DNA of 64,000 nt. Origin: Candidatus Saccharimonadota bacterium. GTDB taxonomy: Bacteria; Patescibacteriota; Saccharimonadia; Saccharimonadales; UBA4665. A program made the position numbers and the translations under genes. Below are positions 1-64,000 of this stretch, one piece after another. The notes beneath the pieces are model-generated. The model saw nothing but the letters and a program-made list of their open reading frames with translations, ran no database searches and was not told where the DNA came from. Position 1 is the first letter of the stretch, and every line of letters starts with the position of its first letter. The stretch spans positions 19,395-83,394 of the forward strand of contig DAIEFN010000002.1 in the NCBI GenBank assembly GCA_027325485.1. Reading direction: 5' to 3'.

Positions 1-345
1 GTGCTAATTGCTAGCGGCCTAATGCTTACTTTACCTTTTGTTGGCGTGATGCGTGTTGCAGCCGCTCCTTCAATGAGCTCAATTGACCATGGCTCGAACT
101 CCAGCTGTGCTACTTACTGCGCAAAATTCAACGGCCCAGCGTTTACGACTCAACAAAACGTTATTAAACAGGATGAGACTGAGGCGCCTGACCCACTTTT
201 GCCACGCCCTAATCTAACACAACCTTACTTTACGCAATTCATGACTTTCATAGTCCCAAAAACGATTCGTCCAGCTAGCCAATTTAATTGCTCTCAATCA
301 CATCCACCGGACACTATCGCGTCCTTGGCTGTTTTTAGATTTTAG
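1..345 (+). CDS. Small secreted protein, possibly cut at its 5' end by the window edge
   Basis: The reading frame is open from base 1, where a GTG could be the start; because the window begins there, the true start may lie upstream. The product (114 residues) begins with a hydrophobic stretch of about 20 residues ending in an Ala-rich signal-peptidase-like site (VAAAPS). Two cysteines follow close together (CATYC, near residues 36-40) and the C-terminus ends in an aromatic RF. I do not recognise a domain. Its position ahead of a thiol-redox and metal-binding operon suggests an envelope role, but that is inference. Confidence 0.6.
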   Translation: MLIASGLMLTLPFVGVMRVAAAPSMSSIDHGSNSSCATYCAKFNGPAFTTQQNVIKQDETEAPDPLLPRPNLTQPYFTQFMTFIVPKTIRPASQFNCSQSHPPDTIASLAVFRF

Positions 346-401
346 AATACTCTCCTTGTCTTTTTACGTGTCATCTAACGAATAGATAAAGGAGTGTTCT
401 A

Positions 402-522
402 GTGAAGGCGCTACTACACACTACAGTGCGTCCGGTGTGGCAACAACCAGGTTTATGATTCTGACTTCAATAACCCACCCCATCAGCCTAAGTTGAGCAA
501 TCCCAAATCATCAACCGTCTAG
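402..522 (+). pseudogene. Tiny zinc-ribbon gene with an apparent +1 frameshift
   Basis: A GTG at 402 is preceded at normal distance by an AAGGAG ribosome site (389-394), but this frame stops after 18 codons. The frame one base later, from 406 to 522, is open and reads RYYTLQCVRCGNNQVYDSDF, a CxxCG knuckle typical of very small zinc-ribbon proteins. Removing one G from the AAGGCG after codon 2 would join start and zinc-ribbon into a protein of about 38 residues. Either a real frameshift, a sequencing error, or chance. The good ribosome site in one frame and the Cys motif in the other favour a single-base lesion. Confidence 0.45.
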
Positions 523-573
523 ATAACGACGCGTTGCAATTACTTACATCTACTTAACAATTGGAGAATTACG

Positions 574-771
574 ATGCTTCGCAACCCTAAAGCAATTTGG
601 TTAATGGTGGCTGGGGCGGTCATTGTCGGCGTCAGCGCTGCTAATATTTCGCATTTAAGCTTATTTATTAACCTTCTTTTACTGTGCTTTATAAGCATGA
701 TTCTTTTGATGGTACTTATTAGCAAAGTATTTAGAGCCATGCGTAAGCCACTCACCAATAATAAAAATTAA
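574..771 (+). CDS. Small two-helix membrane protein
   Basis: Sixty-five residues, with two hydrophobic segments (about residues 8-24 and 28-50) and a basic C-terminal tail (KVFRAMRKPLTNNKN). The start ATG has a GGAG ribosome site 7 nt upstream (563-566). It is the first intact small gene of a run of same-strand genes leading into the CcdA-like and redoxin genes, so it may be part of that operon. No family recognised. Confidence 0.6.
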   Translation: MLRNPKAIWLMVAGAVIVGVSAANISHLSLFINLLLLCFISMILLMVLISKVFRAMRKPLTNNKN

Positions 772-795
772 GACTATTTCTTGAAGGAGAAAATC

Positions 796-1230
796 ATGTT
801 AACCCCCACATTACTTGTTATTGCCGGGCTCTTCGTGCTGGCCTTGGGGATCAAAAGAAGTTTGTCGCTCAAGGTCTGCGCTTTATGCGTGAGCATATTC
901 GTAACCTGGACGGTACTGCTATTTTTGTATCGCACCAACCACTTCCATGACAGTGTGCTACTTAGCCTGCTGATAGGTCAGAGCATAACCGGCTTGTTTT
1001 ACTTGCTTAAAAAACGCGTTGCACCACTTCTACGTATTTTTACTTTGCCATTCTTCTTGACACTGACTAGCGTTTTTTACTTTACAATCACTCTGACTAA
1101 AGATGTGCTGGCGCCTTTACTGGTTCTACTTAGTCTTTGGGTTGGGGCCTATATCATTTTTGCCTGGCGTAATGATCCGGGCAAGAAGCAACTGAGTGAC
1201 GCAGTCATGAACTGCTGCGAGGAGAAATAA
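796..1230 (+). CDS. Polytopic membrane protein of unknown function
   Basis: The frame is open from a TTG at 781, but the GAAGGAG at 783-789 is clearly the ribosome site for the ATG at 796, which I choose (144 residues). About five hydrophobic helices cover nearly the whole length, ending in a short Cys pair (NCCEEK). The stop overlaps the next start (TAATG, one base), so it is translationally coupled to the CcdA-like gene. The coupling and the terminal CC suggest a helper of the redox or metal operon; the function is unknown. Confidence 0.65.
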   Translation: MLTPTLLVIAGLFVLALGIKRSLSLKVCALCVSIFVTWTVLLFLYRTNHFHDSVLLSLLIGQSITGLFYLLKKRVAPLLRIFTLPFFLTLTSVFYFTITLTKDVLAPLLVLLSLWVGAYIIFAWRNDPGKKQLSDAVMNCCEEK

Positions 1231-2123
1231 TGGGTATCGTCGCAACCGCTTCACTCATTACTGCATTTCTAGCCGGCAGTGCAGCGCTCTTTGCGCCCTG
1301 CTGCATTGGAGTGTTGTTGCCATCCTATCTGGCATCAATTTTTCGTACGCGCACCAAGATATTCCTAATGACCTTTGTTTTCTACCTCGGACTACTAACC
1401 GTATTTCTGCCTCTGGGCCTTGGCATTGCCAGCCTAGGCGGCTTGTTCCGTGACTATCATGGCATCTTCTTTACGCTTGGTGGACTATTTATGGTCGTAC
1501 TTGGTTTATCGCTTGTATTAGGTAGATCTTTAATGCTGCCCTTGCATATACACCCTAAGCTTGGTAAGCAACATAACTTCAGCTCACTCTATGTACTTGG
1601 CATATTCTCAGGCATTGCAACCAGTTGTTGTGCGCCAGTTTTAGCCGGCGTGTTAGCGCTGTCAGCGATGCCTGGATCGTGGCTGCTGGGCTCGGTCTAT
1701 TCCCTAGCATTTGTTACCGGTATGGTTGTACCCCTGTTTGGCTTTGCCCTGATATATGACCGCACGAAAGCCCTTAAACGCTTTACAGCGCTCAAGCGTC
1801 AGGTGCACTATTCGCTTTTTGGCCAAAAGGTTTCAGTCTACCTATCGCATTTGGTTTCGGGCATTTTGTATCTCCTGATTGGCGTGTTCATTCTTCTGTT
1901 TGAGAGGAAGGGGCCTGAAGTTTTTGGTGGGAACTACCAGATTGACATCAACATCTGGACAGCACAGATTACGCAATTTGCTAACCGTGCAACAAGAAAC
2001 GTTCCTGAATGGGTGTGGGCGATCGGCTTTGTTCTCGTCTTTACACTCATTGCGTGGTCGGCCTATCGACAGGCCCATAAAAATGAAGAAAAAGTAATCC
2101 AAGAAAAGGAGCATAAATCATGA
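1230..2123 (+). CDS. CcdA/DsbD-type transmembrane thiol-reductant transporter
   Basis: This 297-residue protein has the layout of the cytochrome c biogenesis/DsbD transmembrane family, which passes electrons from cytosolic thioredoxin across the membrane to extracytoplasmic thiol proteins. Six to seven hydrophobic helices are seen. Cysteine pairs sit at the expected positions in helices 1 and 4: APCCIG at 24-25 and TSCCAPV at 133-134, shared with CcdA proteins. The gene overlaps its upstream neighbour by one base and the downstream redoxin gene by four (ATGA), so the three are one translational unit. The likely partner is the redoxin encoded next. The C-terminal tail after residue 240 carries one extra helix not typical of short CcdA. 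Confidence 0.85.
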   Translation: MGIVATASLITAFLAGSAALFAPCCIGVLLPSYLASIFRTRTKIFLMTFVFYLGLLTVFLPLGLGIASLGGLFRDYHGIFFTLGGLFMVVLGLSLVLGRSLMLPLHIHPKLGKQHNFSSLYVLGIFSGIATSCCAPVLAGVLALSAMPGSWLLGSVYSLAFVTGMVVPLFGFALIYDRTKALKRFTALKRQVHYSLFGQKVSVYLSHLVSGILYLLIGVFILLFERKGPEVFGGNYQIDINIWTAQITQFANRATRNVPEWVWAIGFVLVFTLIAWSAYRQAHKNEEKVIQEKEHKS

Positions 2124-2698
2124 AATTCTGGGTAACTATTACATTAATTATTGGTACGTTTATGGTCTTTGCGATCTTCGCTGGCCGCAAGACCACAACT
2201 GATGGCACAATCGCACAACCAACAAGTAGTCTAGCCGCCATGGTTGGTAAGCCCGCCCCTGACTTTACGTTGCAAAGTTTGAAGGGGCAGACGTTTAGCT
2301 TGAGCAGCTTAAGGGGTAAAAAGGTAGTTCTCTTCTTTAACGAAGGGATTATGTGCTATCCGGCCTGCTGGAACCAGATGGCTGCACTGGGCACTGACTC
2401 AAAGCTCAACAACGCTAACGTTGTCAGCGCCAGCATCGTAGTCGACAGCAAGGATGAGTGGACTTCAGCAATCCGCAAAATGCCAGCCCTTGGCAAAGGC
2501 ACAATCTTACTTGATTCTGATGCGAGCGTATCGAATCTGTACAATATGCTCTCTTTGCCTTCCTCTATGCATCGGGGCATAAAGCCTGGGCATACCTACG
2601 TCATAATCGACCAAAACGGCATCGTGCGCTTCACTAAAGATGATCCGTCAATGGGCATTAATAACAACATACTTGAGAGCGAGGTGGCGAAGATATAA
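2120..2698 (+). CDS. Membrane-anchored redoxin (AhpC/TSA-TlpA type)
   Basis: One N-terminal anchor (about residues 4-21) is followed by a thioredoxin-fold domain with the typical opening GKPAPDFTLQSLKG (43-56) and strand LRGKKVVLFFNEG. The active cysteines are C79 and C83 in MCYPAC, a spacing seen in peroxiredoxin-like redoxins rather than the CxxC of thioredoxins. It should act outside the membrane as a thiol peroxidase or disulfide reductase, recharged by the CcdA-like protein encoded just upstream with a four-base overlap. 192 residues. Confidence 0.85.
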   Translation: MKFWVTITLIIGTFMVFAIFAGRKTTTDGTIAQPTSSLAAMVGKPAPDFTLQSLKGQTFSLSSLRGKKVVLFFNEGIMCYPACWNQMAALGTDSKLNNANVVSASIVVDSKDEWTSAIRKMPALGKGTILLDSDASVSNLYNMLSLPSSMHRGIKPGHTYVIIDQNGIVRFTKDDPSMGINNNILESEVAKI

Positions 2699-2746
2699 GG
2701 TCAAGCATCTCAATGGAAAAGTTAAGTTAGATAAGGAGTTAAATTT

Positions 2747-3379
2747 GTGAATAAGCAATTCTTTAAATTCATTAACACCAGGTGGTTTATTGGCATAAGT
2801 GGCCTAGTACTTGGTGCAGCAATCATTCTGGGCATTCGTTTCTATACTTACCAACCAGTCACAGTTCACTACCATGCTAACTTTGCCTTATATATCAACG
2901 GGCAGAGAGAACAGTTCAGGGGCATTCAGTACTACACCGATGCTGAGATGTGCACTCTAAATAACACTATGACACCAGTCGGGCGGGCGCATATGCACGA
3001 TAATGTTAATAATGTAGTCCACGTTGAAGATCATGCGGTGACCTGGGGCCAGTTCTTTGCTAACTTAGATTGGTATATGGGGCCAGACTTCATTGAATCG
3101 CCTGACGGCACAATGTATAAGGAGACTGGAAATTCTAAATTGAATATCTTAATTGACGGTCAGAACTACACTGACTTAGGCGGAGTAGCCAATACCGTTA
3201 TAAAAGATCAGGATAAGCTACTGGTGAGTTACGGCGATGAAAGTGACGTTACTCTAGAGCAAGAATATAACGCCATACCAAGTACCGCTCATCACTATGA
3301 CGTCACTAAAGACCCTGCAAGTTGTAGCGGTAGCGTTAGTAACGTTTCGATACGCGATCGCTTAGTCCATATGCTTTAG
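2747..3379 (+). CDS. Membrane-anchored His-rich protein, probable metal binder
   Basis: The start is a GTG at 2747 with AAGGAG at 2733-2738. An N-terminal anchor (about 14-32) is followed by an extracytoplasmic domain rich in candidate metal ligands: HYH (41-43), C69, HMH (82-84), H92 and H96, with a pattern of an NGQ strand followed by H-x-HD and VHVE that I know from uncharacterised envelope proteins of Patescibacteria and archaea. No named domain can be given. It closes the redox operon, so a copper or other metal-handling role alongside the redoxin is plausible. 210 residues. Confidence 0.65.
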   Translation: MNKQFFKFINTRWFIGISGLVLGAAIILGIRFYTYQPVTVHYHANFALYINGQREQFRGIQYYTDAEMCTLNNTMTPVGRAHMHDNVNNVVHVEDHAVTWGQFFANLDWYMGPDFIESPDGTMYKETGNSKLNILIDGQNYTDLGGVANTVIKDQDKLLVSYGDESDVTLEQEYNAIPSTAHHYDVTKDPASCSGSVSNVSIRDRLVHML

Positions 3380-3566
3380 GAAGATCTACTAGTAAATAGA
3401 GCCCCCGTCTTAGATTAATAGAAATCGTATGCTAATTGGGGCATAGAAGAGGGAGTGAGCGTTGCGACACCCGAACTATTAGCAGTTCTACGCAATCTAA
3501 CATTTTAATAACTAACGTATGCCCTTGCTATACGTTCCTCTCTGCTGTTAGATAGTATGAATTGAT

Positions 3567-4247
3567 ATGATTATAGCGCTCTACGGCTCTGGCGAGTTTA
3601 CAGACTCAGTTAATGAAATTGACCGTTATTTAATCGAGAAATATAAGCTAAAAACTGTAGCCGTTATCCCTACAGCAGCCGGCAAAGAACGTGACTATTA
3701 TAAGTGGATAGATATGGCGCAGTTACACTACGCCAACTTTAAGCTTAACGTTGTTCCGGTACCAGTAATTAATGCTCAAGATGCCAATGACGCTGAACTA
3801 GTTAAGCTTCTAGATCAAGCTGACTGGATATTTTTCTCTGGGGGTAGCCCTAAGTATCTGCTTGATACCCTTAAAGGCTCAAAACTATGGGATAAGGTCA
3901 TTCAAAGATTGAATGAAGGCGCGTTGCTAGCTGGAAGCTCGGCTGGAGCCATGATAATGGGCAACTACCTACTTGAAAGTCCCTTTAAGGCAGTATTTAG
4001 TAGCCTGCCCGCCAATTGGGATAAAGCTTTCAAGCTAGTTGATTTTACGGTCTTCCCACACTTTAACAAGCTAAAAAGATATAACAAATTAATCAGTAAG
4101 GTTATTAAAAAAGCACCCCTTGAAGTCCGCAACTCGTGGATTGGCATTGAGGAGAACACCGCCTTAATTATCGATAGTGACGGCAGTAGAATAAAAGGAG
4201 TTGGAACGGTAGATATTCAAAGTCAGGAAGTTAGTTTAATAGAATAA
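3567..4247 (+). CDS. Peptidase S51 family protein (dipeptidase E/cyanophycinase-like)
   Basis: The 226-residue product has the S51 signature: FSGGSP (90-94) and the nucleophile elbow AGSSAGAM, with Ser125 as expected catalytic serine and His165 (FPHF) as likely base. Family members cleave Asp-X dipeptides or cyanophycin in the cytosol. The sequence has no signal peptide. The following gene starts 5 bp after its stop, so the two form an operon. Substrate cannot be told from sequence. Confidence 0.85.
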   Translation: MIIALYGSGEFTDSVNEIDRYLIEKYKLKTVAVIPTAAGKERDYYKWIDMAQLHYANFKLNVVPVPVINAQDANDAELVKLLDQADWIFFSGGSPKYLLDTLKGSKLWDKVIQRLNEGALLAGSSAGAMIMGNYLLESPFKAVFSSLPANWDKAFKLVDFTVFPHFNKLKRYNKLISKVIKKAPLEVRNSWIGIEENTALIIDSDGSRIKGVGTVDIQSQEVSLIE

Positions 4248-4252
4248 GCGCC

Positions 4253-4717
4253 ATGTCATACCTTGTCGATTTTAATAAAGTTTCTACTATTGGGCTCGAA
4301 TCGTCGCCTTACGCCAAAGCCCTGGCTGGCTTAAGAGCTAATGAAGCCAGATACTTTCACAATAAGTACAACCATAACTTTAGCGTTGTGCCAGCTAGCG
4401 AGAGTCAGGCCACGCTTGATTACGTTAACCAGGTATTACAATCCGAGCGCGAGCTTGTCTTCTCGGCACGACCGCTCGAAACGTCTATTTTCCAGGTTGA
4501 GAACATTAAGTGGGCTTATGTGTTTTATGAAGATGGGCTAGAAGTAAACGTAATGTATACAATTGATGATCCAAAAAGGCGTGCCGTCGGCTTTAAACTC
4601 TCAGAAGGAATGCCAATTCCGCAAGAGCTCGAGACTAAGTTTAAGTTTGCACGCCAGAAATCGAAACTAGCTGGAACGATTAGAGGATCCTTTTTTATAA
4701 TTAAAAATGAATATTAG
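4253..4717 (+). CDS. Conserved-looking hypothetical protein downstream of the S51 peptidase
   Basis: A soluble protein of 154 residues with mixed charge and no signal peptide or motif I recognise. It starts 5 bp after the peptidase gene, so it is cotranscribed. Its last 17 bp overlap tail to tail with the end of the LysR gene on the other strand. Confidence 0.6.
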   Translation: MSYLVDFNKVSTIGLESSPYAKALAGLRANEARYFHNKYNHNFSVVPASESQATLDYVNQVLQSERELVFSARPLETSIFQVENIKWAYVFYEDGLEVNVMYTIDDPKRRAVGFKLSEGMPIPQELETKFKFARQKSKLAGTIRGSFFIIKNEY

Positions 4718-5567
4718 GCGCAATCCCAGCAAGTAGTCGATTAACGTGCCTAGCTATGTCTTCTTGGGCTGACGCCTTGTCGCTCTTTCTCGTAACTACC
4801 CATATTGGACGGGCTAGGGTTGGTGTTTTTACTTTTAGTAATTTACCATCTGCAATATCTTCTCGAACCATGTGATAAGGCAGTAATGCCGTACCTCTGC
4901 CATCAATCGCCATATCCTTAAGTAGATCTAAGCTGGTAGAGAAAAAGATTGGGTGTATATCTAAATAGAGCCGTTTAAATTGCTTAACGAAGTGAGTATA
5001 CGTTGTTGAGTCAGCGTTAAATGCCAACCAGTCGACAATTGAATCTTCCCTTCTCTTAACTTTAAGCTTAGGAGAACGCACAAATACAAATTTTTCGTTA
5101 TGCAGTCTTTTGATACGGATCTCTTTAGTAAGCAGCCCGGGCTGGCCAGTAATTAGGCCAATGTCAATCTTCTCCGCTGTTAAGGCATTAATTATTTTTT
5201 TAGAATTATCTACCATAATCTTGAGCCCGCTGAGCAGTTCGATTGATTGAGAGGAGGAATATAGCAAATGCGCAATGCTGTCTATAATCCCGACGTGTCG
5301 TGTTGGGTCATGAGCTACGCTAGCCAATTTTTGCTGCAGTAGTTTATCTTCTTTTAAGATCTTCTTAGCGCTCTCAAGGACGACCTTTCCTTCAGTAGTT
5401 AGAGCAACGTCATAACGATTGCGTTTAAACAGCTTAACTCCTAAAGAGCGCTCCAGTGAGCCAATTGCTAAGGTGATCGCCGGTTGCGATTTGCCGAGAG
5501 ATTTAGCGGCTGCTGAAAAGCTTTTCAGCCGTGCGACCTCATAGAATTTGCGGTATCTGTGATCCAT
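4701..5567 (-). CDS. LysR-family transcriptional regulator
   Basis: The N-terminus is a classic LysR winged helix-turn-helix (FYEVARLKSFSAAAKSLGKS, then QPAIT and LERSLGVKLFKR), followed by a substrate-binding domain, total 288 residues. The frame can start at 5576, but a -10 box TATAAT on the minus strand (5580-5575) ends exactly 7 nt before the ATG at 5567, so I prefer this start and a leaderless mRNA. It is divergent from the inositol-phosphate synthase gene and a 17-bp palindrome lies between them, making that gene its likely target. The effector is unknown. Confidence 0.88.
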   Translation of the reverse strand: MDHRYRKFYEVARLKSFSAAAKSLGKSQPAITLAIGSLERSLGVKLFKRNRYDVALTTEGKVVLESAKKILKEDKLLQQKLASVAHDPTRHVGIIDSIAHLLYSSSQSIELLSGLKIMVDNSKKIINALTAEKIDIGLITGQPGLLTKEIRIKRLHNEKFVFVRSPKLKVKRREDSIVDWLAFNADSTTYTHFVKQFKRLYLDIHPIFFSTSLDLLKDMAIDGRGTALLPYHMVREDIADGKLLKVKTPTLARPIWVVTRKSDKASAQEDIARHVNRLLAGIAPNIHF

Positions 5568-5594
5568 GAAGTTCATTATATAGCATAGTCTTTA

Positions 5595-5611
5595 CTTATA
5601 TCAGGTATAAG
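5595..5611. promoter_or_regulatory. Palindromic LysR-type operator
   Basis: CTTATA-TCAGG-TATAAG is a perfect 6-5-6 inverted repeat holding a T-N11-A core, the LysR box form. It lies directly upstream of the -35 box of the inositol-phosphate synthase promoter, the usual activation site of LysR regulators, and upstream of the LysR -10 box in the other direction. Confidence 0.6.
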
Positions 5612-5612
5612 C

Positions 5613-5641
5613 TTGTCTTATTTTAGAAGCTTGTATAGAAT
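5613..5641 (+). promoter_or_regulatory. Sigma70-type promoter of the inositol-phosphate synthase gene
   Basis: TTGTCT (5613-5618), 17-bp spacer, TAGAAT (5636-5641). The ATG at 5649 lies 7 nt after the -10 box, so transcription would start on or next to the A of the start codon, giving a leaderless mRNA. Confidence 0.55.
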
Positions 5642-5648
5642 ACTTCTT

Positions 5649-6800
5649 ATGTCACACACAACCAACTCTAACTCAGAAATAAAAATAGCCGTCATAGGAG
5701 CAGGAAACTGTTTCTCAGCGCTTTACCAAGGTTTTACTTATTACAAAGATTCAACCGAGTCAGATAATATTCCAGGGGTTATGTTTGCCGACATTGGTGG
5801 CTACCGCCCGAGCGATATTAAAGTTGTAGCTGTTTATGATGTTGATGAGCGTAAAGTTGGCAAACCAACTGGGGAAGCAATCTTTGCCAAGCCTAACTGT
5901 GCGCGCGTTTTTGCACCTGATGTTCCAGCTGGTCCAATCGTTCAGATGGGTCACGTTTTAGATGGTGTATCTAGTTACATGCAAGAACAACCGGCTGACT
6001 TTGGTTTTCGAGTTTCAGACGCCAAACCAGTAGATATGGTTCAATCTCTCAAAGATAGTGGCGCTGACTTACTGGTTAATTACCTGCCAGTTGGTTCGCA
6101 ACAAGCCAGTGAGTTCTATGCTCAGGCGGCAATTGACGCCAACATTGCCTTCCTAAACTGTATTCCAGTATTTATTGCTAGTAACCCAAAGTGGGAACAG
6201 AAATTCATAGATGCCAAACTACCTCTTATTGGCGACGATATGCGCTCCCAGCTAGGAGCAAGTGTGTTAAGTCAGGTGCTACAAGAACTGGCATTTGATC
6301 GCGGGATGGTCGTAGATTTTCACCAGCAACTTAATATTGGTGGCAACACTGACTTTAACAACATGATGGTTCAATCTAGACTTGCCAGCAAAAAAGAGAG
6401 TAAAGAGAACGTCATCCGTGCCCAGAACGATTTAAGGGGCATAGCAGTGCCAGAGCACAGCTTATTCGCTGGTCCAAGCACCTTCCTGCCCTACCTTAAA
6501 GACAATAAGGTTGCTTACTTTAATATCCGCTTGCGTGGCTTTGGTGATGCTTCTGTAACAATAGATGCTAAATTATCGGTTCAAGATAGTGAGAACAGTG
6601 CTGGTGTGGTGATTGATGCGATTAGATACTTAAAAGTCGCTAAGGAATTAGGGGTTGTAGGCGCACTAAGAGGTCCAAGCGCATGGACTCAAAAGACTCC
6701 GCCAGAACAAATGATGTACGCTGATGCTAAGCTTGAGTGCGAAGCACTCGCTAAAAGACGATTAACGCCGTCAGTCAAACGACAACTTACTAAGGCTTAA
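5649..6800 (+). CDS. ino1: Inositol-3-phosphate synthase (myo-inositol-1-phosphate synthase)
   Basis: Converts glucose 6-phosphate to inositol 1-phosphate in the cytosol with bound NAD. The N-terminal NAD-binding motif is VIGAGNCFSAL, followed by the family blocks VDERKVGKP, NYLPVGS, CIPVFIAS, IGDDMRSQLGA and NIGGNTDFNNM. Length (383 residues) and sequence fit the short actinobacterial/archaeal type, not the 500-residue eukaryotic enzyme. The frame is open from 5613, but that TTG is the -35 box; ATG 5649 is the start. In Actinobacteria the product feeds phosphatidylinositol and mycothiol; no other inositol gene is in the window. Likely controlled by the divergent LysR regulator. Confidence 0.92.
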   Translation: MSHTTNSNSEIKIAVIGAGNCFSALYQGFTYYKDSTESDNIPGVMFADIGGYRPSDIKVVAVYDVDERKVGKPTGEAIFAKPNCARVFAPDVPAGPIVQMGHVLDGVSSYMQEQPADFGFRVSDAKPVDMVQSLKDSGADLLVNYLPVGSQQASEFYAQAAIDANIAFLNCIPVFIASNPKWEQKFIDAKLPLIGDDMRSQLGASVLSQVLQELAFDRGMVVDFHQQLNIGGNTDFNNMMVQSRLASKKESKENVIRAQNDLRGIAVPEHSLFAGPSTFLPYLKDNKVAYFNIRLRGFGDASVTIDAKLSVQDSENSAGVVIDAIRYLKVAKELGVVGALRGPSAWTQKTPPEQMMYADAKLECEALAKRRLTPSVKRQLTKA

Positions 6801-6868
6801 TTACTTCTTCGAACTAGCCTCTAGGATATATGACTAGGTGACAACTAGTTACTTAAAAGTCGTAGGGT

Positions 6869-7294
6869 TTATTTAGTTCGTTTCTTCAACAGCGGACTTC
6901 GATCAGTTCGAGAAATATTTATAAGGTATACAACAATTAAGGCAGCAATTACTACTGCCGTCATCTCCCATGCTTTCGTTGTTTGTGTTTGACTAAGAGG
7001 AGCCCTGTTTATACCTAGAGCGCTACCCAAGCTATCCTAAGAAATCTTCTTTGAAGATTCGCCTGAAGCATTAATTTAACCGCTACCCATACTAGTATCA
7101 GAGGTTATGGAACCTAGCGCCTGGACACGACTTGTACTACCTGGCGTAGACGTATTTTGGATGCTAGAGATTGTTATTACTGGAGCTGCAATTACACTAG
7201 GATCAGCAACTAGTGTCAAGCCGTAACCGACAGTGTCAAAGGTAGTAGCACAGTTACAAAAGCACCCTACCTCCAGACAGTATCTGGGCTGCAA
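6869..7294 (-). pseudogene. Broken gene for a surface protein with C-terminal membrane anchor
   Basis: On the minus strand one frame runs from about 7294 to a final TAA at 6869-6871, interrupted in frame by a TAA (7076-7078) and a TAG further on. Despite the stops the translation stays protein-like: Ser/Thr-rich, then a clear C-terminal hydrophobic helix (MTAVVIAALIVVYLINI) and a basic tail (RSPLLKKRTK). The upstream end has no start with ribosome site and meets stops beyond 7295. I read it as a decayed, 5'-truncated gene for an anchored exported protein. Confidence 0.6.
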
Positions 7295-7321
7295 ATCTTA
7301 ACTACAGGCCAAGCCTCATAG

Positions 7322-7513
7322 TTAAAGCTCGCACTTACCACCCAGTCCGGCGTCGCAATCGCAACCTTTATTATTCGTCACGGTATCTATCTAAAGCACT
7401 TACTCACCAAAGGTGAAACTTTTGCGTTGCACTACCCAATGCTAGATATCACAATTGTCTTTACTGCCATTTGCGGCACCGTCTTAATCCGTATGGTGGG
7501 CTTGATTGACTAG
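7322..7513 (+). pseudogene. C-terminal fragment of a membrane protein gene
   Basis: Following an in-frame TAG at 7319-7321, 63 codons read as good membrane protein: a helix (TTQSGVAIATFIIRHGIYL), a short charged loop, and a second helix (LDITIVFTAICGTVLI), ending at TAG 7511. There is no start codon with ribosome site. The fragment points away from the broken gene on the minus strand, and both lose their 5' parts near 7295-7321, as expected if one deletion removed both 5' ends. Confidence 0.55.
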
Positions 7514-7574
7514 ATTAAGTAAGTTTACGACTTCGTATATCTTTAGTAACTTAGGGGAAACTGTATTACTTCTT

Positions 7575-7603
7575 TTGTTAATCTGAGATTTATGTGCTAT
7601 TAT
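7575..7603 (+). promoter_or_regulatory. Promoter of the DEAD-box helicase gene, with long 5' leader
   Basis: TTGTTA (7575-7580), 17-bp spacer, TATTAT (7598-7603), followed by about 88 nt of leader before the ATG at 7699. A long leader in front of an RNA helicase gene recalls cold-shock-type control, although I see no clear hairpin in it. Confidence 0.55.
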
Positions 7604-7698
7604 AAATGTAATTGTATTTGATGAATCCGGGTTTGTAGGTTATTACTCGACTTCAACAAGCGCAGTATATAACTAACCAAAAGAAGGATTCATTTTTT

Positions 7699-8871
7699 AT
7701 GTCTTATCATTATTCATCGTCTAAACATTCTAGTAGCCGTAGGAGCTCAGCGCCCCGCGGTATGAAGAAAGACTATATCGACCCCAATAAGTTTATTAAC
7801 CAGGCTCGCCCAGCAGAGGAAGAAGTTTACGTTGCTGAAAATAAGTTTGAGCAATTCAACGTTCATCCCCTCTTAAAGGCAAATCTATTGCACAAGGGCT
7901 ATATTACACCTACGCCAATTCAAGATAAGACTATCCTCCCAGCCCTAGCCGGACGTGACGTGATTGGCCTTGCAGATACGGGCACTGGCAAAACAGCAGC
8001 CTTTGCGATTCCCTTGCTTAATAGAGTCATGAGCTCTAATGCTAAAGCTTTAGTTATTGCGCCAACGCGTGAGCTAGCTCAGCAAATTGATGCCGATTTT
8101 GGCTCAATTGCAAAAGGTAGTAACTTACGTAGCGCCGTACTAATTGGTGGCGCCAGCATGGGTCAACAACTTAGAGATCTTCGCCAAGCACCCCAAATCG
8201 TAGTTGGCACACCAGGACGTATTAAAGATCACTTAACCCGACGCACGATTAAGTTAAACAGTTTCAATATTGTCGTTCTTGATGAAGTTGACCGTATGTT
8301 AGATATGGGCTTTTTAGGTAGTGTGAAGGAAATCTTAGAGCAACTTAGCCCCACGCGGCAGTCCTACTTTTTCTCAGCGACTCTCGATACGCGCGTTAAG
8401 ACGCTAATTGAAACTTTTGCTAAAGATCCCCTAACCATATCTGTTAAAACTAGCGATCGCAGTGCTAATATTCACCAAAACATTGTGCGCATTTCTCATC
8501 CCAGCGAAAAGCTTACTAAACTGCATGATCTCTTAATTAGTGGCGACATTAATAAAGCGATCATCTTTGATGATACACAGCGCAGTGTGGAACGACTATC
8601 TAATGAGCTAGTGGCGCGCGGTTTCCGAGCGGACTCAATTCATGGTGGCAAAAGCCAAGGTCAAAGACAAAGATCCCTCGCGAAGTTTAAACAAGACGAG
8701 GTTAAGATCCTAGTTGCGACTGACGTCGCCGCGCGTGGGATTGACGTACCGGATGTAACGCACGTTATTAACTACTCTCAGCCTAATACCTACTCAGACT
8801 ACATTCACCGAATTGGGCGCGCTGGAAGAGCTGGTAAGGTCGGCTACGCTTTAACGTTCATAAGCAACTAA
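7699..8871 (+). CDS. DEAD-box ATP-dependent RNA helicase
   Basis: All helicase motifs are present in order: Q motif (TPIQ, near 75), Walker A ADTGTGKT (92-99), PTRELAQQI (122-130), GG, TPGR, motif II as DEVD (195-198) instead of DEAD, SAT (226-228), and HRIGRAGRAG near 370. The N-terminus is a short Ser/Arg-rich basic tail and the C-terminus stops just after the core, so there is no long RNA-binding extension. It should remodel RNA secondary structure in ribosome assembly or mRNA turnover. AAGAAGG is the ribosome site. 390 residues. Confidence 0.93.
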   Translation: MSYHYSSSKHSSSRRSSAPRGMKKDYIDPNKFINQARPAEEEVYVAENKFEQFNVHPLLKANLLHKGYITPTPIQDKTILPALAGRDVIGLADTGTGKTAAFAIPLLNRVMSSNAKALVIAPTRELAQQIDADFGSIAKGSNLRSAVLIGGASMGQQLRDLRQAPQIVVGTPGRIKDHLTRRTIKLNSFNIVVLDEVDRMLDMGFLGSVKEILEQLSPTRQSYFFSATLDTRVKTLIETFAKDPLTISVKTSDRSANIHQNIVRISHPSEKLTKLHDLLISGDINKAIIFDDTQRSVERLSNELVARGFRADSIHGGKSQGQRQRSLAKFKQDEVKILVATDVAARGIDVPDVTHVINYSQPNTYSDYIHRIGRAGRAGKVGYALTFISN

Positions 8872-8877
8872 ACTACT

Positions 8878-9132
8878 ATGGCAAGTCATTACATTAACGA
8901 AGCCGTAGCCAAACGGCTACTAGATGGTAAAGTACGCGAGAAGCTCGAGGCGCTTGAAAAGAACCCGCAGCTTAATACGCGTGCGACTAGCTATAGTGCG
9001 AACTCAAGCGTTTACCCAGATGGTCAAATGCCCTTTGTCGATAAACACATGGCCTATCTAAGGGCGCATCCAAAACTAGATCACGATCAATACATCGCAA
9101 ACTTACGCTTAATGCTTAAGAACCGTAACTAG
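8878..9132 (+). CDS. Small basic hypothetical protein downstream of the helicase
   Basis: Eighty-four residues, soluble and basic, starting 6 bp after the helicase stop and therefore probably translated from the same mRNA. It may act with the helicase, or be the split-off remnant of the C-terminal extension seen in many helicases of this family. No domain recognised. Confidence 0.6.
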   Translation: MASHYINEAVAKRLLDGKVREKLEALEKNPQLNTRATSYSANSSVYPDGQMPFVDKHMAYLRAHPKLDHDQYIANLRLMLKNRN

Positions 9133-9138
9133 CTCCTT

Positions 9139-10197
9139 TTATTGGGCTGGGGCCGGAATAATATTTAAGATCGTTTGGTGGATTGGCTCTGCTATAGCAA
9201 GTAAGTTATGGGCTAAGCCAAGCTTTACAATTCTAAGCATCATGGCTTCGTAGTTCATGCCAATATTAAGCACGCAAGCTTTAGGGAACGAGCCGTAGCC
9301 ACTAATTAAACTTGGGATTAAGTTAACTTCTAGAAAATGTGCCACGTTAAAACGGTCTAAACGAATATCGATGCGGCCGTAGTCGCTGGCACCTAGAGCT
9401 TGAAATACATTAAGCGCTAGTTCACTAACGTGAGCTTTGAGCACTTCATCATCAACTGCAATGGCAGCTTCGGTATTAGCTGATTTGACTGCGCTACTTA
9501 AGATCCGGGAGCCATGCGCATTCAGTGGCGCAATGAGTTCAATTGGCATGACTGAGTAGTGATTATTATCATCAATAGGATCATCTTTAAGGATTGCAAC
9601 GCTAAATTCACGTCCAGGTAGGTACTCTTCAATTAAAGAGTCTGAATGATGTACGTTTGCAATTGATTTAGTCTTGCTTAAGAGTTGGTTAAAGTCAGTA
9701 ACAACTGAATTGGCGTCGATGCCAAGTCCACCGCCACGATTCAGCGGTTTAATAAATAAGGGGAAGTTTAGGCTTAGTTCGTTTTTAGTTATGACCTGGT
9801 CTCGTTTGATCACCATGAATGGCGCGGTCTTTAGTCCGCTTGAGAGGACGCGCTGTTTTGCGAGGTGCTTATCGCGTCCCAGCTCATACGCTAGATAACT
9901 TGATCCGGTATGGGCAATATTATTACTTTCAAGATAATCTGCGAGCCAAATTTTATCTAAATCATCAATGCCAAGCTCTGGGTTAGTTGGTATAAACTCC
10001 ATACCTAGTAAGACTAGGTCGGGACGTGAGCTTACGAGAGCAGAGAGATCAGCCCTTTGGTTGATTATTACAATGTCGACTCGCTTGTAGTGCTTCGATA
10101 ATACGTCTTTAATGGCCAGAGCCGAAAACTGACCCATTGAACTAAGCTCACTAATAGAAGAGCGTACGATCGCAATCGCAAGATTACTTTTTAACAT
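9139..10197 (-). CDS. D-alanine-D-alanine ligase-like ATP-grasp protein
   Basis: Has the ATP-grasp layout of D-Ala-D-Ala ligases: lid and glycine loop NRGGGLGI, the IEEYLPGREFSVAIL block, and the metal-binding C-terminal FLEVNLIPSLISGYGSFPKA, which replaces the usual NTxPGxT of true Ddl. A second, canonical Ddl is encoded at 45136-46296. This copy is therefore probably a paralogue joining other amino acids or dipeptides. The frame opens at a TTG (10236) but the ATG at 10197 (MLKSNLAIAIV) matches the first strand of the fold better. 352 residues. Confidence 0.75.
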   Translation of the reverse strand: MLKSNLAIAIVRSSISELSSMGQFSALAIKDVLSKHYKRVDIVIINQRADLSALVSSRPDLVLLGMEFIPTNPELGIDDLDKIWLADYLESNNIAHTGSSYLAYELGRDKHLAKQRVLSSGLKTAPFMVIKRDQVITKNELSLNFPLFIKPLNRGGGLGIDANSVVTDFNQLLSKTKSIANVHHSDSLIEEYLPGREFSVAILKDDPIDDNNHYSVMPIELIAPLNAHGSRILSSAVKSANTEAAIAVDDEVLKAHVSELALNVFQALGASDYGRIDIRLDRFNVAHFLEVNLIPSLISGYGSFPKACVLNIGMNYEAMMLRIVKLGLAHNLLAIAEPIHQTILNIIPAPAQ

Positions 10198-10293
10198 AAC
10201 TACATAACCGATCAGCGGACCCGAAAAATAATTCAAGTCCGCTTAAGTTAGCTGTTTAATAGAGCTAGATACTAGCTAATGAGCTATCAATAT

Positions 10294-10593
10294 CTAGTAA
10301 GAGCGACGGAAGCCACCGCCACCACCGCCACCGGAGCGTCGGTCTTCTTGTGGACGAGCTTCGTTAACTGTAACAGCTCGGCCGCTGACTTCTTTGCCGT
10401 TTAAGCTAGCGATTGCAGCTTTAGCTTCGCTGTCATCAGCCATTTCCACAAAGCCGAAGCCTTTGGATTGACCACTGTCGCGGTCCTTAATTACGGTTGC
10501 TGAAGTTACTTTACCCTGTTCTTGGAATAGGGCTTCTAGTTCTTGTTCGGTAACGCTATATGCTAGGCCACCAACGTAAAGTTTCATTGCCAT
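10294..10593 (-). CDS. Glycine-rich RRM RNA-binding protein
   Basis: A single RNA-recognition motif with RNP2 LYVGGL (residues 5-10) and RNP1 KGFGFVEM, then a short RG/G-rich tail (RRSGGGGGGGFRRSY). This is the form of bacterial cold-induced Rbp proteins, which bind single-stranded RNA. AAGGA lies about 10 nt before the ATG, and an mRNA leader of over 80 nt is possible since the next gene begins 160 bp away. 99 residues. Confidence 0.92.
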   Translation of the reverse strand: MAMKLYVGGLAYSVTEQELEALFQEQGKVTSATVIKDRDSGQSKGFGFVEMADDSEAKAAIASLNGKEVSGRAVTVNEARPQEDRRSGGGGGGGFRRSY

Positions 10594-10756
10594 GATCTTT
10601 TGTCCTTCTTATTATCTAATATCACCAGCGTTTAATATCTTCTGACCGCGATGATAGTTAGATCTTATGAGGACTAATTTAATCAAACGGAGAGGTTCTA
10701 GTAACCACTTGCTTAAGCTAACTATAGCATGATCTGTTTATTTTACCTATTTAGTT

Positions 10757-11413
10757 TTACTTGATGACTTGAGGCGGGGTCTCTACGCTATGCTGAAGCG
10801 CAAAGAGTGGCAAGGCAATCAGTGCCAGGCCACAGGCTAATAAAAAGATGATTTGTGACAACAGGGTTACTTTATCAACTACGACGCTTAAGATGAGAAA
10901 AATACCACTTAGACTCCAGATCCAAAACAGCGCTCGGGCCCACTTATAGCTGGCTTCCCTTTGCTTAGTGCTACGAGCTTGGCGCATGCTAGCATAAAGC
11001 GCGCCAAGCAGCCCAAGAGCGGCGACAATTGAAGCGGTGTCGTGCAGCGAGAGAATCTGGACTGGCGCTATGCCACAAGCTGAAATGCTTTCACTGCAAC
11101 GATTTGAGATTGGCGTAATGGCTTCGAGTAAGGTTGCTGCACCAAAGACGATATAGCCGAAGAGGATCTTCCTACTTGATGGGTTAAGCTTGGCTAGTCT
11201 AGCGCCAATGGCAATCACAATTGCGGCAGTTAACGCATCACCCAGCGCAAAAAGCCAGGCGTAAGGACGGCCAGAGACTTCAAGGGCACTTAAGTATTTA
11301 TTATTTAGCGAGATCGGATCTAACCAAAAAGCCAATGGCCAACTATTGTAGAGCACTGCCGTAAGCAGGCTTAACCCAAAGGCAGTACGGTTGACCTCTA
11401 ACCTATCAAACAT
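10757..11413 (-). CDS. DUF998-like six-helix membrane protein
   Basis: About six hydrophobic helices, with an external loop containing two cysteines (NRCSESISACG) and the sequence LHDTAS ahead of helix 4, both features I associate with DUF998 proteins. No biochemical role is established for the family. 218 residues; single gene, divergent from the mTERF-like gene. Confidence 0.65.
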   Translation of the reverse strand: MFDRLEVNRTAFGLSLLTAVLYNSWPLAFWLDPISLNNKYLSALEVSGRPYAWLFALGDALTAAIVIAIGARLAKLNPSSRKILFGYIVFGAATLLEAITPISNRCSESISACGIAPVQILSLHDTASIVAALGLLGALYASMRQARSTKQREASYKWARALFWIWSLSGIFLILSVVVDKVTLLSQIIFLLACGLALIALPLFALQHSVETPPQVIK

Positions 11414-11492
11414 GCCTCTATCATATTAGGCTTATTAACCATGCTTTTGAAATAGCGCAGGCTAAGTGCGAAAAATTCATAAGAGTAGTTAT

Positions 11493-11521
11493 TTTACAGA
11501 GTACTCGTTTGATGGTATAAT
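11493..11521 (+). promoter_or_regulatory. Strong promoter for the mTERF-like gene, predicted leaderless
   Basis: TTTACA (11493-11498), 17-bp spacer, TATAAT (11516-11521). The ATG at 11528 follows after only 6 nt, so the transcript should begin at the start codon, and indeed no ribosome site is seen. Confidence 0.65.
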
Positions 11522-11527
11522 AATAGT

Positions 11528-13042
11528 ATGTACTCGCCTGAGGTGGTTGGCTCTAAAGAAATTAAACCTGACTTTCATTTCGTTTTAGCGGATACGGAAT
11601 GGCTGGCGAGGCTTGGCTATAGTTGGCCGGAAGAAGATACGCAAGCTGGCTTAAACTACCTAGAAAATGTGCTGAGCATCGCCTCAACACCACCTAACCC
11701 ATATAGCTCTACACAATCTGATAATCTTCAGTCCATAATTGCTCGGAATGAATTCATTAATGGTCTAACTAACCTCGAAGATTACCATAAACACAAACTG
11801 ATTGAACGACCGGATTTAGTTATCTCGCTCGGTTCAGTTATTGGCACCCAGCGCATCCTGCATGATTTAGATATCGATAATCAGCGCGTGATGCGCGCTT
11901 TCCCGGCCATCTTAAGTCTCAAGCCGGAAGTTTTGAAAGCTCAATTAGATAACCTAACGACAATCGGGATTAAGCCACGCCGAGTAATTAATCTCTACGC
12001 TCCAGTTCTTGATTTGGCACCAGAAGAGATTAACTTTAGGATTGAGACAATCAATAGCCTGGGGCTAAATGCCTTAAAAGTAATTAACATCTTCCCACAG
12101 ATACTTGGCATGCAGCGCGACACGATTAAAGCCCGGATGGCTAACCTAAGTAAACAAGGGTTAGATGATCATAAACTAGTCCATAGCGACAGCTTTATCC
12201 TGCGTTATCCAACTGAAGCCATTAATGCCAAGCTGAAATTTATTAAGAACATGGGGCTAGATATGCCTCGAGTCGTTAATGTCTTCCCAACTACTTTAAG
12301 CTACGCCTTCTCAACCCTTAAACTAAAGTTTGATAACCTGACCGAACTAGGCTTAGACGCCGTTAACTGCATCGATAATAACCCCGCCATTTTTAGTTTA
12401 GCTCCTGAAACCGTAAAGAGTCGCTTTGAGCATTTAACGCGGCTGGGTCTAAATGCCGTCGTGGTTGCAAACCACAATCCTAGCATCTTTAGCAAAAGTG
12501 AAGATTTAATTGAGTCTAAAATTAATAATCTCACGGCCTTAGGTCTGAATGCCGTAAAGATAGTTAATACGCGTCCAGTCATTTTAAATCCACCACCCGA
12601 GACGATCAAAGCTAAGCTTAGAGTGCTCTACGGTGCAAGCCGGGCCTGGGGCTTGAGAAATTACAAGAGCCCAGTTAACCATTTCGTTGAAAGTTATCCG
12701 GCGTTATTAGGCTATAGCTCAGATCGCAACCGGGTTTTAATTCGGATTTTAAATAATAGTCTCGATCCGCACACCCACATCACACTCCATCAGATACGCT
12801 CACTAACTAGTAATAATCTTGAGGCAACTCTTGCGGCCTATTTGAAACAAGATAAAGAGTCTAGCTCGATAGAGCAAATATCTGAGCAGAGCCGAGTTTT
12901 GTATGAACTTGGCTATCAGGCACTACAAAATTTAATCCTTGCTCCAGAGCATGCTAATGATTCGGCCGTAAACGTCTACCAGCGCAGTTTAGCGCGCAGG
13001 GCTAGCATTGCTAAGCACCACCAAAGTTATCACACTCACTAG
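11528..13042 (+). CDS. Protein with eight tandem 32-residue mTERF-like repeats
   Basis: Residues 114-369 consist of eight units of exactly 32 residues with consensus LGLNAxKVINxxPxILxLxPETIKAKLxNLTx. The pattern (Leu-Gly-hydrophobic, a central P-x-I/L-L/F, and an amphipathic helix) matches the helical mTERF repeat known from mitochondrial and plastid transcription-termination factors, which stack into a nucleic-acid-binding superhelix. The flanks (1-113 and 370-504) are not repetitive; the C-terminal part is helical and ends His-rich. No signal peptide. 504 residues. Likely cytosolic, binding DNA or RNA; another helical-repeat function is possible. The PafA/Dop-like gene starts 48 bp downstream on the same strand. 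Confidence 0.75.
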   Translation: MYSPEVVGSKEIKPDFHFVLADTEWLARLGYSWPEEDTQAGLNYLENVLSIASTPPNPYSSTQSDNLQSIIARNEFINGLTNLEDYHKHKLIERPDLVISLGSVIGTQRILHDLDIDNQRVMRAFPAILSLKPEVLKAQLDNLTTIGIKPRRVINLYAPVLDLAPEEINFRIETINSLGLNALKVINIFPQILGMQRDTIKARMANLSKQGLDDHKLVHSDSFILRYPTEAINAKLKFIKNMGLDMPRVVNVFPTTLSYAFSTLKLKFDNLTELGLDAVNCIDNNPAIFSLAPETVKSRFEHLTRLGLNAVVVANHNPSIFSKSEDLIESKINNLTALGLNAVKIVNTRPVILNPPPETIKAKLRVLYGASRAWGLRNYKSPVNHFVESYPALLGYSSDRNRVLIRILNNSLDPHTHITLHQIRSLTSNNLEATLAAYLKQDKESSSIEQISEQSRVLYELGYQALQNLILAPEHANDSAVNVYQRSLARRASIAKHHQSYHTH

Positions 13043-13090
13043 CGATTATTTGTGCGTTAGATCACTAGATAATGCAGCTGTTTTGATGTA

Positions 13091-14470
13091 ATGTTGAACC
13101 TTATGGAATCTGTCTACCCCTTTCCAGAAATGTCTGGCAGTGAAGAGGAAATTAGGCTCACGATCAGTGAACTCAATAATCGCAATAGTAAGAATGACCT
13201 CCCTAGACTACTTAGTGGCATGGATTCAATCTGTCCGCCATTGCCTGGTAGTAAAGATTTTAGAGCTAATGGGTCACGCACCTATATTGATTCGAAAGGT
13301 ATCGAGCTTGCCACGCCAGAAGTTAAAACGCCGATTGATCAATTAGTCTATACCGAAGCTGGAGTGCGCATTCTTTCAGATAGCCTAACAAACTTTCTGC
13401 TTTCTGAGAGTAAGCGCACTAAAACTGAGCAATATGGCATCTTGCAGCGTCGGGTGATCGATAACAAAGGTAATACGTGGGGAGTCCATGATAATTTTTC
13501 GGTTTGGGATCCAGATTATTTCTCAAGTCTTAATCAGGAAAAGACCACTTTAGGGCAAATCTGGAGCGGGTTTTTAAGCAGCCGCGGTTTTATAACTGGA
13601 GCAATGCGAGTAGAAGAAACCCCAACCTTCTCACAAAAATTAAGTGTGAAACATGCCTACAGTAGCAAAAATTATTCTAACTCCTTACTCTACGCCGATG
13701 CTTCTAACGGTCCCCGCTTAGAGATCCGCTGCAGTGACGTTAATCTGCAGGAATGGGCTTTCGTTAGCCGGATTGGTGGGGCAGCATTAGTCTTAGCAGC
13801 CACACAGACACAGTTAATTGGTGAGCTCTCTAAAAATTACCAAACTCTAATGAGCCAAAACATTTCAGCCTGGAATACTATTCCTCTAGATAAAGACTTG
13901 GGGCTGAAGGCTGATACGGCCTTGCTGAGCGCCATCGACATTCAACACTTTACTATGAGTACAATCCTCGATCGGCTTGAAGACCGTATGAATCTGCCGA
14001 TACCAAAAGTCTACCGCCGAATTGGCGAAGAAATCTTAAAATTTTGCGAAGACGTCGAGGGAGTCGCGTTTGGCAACAAGGAACTATCGACTTTAGTGGG
14101 ACGTGCCGATTGGGCCGGTAAGTTGGTGGTACTGCGTGAGCATCTGCACCGTAACCCGAGTGGTCGACGCATTGGAGATGCTAAAAGTAAGCTGCTTGAC
14201 CTTTGGTATGATCAAATCTTTATTGATATTCAATCAGACGGTAGCCCATCTACTACTTACGGTTATGGCTACGATCAAGCTAGCGCCAGCTACAGCCAGC
14301 CCCACGCTTTGGCAATTGAGCATGCCATTAAAAACCCTCCGTCCAATACTCGGGCTGCACAACGCGTCAAGAATGCTCAAAAATTAGGTGATCGCGTTAA
14401 AGATTGCGACTGGCAAAATCTCGTCTATGATGACCAAGGCAAGAGCAAAGAAATGTACTTTGATATTTAG
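13091..14470 (+). CDS. Divergent Pup ligase/depupylase (PafA/Dop) family protein
   Basis: PafA and Dop attach or remove the small modifier Pup in Actinobacteria. Family blocks seen here: NGSRTYIDSKGIELATPE (60-77; PafA/Dop form NGxRxYxDxxxxEYxTPE, Asp67 matching the catalytic Asp), WGVHDNF (130-136; form YGxHENY), FLSSRGFITGAMRV (161-173; form FLxTRQxxxGAGRV) and RLEIRCSDVNLQE with GGAALVLA (209-236). The N-terminal GIETEYG strand holding a metal-binding Glu in PafA and Dop is not visible, so activity is uncertain. No Pup gene was found in the window. 459 residues. Possibly cotranscribed with the mTERF-like gene. Confidence 0.75.
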   Translation: MLNLMESVYPFPEMSGSEEEIRLTISELNNRNSKNDLPRLLSGMDSICPPLPGSKDFRANGSRTYIDSKGIELATPEVKTPIDQLVYTEAGVRILSDSLTNFLLSESKRTKTEQYGILQRRVIDNKGNTWGVHDNFSVWDPDYFSSLNQEKTTLGQIWSGFLSSRGFITGAMRVEETPTFSQKLSVKHAYSSKNYSNSLLYADASNGPRLEIRCSDVNLQEWAFVSRIGGAALVLAATQTQLIGELSKNYQTLMSQNISAWNTIPLDKDLGLKADTALLSAIDIQHFTMSTILDRLEDRMNLPIPKVYRRIGEEILKFCEDVEGVAFGNKELSTLVGRADWAGKLVVLREHLHRNPSGRRIGDAKSKLLDLWYDQIFIDIQSDGSPSTTYGYGYDQASASYSQPHALAIEHAIKNPPSNTRAAQRVKNAQKLGDRVKDCDWQNLVYDDQGKSKEMYFDI

Positions 14471-14480
14471 AGTTGTTGTT

Positions 14481-16238
14481 TTAGTTTTTCTTGGAACGCC
14501 AGATTAGGCGATGCACTGGAACGAGCTTAGGAACATCTCTAATTCCGGGAATAAACGGCACCGCGAGTAAGAGCGCCGTAGCAAGCGTCGTTAAGTAAAT
14601 TGCAATTAAGTCGACATTGGGCGAGTGTGAGAATGCCGGTATCTGATACCAGAGGGTGTACAGCCAGAGCCACGGTTGACCTGGATATGAGCCAGTTTCG
14701 TTCATTACGCCCCACTGGTTGCCTTTTAGATGCTGTGCTCCAGCAAGCGAAGAGAAGTAGCTACCATCTTCAATAAAGAGGAGCGGTTTAGTGTAGTTTG
14801 TGCCATAAAAAGGTTGCTGTGAAAGAAGGCTGGTATCGATTGCCCCGCTTTGTGCAAAGGCTAACTCATTAGCGGCTAAAATCGGTACTGGACCATCATT
14901 AGCTTTAGGCACAATTGGTTGTTGGGACTTAAAGCTAACGTTGGTAACAGCTCTCAAGTAGGCCTGATCCCAAGCTTTCTGCTGGGTAGCTGACGCATTG
15001 TTATATTGCGCGAGGGCATTTATTAATTTCGTGTTGCCTGGAGCTAGGGAAGTAAGTGGCGCAAGGACGAAAGTTTGAGCGGCATTTATCTTCTGGTGTA
15101 CACCACCGAGCATTTGCCAGGATACGCCCAGCTTCTGTAAGTTCGAGGAGCCATTATTATACGGTGGTCCGTAATTAGCAGTTTCGCTAGTTCCGGCTAG
15201 TTCACTGACAGTGGTTGCGAGGAAGTCTGCCGGGGCAGTTTTAGACCAACTTGCAACAGTGACTGGCGGGTCGTCAGGAGAAGACAAGGTTGCAGATAAG
15301 CCAATAACGAGCAGGAAAACAATCAGGCTCGCAATGGTGCCTTCTTTTATAATGTCATACTCACGCGTTGTGCCACGCCAATGGGCGGCCTCTGCTTCTT
15401 TTAGAGCTTTACGTTCAGCCCGTCCATGCGCCTTTTGAATTGGGTGCGATACGCCACGCACTCTAACTAGTGCAATATGAATCAGTACGAATGAAGCTAG
15501 ACCAATTGGCAGCAGTATGACGTGCCAGGAAATCATCTGTCCGAAGTTAGTTAGATTAAAGAAAGAGCCCAGTCCGGTAGCATTAATGGCGTCCTTGCCA
15601 TTAGTGGCAATCCACTGTGAGTCAAAATTCTGCTGCGATAAATAACCAGTAAACGATTCAAGTATCGATAGCCCAAAAGCGAGACCACCAGTGATCCATG
15701 TTAGAGCGCGCTTTCCTCTCCAGGCGGCCATCCAAAACTTACCCCATAAATGAATCACCATAAAGGCCATAAAGAGTTCGACGCTCCAAAGATGCATACT
15801 GTTTACGAAGTGTCCAAGTGAACTTTCGTGCCACCAAGAAAGGCCGCCAATAGCTAGCACAATACCTGATAGAACTACCATACCGAGAGCTGCTAGAGTG
15901 GCGACGCCAAAAACATAGATCCATGAAGCAACATAGGCTGGCTGTCGATCAGGGAGGAGTTTATGCGGCGGCAAAACTTTAAGCATAAAGTTGCGCACCC
16001 GCGCAGTCCACATATTCTTAAATCGGGGATCAGTCGGATAGTGATCAGTAGCGTCTTCTTCTTCTGGTGGTAAGGTGCCCTTGGCTTTTGGGAATGGCAG
16101 CAGTAGTGCCAGTCCGAAAATAACAACCATCGTCGCAATAACGACCAGGTTTGCAATTGAGATACTGATGAAAGACCAGTTGAGGTAAGTTTGGCTGTGG
16201 TTAAGATTCACAAGCGCGCCGAAGATACCGTTGCTCAT
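14481..16238 (-). CDS. qcrB: QcrB-like cytochrome b with periplasmic extension
   Basis: A membrane diheme cytochrome b. Heme ligands are visible as two His pairs: H149/H163 in helix B (13 residues between) and H239/H254 in helix D (14 between). A single helix (about 20-48) and a cytosolic loop precede the four-helix core (about 105-260). A further helix is followed by a Ser/Asn/Ala-rich external domain of about 200 residues (roughly 335-530) and one last helix. This layout is like cytochrome b proteins of Actinobacteria. No Rieske protein, cytochrome c or oxidase gene is nearby, so its electron partners are unknown. 585 residues. Confidence 0.85.
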   Translation of the reverse strand: MSNGIFGALVNLNHSQTYLNWSFISISIANLVVIATMVVIFGLALLLPFPKAKGTLPPEEEDATDHYPTDPRFKNMWTARVRNFMLKVLPPHKLLPDRQPAYVASWIYVFGVATLAALGMVVLSGIVLAIGGLSWWHESSLGHFVNSMHLWSVELFMAFMVIHLWGKFWMAAWRGKRALTWITGGLAFGLSILESFTGYLSQQNFDSQWIATNGKDAINATGLGSFFNLTNFGQMISWHVILLPIGLASFVLIHIALVRVRGVSHPIQKAHGRAERKALKEAEAAHWRGTTREYDIIKEGTIASLIVFLLVIGLSATLSSPDDPPVTVASWSKTAPADFLATTVSELAGTSETANYGPPYNNGSSNLQKLGVSWQMLGGVHQKINAAQTFVLAPLTSLAPGNTKLINALAQYNNASATQQKAWDQAYLRAVTNVSFKSQQPIVPKANDGPVPILAANELAFAQSGAIDTSLLSQQPFYGTNYTKPLLFIEDGSYFSSLAGAQHLKGNQWGVMNETGSYPGQPWLWLYTLWYQIPAFSHSPNVDLIAIYLTTLATALLLAVPFIPGIRDVPKLVPVHRLIWRSKKN

Positions 16239-16276
16239 AATTTCAGTTTAGCACAAGCGCTTTATTATGCTATAGC

Positions 16277-16621
16277 TTAGCTCGCGTAATCGCCGACTTC
16301 TGGTATTTCAGCAGTTTTAAGACGGCGCATCCGTCTTAGCGTGCTCTGGCTTAAACCGCCCCAAACTCCATAATCTACTTGGTTTTCTAGCGCATAGCGC
16401 AGGCAGTGCATGGTGACAAGACAATTCGCGCAGTGCTGTTGAACTTGCTCGGTAGATGCTCTATCTTCTCGGAAAAATAGATTTGCATCGACGTTACTGC
16501 AAGCCTTAAACTTCAGCCATTCGTAATCTGGCACCCTATGAAGAGTCATTGCTTCATACTTAAGTTCGACCAAACTCGCTTGGTCCATATCTTCCTGTTG
16601 ATAAGGTATATTTTCACTCAT
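16277..16621 (-). CDS. WhiB-family iron-sulfur transcription factor
   Basis: The four cluster ligands are C41, C64, C67 and C73 (Cys-x22-Cys-x2-Cys-x5-Cys), followed by the diagnostic turn GVWGG (85-89) and a basic DNA-binding tail (RRMRRLK). WhiB proteins carry an oxygen- and NO-sensitive [4Fe-4S] cluster and work with the sigma factor; they are regarded as nearly specific to Actinobacteria and their phages. It lies between the cytochrome b gene and an acidic-protein gene, all on the same strand with short gaps, so it could control respiratory or redox genes. 114 residues. Confidence 0.93.
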   Translation of the reverse strand: MSENIPYQQEDMDQASLVELKYEAMTLHRVPDYEWLKFKACSNVDANLFFREDRASTEQVQQHCANCLVTMHCLRYALENQVDYGVWGGLSQSTLRRMRRLKTAEIPEVGDYAS

Positions 16622-16645
16622 TCTTGCTAATATTGCCCAATTCTG

Positions 16646-17914
16646 TTAATAAATCTCCCCAGGCAGTATAACAAAACTTCGTAAAAGTACCAGCATGCCA
16701 ATAATTTGACTCATTCGTGACATAGCCCAGCCTGAATCATCGCCCCGGCTCATGAAGTGTTTTCGTTTCGCTTCTTTAGTGCCGTCGTGCTCTAAATCTG
16801 CGCTATTTAGCATTATTTCTAACTCTGGAAGGACTTGAATTAATAGTTTAAGGAAACGACGCGGCTCTATTTCTTCTTCATCTAGATCAAGGAGTTTTAT
16901 TAATGCTTCAGTAATCTCAATTAATTCGGCTTCTTCTAAGCTTTCTAGCGCATTAGCTAGATTTAACTCTTGCGCTTCAGGTTCTTTCTCGCTTAAGGAC
17001 ACCAGCGTTTCAAGTATAGTCAGTAGTTCCCTAACTTCGGTCTGCTTAATTGGCTCAAGCTCAGTAATAATAGTTGCCAGGGTTTGGGCAGCTTCGCTAA
17101 TGGGCGACTCAACTTCTTGAGTAACCGTTGCTAGGGGCTGTTCTAATTCGCTTTGCGTGAGTGGCATTGTTTCATCAGGCATTATTAAGTCATCAATATC
17201 GAGACTGATAATTTCAGCTATCTCGCTAGAGGGCAGCTCTAATTCAGAACTAAGCTCAACAAACTCTACTTCTTCAGTAGTTGTAGCTATAAAGTCTGTC
17301 TCAATAGCAACTTTAGGTGGTAAGTCGACTTGTGCTAGATCTAGCGAGGGCTCAGCTTTAATTGCTTCAAGCTTTGTGGGCTCAACTACTAAAGTCGGCT
17401 TTTGCTCTGTCTTAAGTTGAGGAGTGGGTGGTATCTCGCGCGCAATAATGACTTCTACTTCCTGAACTAGAGGAATAGTTTCTTTAGGGGGCGGGTCAGT
17501 ATGGGGCACTTCAGCTCGCGCTACAACTAATTTCTCTACTGGCGGCTCGACACTTAGCTTTAATGGTGCTTCTTGCCTAAGCAACTCAACTGGTTGGATT
17601 TTAACTGGCTCTATGACACTTGTGGCACTCTCAAGAGTAGGTAGTACTACCTCAGACAGGCGCTCACTTTTTGGCTCACTTAGTTTAGTGTCGTTAACAA
17701 TATCTTTAACGCTCGCCTCCGGCGCTGAGGTTTGAACTACAGACTCTACCTCTTCATTTTGTTTAAGGATTGAGTCATCACGCTCATAAATCTCAACGAA
17801 AACTGCAGCTTGCTCGAGCGTCATTCGACCTAAAAAAGGACAGCGCTGATAAGCGTCTAGTAACGACGTCGCCTGCTCGACCGTGCCATCGCTTAGGGTA
17901 TGTTCAAGCGACAT
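16646..17914 (-). CDS. Long acidic, mostly disordered protein with C-terminal hydrophobic helix
   Basis: 422 residues. The first 45 look like a small helical domain (TVEQATSLLDAYQRCPFLGRMTLEQAAVF is within it in part), residues 50-280 are rich in Pro, Glu, Val and Thr without structure signals, 290-380 are acidic amphipathic helices (ELLTILETL, EEAELIEITEAL), and residues about 398-418 form a hydrophobic segment. No family recognised. The build suggests a tail-anchored or scaffold protein. It sits directly upstream of whiB in the same direction. Confidence 0.6.
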   Translation of the reverse strand: MSLEHTLSDGTVEQATSLLDAYQRCPFLGRMTLEQAAVFVEIYERDDSILKQNEEVESVVQTSAPEASVKDIVNDTKLSEPKSERLSEVVLPTLESATSVIEPVKIQPVELLRQEAPLKLSVEPPVEKLVVARAEVPHTDPPPKETIPLVQEVEVIIAREIPPTPQLKTEQKPTLVVEPTKLEAIKAEPSLDLAQVDLPPKVAIETDFIATTTEEVEFVELSSELELPSSEIAEIISLDIDDLIMPDETMPLTQSELEQPLATVTQEVESPISEAAQTLATIITELEPIKQTEVRELLTILETLVSLSEKEPEAQELNLANALESLEEAELIEITEALIKLLDLDEEEIEPRRFLKLLIQVLPELEIMLNSADLEHDGTKEAKRKHFMSRGDDSGWAMSRMSQIIGMLVLLRSFVILPGEIY

Positions 17915-17933
17915 AAATCAGATATCGAGGCAC

Positions 17934-18224
17934 TTAAGCCTGGTCAGTTGGTTTATTGTGTCCCTCAATATGCTCTTTGACGAAGCCCCGTGTGTATTGC
18001 ATCATAACTTCATACTCATGACTTGTTGGATCGGTATGCTCCAGTTTTTCTAAGAAGGTAATTGTCTCGGGACCGCATAAGCCTAGGAAACCTTCCCAGG
18101 GCAGATCGCGATTTGGAATTGGTTTGCCAATTAAGTCTTCAAAGCCTAAGAACTTTAAGTAATGTGCGCCGTCAGCAAATTCTGGTGCTACCACTTTTTC
18201 GCCCACTTTTTCGATATCTGACAT
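17934..18224 (-). CDS. Small soluble hypothetical protein
   Basis: Ninety-six residues, acidic, no signal peptide, with one Cys (GLCGPE) and a helical C-terminal half. It lies 19 bp upstream of the acidic-protein gene and 42 bp downstream of the response-regulator gene, so the three may be one transcript. No family recognised. Confidence 0.55.
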   Translation of the reverse strand: MSDIEKVGEKVVAPEFADGAHYLKFLGFEDLIGKPIPNRDLPWEGFLGLCGPETITFLEKLEHTDPTSHEYEVMMQYTRGFVKEHIEGHNKPTDQA

Positions 18225-18266
18225 AGTGCTTTTATCTTAGCATATTTTAAGGGATTATTTAGGCGG

Positions 18267-18740
18267 CTAGGCACTATGATTGCCCAGAGGTATAGTCCCC
18301 TCATCTTGCTTTGTTTCAAGCACTACATCCTCTTTTTGGTCGGCTGGTTTTAGTATACTATCGACTAACTCATCAAGCTGGTTATTAGATAAATTGGCTT
18401 TGACAGCATAACCTTCAATGCCCATCTCGCGTAGTCCAGCGGGGGCATCAGATTCGTTCAGGTTCGAGATAATGTATACCGGAATATTACGACCCCAGTC
18501 AGTCTTGCGCATTGTCTCTAGGATTTGGTCTCCGGCAATTTTAGGCACCATTAAGTCAAGTAGCACAAGATCGGGCATTTCTTTCTGGATTAAGTTAAGC
18601 GCTGCGACCCCGTCATAGGCGGTTGTACATTGGTAGCCCAGCAACTCAAGGCGGGTCTTATAGATGTCAGCTAGGCTAACGTTATCTTCAACAATAACGA
18701 TTTTTTGAGAACGACCAAACTGGTTGCTTTGCGGGTCCAT
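18267..18740 (-). CDS. Stand-alone response-regulator receiver (CheY-like)
   Basis: A single receiver domain: acidic E18/D19, phospho-acceptor Asp62 in LVLLDLMVPK, Ser92 and Lys114 (YAVKAN). The last 25 residues are an acidic tail with no DNA-binding domain, so it acts by protein contact. No histidine kinase is encoded in the window. 157 residues. Confidence 0.9.
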   Translation of the reverse strand: MDPQSNQFGRSQKIVIVEDNVSLADIYKTRLELLGYQCTTAYDGVAALNLIQKEMPDLVLLDLMVPKIAGDQILETMRKTDWGRNIPVYIISNLNESDAPAGLREMGIEGYAVKANLSNNQLDELVDSILKPADQKEDVVLETKQDEGTIPLGNHSA

Positions 18741-18792
18741 AAAATCTACCCTCTATTCTAAACATAACCTCTTTATCGCGCAAAGCTAATAT

Positions 18793-19434
18793 TTATGATA
18801 AATGGGCTTTATCTTTAAGCCGCGGTTTAATTACCCTGCGGTAGACCATACGTCCAATGATTAGTAGAACGACACCTAACGAGAAGTAAAGTTCGGCTTT
18901 TAGGAAGGCACTGATGTGACTGCCGCCATAATAGCCAATTAGTGACCAGAAACCGACCCAAAGGGCCGCACCAATCATATTAAAGGTTATAAACTTCGGC
19001 CAGCGCATCTCGCTGATGCCAGCAATGATGCCGTTTAACTGTCTTAGGCCGTCAATGAAGCGGGCCGCCGCTACGATTTTGCCACCGTGACGGTTGAAAT
19101 AGTGCTCTGCTTTGTCAAGGCGCTCTTTACTTAGACGCACGTAACGTCCCCAGCGTTCAACCAGTGGACGACCACCGTAATCGCCTATTAAGAAACCGAC
19201 GTTATCCCCTAGCACGGCTGCAGCAAAACCAACAATAATTACCAGGAAGATATTAAGCTGCCCAAGGCCGGCATAAAAGGCTGAGGCAATTAACACCGTT
19301 TCGCCCGGCACGAGGATGCCGAAGTCTTCAAGGAACAATAGGCCAGCCAGGGCGAAATAGCCGTAATGGTCAATGGTTGGGGCCAAAGACTGAATAATGG
19401 TTGGGATTTGCTGGGCGTGGTGAGCTTGAATCAT
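18793..19434 (-). CDS. DedA-family membrane protein
   Basis: Typical DedA/SNARE-associated protein: LEDFGILVPGETVLIASAF near the N-terminus, FLIGDYGGRPLVERWGRY, and GGKIVAAARFIDGLRQLNGIIAGISEM with the conserved Arg residues, plus four to five hydrophobic helices. DedA proteins flip phospholipid or undecaprenyl phosphate carriers back across the membrane. 213 residues. Confidence 0.92.
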   Translation of the reverse strand: MIQAHHAQQIPTIIQSLAPTIDHYGYFALAGLLFLEDFGILVPGETVLIASAFYAGLGQLNIFLVIIVGFAAAVLGDNVGFLIGDYGGRPLVERWGRYVRLSKERLDKAEHYFNRHGGKIVAAARFIDGLRQLNGIIAGISEMRWPKFITFNMIGAALWVGFWSLIGYYGGSHISAFLKAELYFSLGVVLLIIGRMVYRRVIKPRLKDKAHLS

Positions 19435-19464
19435 ACTTCTCTACCTATTTTAGCAGGGGCCTTA

Positions 19465-20505
19465 TTAGGGAACATTGACTAAATCGGTCATGGCGGTTGC
19501 GTTTTGATCATTCGCCGTCAGCGGTTTTAAACCCCAGAGAGTTTCAATGGTTTTTAGCAGTGAGTAGTGGTTATAGCTGACACTTGAGCGCGCCCCGGCC
19601 CTAGCATCAGAGCCAGCAAAGATTGCTCCCACGATATTATTTGACAGATTGCCCTCATCCCAGGTAATCATGAGCAACGAGTTGGTCGTTTTAAAAGCTG
19701 GGGAATTAAGAATCAGGGGTACGTTAGTAGCAAGCCAGCTGTCGCCGGAACTAATCGGACAGCTATGCATGTCATTACAAAGATTGGGCGTAATGAAAGC
19801 GAAATTTGGGGTGGTGGCGTTTGAGCTTAGATCGGTTGCGAGATTGCTATAGGGTACAACATGAGCCTGGCAACGGGCTGGGTTATTAATGATGTCACTG
19901 TAGTAGAGGAAGGGCACGTGCTTCGTAGCGTAAAGCGAACCATAATTTAAGCTATAGCAAGGAGAAGGCATGCTCTCAGCATACTGTTTCCAACTCCTGC
20001 CGCTTGCTTCAATCTCATCGGCAATGTTTGGTACCGAGACAATACAGCCGGCACTTGGCGGGTTACAGTCAGTAGTAATGCCGTCAGTCGAAGCGCTAGT
20101 TAGTGCTATATAGTTTGGTAGGCTAGGATGCGTTACGGCACTGTAATTCGTCGCCAGTGCTGCAGTATTCATTAGACTGTTCAAATACGGCGCACTCGTT
20201 GATCCAATGATGTAGGACAATGGTTGGTTCTCTAAGATAATCAGGAAAATGTGACTTGGTTGCTTGAAGCTTAGACTGGGCGTCGGCTTCGATTTAACCT
20301 GATTTAACTGTTGGCTTGCGGCGCTATTTTTAGGGGCGCTCACTTTAGGGCTTAACACATTTGCTGGTGAATAAATTGAGGCAACTTCATAGCTCAGTGC
20401 GACAATTAATGCGATTAGAATTAAAGCCATGCCAAAATGCCTTTTCTTGAACCTTCGATAAGGAGTACCTGGCTGGCTATGATTGTTTAAAACTGTTTGG
20501 GACAT
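19465..20505 (-). CDS. Secreted phosphoesterase (acid phosphatase AcpA/phospholipase C superfamily)
   Basis: An N-terminal anchor (about 24-44) and a Pro/Ser/Lys linker precede a phosphoesterase domain of the alkaline-phosphatase superfamily: LENQPLSYIIGS with the metal-binding Glu-Asn, the nucleophile region THPSLPNYIALTS, CNDMHSC, and the C-terminal ITWDEG and YNHYSLLKTIE metal-site motifs. Likely hydrolyses phosphate esters or phospholipids outside the cell, scavenging phosphate or attacking lipids. 346 residues. Confidence 0.87.
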   Translation of the reverse strand: MSQTVLNNHSQPGTPYRRFKKRHFGMALILIALIVALSYEVASIYSPANVLSPKVSAPKNSAASQQLNQVKSKPTPSLSFKQPSHIFLIILENQPLSYIIGSTSAPYLNSLMNTAALATNYSAVTHPSLPNYIALTSASTDGITTDCNPPSAGCIVSVPNIADEIEASGRSWKQYAESMPSPCYSLNYGSLYATKHVPFLYYSDIINNPARCQAHVVPYSNLATDLSSNATTPNFAFITPNLCNDMHSCPISSGDSWLATNVPLILNSPAFKTTNSLLMITWDEGNLSNNIVGAIFAGSDARAGARSSVSYNHYSLLKTIETLWGLKPLTANDQNATAMTDLVNVP

Positions 20506-20534
20506 AAGCGCTTTTTATCTCCCCCGCTTTAAGC

Positions 20535-21296
20535 TTAGCTTTTCTTTACTAATAAAAAGATACTTGGCCCAAAATTAAGATGACTTAGTGGACGCTGGGC
20601 AGCGCGTTCAAATGCAATCATCGCACTTTGAGGCAAATGATCCTTAAATACTTTGTGGCGCAGATTAGAAACTGACAACTTATCAATCACGTTTAAGTTG
20701 ACTTGTTTTAGTTGGCGCTCGATAGTCTTTGGGTTGTGGTTAACGAAAGGGGTATCGTCTTCCTTGCCGTTAGCGTGCACGCCAACTGGCACTGGCTCTT
20801 TAGGTACAGCTTTAAGCTGCTTTAAGTAGCGCAGTCGGTTAATAAAGTGGGCTTCGCTGGCAATTTCAATGATCGCTTCACCGCCTGGCTTAAGAGAACG
20901 GGCGATTTCTGTAAATACCGGGTTTGGATCGGGCAAATGGTGCGATACCCGAATCATTACCAATAAGTCGAGCGAGTTATCTGCGGCTGGGACATTATCT
21001 TTCTTGTCTTGACGGAGGAATTCGACTCGCTTCGAGTCTAACTTTTCTTTCGCAATCTCAAGCTGCTTAATGGATGGGTCAACTAGGATAACTTTGTCGG
21101 CGTGATCAAGTAAGATTGGCGTAATCCGACCGTAGCCACCGCCGTAGTCCATCGCTACTTTATAGTTTCGCTTATTAAGTAGTTTATTGAAGGCGACTAC
21201 CTCTGCGTTATGTTCATAGTCACGACCAACCCAGAAATCACGGTAGTCATGATTAGCGTCGTCATAAAAATCAATCTTGTTCGTATTTTTACTCAT
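20535..21296 (-). CDS. Class I SAM-dependent methyltransferase
   Basis: Motif I is VAMDYGGGYGRITP (47-60), the acidic end of strand 2 is VILVDPS, and LDLLVMIRVSHHLPDP resembles the post-I motif of UbiE/Methyltransf_11 enzymes. Substrate cannot be told. It lies 90 bp downstream of the flavin reductase gene. 253 residues. Confidence 0.85.
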   Translation of the reverse strand: MSKNTNKIDFYDDANHDYRDFWVGRDYEHNAEVVAFNKLLNKRNYKVAMDYGGGYGRITPILLDHADKVILVDPSIKQLEIAKEKLDSKRVEFLRQDKKDNVPAADNSLDLLVMIRVSHHLPDPNPVFTEIARSLKPGGEAIIEIASEAHFINRLRYLKQLKAVPKEPVPVGVHANGKEDDTPFVNHNPKTIERQLKQVNLNVIDKLSVSNLRHKVFKDHLPQSAMIAFERAAQRPLSHLNFGPSIFLLVKKS

Positions 21297-21384
21297 AATG
21301 TCGTTTTATAACTTTGTAATTTAAAACCGACTACCCTTGGAAGCGCCGGTTATTTTAGTTAGTATTTTTAGCTGATACGACTAA

Positions 21385-22908
21385 TCAGGCGTAGCCGGAG
21401 AAGAAGTCAACTTTTATGTTAGCATGACTTAGACCAATCTTCTCAAAGGAGCCGCGCAAGTCTTCAATTAAATTGGGTGGACCAGACACATAGACCATAC
21501 GCTCATTTAGATCTGGCACAAGGTGAGCAATGGTATGGGCATTGAGCCGACTGTTAATAACGTTCTTGAGCCCGCCACTGGCGGCCTTACTCGATATGAC
21601 GTAGTAAATGCGGACATTGAGCACTGCCGCTGCTTTGTCTAGAACATCACGGTAAGCAATATATTCAACTGATGAAACGGCATAAAACAAAACAATATTG
21701 CGCGCTTCGTGCTTATCAATTAAATACTTCAGCATGCTTCTAAAGGGGGTGATGCCAATACCGCCGGCAATAAAGACTAGTTTACGTTTTGGGTCACGTG
21801 GCAAAGTGAAATCACCACTTAGTTGGGCGGCGACAATTGTGTCGCCTCGCTCGCTATCGGCCATTGCTTCCTTATAGCTACTGCCCTCCTTGTAAAAACG
21901 CACGCCGACACTTAAATCCGGCTCAGTTGGGGAAGACGCAAGCGTAAAGTAACGCCGTGAGCCACGGCTATCCGTTTTTGTGTGCGGCAAGGTAAATTCC
22001 ATGTATTGTCCTGGCAGGTATTTCAGTGGCTTTTCGGGCGCATAGACGAATTCAGCAATGTCTTTGGCAATTAAGCGTTTTTTAACTAGGACTGGGAATA
22101 GTTTGACCTTACTGCTGACGATGAACGCAAAGATGTTACCAATTAGCAACGCTGCTTCCGGAGTTGAGTAAATATGGCCAATGTGGAACTGAGGCGCTAA
22201 GACGACACCGACAATCGCTGCATAGATAAAACTTTTGCTTTTCCCGTCCGGCGAACTATATGGTTCCGTTAGCATCACAAAGCCAAGGAATAAGACGGCA
22301 GAATTAAGCAACATGTTCTTAAGATCAGTTCCGAGATGCGATCCTAGGTAGAGTGAAAAGGCAGCCGTTGTTACGGTGGTGGCAGCAAGATAGGTCGTAA
22401 ACATTGCACCTCGACTTAGCTTGCGAATTAGCATCAAGCCGCCAATGAGCACAAAAGGCATCATTGGAGCAGTCGCCACCCACCAACTAGCTGTCTGGTG
22501 CGGGCCGAATGCCGTTAAGAAGACGGCGACGGCTGCAGGGTTGAAAATATGTTTGTTCTTGTAACTTAGTAGATACTTTGAGCCCATAGCCAGGCCAGAA
22601 GCGGCGAGCAAGAATAACAGGCCAGTACCGGTTGGATCCGGTGGAATGATTAAGGCTAAGATTAGTCCGGTAATGATTGATGACTCAGGATTAATTGGCG
22701 CATTAAAGATTGAGGCCAGCAATTTATTGATCAGGTAGTTAGCTGCGACTAAAATGACGGCCGAAATGGCAATATTAATCGCCGAGAGATGCATGACACC
22801 ACTGGCACTTAAGACAATGGCGGCAATCAGTAAACCAACCAGGTAATACAGAATTAGACGGTACATTGTTACTCGATTCACGAGCCGGTCAAGCATTTTA
22901 AGCCACAT
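21385..22908 (-). CDS. NqrB/RnfD-like membrane domain fused to a ferredoxin-reductase-type flavoprotein domain
   Basis: The first 280 residues hold about nine helices with NqrB/RnfD features (INPESSIITGLILALIIPP, KHIFNPAAVAVFL, TEPYSSPDG). The rest is an FAD/NAD(P)H module: RRYFTLASSP for FAD, GGIGITPFRSM for NAD(P)H, and YVSGPPNLI before a final DFFSGY. Such fusions carry electrons from cytosolic NAD(P)H across the membrane to flavinylated proteins. The frame is open to 23067, but the ATG at 22908 lies in the end of the ApbE gene (11-bp overlap, coupled translation) and is the likely start; 22896 is also possible. 507 residues. Confidence 0.85.
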   Translation of the reverse strand: MWLKMLDRLVNRVTMYRLILYYLVGLLIAAIVLSASGVMHLSAINIAISAVILVAANYLINKLLASIFNAPINPESSIITGLILALIIPPDPTGTGLLFLLAASGLAMGSKYLLSYKNKHIFNPAAVAVFLTAFGPHQTASWWVATAPMMPFVLIGGLMLIRKLSRGAMFTTYLAATTVTTAAFSLYLGSHLGTDLKNMLLNSAVLFLGFVMLTEPYSSPDGKSKSFIYAAIVGVVLAPQFHIGHIYSTPEAALLIGNIFAFIVSSKVKLFPVLVKKRLIAKDIAEFVYAPEKPLKYLPGQYMEFTLPHTKTDSRGSRRYFTLASSPTEPDLSVGVRFYKEGSSYKEAMADSERGDTIVAAQLSGDFTLPRDPKRKLVFIAGGIGITPFRSMLKYLIDKHEARNIVLFYAVSSVEYIAYRDVLDKAAAVLNVRIYYVISSKAASGGLKNVINSRLNAHTIAHLVPDLNERMVYVSGPPNLIEDLRGSFEKIGLSHANIKVDFFSGYA

Positions 22909-23635
22909 AACGATTAAACCCTTTCGTAAAAGTTGCTTGCCCTGCCTGATTAATCTGGTAGGCCTCAAAACCAGGCAAGCTAGCGATAAAGTTAATGCCA
23001 CGTTCTCCCATGGCGTAGGCGGCGGTTGCAAAGCGGTCGGCTTCAAAGATGTTCGGTCCAATAACACTTAAGCTCACCAGTTGCGCGGGGGCAGCAAAAT
23101 TATTAACTGGGTCATAGATGTGCTCTCCGCGAATGTAGGTACCACTAGTCGCAATGGCCTGTCCATTTAGTTTAATGGTCTTAACGATTTGATTAAGCTC
23201 AAACGGGCTCCGGATACCAACGGCCCACGCTTCATGGTGTTCATTTAAGCCAGCGGTTTGGATGTCGCCGCCAGCCTCGATATAGAAATCGCTGTAGCCA
23301 GCACTTTTTAATAACTTTGCGGCGTTATCGATGGCCCAACCCTTAACTAAGCCTGAGGGATCGAGCGTACCATCCGCTCGTTTAATGTCAAAGAAGCCGC
23401 CACTTAGCTGCTTGGTTTGCTCGCAAAGCTTCATCACTTCGTGCATTGGCTCAGACCAGAGCGTTTTAGCAAGGCCATCATTAACCTTAGCTAGTTCACT
23501 TGTTGGCTTATACGGACTAAAACGCTCGTCTACTTCTTTAAAGTAATTAAAGACTGGCGACAGTGCACTTCTGTCTTGCTTACCGACTAGCTCTACCGTA
23601 ATCGGCATTCCCATGATAATTTTGGTTTGTTTCAC
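22898..23635 (-). CDS. apbE: ApbE-type FMN transferase
   Basis: Attaches FMN from FAD covalently to Thr or Ser of target proteins. Family motifs seen: DERFSPYKPTSEL, DPSGLVKGWAI, IEAGGDIQ, ATSGTYIRG, IYDPVN and EADRFATAAYAMG. No signal peptide, and 245 residues is short for the family, close to cytosolic or short Gram-positive forms. It lies 13 bp downstream of the FMN-binding protein gene and overlaps the electron-transfer gene by 11 bp, so the three are an operon and its target is almost surely the neighbour. Confidence 0.9.
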   Translation of the reverse strand: MKQTKIIMGMPITVELVGKQDRSALSPVFNYFKEVDERFSPYKPTSELAKVNDGLAKTLWSEPMHEVMKLCEQTKQLSGGFFDIKRADGTLDPSGLVKGWAIDNAAKLLKSAGYSDFYIEAGGDIQTAGLNEHHEAWAVGIRSPFELNQIVKTIKLNGQAIATSGTYIRGEHIYDPVNNFAAPAQLVSLSVIGPNIFEADRFATAAYAMGERGINFIASLPGFEAYQINQAGQATFTKGFNRYVA

Positions 23636-23648
23636 TTTTAGTTTAGCT

Positions 23649-24167
23649 TTAAGCCTTGTTTAAAGCGGTTTGTAAAGACTGAATGAAGGCTTGAGAGGTG
23701 AAGGTAGCACCGGATATAATTTGAACGTTTGCGTTCTGGGATTGAACTGTTTCCTGTTGCAGGTATGGCATTGCCTGTTGGTTGATATACACCGATGTCG
23801 AGTGAGAGTTTGGGTACTGCAGAAACTTAACGTTTGTAATCTTGCCACTACTAACCGTAACCGCAACTTGAACGTTGCCATAGTAAGCGTCTTCACTATT
23901 ACCAGTGTAGGTGCCGTCGCGGTAGCCAGAAGTGGTGCTTGCGGAAGGGCTGCTTGTAGCAGCGTTGCTGCTGCTTGAGGTATTACTCGTAGATGCGGAC
24001 GTATTCGCAGCAGAGCTTAAGCTAGCCCCGTTTGAATTAGAACTACTGCCCTGATTCCCGCTAACGAGGGAAGATGGCTTTGCTAATTGCGGCTGTTGAT
24101 GTCTAATGCCGAGCGAGTAAAGTACGTAGATACCTAATACGCCCAGTCCAATGTATGCTTTCTTCAT
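23649..24167 (-). CDS. Anchored FMN-binding-domain protein, flavinylated electron carrier
   Basis: A helix at residues 3-20 anchors it, a Ser/Asn/Thr-rich linker runs from about 30 to 80, and an FMN-binding domain follows (YRDGTYTG ... YGNVQVAVTV ... SGKITNVKF). The flavinylation motif is SGATFTS (152-158), Thr155 being the expected attachment site. It should sit outside the membrane and receive electrons from the fusion protein of the same operon. 172 residues. No second FMN domain is seen. Confidence 0.9.
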   Translation of the reverse strand: MKKAYIGLGVLGIYVLYSLGIRHQQPQLAKPSSLVSGNQGSSSNSNGASLSSAANTSASTSNTSSSSNAATSSPSASTTSGYRDGTYTGNSEDAYYGNVQVAVTVSSGKITNVKFLQYPNSHSTSVYINQQAMPYLQQETVQSQNANVQIISGATFTSQAFIQSLQTALNKA

Positions 24168-24260
24168 ATGTGTCCAATAGATAATGCCAGTAGTGGCTGT
24201 AGTTTAGCTGATACGCATCGCCCTAAGTTGTGATAGTATCGAATACGTAATTAGGAACAT

Positions 24261-25148
24261 ATGCCTAGAATCACAAAAGCCGTTATTGCAGCGGCCGGAT
24301 ATGGTACCCGTTTCTTGCCTCAAACAAAGGCAATGCCTAAAGAGATGCTACCCCTTGTCGATAAGCCGATTATTCAATATGTAGTTGAGGAATTAGTCAG
24401 TGTCGGGATTGAAGATATTGTTATTGTCACTGGACAAAATAAACGTAGCATTGAGGATCACTTCGACAAACCAAGTGAAGACTTAATCCAGAACATTAAA
24501 AACGGTGGCCCGAGCAAGAGTAAGTTGCTTGATATGGTGACGGATATAGGCAATCTCGCAAACTTCATTTACGTGCGTCAGAAAGGACCTTACGGCAACG
24601 GCACGCCTCTGCTTAACAGCGAACACTTAATTGCTGATGAGCCGTTCATCTTTACCTGGAGTGATGATTTTATCCGCGCTAACCCACCCCGTTTTCAACA
24701 AATGATTGATGTCTACGAACGCTATAAATGCCCCGTTTTAAGTGTTGTACCAGTCAGTAGTGACGCGGATTATGACAAATACGGTTTTGCGGGCGGTAGC
24801 CAAATTGCTGAAGGCATTATTGATGTCAAAAGTATTATAGAAAAGCCAGGACGTGCGGCTGCCCCGAGTAATCTGGCAACTGTCAGCGGTTTTGTTTTAA
24901 CACCGGATATTTTCAAGTACTTAAGGAAGGCTCAGGCTAATCTTAAGCCTGGCGCTGAACTATATAGTAACGAGGCCCTCAAGCTAATGCTAGCCGATCA
25001 TTTAAGAATTGTGGCCTGCGAAATTAAAAACGGCCGTTACTTTGATGCCGGTAATAAATTAGACTACATCAAAGCAGTAATTGAATTTGCGCTCGATCAA
25101 GAAGATTTGCACGAACCGCTGCTAAGTTTTATTAAATCAATTAGCTAG
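24261..25148 (+). CDS. galU: UTP-glucose-1-phosphate uridylyltransferase
   Basis: Makes UDP-glucose from UTP and glucose 1-phosphate. The N-terminal nucleotide-binding AAGYGTRFLPQTKAMPKEML, the VDKPIIQYVVEE block and the C-terminal SNEALKLML and GRYFDAGNKLDYIKA are all those of GalU. 295 residues, the usual length. AGGA lies 5 nt before the ATG. It supplies sugar nucleotide for cell-surface glycans, in line with the glycosyltransferase genes nearby. Confidence 0.94.
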   Translation: MPRITKAVIAAAGYGTRFLPQTKAMPKEMLPLVDKPIIQYVVEELVSVGIEDIVIVTGQNKRSIEDHFDKPSEDLIQNIKNGGPSKSKLLDMVTDIGNLANFIYVRQKGPYGNGTPLLNSEHLIADEPFIFTWSDDFIRANPPRFQQMIDVYERYKCPVLSVVPVSSDADYDKYGFAGGSQIAEGIIDVKSIIEKPGRAAAPSNLATVSGFVLTPDIFKYLRKAQANLKPGAELYSNEALKLMLADHLRIVACEIKNGRYFDAGNKLDYIKAVIEFALDQEDLHEPLLSFIKSIS

Positions 25149-25153
25149 GATAC

Positions 25154-26746
25154 TTAAGAGCTCAGGAAATGCTCTTTGAGCCAATGAGTTGGCGCTAATT
25201 TTCGACTTTGACTAGTTCTGAGATAGATTGCAAGGGTCACAACACTAATTAAGAGCAGTAGTAACCCTGCAATGTAAAGCGCAATATGTAAGCCTTGACC
25301 AAAAGCGTCATAAGCCGCTTGCGTGACACTTCCAACTAATGCTGCATGCTGCGCCAGTTCGGCAACTGATACGTGCAGGTTTTGGGGTGTATGTCCTCCG
25401 TGTGTAATTGCGTAAATAACAAAGGACTGAAAGTTAGTCGGTAGCTGTAATGTTCTTAAGCGACTCACCATACCAGATGTCAACTGGGCATTAACGACTG
25501 CCCCTAAGGCCGCCACGCCAAAGACGCCACCCAGCTCACGAAAGGTGTTAACAGTTGATGCAGCCATGCCGGAGCGCTTTGAAGACACGGTATTTAGTAC
25601 TGAGGAGGTCATTGTTACGAGCAAGATGCCAAAGCCAAAACCAGTTAACGCAAGGACCCAAGTTAGTTCAAAAACTGTGACATTGGGTCGAATAATCTGA
25701 CGCAAGGCAAGGGTTCCACCACCAGAGAGTAGTGATCCTAGGATGAACATTTGAAGAGTGCGTTCGCTGGAATAAGCTCTACCTGCAATCAGTGCAGCTA
25801 AGACAATTGCCACAGTCATAGAAATAAAGGCCAGCGCTATTTTATAACCACTAAAACCAGCAATAAACTGCAAATAAAGCGCTACAAAGAAGAAGACTGA
25901 AAAGATACCGAAGTTAGCGCAAAAGGCGACGACATTAGCGATTACAAAATCCAGTTTCTTAAAGAGTGCGAGTGGCAGTACCGGATCTGGCCGTTTACGC
26001 TCAATTAAAATAAAGGCGATCATCGCAAGGATGGAAAATATAAAGAGGCCAATAATATGCGGACTAGCGTAGCCATCATTCTCGCCCAGTATGACCGCAA
26101 CTGAAGCGGCGCAGATTGATAACCCACCACTAGCTAGCCCTAATAAATCTAACTTCCGCCCTTCACGGTCAGAGCTTTCCGGCAAGTAAATCCAGCCGGC
26201 GATTAAAGCAATAACGCCGAATATGACGCCGAAGCTAAAGACCCCCCGCCAACTAGAAAAGCCAATGATAATTCCACCAATGATTGGGCCAAAAGCGAGC
26301 GCAATGCCGCTTACAGCCGCCCAGATGCCAAGCGCCTTCGCGCGCGCATGATTATCCGGGTATAACTGACGAATCATCGATAACGTTCCTGGCTCACTGG
26401 CCGCTGCCCCAAGACCCATGATGATACGTCCAATAATTAGCTCGTTAACTGATCCGGCGAGCATTGCAATTAATGAGCCGACGACAAAGAGTCCAACGCC
26501 GCTCAACATTACTTTCTTGCGGCCCAGTAGGTCACCAAGTGTACCCCCGCTTAGCATAAAGACCGCAAAAGCCAGCATGTAAGCATCAACAATCCACTGT
26601 AAGTCTTGGACACCTGCCGCTAGAGAGCTCTGCACGTTAGCGAGTACCACACTAACCACCGTGTTATCTAAGAACGTCAAGAATAGGATGACACACAGCA
26701 CGGCGAGAGATTGACCGGCAACTTTGCGTGCTGTCCAGCCGAACAT
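25154..26746 (-). CDS. MFS drug exporter, DHA2 (14-helix) type
   Basis: 530 residues with about 14 hydrophobic helices. Motif A GGTLGDLLGRKKVML and motif C-like GPIIGGIIIGFSSWRGVF are those of proton-coupled DHA2 exporters. TM1 has LDNTVVSVVL with the motif D1-type Asp. Convergent with galU (5 bp between stops). Substrate unknown; one of three such exporters in the window. Confidence 0.9.
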   Translation of the reverse strand: MFGWTARKVAGQSLAVLCVILFLTFLDNTVVSVVLANVQSSLAAGVQDLQWIVDAYMLAFAVFMLSGGTLGDLLGRKKVMLSGVGLFVVGSLIAMLAGSVNELIIGRIIMGLGAAASEPGTLSMIRQLYPDNHARAKALGIWAAVSGIALAFGPIIGGIIIGFSSWRGVFSFGVIFGVIALIAGWIYLPESSDREGRKLDLLGLASGGLSICAASVAVILGENDGYASPHIIGLFIFSILAMIAFILIERKRPDPVLPLALFKKLDFVIANVVAFCANFGIFSVFFFVALYLQFIAGFSGYKIALAFISMTVAIVLAALIAGRAYSSERTLQMFILGSLLSGGGTLALRQIIRPNVTVFELTWVLALTGFGFGILLVTMTSSVLNTVSSKRSGMAASTVNTFRELGGVFGVAALGAVVNAQLTSGMVSRLRTLQLPTNFQSFVIYAITHGGHTPQNLHVSVAELAQHAALVGSVTQAAYDAFGQGLHIALYIAGLLLLLISVVTLAIYLRTSQSRKLAPTHWLKEHFLSS

Positions 26747-26763
26747 ATTGTCGCTATGCCACT

Positions 26764-27270
26764 TTAGTGCACATTAGAGCAGACCGCAGGAGGCGTGCCG
26801 GCTAAGCTGAGTAGCTGACAGAAAGTAGCGTCACTGACCTGCCAGACGCCACCAATCTTAAGGGCTTCGCCATTTTGGTTTGGTAGGACTGGTTGAGCAT
26901 TGAGTTCAACGGTGTAATTAAGCTTTAAGGTGGTGGCGTTCGTTAAGCTGGCGCTGTTAATAATAACGCTCGGTGCTTCATTGCTTAACTGAGCAAACTC
27001 ACCACTCATGGGTTGAGCAAACTGGCTACCGTTTTGGAGCAGTTTTTGGCGTTCGGTCATGGTCGTATTTGCACTAAAGAAGCTCTTAAAATTAACTTCT
27101 GCGGCTTGAATGGCAGCCGTCTGTGCAGCGTTAGAAAGTGTTCTACTAGTGCTCTTTGAACTAGTAGTTGTTTTGCTGTTTGGCATTAAGATCGCCACTA
27201 ATATGACTGCGACAATAACTAGAATCAGAGCGATGGTGCTAGTTAATGTGGTTTTAGACATTTTCATCAC
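26764..27270 (-). CDS. Membrane-anchored secreted hypothetical protein
   Basis: An N-terminal anchor (about 10-29), a Ser/Thr linker, then a globular domain that ends GGVWQVSDATFCQLLSLAG and a second Cys (AVC). The ending resembles NTF2-like domains of actinobacterial exported proteins, with a likely disulfide between the two cysteines. AAAGGAG precedes the start codon cluster (GTG 27270, ATG 27267 and ATG 27261 are all possible). It lies 17 bp upstream of the exporter gene. Confidence 0.6.
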   Translation of the reverse strand: MMKMSKTTLTSTIALILVIVAVILVAILMPNSKTTTSSKSTSRTLSNAAQTAAIQAAEVNFKSFFSANTTMTERQKLLQNGSQFAQPMSGEFAQLSNEAPSVIINSASLTNATTLKLNYTVELNAQPVLPNQNGEALKIGGVWQVSDATFCQLLSLAGTPPAVCSNVH

Positions 27271-27330
27271 CGTAAACTCCTTTACTTGGCGTAATAACCA
27301 AGTCTTTATTAAGACACTATAGCACCAAAT

Positions 27331-27909
27331 TTAGTCGGATTTAATTTGCTCCTGTTTGGCCTGTCTGAGTAGTTCACTGCCATCAATCAGGAGGCAGTTG
27401 TTAGCACGCGCTAGGCTTTGGGCCTGAGTAGTAAAAGTAGCGTTAGTTAAAACCATCGCCTGGTCACAGCCGTAGCTGTTTAACCCGGCTACGGCGGCCC
27501 GCACCGCATTAACCCCGACGCGGCGGGCTGAACGCTTAACCTGGATGCCGTAACTTATTGCGTCCTTTGTAGCTAAAATATCGATGCCCCAGTCATAGTA
27601 TTGCGTCTTCACTACTGGGTTATAGCCACAGCTCTTTAGCCAGATAACCATCTGGTCTTCAAAGCGCGTGCCACTCATGCTGTCCCACTGCTGCGGCTTT
27701 AGTTGGGCTTGGTTAAGTTTATGGCGCCTTAGAAGCATGGTAGTGAAAGCGAAAAGTAATAATGCCGTGAGTGCAAGGCTCGCAATTAAAATTAGTTTGA
27801 AAGAATCAAATTGAGCCTTGGAACGTGAGTAGCGCCACAGTAGCCCAAAGAGCAATGCCCCAGACAGAAATAAAGCGCCGCTATCGCTGGCCGATGCGTG
27901 GTTTTGCAT
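27331..27909 (-). CDS. Membrane-tethered Mrr-like restriction endonuclease domain protein
   Basis: Two N-terminal helices (about 11-27 and 38-60) lead to an Mrr_cat-type nuclease fold: start MSGTRFEDQMVIWLKSCGY, catalytic Asp in WGIDILAT, then GIQVKRS with the Q-x-K triad end. Family members with membrane helices are common in bacteria but their role is unclear; they may cut modified or foreign DNA. No methylase gene is nearby. 192 residues. Confidence 0.82.
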   Translation of the reverse strand: MQNHASASDSGALFLSGALLFGLLWRYSRSKAQFDSFKLILIASLALTALLLFAFTTMLLRRHKLNQAQLKPQQWDSMSGTRFEDQMVIWLKSCGYNPVVKTQYYDWGIDILATKDAISYGIQVKRSARRVGVNAVRAAVAGLNSYGCDQAMVLTNATFTTQAQSLARANNCLLIDGSELLRQAKQEQIKSD

Positions 27910-28021
27910 AACAATAATTGAACCAAATTATATCTTTAGGTGATTAGGCAATCTAGCAAGGCATAAGACAAATTTAAGAAATGGTATATGCCCTGGCTTT
28001 TAAGCGCACTTTCATATAACT

Positions 28022-28030
28022 TGATATAAT
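28022..28030 (+). promoter_or_regulatory. Extended -10 promoter element of the glycosyltransferase gene
   Basis: TGATATAAT is a perfect extended -10 (TGnTATAAT). No good -35 is present, as is common with extended -10 boxes. The start would be about 28037, leaving only a few nucleotides before ATG 28043. Confidence 0.5.
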
Positions 28031-28042
28031 CTAGAGGATATT

Positions 28043-29020
28043 ATGAAATTAGTAATAATGATCCCCTGCCTCAATGAAGAGGCTACTCTACCCTTAGTCC
28101 TTAAATCGATTCCCAAACAGATTAAAGGTATCGATAAGATTGAAACCTTAATTATCGATGATGGATCAAGTGATAAAACAAGGGCCGTTGCAAAAGCGTT
28201 AGGGGTTAAACATTTCTTAATCCATACCACGAACCAAGGCCTGAGCCGCTCGTTCCGACACGGACTAAATCGTGCGCTTGAGATGGGGGCCGACATCATT
28301 GTACTCACTGAGGGAGATAATCAGTATCCACAGTCTAAGATCCCAGATTTAATTAAGCCGATTCTAAATGGTACGGCTGATACAGTCATCGCCGATCGCC
28401 AAACGCAAACCATTGCGCACTTCTCACGCCGTAAAAAGTTCTTTCAAAAGTTAGGAACTGGAGTCTTAAACCTGGCGGCTGGGACAAATGTGCCGGATGC
28501 AATTAGCGGATTTAGAGCTTACTCACGGACCGCCGCCATGCAGATTAACCCAATTGCCGATTACAGCTGGGCAACTGAAACCACTATTCAAGCAGCTCAT
28601 AAGGGCCATAAGATTGCTATTTTACCAATTAAAACTAACCCGATGTTGCGTGAATCGCGTCAGTTCAAAAATTCCTGGCAACACATTCGGCGCAGTAGCG
28701 TAACAATTGTGCGCGCCTTTATTATGTATCGCCCTTACGCACTCTTCTTTTCAGTTAGCGCCTTGCTGCTCGTTGTTGGTCTAATACCTTTAATTAATTT
28801 TTTGGTTACGGATCTTACGGCTACGCATCCGCTGGGGCCACATCACCTGCAAAGCTTAATTATTGGTTCAATGCTAATTGTTGGTGCCTTTGTTAGCTTT
28901 ACCCTAGGAGTGATTGCCGACTTAATCCGCATTAATCGGATGCTCCTAGAAGATCTACTCGAGATTAGCAAAAAACAAAGTTACACCTCAAAACTAGCTC
29001 GCTTAGTTAAAAAACCATAG
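28043..29020 (+). CDS. Family 2 glycosyltransferase with two C-terminal helices
   Basis: A GT-A domain of the dolichyl-phosphate-mannose synthase/undecaprenyl-phosphate sugar type: IPCLNEEATLPLVLKSIP, the DDGSSD nucleotide motif (near 39-44), and SGFRAYSR. Two hydrophobic helices (about 231-252 and 275-298) follow. It should transfer a sugar from a nucleotide donor such as UDP-glucose to a lipid carrier on the inner face. AGAGG lies 5 nt before the ATG. 325 residues; the end overlaps the next gene tail to tail by 18 bp. Confidence 0.9.
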   Translation: MKLVIMIPCLNEEATLPLVLKSIPKQIKGIDKIETLIIDDGSSDKTRAVAKALGVKHFLIHTTNQGLSRSFRHGLNRALEMGADIIVLTEGDNQYPQSKIPDLIKPILNGTADTVIADRQTQTIAHFSRRKKFFQKLGTGVLNLAAGTNVPDAISGFRAYSRTAAMQINPIADYSWATETTIQAAHKGHKIAILPIKTNPMLRESRQFKNSWQHIRRSSVTIVRAFIMYRPYALFFSVSALLLVVGLIPLINFLVTDLTATHPLGPHHLQSLIIGSMLIVGAFVSFTLGVIADLIRINRMLLEDLLEISKKQSYTSKLARLVKKP

Positions 29021-30535
29021 GTGCGTCGTGTAGCTTGAGCGCCCGTGCACGATAACTTTTTTAACGACTTTACGGGCGGCATTATTCACTTTTACGATTG
29101 CTTTGTTGTTGACGTCCCATGATGGATTACTGCGGGCAATAAAGGTAATAACACCACCACCCTCTAAGAAAAACAAAAGAGCGACGGCTGCTAAAACTAC
29201 TTTACGCCGATTGGCTTTAAATAACGCGAGGCTTAAGGCTTGACCAAAGATGACTGCGGCCAGCAAAAGGATTGGGATTAAATAGCGCCCGTTCATATTT
29301 TCAAGCACTTTAGTGTAGTGGTAGGTGTAGAATCCCTGACCCATCAGCACAACGCTGTAGGTGGCAGCAATAACAAAAATTAACAGTAGTCTTAGGTTAT
29401 TGTGAAACAGTTTGCGCCACCACTTAACTAAGGCAGCGACACCAGCAATAAACAGGATTAGGGCAGCAGCGCTAGGGAGTGGCAGGGGTGGATAATTTGA
29501 AAAGTGGGTGTTTGGTCCATTAACGGCGAAAAAGAGGCGGTACCACATCCAATAGAGCCACTGGAAGGGATAGGTCAGTACGCTCGTAAAGCTAATTGGT
29601 TTGCCTGATGCAATCAGTTTCGCATGGTTTTTATAGTTATAAGCCCAGGGTGCATAATTTAAACATTCCTTAACCGACAATGCCTTGGCACAGTCTGGCT
29701 CAATTGCATGATAACTAACTAGATTAACTAGGTCTCTTTGGGCGAACATGCCAAGCGCTAAAACAACTAAAACTGTAGTAAATAACTTAATGTGTACTCT
29801 GGCGGCCTGCCAGCTATGACCTAGTTGACTTAGGAAGGCCTTGTATTGATGGCGGTTGGTGCGGAACGCGAGCACCGCTAGAAAGAGCAGCATGGCGGCG
29901 AAGATTGGCAGGAAAGCATACTTTACTAAACTAGTTAAGAGCCCCAGACCAATAAATAGGCACAAATCGATTAGCGAGGCAGCACGCGTCCGAATGGCGT
30001 CAGTTAGCTTAAAGGCAAAGAGAATCATCAGAGCGGTTAGTGGAAACAATAGGTTATCGTAATTAACTTGTGCTGCTAGTTGTGGCACAACCGGTATTAA
30101 GATAAACAGCATTAAGATTAAGTTAACTAGGGCCTTTGAGGACCCCACCTTCTGCATCACTTTCCGAAACAGTATTAAACCCCAGCTAAAGAGCGCAACG
30201 TTAATGAGTCTTAGGATAATAACTTGTGTCATCTGACTTTTAGCAAACAGTTCAATCAGACGATACGGAAAGCTCATTAAGTAGTGATACAGATAAGAGG
30301 GATCATGCGCGACTGCACCAAAGGCGGCTGCGTGCGGTGGCTGGTGTGAGAGAAACGGTAAATAGTAGTGTGAGTAAAGCTTAATTAAGCCAAAGTGGAA
30401 ATTCTCGTCAAAGGCTTGAGGATAGGCGGCCGAGATTGCAATCCAGAGCGCTTCAAGTACGAATACTATTAAAACTAAGCGGTAAAATTTTTGTGAACGC
30501 AGAAAGTTCAGGAAGCGGCTTAGTGGTTTGGGCAT
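29003..30535 (-). CDS. GT-C-fold membrane glycosyltransferase (GT39/ArnT-like)
   Basis: About ten to eleven hydrophobic helices, with the first external loop carrying FDENFHFG, an acidic pair like the catalytic site of GT-C enzymes, and a long external loop around 300-350. These enzymes use polyprenyl-phosphate sugars outside the membrane, so the enzyme may use the lipid-linked sugar made by the convergent GT2. 510 residues; exact family assignment is uncertain. Confidence 0.7.
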   Translation of the reverse strand: MPKPLSRFLNFLRSQKFYRLVLIVFVLEALWIAISAAYPQAFDENFHFGLIKLYSHYYLPFLSHQPPHAAAFGAVAHDPSYLYHYLMSFPYRLIELFAKSQMTQVIILRLINVALFSWGLILFRKVMQKVGSSKALVNLILMLFILIPVVPQLAAQVNYDNLLFPLTALMILFAFKLTDAIRTRAASLIDLCLFIGLGLLTSLVKYAFLPIFAAMLLFLAVLAFRTNRHQYKAFLSQLGHSWQAARVHIKLFTTVLVVLALGMFAQRDLVNLVSYHAIEPDCAKALSVKECLNYAPWAYNYKNHAKLIASGKPISFTSVLTYPFQWLYWMWYRLFFAVNGPNTHFSNYPPLPLPSAAALILFIAGVAALVKWWRKLFHNNLRLLLIFVIAATYSVVLMGQGFYTYHYTKVLENMNGRYLIPILLLAAVIFGQALSLALFKANRRKVVLAAVALLFFLEGGGVITFIARSNPSWDVNNKAIVKVNNAARKVVKKVIVHGRSSYTTHLWFFN

Positions 30536-30595
30536 AACTAAAAGGCTATTATACAGTTCACCCTGATTATCTCCTTAATGGGTAGTCAAACCATC

Positions 30596-32074
30596 TTAGG
30601 CCGATGGGGCTTTGTCTAATTCGGCCGGAGCTGCTCCAGCTTTGTTGCTCCGGATAATAAATACTGCTAGGAGTGAAGCTAAAATTGCAAATAAGGAACC
30701 GAGTAAATAGCCATTGTGGAAACCATGCACGGTAGCCTTGGCAATTTGCAAGGCGCTTGGTTGGGCGTGCAAATGCAGTGCGTGCAAATAGTTAGTGATG
30801 CTGCTCGATAGAACGCCAGCAAGCAAGGCTAGACCCAGTGCTCCGCCAATTTGCTGAGAGGTGTTTAAGAGCCCTGATGCCAAGCCAGCTTCATGGTGGC
30901 GCACGCCTGAGGTTGCAGCAATTGTAACGGCTACGAATAAGGCGCCCATGCCAATACCCATTAAGACTAGGCCAGGTGCAATGTTGCCCCAGAATGTACC
31001 GTTCACCGGGATATGCGAGATCCAGAACAAACCGCCACCGACAAATAACGGCGCCACAACTAGGATTGGCTTATAGCCAATGCGCTTGACTAGTCTTGGT
31101 ATATTAGTTGCAACAGCAGCAATCACAAACGGCATGACGAGGAAGTCTAAGCCAGTACGAATCGGGGTATAGTGCAACACGTTTTGAAGGTAAAGCGTGG
31201 TGAAGAAAAAGACTGAGAATAGTGCTGCTGCCATTAACAGCATTAGCGAGTTAGCGCCAGCAATGTTACGAATTTTGAAAATGGTTAACGGCATTAGGGG
31301 GTGCTTGGCGCGCTTTTCGTTAAAGACGAAGAAAATGACTAAGGCTAGGCCACCGAGCAAGGTGGCTAAGATTCGGGTGCTGCCCCAGCCAAAGGTCGGT
31401 GCTTCGGTTAAAGCATAAACAATTGCCATTAGACCGCCGGTAATTGATGCGGCACCAATTAGATCAAGGCTGACCCTTTCAGTTTCGGTTTTATGGTGGT
31501 GAAGCACCTTAAGCGAGGCTATGATTACGAAAATACCAACTGGTAAGTTAATAAAGAAGTTCCAGCGCCAGCTAAGATACTGCGTGATGATACCACCAAG
31601 CAATACGCCCACCGCTGCGCCACCAGAAGCAACTGCTCCCCAGACACTTAGTGCGGTATTACGTTCATTCCCCTCTTTATACGTCACTAAGATAATCGAC
31701 AGGGCTGCTGGAGACATATAGGCAGCAGCCAAACCCTGTAAGGCCCGGAAGATAATCAGCATCGTGCCGTTTTGACTTAGCCCGGTGCCGAGCGAAGCAA
31801 GCGTAAAGACAGCGATACCCCATAGAAAAGTCACTCTCCGTCCAAAATAATCCGCGTTACGGCCACCAAGGAGTAAGAAGCCGCCAAAGGCTAGCGTGTA
31901 AGCTGTAATGATCCACTGGAGATCGGCCGTGTTTAGTGAGAAAGCTCGCTGTATTGTCGGTAGGGCCACATTTACGATTGAAATATCGAGCACTACCATA
32001 AACTGGGCCAGGGCAAGCAAAATCAAGATAAACCAATGGCTGGTGTGCTTAGAGGGTGCGTTGACTTTACTCAC
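30596..32074 (-). CDS. MFS drug exporter, DHA2 (EmrB/QacA) type
   Basis: 492 residues, about 14 helices. LDISIVNVALPTIQRAF in helix 1, LLGGRNADYFGRRVTFL (motif A) and GVLLGGIITQYLSWRWNFFINLP (motif C, in part) are those of EmrB/QacA. The start is GTG 32074. Divergent from a MarR repressor gene with a palindrome between, so it is probably induced by toxic compounds via that repressor. Confidence 0.93.
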   Translation of the reverse strand: MSKVNAPSKHTSHWFILILLALAQFMVVLDISIVNVALPTIQRAFSLNTADLQWIITAYTLAFGGFLLLGGRNADYFGRRVTFLWGIAVFTLASLGTGLSQNGTMLIIFRALQGLAAAYMSPAALSIILVTYKEGNERNTALSVWGAVASGGAAVGVLLGGIITQYLSWRWNFFINLPVGIFVIIASLKVLHHHKTETERVSLDLIGAASITGGLMAIVYALTEAPTFGWGSTRILATLLGGLALVIFFVFNEKRAKHPLMPLTIFKIRNIAGANSLMLLMAAALFSVFFFTTLYLQNVLHYTPIRTGLDFLVMPFVIAAVATNIPRLVKRIGYKPILVVAPLFVGGGLFWISHIPVNGTFWGNIAPGLVLMGIGMGALFVAVTIAATSGVRHHEAGLASGLLNTSQQIGGALGLALLAGVLSSSITNYLHALHLHAQPSALQIAKATVHGFHNGYLLGSLFAILASLLAVFIIRSNKAGAAPAELDKAPSA

Positions 32075-32152
32075 TGTTGCTATAGCCCTCGTTTTACGTT
32101 ATTTATAAAATCTTCTTTGGTTTTAAGAGTCACTTATTATATATGGACAATG

Positions 32153-32167
32153 TTTGACAATGTCAAA
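32153..32167. promoter_or_regulatory. MarR-type operator palindrome
   Basis: TTTGACAATGTCAAA is a perfect inverted repeat around a central A, and a further half-site GACAATGT lies at 32145-32152. It falls between the divergent exporter and marR genes and overlaps the upstream marR ATG, as expected for an autoregulated MarR pair. Confidence 0.65.
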
Positions 32168-32600
32168 TAAAATCATAACTATGCCCTCAGATTTTGCTCC
32201 CATTGAAAACCCAGACATTAGGTTGATTGAATTTCTGATGCTGTCCAAGCATCGCATCTACGATCTAGCCAGCCAGCATGGCCTAACTGGCATGCAGGCG
32301 GTAACACTCTGCTTGCTTGATCAACCTAAGCCAATGAACAGTTTCGGCAAGATCTATAACTGCGATCCAGCGAACGTTACTGGCATCATTGACGGGCTAG
32401 AGATTAAGCAATTAGTGACCCGTTTCGAAAGCCCAACCGACCATCGGCTGAAGATGGTGCGACTTGAGGCAGCCGGCCAATTGATTCGGACGCAACTACG
32501 GCATGAGCTCTGTGGCTCGCACGGTTCAATTTTAGGTAAATTAACTGCTTTGGAAGCTGAACAATTTAGTAAGCTAGTCGCCAAACTCTTAGCGGAATAG
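32160..32600 (+). CDS. MarR-family transcriptional repressor
   Basis: A winged-helix dimer protein of the MarR family: helix-turn-helix around FGKIYNCDPANVTGIIDGLE and wing RFESPTDHRLKMVRLEAAG, where Asp-x-Arg is the conserved wing motif. Possible starts are ATG 32160 and ATG 32181; neither has a ribosome site, and 32160 lies within the operator palindrome. Likely represses itself and the divergent exporter. About 146 residues. Confidence 0.9.
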   Translation: MSNKIITMPSDFAPIENPDIRLIEFLMLSKHRIYDLASQHGLTGMQAVTLCLLDQPKPMNSFGKIYNCDPANVTGIIDGLEIKQLVTRFESPTDHRLKMVRLEAAGQLIRTQLRHELCGSHGSILGKLTALEAEQFSKLVAKLLAE

Positions 32601-32609
32601 ACAATCTTT

Positions 32610-33683
32610 TTAGTTAATTGGTGAGAGGTAGTAAATTAGTTGCCCGGCGCTGCCATCATTTACAATCTGGTTTTCAGCCATATCGCCGTTGCCAGTAAGT
32701 GGATCAACCGTACCGGAATCACCGTAAATAAAGACTGGGTGGGCGCCACCGCTGACTACAATCTCGACATGACCGCCCTGATAGTTATAGTAAGCAACAT
32801 CTCCAGGCTTAGGTAGATAACCGCTGTCCGCTGCATGGTAGCTAAAGTTCTCATTAATGACGTTATTGGCGTTGTACTCGTCCCAATTGTTAAGTCCCCG
32901 CTCGCCATTATTAAACGGCGCCCCAGCTTGCTGATAGATGTAGCTCACGAAGTCGGCACACCATTCTTCGCTTGGGTTGCCGTCGGTGTAGTCATAAAGT
33001 AGCGCCGAGTGTAGTTTTGGTTCCGCCTGCCAGGCTAACCATTGGCGCTCAGCCATACAAGCAACTCTCTGGCCTACCTGCTGCTGCGTACATTGCGGGT
33101 CTGAGCTATTGGCAATGCTTTGGCCGGGCCACTGGGCTTGCGTCCAGGTTTCGCTTAAGGAGTTTAAGTTGTTACAGCTAGCGGTAATTAGATTAAGCCC
33201 CACTTTTCCCTTTGGCAGGCTGAGACATTGATTGTTGCCGGCATTCTGGTAACCGACGCCATCGGCACTCCAGTCTTGGTTGGTGGCACTTAAGCTACAG
33301 CTTTCTAATAAAAGGGTGTTATTAACGGCGGTGAGGCATAGTTGATTATCTGTTAGCAGGTGATTGCCATTAAGACTAAAGTCTTGGGCGGTTGTACCGT
33401 TACAAAGGGCGGTAGTCACTGCTGTGCCCTTAGTTGGTTTGGCGCCGTTTGCGCTGAGGCAATAACCCGCCTGTCCAGAGCGCATCTCTGGGATTGGTGC
33501 CGCCGCACTAGCCGGTTTCAAACTAGCAATTGCAACAGAGGCCCAAATGAGAAAACCAGACACAGCCAGCATTAGAGCCAGATGAGCGAACCCTCTTTGG
33601 TTATGTTTCGGGTGCGTTTTGGTTCTTGCGGGCGTTCGGGGTGAATAGCCTAGCTGGCGTTGTGGTGCAATGTGAGGACGCAT
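32610..33683 (-). CDS. Secreted CHAP-domain enzyme with ricin-type lectin domain
   Basis: A basic N-terminus and one hydrophobic helix (about 31-54) ending ASAAAP give export. Residues about 68-185 form a ricin B-like lectin with Q-x-W motifs (NQDW, 135-138) and paired Cys. Residues about 205-357 are a CHAP amidase/endopeptidase domain, with Cys242 (EEWCADFV) and His305 (GGHVEIV) as catalytic pair and IYGDSG after them. CHAP enzymes cut peptidoglycan peptides, and the lectin should bind glycans. It may remodel the cell's own wall or act on a neighbour or host cell. 357 residues. Confidence 0.9.
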   Translation of the reverse strand: MRPHIAPQRQLGYSPRTPARTKTHPKHNQRGFAHLALMLAVSGFLIWASVAIASLKPASAAAPIPEMRSGQAGYCLSANGAKPTKGTAVTTALCNGTTAQDFSLNGNHLLTDNQLCLTAVNNTLLLESCSLSATNQDWSADGVGYQNAGNNQCLSLPKGKVGLNLITASCNNLNSLSETWTQAQWPGQSIANSSDPQCTQQQVGQRVACMAERQWLAWQAEPKLHSALLYDYTDGNPSEEWCADFVSYIYQQAGAPFNNGERGLNNWDEYNANNVINENFSYHAADSGYLPKPGDVAYYNYQGGHVEIVVSGGAHPVFIYGDSGTVDPLTGNGDMAENQIVNDGSAGQLIYYLSPIN

Positions 33684-33787
33684 ATTTATTTTTTTGAGCC
33701 AAGCTATATTATATAACAGTGTGCTTATAGACGACTAGACCAACATCAGCTAAACTAGTAATTGAATTAAAAGGTTAAGCTTAAGCC

Positions 33788-34201
33788 GTGATAAAAACCG
33801 AAGTTGAATCAGACAACACCAATTCAGTAACCAGTCCAAATGAGACTGCTCAGGAAGATTTTATACCTACCCTAGATAGCCCAAGTCGCTCGCTAGCGAT
33901 TGGCTCTATACTTATCGTCTTAGTACTTGCCGTAGCTTCTTACCTAGTGCTAGCGAATAAAAGTTCAAAACCAAACCTGCCCATCGCGAGAAATCTCGGT
34001 TACGTAACCGCCTTGCCTCTGGGTTCTAACAAAGCCAGCAGCAGTCAAAGTGCTTCTACCCTAAACAGCTTGAGCGCCAGTGGCATCAACCTGCAAGATA
34101 ATTTACCCGCAGGGCAGGGTAGCCCAAAAACAAATTACTTGCAGTCGGCTGGAAATTCCTTATCGACCGGTCAATCGATTAATACGTCTGTCCCTTTTTA
34201 G
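33788..34201 (+). CDS. Small anchored Ser/Asn-rich surface protein
   Basis: GTG start. An acidic cytosolic N-terminus (about 38 residues), one hydrophobic helix (about 39-56) and a low-complexity external part rich in Ser, Asn, Leu and Gly. No domain recognised. 137 residues. Divergent from the CHAP enzyme gene. Confidence 0.55.
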   Translation: MIKTEVESDNTNSVTSPNETAQEDFIPTLDSPSRSLAIGSILIVLVLAVASYLVLANKSSKPNLPIARNLGYVTALPLGSNKASSSQSASTLNSLSASGINLQDNLPAGQGSPKTNYLQSAGNSLSTGQSINTSVPF

Positions 34202-34204
34202 TAT

Positions 34205-34233
34205 TTACTTAGCATAAGTAACTAATATATACT
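34205..34233 (+). promoter_or_regulatory. marR promoter with overlapping operator palindrome
   Basis: TTACTTA-GCA-TAAGTAA (34205-34221) is a perfect 7-3-7 inverted repeat. It covers the -35 (TTACTT, 34205-34210) and part of the 17-bp spacer before the -10 TATACT (34228-34233). Binding there would block RNA polymerase. ATG 34242 lies 8 nt after the -10, so the mRNA is probably leaderless; the AGGGGAG between them is too close to the ATG to serve as ribosome site. Confidence 0.6.
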
Positions 34234-34241
34234 AGGGGAGT

Positions 34242-34697
34242 ATGGCTAAAAGCGACTCCTTAGACAAGTTAGATTCTGCTCTATTTGGCGTGATGCGGAT
34301 TGCTAAACGACCATCTTACTGGGATGAGTTTCAACGTAAAGCCGAAGTCCAAATTGACCGCCCTGCCGCCGCGATTTTAATGCTACTTAGTAAACGTCCC
34401 CTCCAATTTCAAGAAGTTGTTAATAAACTGGGGATTGAAGCCCCTTCCATTAGCCGAAAGGTGCATGAACTTGAACACTTAGGCTTAATTTACCGCGAGC
34501 CGACCGCCGACCGCCGGGTCCATATGCTAGCCCTAAGTAGTGAGGGCAGTCTCCTAGCAGAAAAAATTAAAAGTGTCCGGCGAGCGATGCTTGATGAAAT
34601 TTTAAGTGATTGGAATGATGCTGACACTAAAGCTCTAAGTGAACTTTTATCCCGTTTGGCATTAGATTTAAGTACACGTTACGGTAGTAAGACATAA
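34242..34697 (+). CDS. MarR-family repressor heading the exporter operon
   Basis: MarR winged helix: LQFQEVVNKLGIEAPSISRK for the helix-turn-helix, then the wing REPTADRRVHMLALSSEG with D-R-R. 151 residues. It is first in a run of four genes (marR, MFS, ABC ATPase, ABC permease) and has its own palindromic operator, so it likely senses an exported drug and represses the whole operon. Confidence 0.92.
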   Translation: MAKSDSLDKLDSALFGVMRIAKRPSYWDEFQRKAEVQIDRPAAAILMLLSKRPLQFQEVVNKLGIEAPSISRKVHELEHLGLIYREPTADRRVHMLALSSEGSLLAEKIKSVRRAMLDEILSDWNDADTKALSELLSRLALDLSTRYGSKT

Positions 34698-34716
34698 AAA
34701 GGGGAGCTAATTAATA

Positions 34717-36327
34717 ATGGAAGATACAGCTAGCGCCACAGTGGCTAATTCAAGAGATACGCAGCACGGTCCAATGGAACGCTCGCATGCTGAAATTATG
34801 GTCATTATTTCGGCCTTAATGCTAGCAATGCTACTTGCGGCACTCGATCAGACGATTGTTGCGACCGCCCTGCCCCGCATCGCCAGTGATTTGCACGGAC
34901 TGAATAAATTATCCTGGGTGGCAACTGCTTATCTCTTAACAAGTGCTATTACAACCCCCCTTTACGGCAAAATTGGTGACCTCTACGGGCGGAAGAAGAT
35001 CTTTCAGATATCGATTATTATCTTTCTAGCTGGTTCAGCACTGTGTGGCTTATCTCAGGATATGAACCAATTGGTAATCTTTAGAGCCCTCCAAGGACTT
35101 GGTGCAGGCGGTTTAATGTCGTTGGTGTTAGCCATCATTGGTGATGTCGTACCGCCAAGGCAAAGAGGTCGCTATCAAGGGTACTTTGGGGCTGTATTTG
35201 GCGTAGCTAGTATTGCTGGGCCCTTGCTTGGTGGTTTCTTAGCCAACGCTCATACCCTTCTCGGCGTCTCCGGTTGGCGCTGGATTTTCTATATCAATGT
35301 TCCCTTAGGCGCTATTGCTTTGTTCGCAATCGCAAGACGCTTGCACCTGCCAAAGTTTGTTACAGAGCACCGCATTGACTATAGCGGTGCTGCCTTACTA
35401 GCTATTGCATCAGGCGCTTTAATCTTCGTATCAGTCTGGGCTGGAGTGACTTACACTTGGGGATCATGGCAAATACTTAGCTTGCTGATTGGTGGCTTAT
35501 TTATGGGCCTACTCTTTGTATTGAACGAGCGTCGTGCTAAAGAGCCAATTATTCCACTTCATCTCTTCCGTAGCAGCATCTTCAGCGTAGCGGTTATTAT
35601 GTCGCTTTTAGCTGGTGTCGTTATGTTTGCCGCAATTCTCTATGTGCCTGAATACCAGCAGATTATCCGCGGTTACAGCCCAATTAAGTCCGGTTTACTG
35701 CTCTTTCCGATGGTCTTTGGTATCTTTACGGCTTCGATTGGTTCCGGGCGTCTGATCACCCGCTACGGGCACTACCGGCCTTTTCCAATTATTGGCGGTC
35801 TAGTTTTAATCTTGGGTCTTTGGCTATTTTCAGGATTAGGACTCGCTACTTCCCAGATCACTCTGAGCATTTGGATGGTTATACTCGGACTGGGCATCGG
35901 CATGTTCATGCAGGTTCCAATCTTAGCAGTCCAAAACTCAGTACCTTTTAAGCAGATGGGTGCAGGCACTTCAACCGCTACTTTCGCCCGTAGCCTAGGT
36001 AGCAGTTTTGGTGGCGCCGTGTTTGGTACGATTTTAATTGCCCGCCTCGACTCCCACTTGCACACTCTACTGCCTCAGTTTAAGGGTCAGCTTAACGCCT
36101 CGGCCATTTCCGGAGGCACGCAAGGACTAAGTCATGTTCCAGCTCCGATTCAGCATCAGATCCTCACTGCCTTCGTGATGTCCTTTCACGATATGTTCAT
36201 CTATGCCATACCCATTGCTGTCGCTTCCTTAATCTTTGCTTTGATGCTTAAGGAAGTTCCCCTGCGGGATAGTGGTAAGGCCTATGCGGAGGGTGAGGGC
36301 TTCCATTTGAAAGGTGAAGCGCTGTGA
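34717..36327 (+). CDS. MFS drug exporter, DHA2 (EmrB) type
   Basis: 536 residues, about 14 helices, with LDQTIVATALPRIASDL in helix 1, TPLYGKIGDLYGRKKIF (motif A) and GPLLGGFLAN (motif C). GGGGAG lies before the ATG. It overlaps the ABC ATPase gene by four bases (GTGA), so translation is coupled. Multidrug export under MarR control is likely. Confidence 0.93.
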   Translation: MEDTASATVANSRDTQHGPMERSHAEIMVIISALMLAMLLAALDQTIVATALPRIASDLHGLNKLSWVATAYLLTSAITTPLYGKIGDLYGRKKIFQISIIIFLAGSALCGLSQDMNQLVIFRALQGLGAGGLMSLVLAIIGDVVPPRQRGRYQGYFGAVFGVASIAGPLLGGFLANAHTLLGVSGWRWIFYINVPLGAIALFAIARRLHLPKFVTEHRIDYSGAALLAIASGALIFVSVWAGVTYTWGSWQILSLLIGGLFMGLLFVLNERRAKEPIIPLHLFRSSIFSVAVIMSLLAGVVMFAAILYVPEYQQIIRGYSPIKSGLLLFPMVFGIFTASIGSGRLITRYGHYRPFPIIGGLVLILGLWLFSGLGLATSQITLSIWMVILGLGIGMFMQVPILAVQNSVPFKQMGAGTSTATFARSLGSSFGGAVFGTILIARLDSHLHTLLPQFKGQLNASAISGGTQGLSHVPAPIQHQILTAFVMSFHDMFIYAIPIAVASLIFALMLKEVPLRDSGKAYAEGEGFHLKGEAL

Positions 36328-37112
36328 TTGAAGTTGAACATCTCAGTAAGAGTTTTAATAAGTTTAAGGCGGTTGATGACGTTAGTTTTAAGGTTGAAAA
36401 AGGTGAGCTCTTTGCGCTTTTAGGTCCCAACGGGGCTGGTAAATCTACTACTATTAAAATGCTAACCACCCTGCTTAAACCGTCCTCGGGCAAGCTGACC
36501 CTAAACGGCCACGACGTTATGCGTAATCCTGATGCAGTGCGCAGTAGTTTCGGCATTGTCTTTCAGGATCCATCCTTAGACAGTGACTTAACAGCCTACG
36601 AAAATATGGAGTTGCATGCCGTCTTGTATAACGTGGCAAAAGGTCAGGTTAAACCAAGAGTTAAAGAATTAATGAAGTTAGTGGGCCTCTGGGAGCGTAA
36701 GGATAGCCTAGTTAAAACCTACTCTGGTGGCATGAAGCGACGGCTTGAGATAGCGCGTGGACTCTTGCATCATCCTAAAGTGCTGTTCTTAGACGAGCCG
36801 ACACTGGGACTCGATACCCAAACACGTAATTTACTCTGGCAATACGTCGATAATTTAGCTCGCCAGAATGACATGACTGTCCTCTTTACAACCCATTACC
36901 TAGAAGAAGCAGAGAATAACGCGGACCGGATTGCAATTATTGACCAGGGTAAATTACTGCGCATTGGTACACCTAAAGAGCTCTTAAAAGATACTCAGAC
37001 GACTAACTTAGAGCAGGCTTACTTAAAGTTAACCGGGCATGAGATTAGGGACGAGGAAGTTGATCCGCATGAGAGCTGGCGTGCGATTCGTCGTGCGAGG
37101 AGTATGCGATGA
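36324..37112 (+). CDS. ABC-2 type exporter ATP-binding protein
   Basis: DrrA-like ATPase. Walker A is GPNGAGKST (34-42), the signature YSGGMKRRLEIARG, Walker B VLFLDEPT and the switch His in TTHYLEEAE are present. 262 residues. GTG/ATG region overlaps both neighbours by four bases. Pairs with the permease encoded next. Confidence 0.94.
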   Translation: MIEVEHLSKSFNKFKAVDDVSFKVEKGELFALLGPNGAGKSTTIKMLTTLLKPSSGKLTLNGHDVMRNPDAVRSSFGIVFQDPSLDSDLTAYENMELHAVLYNVAKGQVKPRVKELMKLVGLWERKDSLVKTYSGGMKRRLEIARGLLHHPKVLFLDEPTLGLDTQTRNLLWQYVDNLARQNDMTVLFTTHYLEEAENNADRIAIIDQGKLLRIGTPKELLKDTQTTNLEQAYLKLTGHEIRDEEVDPHESWRAIRRARSMR

Positions 37113-37855
37113 GAGTGATATACATTCTTTGGCTTAGGCAGCTTAAAAAGTACTTTAGGAGTCGTTCACGAATTGTTGGCGCCATTGGTCAACCATTGCT
37201 CTTTTTGCTAGCCCTGGGCTATGGTTTGGGCTCAATCTATAAGGAAGCTGGGCAAGGTAATTACCTGCAGTTTCTAGTTCCTGGCATTATGGCGCAGACA
37301 GTGCTGTTTTCGGCCATGTTCTTTGGTGCCATGATTATCTTTGACCGCCAGTTCGGTTTTTTAAAGGAAACATTAGTGGCGCCGGTTAGTCGTTTCAAAA
37401 TTATGCTTGGTGGTGCACTTGGTGGCGCAACTACTGCAGTCATTCAGGGGTCACTAGTCTTCTTGGTTTCGCTACTACTCGGTTTCCGACCGATGCATTG
37501 GCTGGGGTCATTATTAGCGCTGGTTTTTATGAGCATCTTAGCGCTCGCTATTACTAGTTTTTCTTCAGGCATTGGCACGTTTGTTGAAGATATGCAGGGC
37601 TTTCAGGCCATCAACCAATTTATTGTCTTTCCGCTCTACTTTCTAAGCGGTGCTCTCTACCCTCTAACGCATGTGCCCAGCTGGCTGAGAATTATTGCCG
37701 AGTTTAATCCCATCTCTTACACCGTTGATGCCCTGCGTTATGCGATGCTTGGCACTAGCCGTTTTTCAATTACGCATGACTTAATTGCCATGGGTATTAC
37801 TCTAGCTGTAATGATGGTCTTTGCAGCCATCCGCTTCCGCCATATTGAAACTTAG
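37109..37855 (+). CDS. ABC-2 type exporter permease
   Basis: Six helices with the DrrB-like ABC-2 signature near the end (FPLYFLSGALYPLTHVPSWL, then EFNPISYTVDALRYAML). Acts with the ATPase encoded upstream to export drugs, lipids or polysaccharide. 248 residues. Its stop converges on the sodX-like gene with a four-base overlap. Confidence 0.92.
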   Translation: MRVIYILWLRQLKKYFRSRSRIVGAIGQPLLFLLALGYGLGSIYKEAGQGNYLQFLVPGIMAQTVLFSAMFFGAMIIFDRQFGFLKETLVAPVSRFKIMLGGALGGATTAVIQGSLVFLVSLLLGFRPMHWLGSLLALVFMSILALAITSFSSGIGTFVEDMQGFQAINQFIVFPLYFLSGALYPLTHVPSWLRIIAEFNPISYTVDALRYAMLGTSRFSITHDLIAMGITLAVMMVFAAIRFRHIET

Positions 37856-38190
37856 TTATGTACTTTCGGCCAAATCACTTTGGCTAATACGGCTTCTCTT
37901 TTAATCCAGCCAAAGTGGCGACTATCGCTACTCCGATTTAAGTTGTCGCCAATGAAAAAGAGCTGGCCATTACTAATTCGTTCAACTCTTTTAATTTTCT
38001 CTTTATGGTCTTGATGAAAGATACAGACTTCACCTGGCTTGATACTTCTAAACCAACCAGTTGCTAATACTACCCGTCCCGGTGGAAGTTTGGGGCTCAT
38101 ACTCGCACCAACAATCCGCCTTAACAGTAGTGGTTTCTTATGCTTGTTTGCTTTGATGGAAGATTTCGGCGATGGCATTGATTTGCTCAA
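37852..38190 (-). CDS. sodX: Short S26 peptidase, Ni-SOD maturation protease
   Basis: A signal-peptidase-like fold of only 112 residues with catalytic Ser30 in VGASMSP, candidate Lys67 before RVERI, and the S26 box GDNLNRSSDSRHFG (81-94). No membrane helix is seen. This short form beside a Ni-SOD gene is known to cut the leader in front of the His of the nickel hook. The start at 38190 (or 38178) lies inside the sodN gene, an overlap of 53 (or 41) bp, so translation is probably coupled. No later start is suitable. Confidence 0.85.
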   Translation of the reverse strand: MSKSMPSPKSSIKANKHKKPLLLRRIVGASMSPKLPPGRVVLATGWFRSIKPGEVCIFHQDHKEKIKRVERISNGQLFFIGDNLNRSSDSRHFGWIKREAVLAKVIWPKVHN

Positions 38191-38521
38191 CTAGCTTATT
38201 GGCTTCGTTAACATCGAGCGTACGCTTAGTGGTTGAGGCTTGTTTAATGGCTAACCAAAATTGTTGATGCAAATCTGGAAAACGGCTGAGATGGTCTGGC
38301 TTAAAGTAGTCAGCCCATAACACCATCAGGTGATGCTTAACTAGTTCGGCGCGCTCTTCTTTAATAATAATCGCTCGGGTTTGATCGCTGGCTGAAAGAT
38401 CAGGGTAACGCTTGAGGATCTCAACGATTGATTCGGCTTCAATTCTTGCCTGAGCCGGGTCATAAACGCCACAAGGTAAATCGCAGTGGGCATAGACCGG
38501 CTTAATGCTAAATAGTTTCAT
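38138..38521 (-). CDS. sodN: Nickel superoxide dismutase
   Basis: Converts superoxide to oxygen and peroxide in the cytosol. An 11-residue leader (MKLFSIKPVYA) ends just before the nickel hook HCDLPCGVY, giving mature His1, Cys2, Cys6 and Tyr9, all conserved. The rest is the four-helix bundle starting DPAQARIEAES. The mature length of 116 is the family norm. The maturation protease gene follows and overlaps. The sequence is close to the Streptomyces form. Confidence 0.96.
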   Translation of the reverse strand: MKLFSIKPVYAHCDLPCGVYDPAQARIEAESIVEILKRYPDLSASDQTRAIIIKEERAELVKHHLMVLWADYFKPDHLSRFPDLHQQFWLAIKQASTTKRTLDVNEANKLVEQINAIAEIFHQSKQA

Positions 38522-38602
38522 AAATCTCTTCCCTCCTTAGACTTAGCCAAGCTTCAATTATAGCTTACTCCATCGATATTTAGCTGCTTTACTCTAGCAC
38601 CT

Positions 38603-39247
38603 CTAGCGTTTGTGTTTGGCTCGCCACGCTGCAATTTGACGGTGGTTACCACTAAGTAGTATGGGCGGCACCGGAAGGCCACGGAACTCATCCGGACGGG
38701 TATACTGTGGGTATTCGGCTTCATCACTACCCTGGAAAGATTCGTCACTAGCGGAATTCGCACCACCTAAGACACCGGGCAGTAACCTAACAATTGCATC
38801 AATCATTACCATGGCGGGCAATTCGCCACCAGTTAGAACGTAAGGACCAATGCAGTACTGATAATCCACCCAATTAGTAACCCGCTCATCATAACCTTCA
38901 TAGCGTGGCGAGAGCAGGATTAGACCATGGTCCGCTTGCGCAAGGGCATTGGCGGCGGCTTGCTTAAAATCTTCACCTCTAGGAGTCGGTAGAATGACGA
39001 CGGCCGATGGATCGTTGGCTTTAGCAAGCTCAATTGCCTTAACTAGTGGCTCAACCATGAGTAACATGCCGTCCCCACCACCATAAGGAGTATCGTCAAC
39101 CCGTTTACGCAGTCCCTTACCAAATTTACGCAGGTTAATAATCTCATAACTCACGATCTCGTTTTTAGCTGCCTTAAAGAGCATTGACGACTCAAGCACG
39201 CCTTTAAACATCTCTGGAAAGAGAGTTACGATTTGAATTTTGCGCAT
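38603..39247 (-). CDS. trmD: tRNA (guanine-N1)-methyltransferase
   Basis: Methylates G37 of tRNAs read by CNN codons, preventing frameshifts. The deep-knot SPOUT motifs are all there: VTLFPEMF, DDTPYGGGDGML, LSPRYEGYDERV, YCIGPYVLTGGELPAMVMIDA and the C-terminal PEFRG-like RPDEFRGLPVPPILLSG. At 214 residues the C-terminal domain is slightly short compared with the usual 230-250. Downstream of the KH gene in the same direction. Confidence 0.95.
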   Translation of the reverse strand: MRKIQIVTLFPEMFKGVLESSMLFKAAKNEIVSYEIINLRKFGKGLRKRVDDTPYGGGDGMLLMVEPLVKAIELAKANDPSAVVILPTPRGEDFKQAAANALAQADHGLILLSPRYEGYDERVTNWVDYQYCIGPYVLTGGELPAMVMIDAIVRLLPGVLGGANSASDESFQGSDEAEYPQYTRPDEFRGLPVPPILLSGNHRQIAAWRAKHKR

Positions 39248-39270
39248 ATCTAAATTAGACGGGCTACGCC

Positions 39271-39735
39271 TTAAAGGTCGAGGTCGTCTAGCTCTTCAAG
39301 TTCACGGCGCGTTTTACTAAAGCGATCACTTTCGCTTGGACTCTCTTCAACTTCTTTGCTGTCTAATAAGGTAGTTTCTAGTTCCGGCTCAGCAGTTGGT
39401 TCCGCTTTAACGGCTTCAGGTTCAGTTTGATCGTTAGTTGCTGCTGGACGCTCTTCACTAACGCGTTCACGGCGCTCTTGAGGAAAGCCGTTGTCGACAA
39501 TCTTCAAGTTGTAGCGGGCGTCGTTTTTCGTTCCGAGGGCTCTTAGTAGGGTTCTTAAGCTTTGTGCTGTCGCGCCACGCTTGCCAATTACCCGACCGAG
39601 ATCTTCTGGGTCAACGGTTAGTTCAAGTAATACACCCTTTTCATCAATTCGACGCTCAATTGATACGGCATCTGGTTTAGCGACTAGTGATTTTACGACG
39701 TATTCAACGAATTGTTGGTCAATGCTGCTGCTCAT
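39271..39735 (-). CDS. KH-domain RNA-binding protein (KhpA type) with acidic tail
   Basis: The first 80 residues are a single KH domain with the GxxG loop in RVIGKRGATA (GKRG at 51-54), as in KhpA/YlqC, usually encoded between rpsP and trmD as here. Unlike ordinary KhpA (about 80 residues), an acidic disordered tail of 75 residues follows. A -10 box (TATACT, minus strand 39779-39774) gives about 30 nt of leader, with AGGGAG upstream of the ATG. Confidence 0.88.
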   Translation of the reverse strand: MSSSIDQQFVEYVVKSLVAKPDAVSIERRIDEKGVLLELTVDPEDLGRVIGKRGATAQSLRTLLRALGTKNDARYNLKIVDNGFPQERRERVSEERPAATNDQTEPEAVKAEPTAEPELETTLLDSKEVEESPSESDRFSKTRRELEELDDLDL

Positions 39736-39827
39736 GAGTAGTTGTGTCTCCCTCTAGGTTTAAAGATAATAACAGTATAGCATTATTGTTTTTAGGCACT
39801 GGCGTTAAGATTCTAGATTTTATAGAT

Positions 39828-39861
39828 TCATTTTACATTTTTAGAGTAAATCATTTTACAT
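39828..39861. repeat. Paired 11-bp direct repeat in an AT-rich intergenic region
   Basis: TCATTTTACAT occurs at 39828-39838 and 39851-39861, 23 bp apart start to start, about two helical turns. It lies in the 309-bp gap (39736-40044) between rpsP and the KH gene, upstream of the KH -10 box. It could be a regulator site. The rest of the gap is AT-rich with no gene. Confidence 0.35.
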
Positions 39862-40044
39862 ATTTTAAGGATAAGCATATTTGATTAAATTCACTGCGAA
39901 TAAAAAAATAAAACTAGAACATACTTAACTAGTAAATACTCTTAGAAACCTATGATTGACTTTCTTAGAGGCCTGCTAACAGCTCAACTCGAGCAGTTTG
40001 TATTTAGATTCTAGAATTTAGGACTTTAGTTGCGCGTGACTCTT

Positions 40045-40500
40045 TTAGACAGATTCGGGTTCGACTTCAGTTGGCGTTTCCGCCTCACTGGCGGCTTCAG
40101 ATTCAGCAACCACTGGCTCGTTTTCAACGACTACTGGCGTTTCGGTTGCATCAAGCTTAACTTCTTCGACTGGGGCAACTTCCTTAGCTGGCGCGCTGGA
40201 GCGACGTTTTTCGGGATTACGGACACTGCGTTTCATTTGCTTTGGTTCTTCAACCCACTTAGGCATTTTTACTTTTTCAGCTTTTAGGATTGAAGCGGCC
40301 CGGGGCGAAGGTTGAGCACCGTGCTCAAGGTAAAAACTAGCTTTGGTCTTATCTACGGTAGCGAGTTTGTTATGTGGGTCATATGAACCAAGATAGGTCA
40401 CAATCTTACCACTGGTTGGTGTACGCCGGGCATCTTGAACTACCATGCGGTACATGGCGTGTCCTTTGCGACCGGTCCGTTGCATACGGATAGCTAACAT
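40045..40500 (-). CDS. rpsP: 30S ribosomal protein bS16 with acidic C-terminal extension
   Basis: The first 80 residues are a normal S16 (MLAIRMQRTGRKGHAMYRMV, then LGSYDP and the HGAQPSPRAASILK region). A basic stretch (KRSVRNPEKRRS) and about 50 Glu/Val/Ala-rich residues follow, making 151 residues against about 80-90 normally. The tail is probably disordered and solvent-exposed on the ribosome. Confidence 0.95.
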   Translation of the reverse strand: MLAIRMQRTGRKGHAMYRMVVQDARRTPTSGKIVTYLGSYDPHNKLATVDKTKASFYLEHGAQPSPRAASILKAEKVKMPKWVEEPKQMKRSVRNPEKRRSSAPAKEVAPVEEVKLDATETPVVVENEPVVAESEAASEAETPTEVEPESV

Positions 40501-40586
40501 CTAAATCCTTGTCTTTATAAAACGCGGGCAATGGCTTTCTATTTTACAGATTAGCTACGCTGTAGTCAACAGGAGCCTGTTTTAGT

Positions 40587-41294
40587 TTAGCTTTTTTGGT
40601 CTAAATAGTGCTTTAGGGCTTCCTCGGCGGCCTGCTGTTGCCCAGCTTGTTTACTGGGTCCGCGACCTTGGCCCTTGAGCTGATTATCGACGTAGACTCC
40701 AACTGTAAATAGCTTGTCGTGATCCGGGCCTTCTTCAATAATCACTTTATAGACTGGGGTCAAACCAACTCGGCTTTGGACAACTTCTTGGAGTTGGGAC
40801 TTTGGATCAATCCAAGTGCCCTTACTTAGTATCTCTGAGAAGGTTGAGAGAATTGTCTTATCGATATAGGCTTTGGCCTGGTCATAGCCCTGATCGACGT
40901 AGATTGCGCCAATCACAGCCTCAAACGCATTCGCGAGGATTTGATCCCTAGCTCGCCTTGTACCGCGACGCTCACCACGACTTAGCCTTAGCAGGGTTTC
41001 TAAGCCACCTTTTTGGGCCGCGGCGCCAATACTCTCGGTGCGCACTAAGGCACTACGCCAGTTAGTTAAAATGCCCTCTTGTTCATCATAGTTACTAAAT
41101 AGATACTCCGTGACTACTAATTCAAGGACGGCGTCACCGAGGAATTCAAGGCGCTCGTTATGCTCAAAAACTGTTTTACGGTGCTCGTTTAAGTAAGAGC
41201 GGTGGGTAAAAGCGGTAATTAAAAGGCCGATGTTATTAAAACTAAAACCGAGTTCAGTTTCAGAAAATTTCTGGTAGGCGTTTGAGTCGTTCAT
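40587..41294 (-). CDS. rnc: Ribonuclease III
   Basis: Cuts double-stranded RNA in rRNA and mRNA processing. The signature HNERLEFLGDAVLEL (45-59) carries the metal-binding residues, a second acidic site follows (ILANAFEAVIGAIY), and residues 160-235 are a dsRNA-binding domain (DPKSQLQEVVQ ... GRGPSKQAGQQQAAEEAL). 235 residues. Confidence 0.95.
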   Translation of the reverse strand: MNDSNAYQKFSETELGFSFNNIGLLITAFTHRSYLNEHRKTVFEHNERLEFLGDAVLELVVTEYLFSNYDEQEGILTNWRSALVRTESIGAAAQKGGLETLLRLSRGERRGTRRARDQILANAFEAVIGAIYVDQGYDQAKAYIDKTILSTFSEILSKGTWIDPKSQLQEVVQSRVGLTPVYKVIIEEGPDHDKLFTVGVYVDNQLKGQGRGPSKQAGQQQAAEEALKHYLDQKS

Positions 41295-41312
41295 TAAAAG
41301 TCTTAAATTTTA

Positions 41313-41810
41313 TTAATGCTTAGCTAGGCGGATTTTCTTTAAGCCAAGCAGGATTAGCTTGCCAATATCTTCATAAGCAATCTTGTCGATGGCCTCATTA
41401 GCGCTCATCCACTTCAGATCCTTGAGCCAATCCTCACCTTTCAAATCATCAGTATTGCCTATTCCCTTAACTAAGTAAATATGCATTGTCATTAGCACCA
41501 AGGTATGATTACGCCGATAGCGAAAGTTGACCTTACCCAACCAGGACATCACTTGCATTTGCTTTAGTCCGGTTTCTTCCCGGATTTCGCGTTCAGCGGT
41601 CAGTTTAGGGTCTTCACCTGGCTCAACGTGCCCTTTAGGAATAGTCCAGCGGTGCTTAGCATCCTGGATTAGTAACAGCTCAACACCATCGTTTTTAGGG
41701 TTACGGCGCCAGATTACACCACCGGCCGTAGTCTCATGTACCGCTTCGGCAATTTCCGGACGCCTAGTCACTAGCCGCTTAATGCCCCGAATCGGATTTG
41801 GGCGGTGCAT
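41313..41810 (-). CDS. NUDIX hydrolase
   Basis: Nudix box at residues 60-82 (GHVEPGEDPKLTAEREIREE, then TGL) complete with all metal ligands. The domain opens with TAGGVIWRRN and has HRWTIPKGH just before the box, as in MutT/DIPP-like enzymes. A basic N-terminal extension of 25 residues precedes it. Substrate could be a damaged nucleotide or diadenosine polyphosphate. It overlaps the nusB stop region by one base. 165 residues. Confidence 0.9.
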   Translation of the reverse strand: MHRPNPIRGIKRLVTRRPEIAEAVHETTAGGVIWRRNPKNDGVELLLIQDAKHRWTIPKGHVEPGEDPKLTAEREIREETGLKQMQVMSWLGKVNFRYRRNHTLVLMTMHIYLVKGIGNTDDLKGEDWLKDLKWMSANEAIDKIAYEDIGKLILLGLKKIRLAKH

Positions 41811-42304
41811 TACTTCTTGTCTCCGCGCGGTTTCTTTTTACTGGCAGCCGCTTTCGGCTTGGCTGGTTTTAACTGCGGCGGCTCTTTCTGCCTTAAGAGC
41901 GTACCAAGCACGCCATTAACAAAACGTGACGAGTTTTCGCCACCAAAGGCTTTGGCTAACTCGACAGCTTCATTAATGACGACTTTAGGTGGCACATCAG
42001 CCTCATGCTGAAGCTCCCACAGTCCAATCCTGAGCACAATGCGGTCCATACGGGCAATTTGATCAATTGGCCATTCTGGTGCAACTGGCTGTAGCTCGCT
42101 GTCTAATTGCTGAGCTGATTTAACTACGCCATTAACCAAAGTTTTGATGAAAGCGGTGTCTTCAAGCGTTTTGTCGTAGCGCTCAATGTTGCGTGTTAGA
42201 ACTTCATCTAGATCAAAACGCTGATCACCGGCTTCAATACGGAAGTCGTATTCATATAGCGTCTGCAGAGCCACAATACGTCCTAAATGTCGGTTGGAGG
42301 CCAT
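41810..42304 (-). CDS. nusB: Transcription antitermination factor NusB
   Basis: Helical NusB fold: ASNRHLGRIVALQTLYEYDF at the start, DRIVLRIGLWELQ, and PPKVVINEAVELAKAFGGENSSRFVNGVLG in part. Binds boxA RNA with S10 for rRNA transcription. A basic tail of about 28 residues (KPAKPKAAASKKKPRGDKK) exceeds the usual end. 164 residues. Confidence 0.94.
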   Translation of the reverse strand: MASNRHLGRIVALQTLYEYDFRIEAGDQRFDLDEVLTRNIERYDKTLEDTAFIKTLVNGVVKSAQQLDSELQPVAPEWPIDQIARMDRIVLRIGLWELQHEADVPPKVVINEAVELAKAFGGENSSRFVNGVLGTLLRQKEPPQLKPAKPKAAASKKKPRGDKK

Positions 42305-42398
42305 ATGTTCTATCTCTCAACGTTAGACTTACTGCTTTGTCTTAAATAAGGCTAGCTTAAGCCGCATAGCTTAGACAACGCTTGTAAGCTTTAATATT

Positions 42399-42551
42399 CT
42401 AAACTTTAGCGGCTTGCTTGCCACTCTCGCGCTTAGTTGTTCTAATCTTGACTGGCGATTTAGCGTTAACACTGCGGGCTAGTTTAAGGACCAGATGACT
42501 GCGTCTGGCTCCGGTTGCTCTAGGACTGGTGCGTTTTTTTGGTTTACCCAT
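42399..42551 (-). CDS. rpmF: 50S ribosomal protein bL32
   Basis: A 50-codon gene. It begins MGKPKKRTSPRATGARRSH, matching the start of bL32 (xxPKxRTSxxRxxxRRSH), and the remainder is strongly basic (LARSVNAKSPVKIRTTKRES). The Cys pairs of zinc-binding L32 forms are absent, as in many C-minus forms. It lies between leuS and nusB, in the core cluster, which supports a real gene. A purine-rich stretch (AAGAGA, further up GAGGGAG) precedes the ATG. Confidence 0.82.
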   Translation of the reverse strand: MGKPKKRTSPRATGARRSHLVLKLARSVNAKSPVKIRTTKRESGKQAAKV

Positions 42552-42636
42552 ATAAATGTATCTCTTTTCAACTCCCTCTACTGTGAGGCTTAATAATGTC
42601 GTCTTACCCTACTTTAGCAGATGAAGTGAAGTCTTA

Positions 42637-45096
42637 TCAACGCTTTGGGTTCTCCAGCACTAGGCTAAGTAGCTTGTCGGCAACATATATGACACGCAAA
42701 ATTGGCTGATCAGCAAGATATGTCTTGAGCTTGGGATCAGCTTTTACAGCTTGCTCAGCTGCTTCCTGAGTTGAACCGGCCGGTAGCGAAATTTCACCTT
42801 TAAGCTTACCGTTAATCTGGACAGCAAGCGTCACGCTCTCCTGCTTCAGCCATTTAGCTTCAAAGCCGGGCCATTTTTGTTGGTGAATTGATTCCTGATT
42901 GCCAAGCCTTGAGTAAAGCTCATCACTTAAGTGCGGAGCGAAGGGAGCAAGCAACATAACAATTGTTTCAAGTGCCCATTGCCAGTCAGAGGTTGCATAG
43001 TGATCCTTGGCTTTTTGTTTGTAGAGACTGTTTACGCACTCCATGAGAGATGCGATAGCTGTGTTAAAGCTCATGTGCTCTAAGTCTTCACTAACTTGTT
43101 TAACGGCCAGGTTGACGATCCGCTTGAGTACATCGCTCTGATCTTTGCCGCGCGCACTCGCTAAGTACTCATCAACCAGTGTCCAGAGTCTCTGTAAGAA
43201 GCGATAAGTTCCACCTAAGGCTTCTGGGCTCCAGGGCGTAGTTTGGTCATAGGGCGCCAGAAAAGTAATTGCCAGCCTAAGTGCATCTGCGCCATAGCCA
43301 CTATCTATAATCTCTTTGGGGTCAACTACGTTACCCTTACTCTTACTCATCTTGCTGTTGTCTGCGGCAAGGATAATCCCTTGTCCACGGCGCGCTAGGT
43401 ATGGTTCAGGTGTTGGTACTAGTCCCTGGTCATACAAAAACTGGTGCCAAAAACGAGAATAAAGCAGATGCAAGGTGGTGTGCTCCATGCCACCTAAGTA
43501 CAGATCGACACTACCCCAATAGTCTAATTTTTCTTGAGCCACAAAAGCTTCAGAGTTACTCGCGTCATAATAGCGCAAATAGTACCAGCAACTACCGGCC
43601 CAGTTCGGCATCGTGTCAGTTTCACGCTTGGCTGGTTCACCACACTTTGGACAGGTCGTATTAACCCAGTCACTAATGGCGGCTAGAGGACTATCGCCAT
43701 TGGCGCTTGGTTCATAGTGCTCAACTGTTGGTAGAAGCACTGGTAAATCCGCCTCATTGACTGCTACAGCGCCGTGTTTGGCGCAGTGGATGAGAGGAAT
43801 TGGCTCGCCCCAATAGCGTTGGCGGCTAAAGATCCAGTCACGCATGCGGTAATTAGTCCGCTCCGTGCCGAGGCCTTGATTCACTAAGTCAGCGCTGATT
43901 TGCTCCCGAACTGCAAAACTGTTTAGGCCGTCATACTTACCTGAGTTAATCACCTGACCTTCACCGCTATAGGGCACGTCTTTTAGCGTCTCCAGTTGCG
44001 GGGGCTCAATAACATACTTAATTGGCAAATTGTGCATCGAGGCAAAAGCAAAGTCACGCTCGTCATGCGCTGGAACGGCCATAATGGCACCGGTACCGTA
44101 GCCCATTAAGATATACTCAGCAATCCAAATTGGCATTTGCTCTTTACTCATTGGATTAATGGCATAAGCCCCGCTAAAGACGCCACTTTTAGCTTTATCC
44201 TCAGACTGACGCTCTAGCTCCGTCTTAGCGCCGGCGGCGGCAATATAGTTGTTAACTTCTGCTCTCTGCTCGGGCGTAGTGATGGCGCCTACTAAGGGAT
44301 GCTCAGGTGCTAAGACTAGAAAAGTCGCACCATAAATCGTGTCGGCGCGCGTCGTAAAGACTTTGACACTTTTAGCTTGTTCGCTGCTCAGTGGGAAATC
44401 TATTTCCAGCCCCTGACTTTTGCCAATCCAGTTGATTTGCTGGTCAGCAATTCGGGACGGGAAGTCGATGCTATCTAATCCTTGAATCAGGCGATCGGCG
44501 TAATCCGTAATTCTCAGCACCCACTGCTTTAGTTGTTTCTTTGTAACTGGGGTGTCGCAACGTTCGTGGCGGCCATTAACTACTTCTTCATTTGATAAGC
44601 CGGTCTTACAAAACGGGCACCAGTTAACAGCTATCTCCGCCTGGTAGGCTAAGCCAGCTTTAAATAACTCTAAAAAGAGCCATTGAGTCCAGCGGTAATA
44701 GTCTGGATCGCTAGTGTTAATGCTACGGCTCCAGTCGAAGCTAAAGCCCATGGCCTCTAACTGAGTCTGAAAATTAGCGACGGCTTCTTTGGTTGCCTGC
44801 TGAGGTGAGATATGGTTTTTAATGGCATAGTTTTCAGTTGGTAGGCCGAAGGCATCGTAGCCCATCGGGAAGAGTACGTTATATCCTTGCATGCGTTTAT
44901 GCCTGGCCATGATGTCACCTAAGCTATATTCACGCATGTGACCAATATGCATGCCAGAGCCTGAGGGGTATGGAAACTCCGTTAACATGACATATTTTTC
45001 GCGCTTCGGATCAAAGTCAACGGCGCGGTTCAGGCCCAGTTCAGCCCAGACCGCCTGCCACTTCGGCTCAATCTCTTTCGGGTTATATCTACTCAT
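42637..45096 (-). CDS. leuS: Leucyl-tRNA synthetase
   Basis: Class I synthetase, 819 residues. HIGH is MHIGH (49-53, after PYPSGSG), the zinc region includes CPFCKTG, the editing domain has TTRADTIYGATF-like FTTRADTIYGATF, and the class signature is SKMSKSKGNVVDP. The DWIFSRQRYWGEPIP block is complete. Bacterial LeuRS size. Confidence 0.97.
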   Translation of the reverse strand: MSRYNPKEIEPKWQAVWAELGLNRAVDFDPKREKYVMLTEFPYPSGSGMHIGHMREYSLGDIMARHKRMQGYNVLFPMGYDAFGLPTENYAIKNHISPQQATKEAVANFQTQLEAMGFSFDWSRSINTSDPDYYRWTQWLFLELFKAGLAYQAEIAVNWCPFCKTGLSNEEVVNGRHERCDTPVTKKQLKQWVLRITDYADRLIQGLDSIDFPSRIADQQINWIGKSQGLEIDFPLSSEQAKSVKVFTTRADTIYGATFLVLAPEHPLVGAITTPEQRAEVNNYIAAAGAKTELERQSEDKAKSGVFSGAYAINPMSKEQMPIWIAEYILMGYGTGAIMAVPAHDERDFAFASMHNLPIKYVIEPPQLETLKDVPYSGEGQVINSGKYDGLNSFAVREQISADLVNQGLGTERTNYRMRDWIFSRQRYWGEPIPLIHCAKHGAVAVNEADLPVLLPTVEHYEPSANGDSPLAAISDWVNTTCPKCGEPAKRETDTMPNWAGSCWYYLRYYDASNSEAFVAQEKLDYWGSVDLYLGGMEHTTLHLLYSRFWHQFLYDQGLVPTPEPYLARRGQGIILAADNSKMSKSKGNVVDPKEIIDSGYGADALRLAITFLAPYDQTTPWSPEALGGTYRFLQRLWTLVDEYLASARGKDQSDVLKRIVNLAVKQVSEDLEHMSFNTAIASLMECVNSLYKQKAKDHYATSDWQWALETIVMLLAPFAPHLSDELYSRLGNQESIHQQKWPGFEAKWLKQESVTLAVQINGKLKGEISLPAGSTQEAAEQAVKADPKLKTYLADQPILRVIYVADKLLSLVLENPKR

Positions 45097-45135
45097 ATAC
45101 TTAAGAAAAGTATACCAAAGAAGAGAAAGAGATAA

Positions 45136-46296
45136 TTAGTACTGTTTAAGATAATTGCTTGAAAATGCGGTGGTTAGCTGCTCATTAGCTTTAGCGCGCA
45201 ATAGTGCTAAGTCAACCAACTCTTCAACCAGCTGGACGTTTGAAACGCCTGCTTGACGCCAGTTATGGGCATAAAGACTGCCGGGCAAAGGGTTAACTTC
45301 ATTGAAATAGACCATCTTCGTTTTAGTGTCAATTAACAAATCGACGCGGGCAATTCCAGCGCAACCAAGCGTCTTATAGACCTTAATGGCTGTTGCCTCT
45401 GCAAGTTGTAAAATTTTAGGTGGCAAATCAGCGGGCAACTTGCTGTATCCTTGCGCCCCGCTGGCACTCGTTTTACCCTTTTTGCCGCCACTCATATATT
45501 TGGTCTCAAAATCGAAGAAATTCGAACTATTAAGCAGTGGTTGCTCAACCAGTGCTGCGCGCGGCGTTTCGTTACCAATGATTGGCACTGTAACTTCTAC
45601 TAAATTATTGACTGCTTCTTCGACTAACACTTTATCGTCATAGTGGGCGGCTACTTCAATGGCCTGAACTAGTTCTTTAGGCGTACTAACTTTACTAATA
45701 GCAATGCTTGATCCTAAATGCACTGGTTTAACAAATAACGGATAGTTAAGATCTTTTATGCGCTCTAGGATGGCTGCTTGATCAGAGCGGAAATCGCGGG
45801 CGTAAAACCAAACATACTTTGAGGTTAGTATTCCCTCTGCAATTGCTAGGGTTTTTGCTAGCGCCTTGTCCATCGCAATGGCGGCTGCGGGCAGAGGGCA
45901 GCCAACGTAGGGAACGTTAGCCATTTCAAGTAAGCCCATTAACTCGCCATCTTCCCCATGCGTGCCATGAGTTGCCGGAAAGGCGACGTCAACCTTAATT
46001 ATTTTCTTAGGCTTAGGTCCACTGCCACTAATTAACTCAAGCTGACCACCCATCCGTAGCGCCAGTGGGCGCAGTTTAGTAATAAAGGCTTCAACTTGGC
46101 CACTGGAATAAAGTGCAATGTCGGCTAGTTTGGGATGCGTATACCACCTGCCCTGCTTGTCGATATATACCGGCACCACGTTATATTTAGCGGACAGGAT
46201 AAGTGGCTTAATAACACTGCTAATGGCTGTAACAATTGAGATATCGTGCTCGGTAGAGCGAGAGCCAAAGATGACTGCAACGGTAAGTTTAGACAT
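45136..46296 (-). CDS. ddl: D-alanine-D-alanine ligase
   Basis: Makes the D-Ala-D-Ala dipeptide for peptidoglycan. Present are VIFGSRSTEHDISIVTA at the start, THGTHGEDGELMGLLEM, the ATP-grasp FVKPVHLGSSIAISK, and the active-site end VYFNEVNPLPGSLYAHNW. The insert around residues 240-275 is Lys/Gly/Ser-rich. 386 residues. Followed in the wall cluster by the murF-like gene upstream. Confidence 0.94.
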   Translation of the reverse strand: MSKLTVAVIFGSRSTEHDISIVTAISSVIKPLILSAKYNVVPVYIDKQGRWYTHPKLADIALYSSGQVEAFITKLRPLALRMGGQLELISGSGPKPKKIIKVDVAFPATHGTHGEDGELMGLLEMANVPYVGCPLPAAAIAMDKALAKTLAIAEGILTSKYVWFYARDFRSDQAAILERIKDLNYPLFVKPVHLGSSIAISKVSTPKELVQAIEVAAHYDDKVLVEEAVNNLVEVTVPIIGNETPRAALVEQPLLNSSNFFDFETKYMSGGKKGKTSASGAQGYSKLPADLPPKILQLAEATAIKVYKTLGCAGIARVDLLIDTKTKMVYFNEVNPLPGSLYAHNWRQAGVSNVQLVEELVDLALLRAKANEQLTTAFSSNYLKQY

Positions 46297-46331
46297 AGTT
46301 ATTCTTTTTAGTATACCTGCCTCTTACTGCT

Positions 46332-47783
46332 TTATGCATAATTATCTGTCCAGTCGTTTTGCATTAGCACTAAATCGCCGGCTGCGACAAAGCTTTCCAA
46401 GTTACGATAAAAGCCTAAGGGATCGCTCACGAGTTTAAGTTCACCTTTAAAGTCGCCGTCTTTTAGCCCTTCTTGAATAAAGCCAGTAACTGAGTTTTGC
46501 ATTAAAACTACCACGTCAGGCTGCGCGGTAGCAATTAGTTGACCAACCCTTAAGTGCACTGCTTTAGTTTCTTTGCCCTGATCAACCAACCCTGGCGTAA
46601 CGTAGATCTTGCGTTTAGCTGGAAGCTCGTGAAGTAGCTCTGTGCCAGCCTTAATGCCATCGACATTGCCGTTATAGGTATCATCAATAATCCAAGCTCC
46701 TTTAAGCTCATAGGGCTGCATCCGGTGCTCATAAGGCTTAGTTTTTGCGATTGCCTGCTCAACCTCCTGCTTACTAAGGCCAAACTTAAGACCAAGCACG
46801 GCAGCAAGCGCCAGCGGACCAATCTGGTGTCGGCCTAATAGTTTGCTTTCTAGCTTCAGCTTATGCTTTGAACTACTTAGGGTGAAGGACGTGTTCTTTA
46901 AGCTCAGCTTTACGTCGCTGACTCGCCAATCCCCGACACCGCTACGGCTGTACGCCTGATGTTCGTTCTTTATATATGGTTTGATGGCTTCTGACTCAGC
47001 GTTAATATAGACCTTTTTGTCTTTTAAGTAAGTTGCTAGCGACATAATGTCGTCTCCCGCTAAGTCGAGACTTTTGTATTTGTTTAAATGAGCTGGGGCA
47101 AGGCCAGTAATTACAGCCATATCCGGATGAGTATTGCGAGCAAAGCGGGCAACATCGCCTGGCTCCCCTTCACCGTACTCAATGATTAAAATATCTTCCT
47201 TACCAGACAACGATTTCGCAAATTTAGCGTGCTCTAGGGCCACATTGTGGTTGGCTCTAGTTGCAGCTACGTTCTTACTAACGCCAAGCACCGATAAAAG
47301 CAGTTCTTTCATGGATGTTTTCCCGTAACTGCCAGCCACTGCAATGGTAACGCCTTGGTGTTTTGCAAATATTGGTTCGCTCGCTGCCACCGTCCTTGTC
47401 TGATTTGGCTCAACGATCACTAGTCGTCCAAATTCAAGGGGCAATACAACTAGATATGACCAGACAAGCGGATAAGCGATTACTAAAGCGGCTCCAATCT
47501 CTATACTCCAGCCCGCTCCGGGCGTAATTAATCCATAAACAATTAGGGCAATCCCAACTAGAATCTCACAGGCCATGCCAATTAAGAGGAAAAGTTCAAT
47601 CAGTCTTGCTTTAAAAGTACGTTCAAGATGCCGGCGGTACTGTACGCTTGAAAAATCTCGAGTACGTGCTAGCCAATGAAGGTATTCATCCGCCCTGTAT
47701 TCACTGGCCTGCAACATGTAGGTTAGCGTTGCTGGCAGACGAAACGAGTAAAGACTAGTGAGTTGGCGAATTGCTTTATTCAT
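46332..47783 (-). CDS. murF: MurF-like Mur ligase with N-terminal membrane helices
   Basis: The ATP site is VTIAVAGSYGKTSMKEL (GSYGKTS 151-157), then NHNVALEHAKF, IIEYGEGEPGDV and the C-terminal WIIDDTYNGNVDGIKAGTELL of UDP-MurNAc-tripeptide-D-Ala-D-Ala ligases. Instead of the normal substrate-binding domain, the first 140 residues hold two helices (about 61-85 and 95-118), a build known from Patescibacteria and other MurF-like proteins. Lies between ddl and a hydrolase gene. 483 residues. Confidence 0.87.
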   Translation of the reverse strand: MNKAIRQLTSLYSFRLPATLTYMLQASEYRADEYLHWLARTRDFSSVQYRRHLERTFKARLIELFLLIGMACEILVGIALIVYGLITPGAGWSIEIGAALVIAYPLVWSYLVVLPLEFGRLVIVEPNQTRTVAASEPIFAKHQGVTIAVAGSYGKTSMKELLLSVLGVSKNVAATRANHNVALEHAKFAKSLSGKEDILIIEYGEGEPGDVARFARNTHPDMAVITGLAPAHLNKYKSLDLAGDDIMSLATYLKDKKVYINAESEAIKPYIKNEHQAYSRSGVGDWRVSDVKLSLKNTSFTLSSSKHKLKLESKLLGRHQIGPLALAAVLGLKFGLSKQEVEQAIAKTKPYEHRMQPYELKGAWIIDDTYNGNVDGIKAGTELLHELPAKRKIYVTPGLVDQGKETKAVHLRVGQLIATAQPDVVVLMQNSVTGFIQEGLKDGDFKGELKLVSDPLGFYRNLESFVAAGDLVLMQNDWTDNYA

Positions 47784-48526
47784 AGGAAACCTAGGATTAG
47801 TTTAGCAACTATTTCAGCTTGTTCCTGGTGAATAAAATGCGTAGTTGAGTTAAGCACCTCAAAGCGCGAGCCAGATATTAGGTTATGAAAGCGCAGGCCG
47901 TCGCTTAGCGGGATAGCTGGATCATGATCAGCGTTAATAATTAAGGTCGGCAGTGTCAACTGACCAGCATCAGCCTGCACGTCCTGGCTAACGGTAAGTT
48001 TAAAGGTGGCGGCAAGCTCCGGAACAACTAACAGATCCGATCCAATTGTGCCATATAGTTTGGTGCGTAAGTGTTGGCGCACTTCTCTGGGTAACCAAAA
48101 AGTAGTTGCCTTGCCCGCTTTTGCGATTGTCTTAGTCAATAAACGCTTGGTTGGTTGGCTGTTTCGGATCCCAGCAGAAGCGATTAGCACCAGTCTATCA
48201 GCTTTTAAGTTGCCAAGAGACAAGCCGCGAATTACTAAAGCTCCACCGTTGCTGTGTCCAATGAAGGCATATGGTTTTAGGTTAAGTTTACTAATTACGG
48301 CTGCTATTAGATTCGCGTAATTATCTAGGTTCCAAGGTGATTTAGGTGGTTGACTACTACCAAATCCCGGTAAATCTAGTGCCAAAAGCTGATATTGGCT
48401 GCTTAAGTACGCAGCAAGAAGGTTAAAGGTGGTATGATTATCCCCCCAGCCATGGAGCATTACCACCGTCTTGCCTTTCCCGATTAACTCATACTTAACT
48501 GCCAGGTTGTCGACGATAATCTGCAT
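47780..48526 (-). CDS. Alpha/beta hydrolase
   Basis: The oxyanion loop is LHGWGDN (24-30), the nucleophile elbow GHSNGG (Ser92), followed by the acid region NADHDPAIPL and His in TTHFIHQEQ. 248 residues, no signal peptide. Overlaps the start of the murF-like gene by four bases (ATGA), so it is in the wall operon; it may be an esterase or lipase-like enzyme. Confidence 0.9.
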   Translation of the reverse strand: MQIIVDNLAVKYELIGKGKTVVMLHGWGDNHTTFNLLAAYLSSQYQLLALDLPGFGSSQPPKSPWNLDNYANLIAAVISKLNLKPYAFIGHSNGGALVIRGLSLGNLKADRLVLIASAGIRNSQPTKRLLTKTIAKAGKATTFWLPREVRQHLRTKLYGTIGSDLLVVPELAATFKLTVSQDVQADAGQLTLPTLIINADHDPAIPLSDGLRFHNLISGSRFEVLNSTTHFIHQEQAEIVAKLILGFL

Positions 48527-48568
48527 CTTAAGAGTAATTATACGGCACTATAGGGTCAATCTACTGAG

Positions 48569-48958
48569 TTACTGTTTCGTACTAGGAGGGACATCAAGTG
48601 ATCGTAAGGTACCGCCGTTAAAGGTTGCTCCACTCCGTAGTCTCGTGCTTGTCGCTGGGCGATAAAAGATTTGAAGACCAGTGATTGTTGTAAGGTTGCC
48701 ATTAATATCTGGGAAACTTGCTGTTTGAGTGTCATCTAGATAGATATTGACTCATATATATGTTTCTAGGTTAGACATTACCGCAGCCATAATTAGTGAG
48801 CATTGGGGGGTTATATCCAGTGCTGTATCCGGTTGGTTAATAATCTACTGCACTTCGGGCGAAATTGCATATGTTAAATCGTTTAAGAATGTCGTCAGCC
48901 AAGGATCTATGCTCTAAGTAGCAATAGGGCAATAATAATTACTTCGTATCGTAGATAT
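48569..48958 (-). pseudogene. Decayed gene with three in-frame stops
   Basis: On the minus strand 129 codons from 48958 to the final TAA (48569-48571) give protein-like sequence in one frame, but TAG (48914-48916), TAG (48845-48847) and TGA (48752-48754) interrupt it. Parts read IDPWLTTFLNDLTYAISPEV, then INQPDTALDITPQCSLIMAA, and after the TGA a Thr/Gly-rich tail with RLRSGATFNGGTLRSLDVPP. The stops replace plausible Gln and Trp codons. I do not recognise the family; the end looks like an exported or surface protein. Confidence 0.55.
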
Positions 48959-49009
48959 TTACTAAGCATGCTGAGAATATCTATTAATGTCTTACTCTCC
49001 CTGCCTAAA

Positions 49010-49180
49010 TTAATTTAAGCTGTGAGGTAATGGCGGTTGAAAGAGCTTAAATGCCCCTCTGAGTCGAACCGAATCAAAGTCATGAGCGAGCCGATCCAGA
49101 ATCTTATCTGACTTTGGGACTTGTTCCTCTATTGCCTGAAAAGCGATTGCTCGACACTTGAGCCGTGATTGTAATCCATC
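49010..49180 (-). pseudogene. C-terminal gene fragment
   Basis: Fifty-six open codons after an in-frame TGA read CRAIAFQAIEEQVPKSDKIL then DRLAHDFDSVRLRGAFKLF to a TAA at 49010-49012. The composition is that of a real soluble protein, but there is no start codon with a ribosome site. It lies in the same direction as the decayed gene downstream of it and next to tRNA-Ala. Confidence 0.4.
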
Positions 49181-49287
49181 TCATTGCCAATATCCTTCAT
49201 AATGTTTTCGCAGTCACGCTTAAGCTTATTGCAACCTCCAGTATAAAATATAGGAGATACCGGCCTCAAAAACATTTGGAATGGACT

Positions 49288-49363
49288 TGGTGGAGTATGG
49301 CGGATTCGAACCGCCGGCCTCGGCAATGCGAATGCCGCGCTCTACCAACTGAGCTAATACCCC
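49288..49363 (-). tRNA. tRNA-Ala (anticodon CGC)
   Basis: Cloverleaf on the minus strand: acceptor GGGGTAT with ATACTCC, D-arm GCTCAGTTGGTAGAGC, anticodon stem CGGCA/TGCCG around TTCGCAT (CGC), T-arm GGCGGTTCGAATCCGCC. The G3-U70 wobble pair, identity mark of tRNA-Ala, is present. Discriminator A and an encoded CCA. Confidence 0.95.
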
Positions 49364-50095
49364 GTGTTATTGCCTACATCACTTTTGAATCGTACTTTTC
49401 TCTATATAATACATAGACTTTAATGAAAATCACATGGTGCAGGAACCAAAAGCATTTCATCGCCGATAATTGCCGTTTACTGCTCATGAGACGATAGATA
49501 TTAACTGCTTCTTTAGAATCTAGCTTTGACTGAATTGATTACGGCAACATTTACTGCCGTGCTCTTTCGACGCGACGGAGAAGGTCGGCGCAGCCGAAAA
49601 AGCATAATCCACCTTTGGTACGATAAGCGAGTTAGCAACAATGTTACCCTAAGTGGCTATCGGCGCTAGTCCGATTCCGGCCACAATCTGTCAGACAAGA
49701 TTATTGCCCCAACAAGTAAGGCCAGATTCGCATTATTTATTAGTAAGCGGTGTACTAAAAGATAGACAGAAAGCGCAGAAAGCCATCCGAGAAGGAAGAC
49801 TAGGCCTACCGAATTCAAGCCAAACATTAATATAAGCATTGTCGCACTTAATCGATTTTTGTCGCAGGCAAAATAGTGATTACGCTAAAAATTCTGTACA
49901 ACTTTCGATCTTCTAAACTAGTATTGACAAAATAACTACATAAATTTTCAGATGAGACTGTGGGAAAGTGCCATCCTGATACCGCTTGTGCTAAAACATA
50001 TGCTGGCGCTTTAGTAAACCCTAGTATATGATAAAAAAATAAAGCTCTGTTACAACTATTAATTTTTTGGCGTGGGAGAAGAGAGGGTTCTCAAT
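49364..50095. other. Intergenic stretch without a supportable gene
   Basis: No intact gene is seen. Short protein-like stretches occur in plus-strand frames around 49650-49870 and 49950-50030, broken by stops, which fits further gene decay around the tRNA. The AT-rich end (50020-50070) probably holds the promoter of the Asn-rich protein gene, with TATGAT at 50027-50032 as weak -10. Confidence 0.4.
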
Positions 50096-51148
50096 ATGAA
50101 AACGCAATCACCAGTGTCTTTCACGATACCGGTTGCATATAATTATGTGCTTGCTTTTATTGCAGGCGCGGCGGTGATATTAGTCTCTGTTTTTGCTCTA
50201 AACAGCATGAACAACGCCAATCTCGCATTATTAAGTAGACAGATGATGTCCTATGCGACGGTTGCAAACTTTAGTTCATCAAGCGGTAACCAAAACCAGT
50301 GCAGCCAACCAACTACACAAAGTAATTCAATTGGCTCTGGCAATACTTCTAACGGTTCGACAACTTCAGGATCCAGTTCAACAAGCGGATCTACGAGCGG
50401 TAGCGGTTATTCCTGGCCAGTAGGAGTGGCTAATAGCTACAATACTGAGACAAATACCTCGAACACCTACAACACCACGTCCACAACCGGAAGCTATAAC
50501 ACGACAACTAATACCGACAGTTACAATACTAAAGACAGCAACAATACATTAACCCATTCATTCAACGGCAATAACTCACACAACAACAACGGCAACACTG
50601 TAGCTTCATACAACACGGTGGCATCTGACAATACAGCCAATAGCAACAATACTACGACTTCACATAGCAACAATAATGATACTTCGGCTTCACATAACAT
50701 CGTAGCATCAGATAACAATACCCATTCAAACAACGGCAATAACTCTAACAACGACACTTCGAACTCTGGAAACAACAATGCTTCACCGTCGAATAACGGG
50801 AGCGAAAACACTTCGAACTCTGGAAACAACAATGCTTCACCGTCGAATAACGGGAGCGAAAACACTTCGAACTCTGGAAACAACAATGCTTCGAATACGA
50901 ACAACAACAACACTTCGAACTCTGGAAACAACAATGCTTCGAATACGAACAACAACAACACTTCGAACTCTGGAAACAACAATGCTTCGAATACGAACAA
51001 CGGTAACACTTCGAATACGAACAACGGGAGCGGTAACAGTTCAAACCCTGGAGGCGATAACGGTTCACCATCGAACAACAGTGGCGGTGATAATTCAAAC
51101 CATGGAGGCGATAACGGTTCACCATCGAACAACAGTAGCGGTATATAG
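50096..51148 (+). CDS. Anchored Asn/Ser/Thr-rich repeat surface protein
   Basis: The ATG at 50096 has GAGAGGG (50081-50087) before it; the GTG at 50072 is less likely. Residues about 10-30 form a hydrophobic anchor. All the rest (about 310 residues) is low-complexity Asn, Ser, Thr, Gly with scattered Tyr (YNT units near 120-160) and tandem repeats at the DNA level further on. There is one Cys after the anchor. Probably an extended, hydrophilic stalk or adhesin-like surface polymer. A strong terminator follows. 350 residues. Confidence 0.75.
   Translation: MKTQSPVSFTIPVAYNYVLAFIAGAAVILVSVFALNSMNNANLALLSRQMMSYATVANFSSSSGNQNQCSQPTTQSNSIGSGNTSNGSTTSGSSSTSGSTSGSGYSWPVGVANSYNTETNTSNTYNTTSTTGSYNTTTNTDSYNTKDSNNTLTHSFNGNNSHNNNGNTVASYNTVASDNTANSNNTTTSHSNNNDTSASHNIVASDNNTHSNNGNNSNNDTSNSGNNNASPSNNGSENTSNSGNNNASPSNNGSENTSNSGNNNASNTNNNNTSNSGNNNASNTNNNNTSNSGNNNASNTNNGNTSNTNNGSGNSSNPGGDNGSPSNNSGGDNSNHGGDNGSPSNNSSGI
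50755..51006 (+). repeat. Tandem in-frame repeats, 2 x 54 bp and 3 x 48 bp
   Basis: Units begin CACTTCGAACTCTGGAAACA at 50755, 50809, 50863, 50911 and 50959, that is two 54-bp (18-residue) then three 48-bp (16-residue) units, near-identical to each other. A separate 54-bp pair starting GGAGGCGATAACGG lies at 51050 and 51104. All lengths keep the frame, so copy-number change would vary protein length only. Confidence 0.9.
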
Positions 51149-51234
51149 TTCATCAAACTGAGACAACAACATATAAACATTAGTGGTCACTAGAGAAGTA
51201 GCTTAAGATAAATAGGTTTACGAAACTAAACAAG

Positions 51235-51279
51235 AGCCCCGTAGGGAGAGAGCCCGCTCTCCCTAATAGGGGCTTTTTT
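51235..51279 (+). terminator. Rho-independent terminator
   Basis: AGCCCC-GTAGGGAGAG, loop AGCCCG, CTCTCCCTA-GGGGCT followed by six or more T. The long, almost perfect stem and T-run end the transcript of the Asn-rich protein gene. Lies between that gene and the convergent pilin operon. Confidence 0.92.
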
Positions 51280-51315
51280 AATTACCCATTTTTATGGTAA
51301 GTAGTATGTTCTAGC

Positions 51316-52908
51316 TTACGGGCCTGAGAGCACTTCCCTCCAGGAAAGGATGTTATAAGCTGAGGTTACCGGAAAGCTAGGGGGCGGGCTGTACAATAAA
51401 TTGTAGTCGTAGCTAGTAGTATTGTTGAGTATTCCGGATATGTAGTATCCCTGACTTGAGCTATATACTGCATTACCGCAGCTACCTCCGATTAGCCAGG
51501 TCCATGTCCAGTTAAGCCGCGTAGATACGCTTCCGTAGAAAGTAAATGTCTGATTCGGAGATATCCAGCCATAGGTGCACATATATGGATTCGTCTTATA
51601 GTAAACCGGATATTCCACATTGCCTGATTCGGAAATGATTGCGGCATCTACCTCAAAATTAAAACTACCACTAGCAGGAGGTGCATACGGGGCTAAGAGA
51701 ACATCACCCTGCGCCACTAAGCCGATAGCTACGCTACCGTCTTTGGCAGAGTAAAGCATTTGATCGACTATGGTTATGAATGCGTTATTATTGCCAGTTA
51801 ACCTGCCAGAGGCGATACTTACCCTGCCATTAAATGTCGGGTTGGTCCTGACCCAAACATTATCCTCAACATAGATTATTCCGCTCGGGTCGATTGCTAC
51901 ATTGCTGGCAACCAGCGCCAACGACAAGGCGCTGGTATAGGGACGTTTTTGATCATTCTCTCCGTTTACGTCATAGAGGTTATATGTGTCATTTGAATTC
52001 AGCTCAATCATATACCCCCGAGTTGCACTATAGCTTATTGATCGCTCAGGTATATATGTGCTGGTGCGGGTAGTCGGTGTCTGTGAGCACGCATTAGGCT
52101 GAGTAGCTAGACTGGCCGTCGCACTGTTAGCTGCAAATGCAGTCTTCTTTATATTACAAAGGCTGCTGGTGATTTGGTTGAAGTTAACGGTTGCTACCGG
52201 ATACTGCCAATCGGATTTATTGCGCGTACTACAATTAACTGGATAGGTAACGCTTGTACTACACCATACGCCAGGGTGAGATTGCCCGTCTCCACCAAGC
52301 TCATAAGGTGGCACATATGTAGCGCTAGAACTGGTTACGTCAGTGGTATTCGGACCGTCCATACGTATGCCGGTGTTCGAGTGTGCAGGACCGTTAGCAG
52401 TTTCGGTATTGCCGAACCAGAGTGCGCTATCTGAATTAACTACGTAACTGGCAAACGACGGTGCTCCAATTTCTGCTACTACCGTCCTTGAAACCGAGCT
52501 GCCAATTACCCTCCCGGTCGAGCGAACTGTAACAATAGTTGATCCATTATTTCCGCTAGGGTTGATATACAGTGTGTAGCTACCAATATCCTTATTGCTG
52601 ATGTCTAGATAGTTATGTACATACGGACCGTAACCGAGTCCGACTACAGGGCTAGATGGAGTTGATTGACCGTCTTTAAAATCGATCGGGTTATGGGTAA
52701 GGTGCCATAGATAATAATTGATGCCTGCCTCAGCAATATTGAGAGCTTCTTCGCGGTCGTTGTTGTATGTGGCCGACTGGAGATTGTTGCTAATCGCTGT
52801 TAACGCAGCGATTGAAATAATACTGGCGATTACGATGAATGTCAGTACATAAGTCATCGCGTATCCGCTCTGGTCAAGAATTTTAATTCTTCTGAGCTTA
52901 TGTTTCAT
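51316..52908 (-). CDS. PilX-like minor pilus assembly protein
   Basis: The N-terminal SGYAMTYVLTFIVIASIISI is a pilin-like helix after a short basic leader, but lacks the Glu at +5; EALNIAEAGINYYLWHL follows, the pattern of PilX/PulK-type proteins. The remaining 450 residues are a large Ser/Thr/Tyr-rich exported domain with several Cys. Last of three overlapping pilin genes (overlap 4 bp). 530 residues. Confidence 0.8.
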   Translation of the reverse strand: MKHKLRRIKILDQSGYAMTYVLTFIVIASIISIAALTAISNNLQSATYNNDREEALNIAEAGINYYLWHLTHNPIDFKDGQSTPSSPVVGLGYGPYVHNYLDISNKDIGSYTLYINPSGNNGSTIVTVRSTGRVIGSSVSRTVVAEIGAPSFASYVVNSDSALWFGNTETANGPAHSNTGIRMDGPNTTDVTSSSATYVPPYELGGDGQSHPGVWCSTSVTYPVNCSTRNKSDWQYPVATVNFNQITSSLCNIKKTAFAANSATASLATQPNACSQTPTTRTSTYIPERSISYSATRGYMIELNSNDTYNLYDVNGENDQKRPYTSALSLALVASNVAIDPSGIIYVEDNVWVRTNPTFNGRVSIASGRLTGNNNAFITIVDQMLYSAKDGSVAIGLVAQGDVLLAPYAPPASGSFNFEVDAAIISESGNVEYPVYYKTNPYMCTYGWISPNQTFTFYGSVSTRLNWTWTWLIGGSCGNAVYSSSQGYYISGILNNTTSYDYNLLYSPPPSFPVTSAYNILSWREVLSGP

Positions 52909-53507
52909 AAGTTGGTCTTTCGATTTCTTAAGCTTACGGTGAGGACCATCGTCTGACCGCCACTGGTGCCGGGATTGTTCTGTGGTACTTCCAGCGTTAT
53001 TGTGACTCCCTTTATGATGTGCTCGTCAGAAATAGGCATCGTTAACGTGTTGCCGTAGGCATCAAGGTATGTGAATAGGTTGAAACTGCTGGAAAATTTG
53101 TAATTGCTAATAATGGTGTAAGTTTTCATATTCGCAGTAATCGGCGTGCCTCCGGGCGGGTTTCCGGTCATTGGTGTAACATCAGCCAGTAGCTCATTCT
53201 GCTGAGCATTCAGGTAATAGTGGACGAGCGAAACGTACTGATCATCGGGCGAAAAGTATGCGTAAAGAGACATATCGTTACTACCAATCGATACAAAATC
53301 AGTGGCTCCTCTTATTACGTCGGCAAGTTTTTGGATAGAACCATCGAGTTGCGAAAAGTTGACAGAAGATTGTTGCAGCGAGAAAAAGCTAAAGATTGAC
53401 TTATTGTAAGCCTCTACGAAAGTAATCATGAATATAGCAAACAACATGATGACAATCAGCATCTCGATCAGCGTGAATCCCTTAGCGTTTTTTTTAAGGC
53501 GTAACAC
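52905..53507 (-). CDS. Type IV minor pilin (prepilin)
   Basis: Class III leader: cleavage between Gly10 and Phe11 in KNAKG-FTLIEMLIVIMLF, with Glu at +5 (residue 15), then the pilin helix and a PilW/PulJ-like domain. 200 residues. It overlaps its upstream neighbour by 14 bp and the downstream PilX-like gene by 4 bp. Confidence 0.9.
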   Translation of the reverse strand: MLRLKKNAKGFTLIEMLIVIMLFAIFMITFVEAYNKSIFSFFSLQQSSVNFSQLDGSIQKLADVIRGATDFVSIGSNDMSLYAYFSPDDQYVSLVHYYLNAQQNELLADVTPMTGNPPGGTPITANMKTYTIISNYKFSSSFNLFTYLDAYGNTLTMPISDEHIIKGVTITLEVPQNNPGTSGGQTMVLTVSLRNRKTNL

Positions 53508-55062
53508 TAATTCCTCCTAGGGGTGGGGATATTGGAGTAGTGTAATTGAAGCCGTTCGCCTTAACCTGGATTTGCAAGAAGCCTTGAGTAACGCCACCCA
53601 GATCGGCCGTACAGATTAGATCGGTGCCCGATGTTCCCGTGCAAGAAGTGGCATAGGTACTTGTACCCTCTATTAAGTTAACGGTAGTCAAGCAACTTGA
53701 AGCTGTTGAGCTACAAGGTAGGTTAGCTCCAGTTAGTGTGAATGAGAAACTACTGAGATTGGTCGAGCTGATACTAAATGTCGAAGGATCGATCGTTGAA
53801 ATTCGTGGGAATGAAGAGCTTGTCGAGAAAACCAGCATAGCCTTCTGGATATAGTTGCTACTGTTATAACTGTAGGTAACGGTCGGTGGACTTGATGGGT
53901 TGTATATTGGTACGGTTACGGGGTTGAACGAATTTGAGCCGCCGTAAGGCATAGCTGCCACTAAATAGTAGGTTGTACTTCCGACTGTACAATCACTCGA
54001 TCCACTGTCCCCGCAGAGAAAGTAGGGTCCCGGAGCAAGGTTGTTAAAAGCCACAAGCCCCGAACTGTCGGTTTGTGGGCGAGTATCAGGAGAATAATTA
54101 TCGTAATAGTAACTGCTGTCGGTGGTCGCAGTGTACTTTTTATAACCTCCTTTTAGGTATACGCTTAATCCGCTAATCGGGTTGCCACTCGTGTCTACGG
54201 CCTGTACTAACAAACTAGGTGAAGTCATCTGGTTCAGGGTTAGAGTAACTGAGGAGGGCTGCTGTGCAATCATAGTCTGGTTCGGATAGGTGGGGATTAA
54301 TGATCCGGAGGTTGCAATCGTTGAGAGTGATGAATAGCCACTGTCGGATGCACTAACGATGTAATCGGCATTGTTATCCGGAGGCATACCATAGAAGATG
54401 GCTATACCAGCATTATCGGTTGTCTCGGACAAATTTAAGATCGGACTGATAGCACTATTATTCACGTTAACCGTGGCCCCGGATATTGGGTTACCGCTAC
54501 TGTCAATCACGGTTACTAATAGCGCTCCTGTTGTATTGCTGGTTTCGGCTACGCTACCGGAAATCTCGGTGTCTAGACCAGCAAGTACTGCCCCACCTTT
54601 GTCAGTCACCGATACATGGATAATCTTGTAGTCTTCGGGGTTTGTGTCTACCGCCGGTGCACCTGAAGGTGGTGGATAATTGCGACAAAGCAGTTCTTCT
54701 TCTGCTAAAGTCGGATATTTTGCACAGCCATCGTAGGCATCGTCAACATAGTTGATACTAGTTGTAACCGTATATGTAATACCGTTTTCTGTAACGGTCT
54801 TTACTGCAGGGAGTGGATTAGTCGCATAGATACTCCCACCAGCTACGGCCAGTGAATCATAAGGTAGCCCCTTGAGATACTCTATTTGATTAGTTGCAAG
54901 CGTATTGGCGATGGCCATGTTCTTTGCCAGGACCGAAGTTTGCTCAAGTGAAGCAAGTAGACCGAAGATGCTCAGTACTACAATCGACAGGACGGTGAAG
55001 CTTACTATTAGTTCAATAATAGTAAATCCTTCTTGCCCACCAAAGCTCCTATACGTACCCAT
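53494..55062 (-). CDS. Large prepilin with Ig-like repeat domains
   Basis: The leader QEG-FTIIELIVSFTVLSIVV has cleavage after Gly12 and Glu17 at +5, as in PilV/PulI minor pilins. After about 160 residues come two domains with the pattern LLVTVIDSSGNPISGATVNV ... TDNAGIAIF and LLVQAVDTSGNPISGLSVYL ... TDSSGLVAF, typical of carboxypeptidase-regulatory or Big_1-like beta-sandwiches, about 105 residues apart. Such domains on a pilin tip suggest adhesion. 522 residues; first gene of the pilin operon. Confidence 0.85.
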   Translation of the reverse strand: MGTYRSFGGQEGFTIIELIVSFTVLSIVVLSIFGLLASLEQTSVLAKNMAIANTLATNQIEYLKGLPYDSLAVAGGSIYATNPLPAVKTVTENGITYTVTTSINYVDDAYDGCAKYPTLAEEELLCRNYPPPSGAPAVDTNPEDYKIIHVSVTDKGGAVLAGLDTEISGSVAETSNTTGALLVTVIDSSGNPISGATVNVNNSAISPILNLSETTDNAGIAIFYGMPPDNNADYIVSASDSGYSSLSTIATSGSLIPTYPNQTMIAQQPSSVTLTLNQMTSPSLLVQAVDTSGNPISGLSVYLKGGYKKYTATTDSSYYYDNYSPDTRPQTDSSGLVAFNNLAPGPYFLCGDSGSSDCTVGSTTYYLVAAMPYGGSNSFNPVTVPIYNPSSPPTVTYSYNSSNYIQKAMLVFSTSSSFPRISTIDPSTFSISSTNLSSFSFTLTGANLPCSSTASSCLTTVNLIEGTSTYATSCTGTSGTDLICTADLGGVTQGFLQIQVKANGFNYTTPISPPLGGISVTP

Positions 55063-55506
55063 GCTTATGCTTAATTTTATCAGTCATCAGGAAAAATTAG
55101 AACCTTATAGCACTTTGTTGACACATTGGGCATAGAGCCGCCTATTGCGGACTCGGGTCTTAAGTCTAAACTTCTAAATTACTGAAACAGGACGTCGAGT
55201 AGTTGGTAATCATACCAGTGGCTTGCATATGAGCCAATTGTTGGGTCTAATAAACCTAGTAACTCACTTACCGAATTTAACAACTTCTTTGGATTCGGTC
55301 GGTACATTATTTAAACTCCGCCAATAATTAATCCCTAGTCTGTTATTAACAAAACTCCATTGACGCTGATTAATGGAACCAAATTCCGCCAGTTCTTTTA
55401 AAACTACTCAGAGTGAGTTACTTAACTGCCAATTTTAGGCATGTTGCGGATGGCTCCTATGGTATCAAGCAATCTCTTTTTCGATTAGGTATGAATTAGG
55501 CAACCT
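55063..55506. other. Intergenic stretch without a supportable gene
   Basis: No reading frame on either strand looks like protein over more than a few tens of codons. The part next to 55063 must hold the promoter of the pilin operon, but I see no convincing -35/-10 pair. Confidence 0.4.
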
Positions 55507-55564
55507 TCGCCGGATCAAGAGCTACACAATTACCGCGCTCTCCCAATTGAGCTATTAGAGCGCC
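55507..55564 (-). other. tRNA-like remnant fused to the end of the phosphoketolase gene
   Basis: On the minus strand an acceptor-like GGGCGCTC and a perfect D-arm (GCTCAATTGGGAGAGC, 55552-55537) are followed by a stretch that does not form an anticodon stem, and then GATCCGGCG, like the 3' half of a T-arm. The 5' half of a tRNA can be recognised but it cannot fold fully. The stop codon of the phosphoketolase gene (55555-55557) lies inside it. Confidence 0.4.
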
Positions 55565-57924
55565 CACTTCCATTCTCGAATCTCCGGCATATCCACGCCA
55601 TTTAGGCGTATATACTCAGCGTGTTCAATGAGCTTTTGTTCCATCAGCTGCTTGAGCGCTAGTGTTTCACTGTTCGTAGTGTTGTACACCCGCTCAATAA
55701 CGTCCAGAACTAAGTGAAACCGATCCATATCGTTGCGCACTGTCATATCAAAGGCGGTGGTAATCGTGCCCTCTTCTTTATACCCACGTACGTGTAAATT
55801 ACGATTGACTCGTCGATAAGTTAAACGATGTACTACCCACGGATAGCCATGAAAAGCGAAGATGATCTCCTTATTTTTGGTGAATAGTTCGTCATAGTCA
55901 GCATCACTTAGGCCATGTGGGTGTTCAGTGTCGGGCTCAAGACGCATGAGATCAACAACGTTTACGACGCGGATTTTGAGTTCGGTTAAATGTTTGCGAA
56001 GAATCGAGACGGCCGCTAGTGTTTCAAGTGTGGGTATGTCACCAGCACAGGCCATTACAACATCAGGATCACCGTCGTCGTTGCTGGCCCAATCCCAAAC
56101 GCTAATTCCTTTCGTGCAGTGATCTATTGCCTCATCCATAGTAAGCCATTGAGGACTGTCATGTTTGCCCGTAATCGTGAGATTAATGTAGTTGCGACTT
56201 TTCAGACAGTGATCCATCGTTGAGATTAGTGTGTTAGCATCTGGTGGTAAATAAATACGCACAACTGACGCTTTTTTGTTGAGCAAATGGTCTATAAAGC
56301 CTGGGTCTTGGTGCGTGAAGCCGTTATGGTCCTGCCGCCAGACATGCGATGTCAGCAGGTAGTTAAGGGAAGCGATTGGCTTGCGCCACGGTAACTCGTT
56401 ACTCATCTTGATCCACTTGGCATGCTGGTTGACCATTGAGTCAACGATACGAATAAAGGCTTCGTAGCTATGGAATAGTCCGTGTCGACCGGTAAGCAAG
56501 TAGCCCTCCAGCCAACCCTCGGCCTGATGCTCGCTAAGCATCGAATCAAATACCATACCACTTGTTGCTAAGAATTCATCAGTAGGCTTAGTGCGGGCTT
56601 CCCATTGGCGATTCGTTGTTTCAAAGACTGCTTCTAAGCGATTAGAAATCAATTCATCTGGACCGAAGATACGGAAGTTGCGACGAGTTTCATTTTGCTT
56701 AATGACATCACGCAAGTACGGTCCAAGTGCATGCACATTACCCTCAACGCTGGCACTGCGCCCGGGAAATTTAACTTCGTAATTGCGGAAATCTGGCAAA
56801 TCAAGTTCACGCATGAAACCGCCACCATTAGCATGTGGGTTAGCACCCATACGCTGCACACCTGTCGGCGCAAGTGCTGCAAGTTCAGGTAGTAAAGTAC
56901 CGTTTTTATCGAATAGCTCCTCTGGTTTGTAACTTTTCAGCCACTCTTCGAGAACAGCAACGTTGTTTGGACATGTTTCATCAACAGCGAGCGGTACTTG
57001 GTGTGAACGGAAATTGCCTTCAACTTGCTTGCCGTCAATTATCTTCGGTCCAGTCCAACCTTTCGGCGAATTAAGTATTATTATCGGCCAACGCGGACGT
57101 GTTGGATCGTTATTACTACGAGCATTTTCTTGAATATTTTTAATATCACCGATTGCCTCATCGAGTTTCGCAGCCATGAGCTGATGCATCTGCATCGGAT
57201 TATCGCCTTCAACAAAGTAAGGGTTCCAGCCGTAGCCGCGAAACAAATGCTCCAACTCTTCATGTTCAATACGTGAAAGAATTGTTGGGTTACTGATTTT
57301 GTAGCCGTTGAGATGCAAAATTGGCAATACCGCACCATCAGTGATCGGGTTTAAAAACTTATTAGAGTGCCAAGCGGTAGCCAGTGGTCCGGTTTCAGCC
57401 TCTCCGTCACCGACGACACAAGCCGTAATGAGATCGGGGTTGTCAAAGACCGCACCAAAGGCATGACTAAGGCTATAGCCGAGCTCACCACCTTCATGTA
57501 TCGAACCAGGTACTTGCGGCGATACATGACTCGACAAACCATATGGGAATGAAAACATTTGGAATAATTTTTTGAGTCCAGCTTCGTCTTGGGTAACTTC
57601 GGGATAATATTCACTGAACGTGCCTTCCAAATATACGTTACCAACTAATGCTGGGCCACCATGACCAGGCCCAGAAACGTAAATCATATTGAGGTTGTTT
57701 GCTTTAATAATGCGGTTGAGATGAACATAGATAAAGTTCTGCCCGGGCGTTGTACCCCAGTGGCCAAGCAGTAATTTCTTAACGTGTTCAAGTTTCAGTG
57801 ATGTTTTAAGTAGCGGATTGTCGCACAGGTAAATCTGTCCAACCGATAAATAATTAGCGGCCCGCCAATAGGCATCGATATTGTGTAGTATTTTGTCGTC
57901 TAATGGATGTTCAGTATGATCCAT
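55555..57924 (-). CDS. xfp: Phosphoketolase (xylulose-5-phosphate/fructose-6-phosphate)
   Basis: TPP enzyme splitting xylulose 5-phosphate or fructose 6-phosphate with phosphate into acetyl phosphate. Family blocks: [16 protein letters not shown] at the start, [33 protein letters not shown] (TPP site), [13 protein letters not shown] and the C-terminal [13 protein letters not shown]. The frame is open to 57993, but the ATG at 57924 fits the family start and has GGGGGG just before it; it overlaps the ackA end by 14 bp. 789 residues, the norm. Works with acetate kinase to give ATP. Confidence 0.95.
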
Positions 57925-59107
57925 GACTGCCCCCCTGTAATATTTTATTAGTTTCTCGCGCAATGGTTGCTGCTTCATCGGAATGGATGACATGCACTCC
58001 TACAGGACTGCCATCAACTGAAATGAGCCGTGAACCCGCTTCATTCCGTACCGGATCAAGTCTAATACCCAGGAAGGTCAATTCCTTACAAACTCTTGTG
58101 CGGATTTTCGGTGCATTTTCACCTATACCTCCTGTGAATACGAGAGTATTTAGCCCACCGAGTATGGCAGCAAAGCCTCCTATTGTTTTTGCAATGTCAT
58201 AACAGAAGATGTCTACGGCATCTTTAGCGCGCATGTCGTTATCTTCAATTTCAAGTAGTTTCTTCATGTCATTTGTTGTTTCAGATATGCCGAGTAAACC
58301 GGACTCGAAAGTTGCCATATATTGCAATCGATTAGTGTCGTAACCTTCGGTTCGGCTGAGATAAAGTAGGAGTCCAGGGTCTAGATCACCAGAACGCATG
58401 CTCATTGGTATCCCTGATGACGGCGTCATGCTCATAGTAGTATCAACTGAATTACCGTTCTTTAGGGCGGCAAGACTTGCGCCACTACCTAGGTGTGCAA
58501 CTATGACTTTACCGTTAGCCGCAGCTTCTCCCTCTACACGGTGTAGCTCATCTAATATATACGAATACGATAAGCCATGAAAACCATAGCGCCTTATACC
58601 TTCCGCTTCAAAATGACGAGGGATCGGCAATAGCCGGGATCTGGTTGGTAGGTCATGATGGAAGGCAGTATCGAAGCAGAGCGTCTGTAACGCATTTGGC
58701 AAGTCCTTCATAAACATTTCGACAAGAGCTAGTTCAATAGGTAGATGCTCGGGGTCAAATGCCACAAAAGTACGAAGCACCTCTAGAACACTATTGGTTG
58801 CAGCTATTGTTTGGTAATACTTAGGGCCACCATGCACAATACGATGACCGACAGCAGTAATAGTGTTTGCTTCAACATGCGCATACAGCCATTCAGTTAA
58901 CAAAGTAGCTGCATCAGTATGGGTTTGAGCGACCACTAGTTCGCTACTACTTCCGGTGACTAGATGAGAATTTAGTTGGCCGATATTTTCAACCGCTGCT
59001 TCAAACTTCTTTTGCATATCATGCACTGTAAATACGGCCAACTTAAGGCTAGACGATCCGGCGTTTACCGTAACGATGTGATTTTCTTTCGTAGTATGTG
59101 GATTCAT
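57911..59107 (-). CDS. ackA: Acetate kinase
   Basis: Uses the acetyl phosphate made by phosphoketolase to make ATP and acetate. Motifs: [62 protein letters not shown] and [10 protein letters not shown]. The frame extends to 59218 but the ATG at 59107, ten codons before the first strand, is the family start. 398 residues. Upstream member of the coupled ackA-xfp operon. Confidence 0.95.
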
Positions 59108-59276
59108 TATGCTTATATTTATTCTAGCAGTTACCGGTGTCCGCAGGCGGATAGATACCGATACCACAATTAACAAAGAGTGCATCTTATCTTTCGGATA
59201 TTGACGCCAAAGCCGCACCTGAATATATACAGACGTGTACGTTTTGCTAATTAACCACCGTAATCACCTATTAGGG

Positions 59277-59398
59277 ATGGCTACTAAGGGTGTTCGGTTT
59301 AATGATGCTACAAGTTTCTACAAGATAGTGTCAATGGAATCAAAAATGCTAACCAAATACTAGAGTTGAATGAGCTATTCAAGTTAGCAAATCAATAA
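59277..59398 (+). pseudogene. Small gene with an apparent frameshift
   Basis: From ATG 59277 the frame reads MATKGVRFNDA, then runs into a stop after 28 codons. Another frame, open from about 59307, continues YKFLQDSVNGIKNANQIL and ELNELFKLANQ to a TAA at 59396-59398. Joined at about 59310 they would make a 40-residue helical protein. The rest of the 300-bp gap between ackA and tRNA-Leu shows nothing else. Confidence 0.35.
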
Positions 59399-59406
59399 TT
59401 AACTCG

Positions 59407-59492
59407 TGGTGCGCGGGGCGGGAATCGAACCCGCACGCCTTGTGGGCACGACATTTTAAGTGTCGCTCGGCTACCAATTACGACACCCGCGC
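59407..59492 (-). tRNA. tRNA-Leu (anticodon TAA)
   Basis: Type II tRNA of 86 nt: acceptor GCGCGGG with CCCGCGC, anticodon stem CGACA/TGTCG around CTTAAAA (TAA), long variable arm (TGCCCACAAGGCG), T-arm GCGGGTTCGATTCCCGC, discriminator A and encoded CCA. Confidence 0.95.
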
Positions 59493-59501
59493 ATAGCTTT
59501 T

Positions 59502-59575
59502 TGGAGACGCCGACCAGAATTGAACTGGCATAAAAGGTTTTGCAGACCTCTGCGTAACCACTCCGCCACGGCGTC
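59502..59575 (-). tRNA. tRNA-Cys (anticodon GCA)
   Basis: Acceptor GACGCCG with CGGCGTC, anticodon loop CTGCAAA (GCA), T-arm CCAGTTCAATTCTGG, U73 discriminator typical of tRNA-Cys, encoded CCA. It lies 9 bp upstream of tRNA-Leu, same strand, probably one transcript. Confidence 0.95.
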
Positions 59576-59635
59576 ACAACCACCTTAGTATATCTTATTG
59601 TTCTTGGGTCTATCTAGGGCAAATACTTTTTTGGC

Positions 59636-60058
59636 TTAATCGCCACTTAATCGAGAGCAATCGGCACATTTACCTTGAATTTCTATCTGATGACTAATCA
59701 ATCTAAAGTTGTTTTCTTGCGCTACCGAAGCAATGAATCCCTCAATTGCCTCTGCTTTAACGTCTATTACCTTGCCACAGTTAGTGCAAGTTAGGTGGTG
59801 ATGGTGTCGGTTAAAATCGTCACTCAACTCGAGTTTGTACTTAAAACCATGTGTCAGGCGCTGCAAAATGCCAAGCTTTTCAAAGATTGCCACGGTGCGG
59901 TAAGCACTCACTCGATCGACACGACCCGCAAGCTTACCAACCAATTCGTGCATCGAAAGTGGCTCGCTCGTAGATAGAGCATCAAAAACTGCCTGGCGTT
60001 GAGATGTTTTACTCAGCCCATTAGCGCTTAATACCGTGCTCAGTTTGGAATCACTCAT
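59636..60058 (-). CDS. Fur-family metalloregulator
   Basis: Winged helix (TSQRQAVFDALS ... RVDRVSAYRTVAIFEKLGIL) and the dimer/metal domain with HHHHLTCTNCGKVID (His85-88, C91, C94) and GKCADC (C131, C134), the structural zinc site. Fur, Zur and PerR cannot be separated from sequence here. Possible targets in this region include the redox genes. 140 residues. Confidence 0.93.
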   Translation of the reverse strand: MSDSKLSTVLSANGLSKTSQRQAVFDALSTSEPLSMHELVGKLAGRVDRVSAYRTVAIFEKLGILQRLTHGFKYKLELSDDFNRHHHHLTCTNCGKVIDVKAEAIEGFIASVAQENNFRLISHQIEIQGKCADCSRLSGD

Positions 60059-60156
60059 AATCCTAAGGGCAAGTTTAAAGCCAAAAGACGCAAATATCTA
60101 GCGCACTTTTCGCTTATTGCACGCTAGATAATGCTACTTAAGTTGCTGATTCTAAC

Positions 60157-60447
60157 TTAAAGACCGCTGCTTTGGGTGGTCAGCTGACTACTGTCGATGC
60201 TATTTGCACCAACATTTGTCTGGTTAAGCACGTTTAGGGCGTTGCTTAGATCTGAGGTCGTATTGATCTGAGGCATTGGCAGCGTTGCCACCGAAGTGTT
60301 GGGGGTTGACGTCGAACTGATGAAGCTGGCGCTAGTTTGGCCGGTGTTGCGGTTGTTAACAACGTAATAACCGACGCCAGCTATGGCCGCTACGATGACA
60401 ACTAACAATACTAATTCTATTGATGCGAAGCCTGATTGCTTTTTCAT
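60157..60447 (-). CDS. Small prepilin-like secreted protein
   Basis: KKQSG-FASIELVLLVVIVAAI is a class III prepilin leader with cleavage after Gly6 and Glu at +5 (residue 11). The remainder is a Ser/Thr/Asn-rich external part. 96 residues. Its ATG overlaps the stop of the gene upstream by one base (TAATG), so the two are coupled. Confidence 0.75.
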   Translation of the reverse strand: MKKQSGFASIELVLLVVIVAAIAGVGYYVVNNRNTGQTSASFISSTSTPNTSVATLPMPQINTTSDLSNALNVLNQTNVGANSIDSSQLTTQSSGL

Positions 60448-61004
60448 TATTGGCCACTCCCTGTTGATGTTGTTGAGCTGTTGTTGAGTTTCATACCATT
60501 CGCTTGAGCTACCCCGACGATAAGGTTTTTAACTGCTGTTCTTAAGCTCTGCAGGTCTGATATTTCAGTCTTAAGGTAACCTTGGAACCCGGTTACAATA
60601 GCCTTAGGTTCGCTAACCGTACAACTGAAACTACTGCTAGTCTTAAGTGTTACGAAGTCAGTTTGAACCTTTGCTTCAGCGACATTAACACTGTTTACTA
60701 ATGTCTGATAGTTAGCTAGAGTGTGGCCTTTCTTGGTGTAGAAAGCCTCGACTCTTGTCGCAATACCACTAAACAATGTGTCCTGATTATTGGCGCGCGT
60801 CTCAATCCGAGTCATGATCTGCGTAATAACCCTTTCTCTGGTCAAACACATTCTTTGTCTGGCTATAACAGCTTTTTGAGAGCTGGCTACAGTTTGCGCA
60901 TGGCTATTAGCCATGCTCGGCAAGGCGGATACAGTAGCACCGAGTAGCGTTACTAGCGCCAGACTAGTGCTAAATAGTCCTAATTTTGATGCATATTTTT
61001 TCAT
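60447..61004 (-). CDS. Secreted helical protein
   Basis: The frame opens at 61061 but the ATG at 61004 starts a normal signal peptide (MKKYASKLGLFSTSLALVTL, cleavage near ANSHA). The mature part is helical with two Cys, and a Ser/Thr tail. No family recognised. 185 residues. Coupled to the prepilin-like gene, so it may be part of a surface structure. Confidence 0.65.
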   Translation of the reverse strand: MKKYASKLGLFSTSLALVTLLGATVSALPSMANSHAQTVASSQKAVIARQRMCLTRERVITQIMTRIETRANNQDTLFSGIATRVEAFYTKKGHTLANYQTLVNSVNVAEAKVQTDFVTLKTSSSFSCTVSEPKAIVTGFQGYLKTEISDLQSLRTAVKNLIVGVAQANGMKLNNSSTTSTGSGQ

Positions 61005-61169
61005 AATTTCTATGTTAAATCCTTTTACATACTTGTGTCTAAAAGCATATGCTCTATGCATCTTAAAATCAAGATGAGTACATAAACCAACCCCTAATCT
61101 CCAGACATCAGCAAGTAGTACGGTTACGGCCCGTGCTTACAAGTGATTACGCAAACTAGAGTAGATTAG

Positions 61170-61412
61170 TTACTTCAGATTGAGCTGCTTCGCCAGCTGA
61201 GCATTGCTCGGCTCAACTAAAATGCTGCCGTCAGCAAAGATAATCGTTGGGATGCTTTTTAGGCCTTTATTTATCTCCGCAACTTTATCTGCGGCACCCT
61301 CAACTGAATCTATATCGATGTAATCGTATTCAATATTGTTGCTGTTGAACCATTCTCTACTGCGTTTGCAGTCGGCGCACCAGTCAGCACCGTACAAAGT
61401 GATTTCTGCCAT
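61170..61412 (-). CDS. Glutaredoxin-like/mycoredoxin-like protein
   Basis: Eighty residues of thioredoxin fold: ITLYGADWCADCKRSREW with redox pair C12/C15, then the cis-Pro SIPTIIFADGS. Short NrdH/mycoredoxin-type redoxins have this form; CADC differs from the usual CPYC or CGYC. It should reduce cytosolic disulfides or mixed disulfides. Confidence 0.88.
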   Translation of the reverse strand: MAEITLYGADWCADCKRSREWFNSNNIEYDYIDIDSVEGAADKVAEINKGLKSIPTIIFADGSILVEPSNAQLAKQLNLK

Positions 61413-61735
61413 ACTTCTATCTTAATTTTGTAGTAGTGCAAATGCAATTTTAAAATCTTCTAAATCGTTAATTTAAATTGCACTGATCTAATCTCTATTC
61501 TGCTCCATGAAGGTTTATCGAAATCTGCAAATGAATCGTAATCGGTTCTTATCTAATTCTTAGTACTTAATTTTATGAAAAAATGAGCGGCCAGTTACCA
61601 ATCTAGCTTTTAGCAAATGAGCAGATACATGGCTAATATTCCCCTGAACCTCTATACGCGTGTTGTCATAATATACTCTCCAGAAATTTGGACTAGATTT
61701 TATTAGAAAATATGTTTACGTATAGCAAAATCATG

Positions 61736-61741
61736 TATAAT
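61736..61741 (+). promoter_or_regulatory. -10 box upstream of the 61787 gene
   Basis: Consensus TATAAT about 17 bp after a weak TGTTTA. The start would be near 61748, downstream of the first in-frame ATGs (61712, 61733), which shows that translation begins later, at 61787. The rest of the 300-bp gap from 61413 contains nothing I can call. Confidence 0.5.
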
Positions 61742-61786
61742 GAGGCCCATACATTTATAGAGACAGAGAAAGAGGAGTTAAGAGAT

Positions 61787-62587
61787 ATGGCAATTGAAGG
61801 CTTAAAGACCATTCCCATTCCCCAACCTAATAAAGTTAATTTAAGCGACCAAGTGGGTGCTTCGGTTGAAGCTCTAAATATACTTGGTTTAGTTGAAGAC
61901 CGAGACTTCGTAACGGAATCTGTCACAGCTGAGTTTGGGAGACTTAATCAAAGCGGTAGGACTGGTGAACCTTTCATCCAATTACCACGAAGCGTCATTT
62001 CTCTAGCTGATTTAGTTCAAGCTTCTGACAATGCAACATACTCTGACGATAGACAATATCCTGAAACTGTTGTTTACAGTGAACTATGGACTCCCGGATT
62101 TGATAAAGATGGCTATACAGCCGAGGAAGTAGACAATCTTACACTCGGCGGAAACGGTGATTTTGCTCCTCATGCCCGAGTAGCCGTACATAACCCTGCC
62201 AGTGAACAAGAACCCTTACTGCATTTTATAGGTAAACCTTACGACAAAAAATACGCCGAAAAAGGTCAACAAACACAACTTGAAGCTGTTGAAGAAGCAA
62301 TAAAAGCCTATGAGGCCGAAGGACATGAAGATTTCGCTATGACTCCACTTAACGCTAAAGCTGTAGCTTTCATTGCACTAACTCGTCGTATTAAAGGTGA
62401 AACAATGCCAATAAGCTGGGGCTTTATGCGAGACGCTACACTTACGCGCAAAGAAGTGGGCGACTACTCACTTGTCGGAAACGTGGACTTCGATGGTAAC
62501 AAGTTTAACCTGCACGGGTCTCGCGGTGACGCTTTCTCGGACAATGGTGTTGGTCTCTCGGTGGGGTCAAAAGAGATTAATCCATAA
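61787..62587 (+). CDS. Hypothetical soluble protein
   Basis: ATG 61787 has GAGGAG at 61772-61777, 9 nt before it, and lies downstream of the -10 box, so I choose it over earlier ATGs. 266 residues, acidic, no signal peptide, no motif I recognise. Single gene near the accessory end of the window. Confidence 0.6.
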   Translation: MAIEGLKTIPIPQPNKVNLSDQVGASVEALNILGLVEDRDFVTESVTAEFGRLNQSGRTGEPFIQLPRSVISLADLVQASDNATYSDDRQYPETVVYSELWTPGFDKDGYTAEEVDNLTLGGNGDFAPHARVAVHNPASEQEPLLHFIGKPYDKKYAEKGQQTQLEAVEEAIKAYEAEGHEDFAMTPLNAKAVAFIALTRRIKGETMPISWGFMRDATLTRKEVGDYSLVGNVDFDGNKFNLHGSRGDAFSDNGVGLSVGSKEINP

Positions 62588-62658
62588 TCTTTCTAATATA
62601 TTTTCTTCTTTTTTTGAAAATACAATCTGTCTATTTCGTATGGTCATAAATAAGCGGA

Positions 62659-62718
62659 ATCTGGTGCAGCATCGTTGGCGCATTTCAAACATCAGCGCTA
62701 GAGGCTATGAATGACTAA
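62659..62718 (+). repeat. Diverged direct repeat, copy 1 (gene-tail fragment)
   Basis: Encodes IWCSIVGAFQTSALEAMND before a TAA at 62716-62718. The first 40 bp are very similar to copy 2 at 63422 (TGGTGCAGCAT is identical), both at DNA and peptide level. It has no start and is a fragment. It lies on one side of mazEF. Confidence 0.6.
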
Positions 62719-62775
62719 CGACTAAAAAATCTAGCTGGGTTGTTGGATCTATCTGCAAAATTGTTATCGTAGCTA

Positions 62776-63120
62776 TTACTCTTCTGCAATGACGTTTTGT
62801 ACGCCCTTTATTGTCTTAGCTAAAATATTCTCCGGAGCTTTTTCTATATACTTTGCTTTTCTGCTGCGAAAATCAACGCTTCTAACATGGAATGGTAAAA
62901 TTGCTCCACTTGTTTTTGTATTTGCTAATAGTATCTCGTATGGTAATCCAATAACTTTGCAAGTTATGGGACAAATAACAGTTATATCGGTTTGAAGTGC
63001 AAGCTCTTTGGGTGAAATTACTATTACTGGTCTGCGCCCAGATTGCTCATGGCCCACTCTAGGCTCTAGTACCATCCAGGCAATATCTCCTCGTTCGGGT
63101 ACATAGCCTATGTCAGTCAT
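62776..63120 (-). CDS. mazF: MazF/PemK-family toxin (mRNA interferase)
   Basis: Starts with the family pattern PERGDIAWMVLEP, then GRRPVIVISP, ITVICPIT and VDFRSRKAKYI. MazF toxins cut mRNA at short sequences when their antitoxin is lost. 114 residues. Its start overlaps the antitoxin gene end by 8 bp, so translation is coupled. Confidence 0.93.
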   Translation of the reverse strand: MTDIGYVPERGDIAWMVLEPRVGHEQSGRRPVIVISPKELALQTDITVICPITCKVIGLPYEILLANTKTSGAILPFHVRSVDFRSRKAKYIEKAPENILAKTIKGVQNVIAEE

Positions 63121-63382
63121 CTATGATCTCAGCTCCAACATCAGGACCCCAATCAATCTCACTATGCACGTTTTTAGGAGTTACTCCTTTAAGCATTGTT
63201 TTTAAAGTAAAATTATCTAATGACATTACCGGCGTAAGTATTATTGATTGACCTTTTAGGCTGACTGTCAGTAACTGTTTATCTTTAAGATTAGCGGCCT
63301 TAATAATTCTCTTTGGCAAACGAACACCAGAACTGTTGCCCCATTTTTGTAAAGACTGTGTTGCAACAATATTTATATTCAT
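63113..63382 (-). CDS. mazE: MazE-family antitoxin
   Basis: AbrB/MazE DNA-binding fold: LQKWGNSSGVRLPKRIIKAA at residues 10-29, then LTVSLKGQSIILTP. The acidic C-terminus (SEIDWGPDVGAEIIDD) should bind and block the toxin. The frame is open to 63493, but ATG 63382 is 7 nt after a -10 box and fits the family start. 89 residues. Confidence 0.92.
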   Translation of the reverse strand: MNINIVATQSLQKWGNSSGVRLPKRIIKAANLKDKQLLTVSLKGQSIILTPVMSLDNFTLKTMLKGVTPKNVHSEIDWGPDVGAEIIDD

Positions 63383-63400
63383 ATATACGAGTATATACGT
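63383..63400 (-). promoter_or_regulatory. mazEF promoter/operator
   Basis: On the minus strand -10 TATACT (63395-63390) precedes the mazE ATG by 7 nt. The same stretch has a repeated TATATACG and the palindrome GTATATAC, a likely binding site for MazE autoregulation. Confidence 0.5.
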
Positions 63401-63421
63401 TCTTAGGTAATTGTAACTACG

Positions 63422-63535
63422 ATTTGGTGCAGCATAGTTGACGCATTGCAAACATCCGCTATCGCCGCTTATGAAGATTATAAACTCAAACATCTGGTTG
63501 ATGTGTTCAATTTATCAGGCGAGCTATTTTTCTAA
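63422..63535 (+). repeat. Diverged direct repeat, copy 2 (gene-tail fragment)
   Basis: Thirty-seven open codons read IWCSIVDALQTSAIAAYEDY, then LKHLVDVFNLSGELFF, to a TAA at 63533-63535. The first part matches copy 1 at 62659. There is no start and a stop lies just upstream, so it is the tail of a lost gene. It lies on the other side of mazEF. Confidence 0.6.
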
Positions 63536-64000
63536 GTACGTCGGTGCTTTTTTAAGACTGCTATTATGCAGCAGTAATTTGATATAGTTTCGTTGTTATG
63601 AGGGTACTGGTTAATGAAATAACACATAATTCTGCCCTCACCCGCATATTGAACCTCATATAATTCAATATCATCTTCTAGACCATTAAACAAAGATGCA
63701 TAATCACCCTCATTTTTTATTTTATGCCGCAACAAGTTAGTCCCCGCAATGGTACTGTTATTTACCCTTGTTACTTCGTTAAACTTTCCTATTAGAGCCC
63801 TTACGCCCTTTTCATCAAGGCTAGGCAGTTCGCATTCTTTGTGGTTATAACGCTCAAATATCAACTGGTAGTTGTTGCCGTCCAGATAAGAAAGAGTGTC
63901 TGGTAAAGACGGTTCAGCGGCTACAGACGGTGGTATCTGTCCAGCGTCTTGTAGTTGAGCGACGTGTTTATTTAGTCTGCGTTGTGCTTTTCTTTCAGCT
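63532..64000 (-). CDS. Partial gene, RelE/HigB-like C-terminal half (cut by the window edge)
   Basis: The frame is open from the stop at 63532 to the window edge at 64000, so the 5' end is missing; at least 155 residues. The visible N-terminal part is basic and helical, followed by a Pro-rich linker. The end has DIELYEVQYAGEGRIMCYF and CCIIAVLKKHRRT, like the core of RelE/HigB-type toxins (LYELRF-GRIRVFY, then HGFxKKxxxT). That assignment is tentative. Confidence 0.5.
   Translation of the reverse strand, partial: AERKAQRRLNKHVAQLQDAGQIPPSVAAEPSLPDTLSYLDGNNYQLIFERYNHKECELPSLDEKGVRALIGKFNEVTRVNNSTIAGTNLLRHKIKNEGDYASLFNGLEDDIELYEVQYAGEGRIMCYFINQYPHNNETISNYCCIIAVLKKHRRT

Follow-up and report, generated by a model that had tools for sequence, protein, structure and literature searches.

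Introduction

The window analysed here, a stretch of 64,000 nucleotides from a Candidatus Saccharimonadota bacterium, contains a gene for a protein with regular mTERF-like repeats, which raises the questions of whether a bacterium encodes a true member of the mTERF family and what such a repeat array may recognise. In the available portion of one source, mTERF proteins are described as exclusive to eucaryotes and almost all targeted to organelles, and their repeats as degenerate (PMC4005652), while the available part of another states that the family seems to be organelle-specific (PMC8998825). A preliminary description of this DNA had likewise regarded these repeats as nearly limited to eukaryotes, a view which agrees with the printed statements but has to be corrected in light of the bacterial family found here. 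No recognisable paper on a bacterial mTERF turned up in the open-access literature searched, and the word mTERF is absent from the main text of a TALE-inspired screen for tandem-repeat proteins (PMC5472282).

Results

Identity of the window protein

The window protein is a true bacterial mTERF, as borne out by its sequence profile, its predicted fold, and matches among the PDB sequences. In the profile search suggested by the preliminary description, the Pfam mTERF model (PF02536) matches the protein with 62.7 bits against a curated cut-off of 23.1 (E 3.5e-17), and the structure comparison suggested there, conducted with an AlphaFold2 model, yields three helices per unit, stacked into an MTERF1/MTERF3-like superhelix, with a structural alignment to MTERF3 that covers residues 196-487 of the model. 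Thus, neither of the two outcomes named in advance as contrary, an un-mTERF-like fold or the lack of an mTERF profile match, appeared. An alignment of 12 relatives gives nine distinct matches to PDB sequences, all of them MTERF1 or MTERF3 (best E 1.5e-6); the window protein used alone (P0001) gives none at E up to 1, and no NCBIfam model matches it. The window protein shares with MTERF1 and MTERF3 the Pfam family, tandem repeats with a unit length of about 30 residues, the three-helix make-up of each unit, and the superhelical shape, whereas the constant unit length of 32 residues and the near-identity of the units in the relatives distinguish the bacterial proteins from MTERF1 and MTERF3. TPR, armadillo, PPR, and OPR repeats are absent from the Pfam matches of the window protein and from the fold matches listed, an absence which alone does not amount to exclusion. 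The other Pfam models matching the arrays (ENCP4, Symplekin_C, PTase_Orf2, UBA_3, Maf_N, and others) are apparently false matches driven by the repeats; in the relative P0017, ENCP4 and PTase_Orf2 score over their cut-offs, yet no single stretch is significant alone. A match of P0013 to the NCBIfam model AAC_3 lies below the cut-off and was taken as chance.

As described before, residues 114-369 consist of eight consecutive units, each exactly 32 residues long: within this segment, the identity at a lag of 32 residues is 0.286, while no other lag between 20 and 44 exceeds 0.095, and none of 10,000 shuffles of the segment reaches the observed value over lags 20-44, the best one giving 0.149. 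The majority residues of the unit columns, among them G2, L3, P13, I15, L16, E21, I23, K24, and K/R26, agree with the consensus given previously, which is a fair summary of the eight units. Because the mean identity from unit to unit is only 29% and no tandem repeat was detected at the DNA level, the array is old and diverged. The features of the locus are collected in Table 1.

Table 1. Features of the mTERF locus in the window
Feature	Position	Strand	Basis and remarks
DUF998 protein gene, divergent neighbour	10757..11413	-	Pfam; conserved beside the window-type mTERF gene in G004 and G009, broken in G015
Sigma-70-type promoter (predicted), TTTACA-N17-TATAAT	11493-11521	+	Scan, 11/12 matches; likely leaderless mRNA
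mTERF protein gene	11528..13042	+	ORF, ATG start, 504 aa
N-terminal helical part preceding the array, residues 1-113	11528..11866	+	AlphaFold2 model; region with conserved W25, R73, F76, I105, Q108 (12 relatives)
Eight 32-residue mTERF units, residues 114-369	11867..12634	+	Unit division, lag identity
C-terminal helical part, residues 370-504	12635..13039	+	AlphaFold2 model; partly inside the range aligned to MTERF3

Promoter and gene neighbourhood

The -10 element of the predicted promoter lies 6 nt ahead of the start codon. Although the scan finds five such sites, which is not unusual compared with shuffled sequences (3.2 +/- 1.8), the one at the mTERF gene is the best of them. The arrangement TATAAT-N6-ATG recurs in all three related loci of the window type whose upstream DNA was read (L069, L070, and L038), and was not seen in the two inspected genes of the homogenised type introduced below (L034 and L036). 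With this spacing kept exactly in the window and three relatives, a leaderless transcript is predicted, and the mTERF mRNA is therefore likely to be leaderless; the site and its conserved spacing support the earlier proposal that the gene has its own, probably leaderless promoter.

The divergent DUF998 gene is also found upstream of the related mTERF genes of G004 and G009. It is present in five of the 19 genomes of the genus, four of which also have a window-type mTERF gene, while in G013 it directly follows the end of a cytochrome b gene with neither mTERF nor Pup ligase in between, which weakens the idea of an obligate DUF998-mTERF pair. In G015, DUF998 is in pieces and is separated from the mTERF gene by one gene for a DNA methylase and one for an endonuclease VII-like protein. 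Downstream, the next gene in G004 is WhiB, on the opposite strand, and the end of the G015 mTERF gene, with which another contig begins, is likewise followed by WhiB; the contig of G009 stops 252 bases past the mTERF gene. The window itself has a WhiB-family gene, a family known from Actinobacteria, at 16277-16621 on the minus strand (PF02467, E 1e-17), separated from the mTERF gene by Pup-ligase-like and cytochrome b genes. The Pup-ligase-family protein (459 aa, 13091-14470, plus strand; PF03136, E 4e-32) is closer to Dop than to PafA and far under both NCBIfam cut-offs; the family occurs in 24 of 61 relative genomes, and no match to Pup or the 20S proteasome was found in the window's genome, which is 83% complete. 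A functional link between this neighbour and the mTERF gene was rejected, since G004, G009, and G015 have the window-type gene without a Pup ligase; among the seven genomes of the genus with an mTERF match, only G000 and G007 have one.

Distribution of the family

Relatives of the window protein numbered at least 11 by sequence search and at least 62 by profile search of about 5.8 billion proteins, both searches scoring only the roughly 7,994 candidates which share most words; 53 of the 62 profile relatives carry PF02536 in their precomputed annotation. As to the count of homologues that had been proposed as a check, the family profile matches 11 of 392 genomes sampled in the class of the window organism and 10 of 93 in its family, including seven of the 19 in its genus. 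The gene is thus not essential to the clade, as judged from this patchy distribution. The Pfam mTERF model matches five of the 61 relative genomes and seven of 379 genomes sampled in the phylum, two of these seven over the cut-off, and none of 14 control genomes. Scans of contigs for exact words returned nothing even though the genome profile search recovers relatives, and are evidently too insensitive. One of the two phylum genomes over the cut-off, G238 (122 bits), represents a second lineage of arrays belonging to the same Pfam family, which differs from the window family by units of 33 instead of 32 residues and by different ends, and among whose relatives is a protein from Candidatus Taylorbacteria.

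A phage or plasmid origin gained no support from the searches. No match of P0001 was found in 50,697 phage records, none of P0017, the only protein queried, in viral contigs, and none in PADLOC; a plasmid match of P0017 (23%) arose from a glycine/asparagine repeat gene read out of frame. There is no PHROGs match for P0001, and P0013 and P0017 give weak matches to families without known function.

Some relatives are located within rows of housekeeping genes, part of them under the Pfam cut-off and recognised by the family profile only. In family f30, the order is gatA-X-mTERF-gatB, with gatB next in all four genomes and gatA before in the three whose contig reaches so far. The mTERF-like gene of these rows is short, with gene ends touching or overlapping (L087:3248-7461; L085:114-4351; L096:3118-7143; L095:3-2122), and two adjoining units are nearly identical in L085. 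Other mTERF-like genes lie on the other strand between nusG and rplK (G628) and between rpsH and rplF (G756), at L086:6815-7855 and L084:5435-6487.

Homogenised arrays in the relatives

Many relatives consist of near-identical 96-bp units in varying copy number, such as the arrays of G007 (nine units, 91% matches) and G001 (about ten units, 97% matches, ended by the contig end). The window's own genome harbours a second, homogenised array of three units on contig 22 (2332-3336). Its product shares identical ends (the first 128-154 and the last 172 or more residues) with P0006, P0010, P0019, and P0023, which contain six, five, five, and four units, respectively; similarly, P0021 and P0035 have five and four units between identical ends, and P0007 and P0008 have eight and six units with slight N-terminal differences. 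These differences in unit number could partly reflect collapse of repeats in short-read assemblies. Beside the array on contig 22 are genes for a PBECR-nuclease-like protein (below cut-off) and a transposase-like ORF, assigned by eye (L034:1733-2209 and 527-1444), and the same contig encodes a 248-aa protein with another repeat of about 30 residues (L034:6427-7173; AELGLPSDATWxDI...EQNRQRT). In G007 (L036:11586-13805) and G016 (L039:13539-15791), genes for type IV secretion coupling/HerA-like ATPases are no more than about 3.5 kb away from a homogenised array, a neighbourhood possibly due to chance.

Four hypervariable positions

Arrays of at least three units with a mean unit identity of at least 0.60, cut-offs which were chosen after the sequences had been viewed, numbered 28, of which 20 arrays with 104 units were retained after removal of eight redundant ones; positions 1-10 of the first and 24-32 of the last unit were masked. 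The mean difference within arrays is 0.585 at position 12, 0.556 at position 17, 0.506 at position 14, and 0.479 at position 18, compared with at most 0.237 at all others, and positions 1, 26, and 30 are invariant within arrays. The four positions thus hold 43.7% of all differences within the 20 arrays, instead of the 12.5% expected from an even spread, with shares in single arrays ranging from 0.26 to 0.80. When the positions were picked on half of the arrays, they held a median of 43.6% of the differences in the remaining half; 982 of 1000 splits led to these same four. Among the 104 units, 67 distinct four-residue sets occur, 12 of which are found in two or more arrays. In the correctly anchored arrays of the second lineage, the share of the four positions is 0.23 in G238, 0.25 in P0070, 0.30 in P0076, and 0.47 in G497, which has three units (even spread, 0.12); a recount of P0076 gave a share of 0.33, with positions 17, 6, 32, 12, and 18 as the most variable ones and position 14 outside the top ten.

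Relation to the DNA contacts of MTERF1

MTERF1 residues were placed on the unit positions via its PDB chain in the alignment of the 12 relatives. By this assignment, R202, R350, and F243 fall on position 14, R162 on position 11, and R251 and Y288 on position 22, while R387 lies outside the aligned part. F243 presumably has a role in base flipping, and we take R169 to be a contact at position 18. In the available portion of the literature, R162, R202, R251, R350, and R387 are reported to read bases, and the prolines of the repeats to line the major groove (PMC4705650). On the MTERF1 numbering, position 14 therefore corresponds to a main contact position, and positions 12, 17, and 18 are no more than five residues away from the proline that lines the groove; the contact positions 11 and 22 are not among the hypervariable ones. 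A permutation test of the contact positions 11, 14, and 22 against the hypervariable ones gives p = 0.106, and p = 0.028 if position 18 is added by virtue of the assumed R169 contact. The overlap with the DNA contacts of MTERF1 is suggestive only.

Discussion

The main new finding is that this bacterial family includes homogenised arrays in which four positions are hypervariable. Binding of a specific DNA or RNA sequence appears to be the most likely activity of the window protein, and one which we regard as rather probable from the sequence evidence. The model has three predicted parts, namely the three helices per unit, the superhelix, and the leaderless transcript. The eight repeats of the window protein would build a superhelix of the MTERF1/MTERF3 type, whose concave face would hold the nucleic acid, while the backbone would be contacted by K26, which is invariant, and by K7 and R/K24, which are conserved. 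The residues at positions 12, 14, 17, and 18 around the repeat proline would touch the bases and choose the sequence, and the number of units would set the length of the target. The window copy would be dedicated to one unchanging target, where its simplest role would be that of a bound roadblock or a repressor, and the homogenised relatives would be retargeted via changed, lost, or copied units. Of the two roles proposed earlier for the window protein, control of transcription termination is a guess, and binding of a structured RNA is likewise speculative.

The arrays may instead recognise a protein partner, like other helical-repeat proteins whose surface carries variable positions and in the way that MTERF4 holds NSUN4, and MTERF4-NSUN4 complexes are indeed also among the fold matches of the model. 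Counting against binding of a nucleic acid, and unlike MTERF1, the bacterial proteins have a low net charge (from -11 to +8 in the eight proteins counted, +2 in the window protein) and no row of arginines at the base-facing positions: Arg and Lys occur at positions 12, 14, 17, and 18 in only two, none, three, and none of the 104 units, respectively (5 of 416 residues), and many residues at positions 12 and 18 are hydrophobic or aromatic. However, the four positions surround the proline whose MTERF1 counterpart lines the groove of the DNA, and MTERF4 itself also binds rRNA, as stated in the available part of its description (PMC8998825), so that recognition of a protein in place of nucleic acid seems unlikely. 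Even less probable is a mere drift of the least constrained positions within a structural or non-specifically binding array. Positions 12 and 18 are indeed located within turns of the model or next to them, and orthologues of the window protein change at the four positions about as fast as elsewhere (1 of 32 against 14 of 224, 9 of 32 against 51 of 224, and 16 of 32 against 95 of 224 residues), rates which fit a fixed target and equally a neutral position. Against drift, the five arrays with DNA, three of which have few units or few differences, show a nonsynonymous difference of 0.519 at the four positions versus 0.071 elsewhere, together with a synonymous one of 0.068 versus 0.123; in G001, five codons (11, 12, 17, 18, and 24) vary nonsynonymously and one (codon 2) synonymously. 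Moreover, the choice of residues is restricted, position 17 being mostly G, S, or N and position 18 nearly always Y, L, or F.

A role in translation or ribosome assembly via rRNA or tRNA, such as those of MTERF4 and mTERF9 in organelles, is brought to mind by the relatives in the gatA-gatB row and next to nusG/rplK and rpsH/rplF. Such a role is very improbable for a family which occurs in so few genomes of the class and is absent from 12 of the 19 genomes of the genus, and the window gene is not near genes of this kind.

Sequence-specific binding of nucleic acid, the preferred reading, invites comparison with other repeat proteins. The near-identical units of the 20 arrays, varying at a few fixed positions, resemble those of TAL effectors, a likeness which does not extend to the window protein. 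A TALE unit consists of two helices and has two variable positions, as opposed to three helices and four variable positions in the bacterial mTERFs; the structural match to TAL effectors, Bat, and BurrH is weak, and the TAL_effector Pfam profile does not match P0001 (E up to 1), P0013, or P0017 (E up to 0.01). By analogy, this suggests that the arrays of the relatives may be sequence-specific readers of nucleic acids, resembling TAL effectors on a different scaffold. PPR and OPR proteins, helical-repeat proteins that read RNA in organelles according to the available parts of two sources (PMC4005652, PMC13126933), have units of 35 and 38 residues with two helices, and the window protein lacks any PPR or OPR match in Pfam.

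The further proposal that Saccharibacteria and their relatives possess a programmable recognition scaffold, in which each unit recognises one or more bases according to its four-residue set, is tentative, and we hold it for possible rather than probable. If true, the scaffold would be a bacterial counterpart to the TAL effectors, built on another fold. A recognition code is hard to read in eukaryotic mTERFs because their repeats are degenerate, whereas the homogenised arrays keep a constant frame in which four positions vary naturally, which renders an mTERF code directly testable, and they could yield a new programmable binder. The bacterial family may also be the source of the eukaryotic mTERFs, or an independent recipient beside them.
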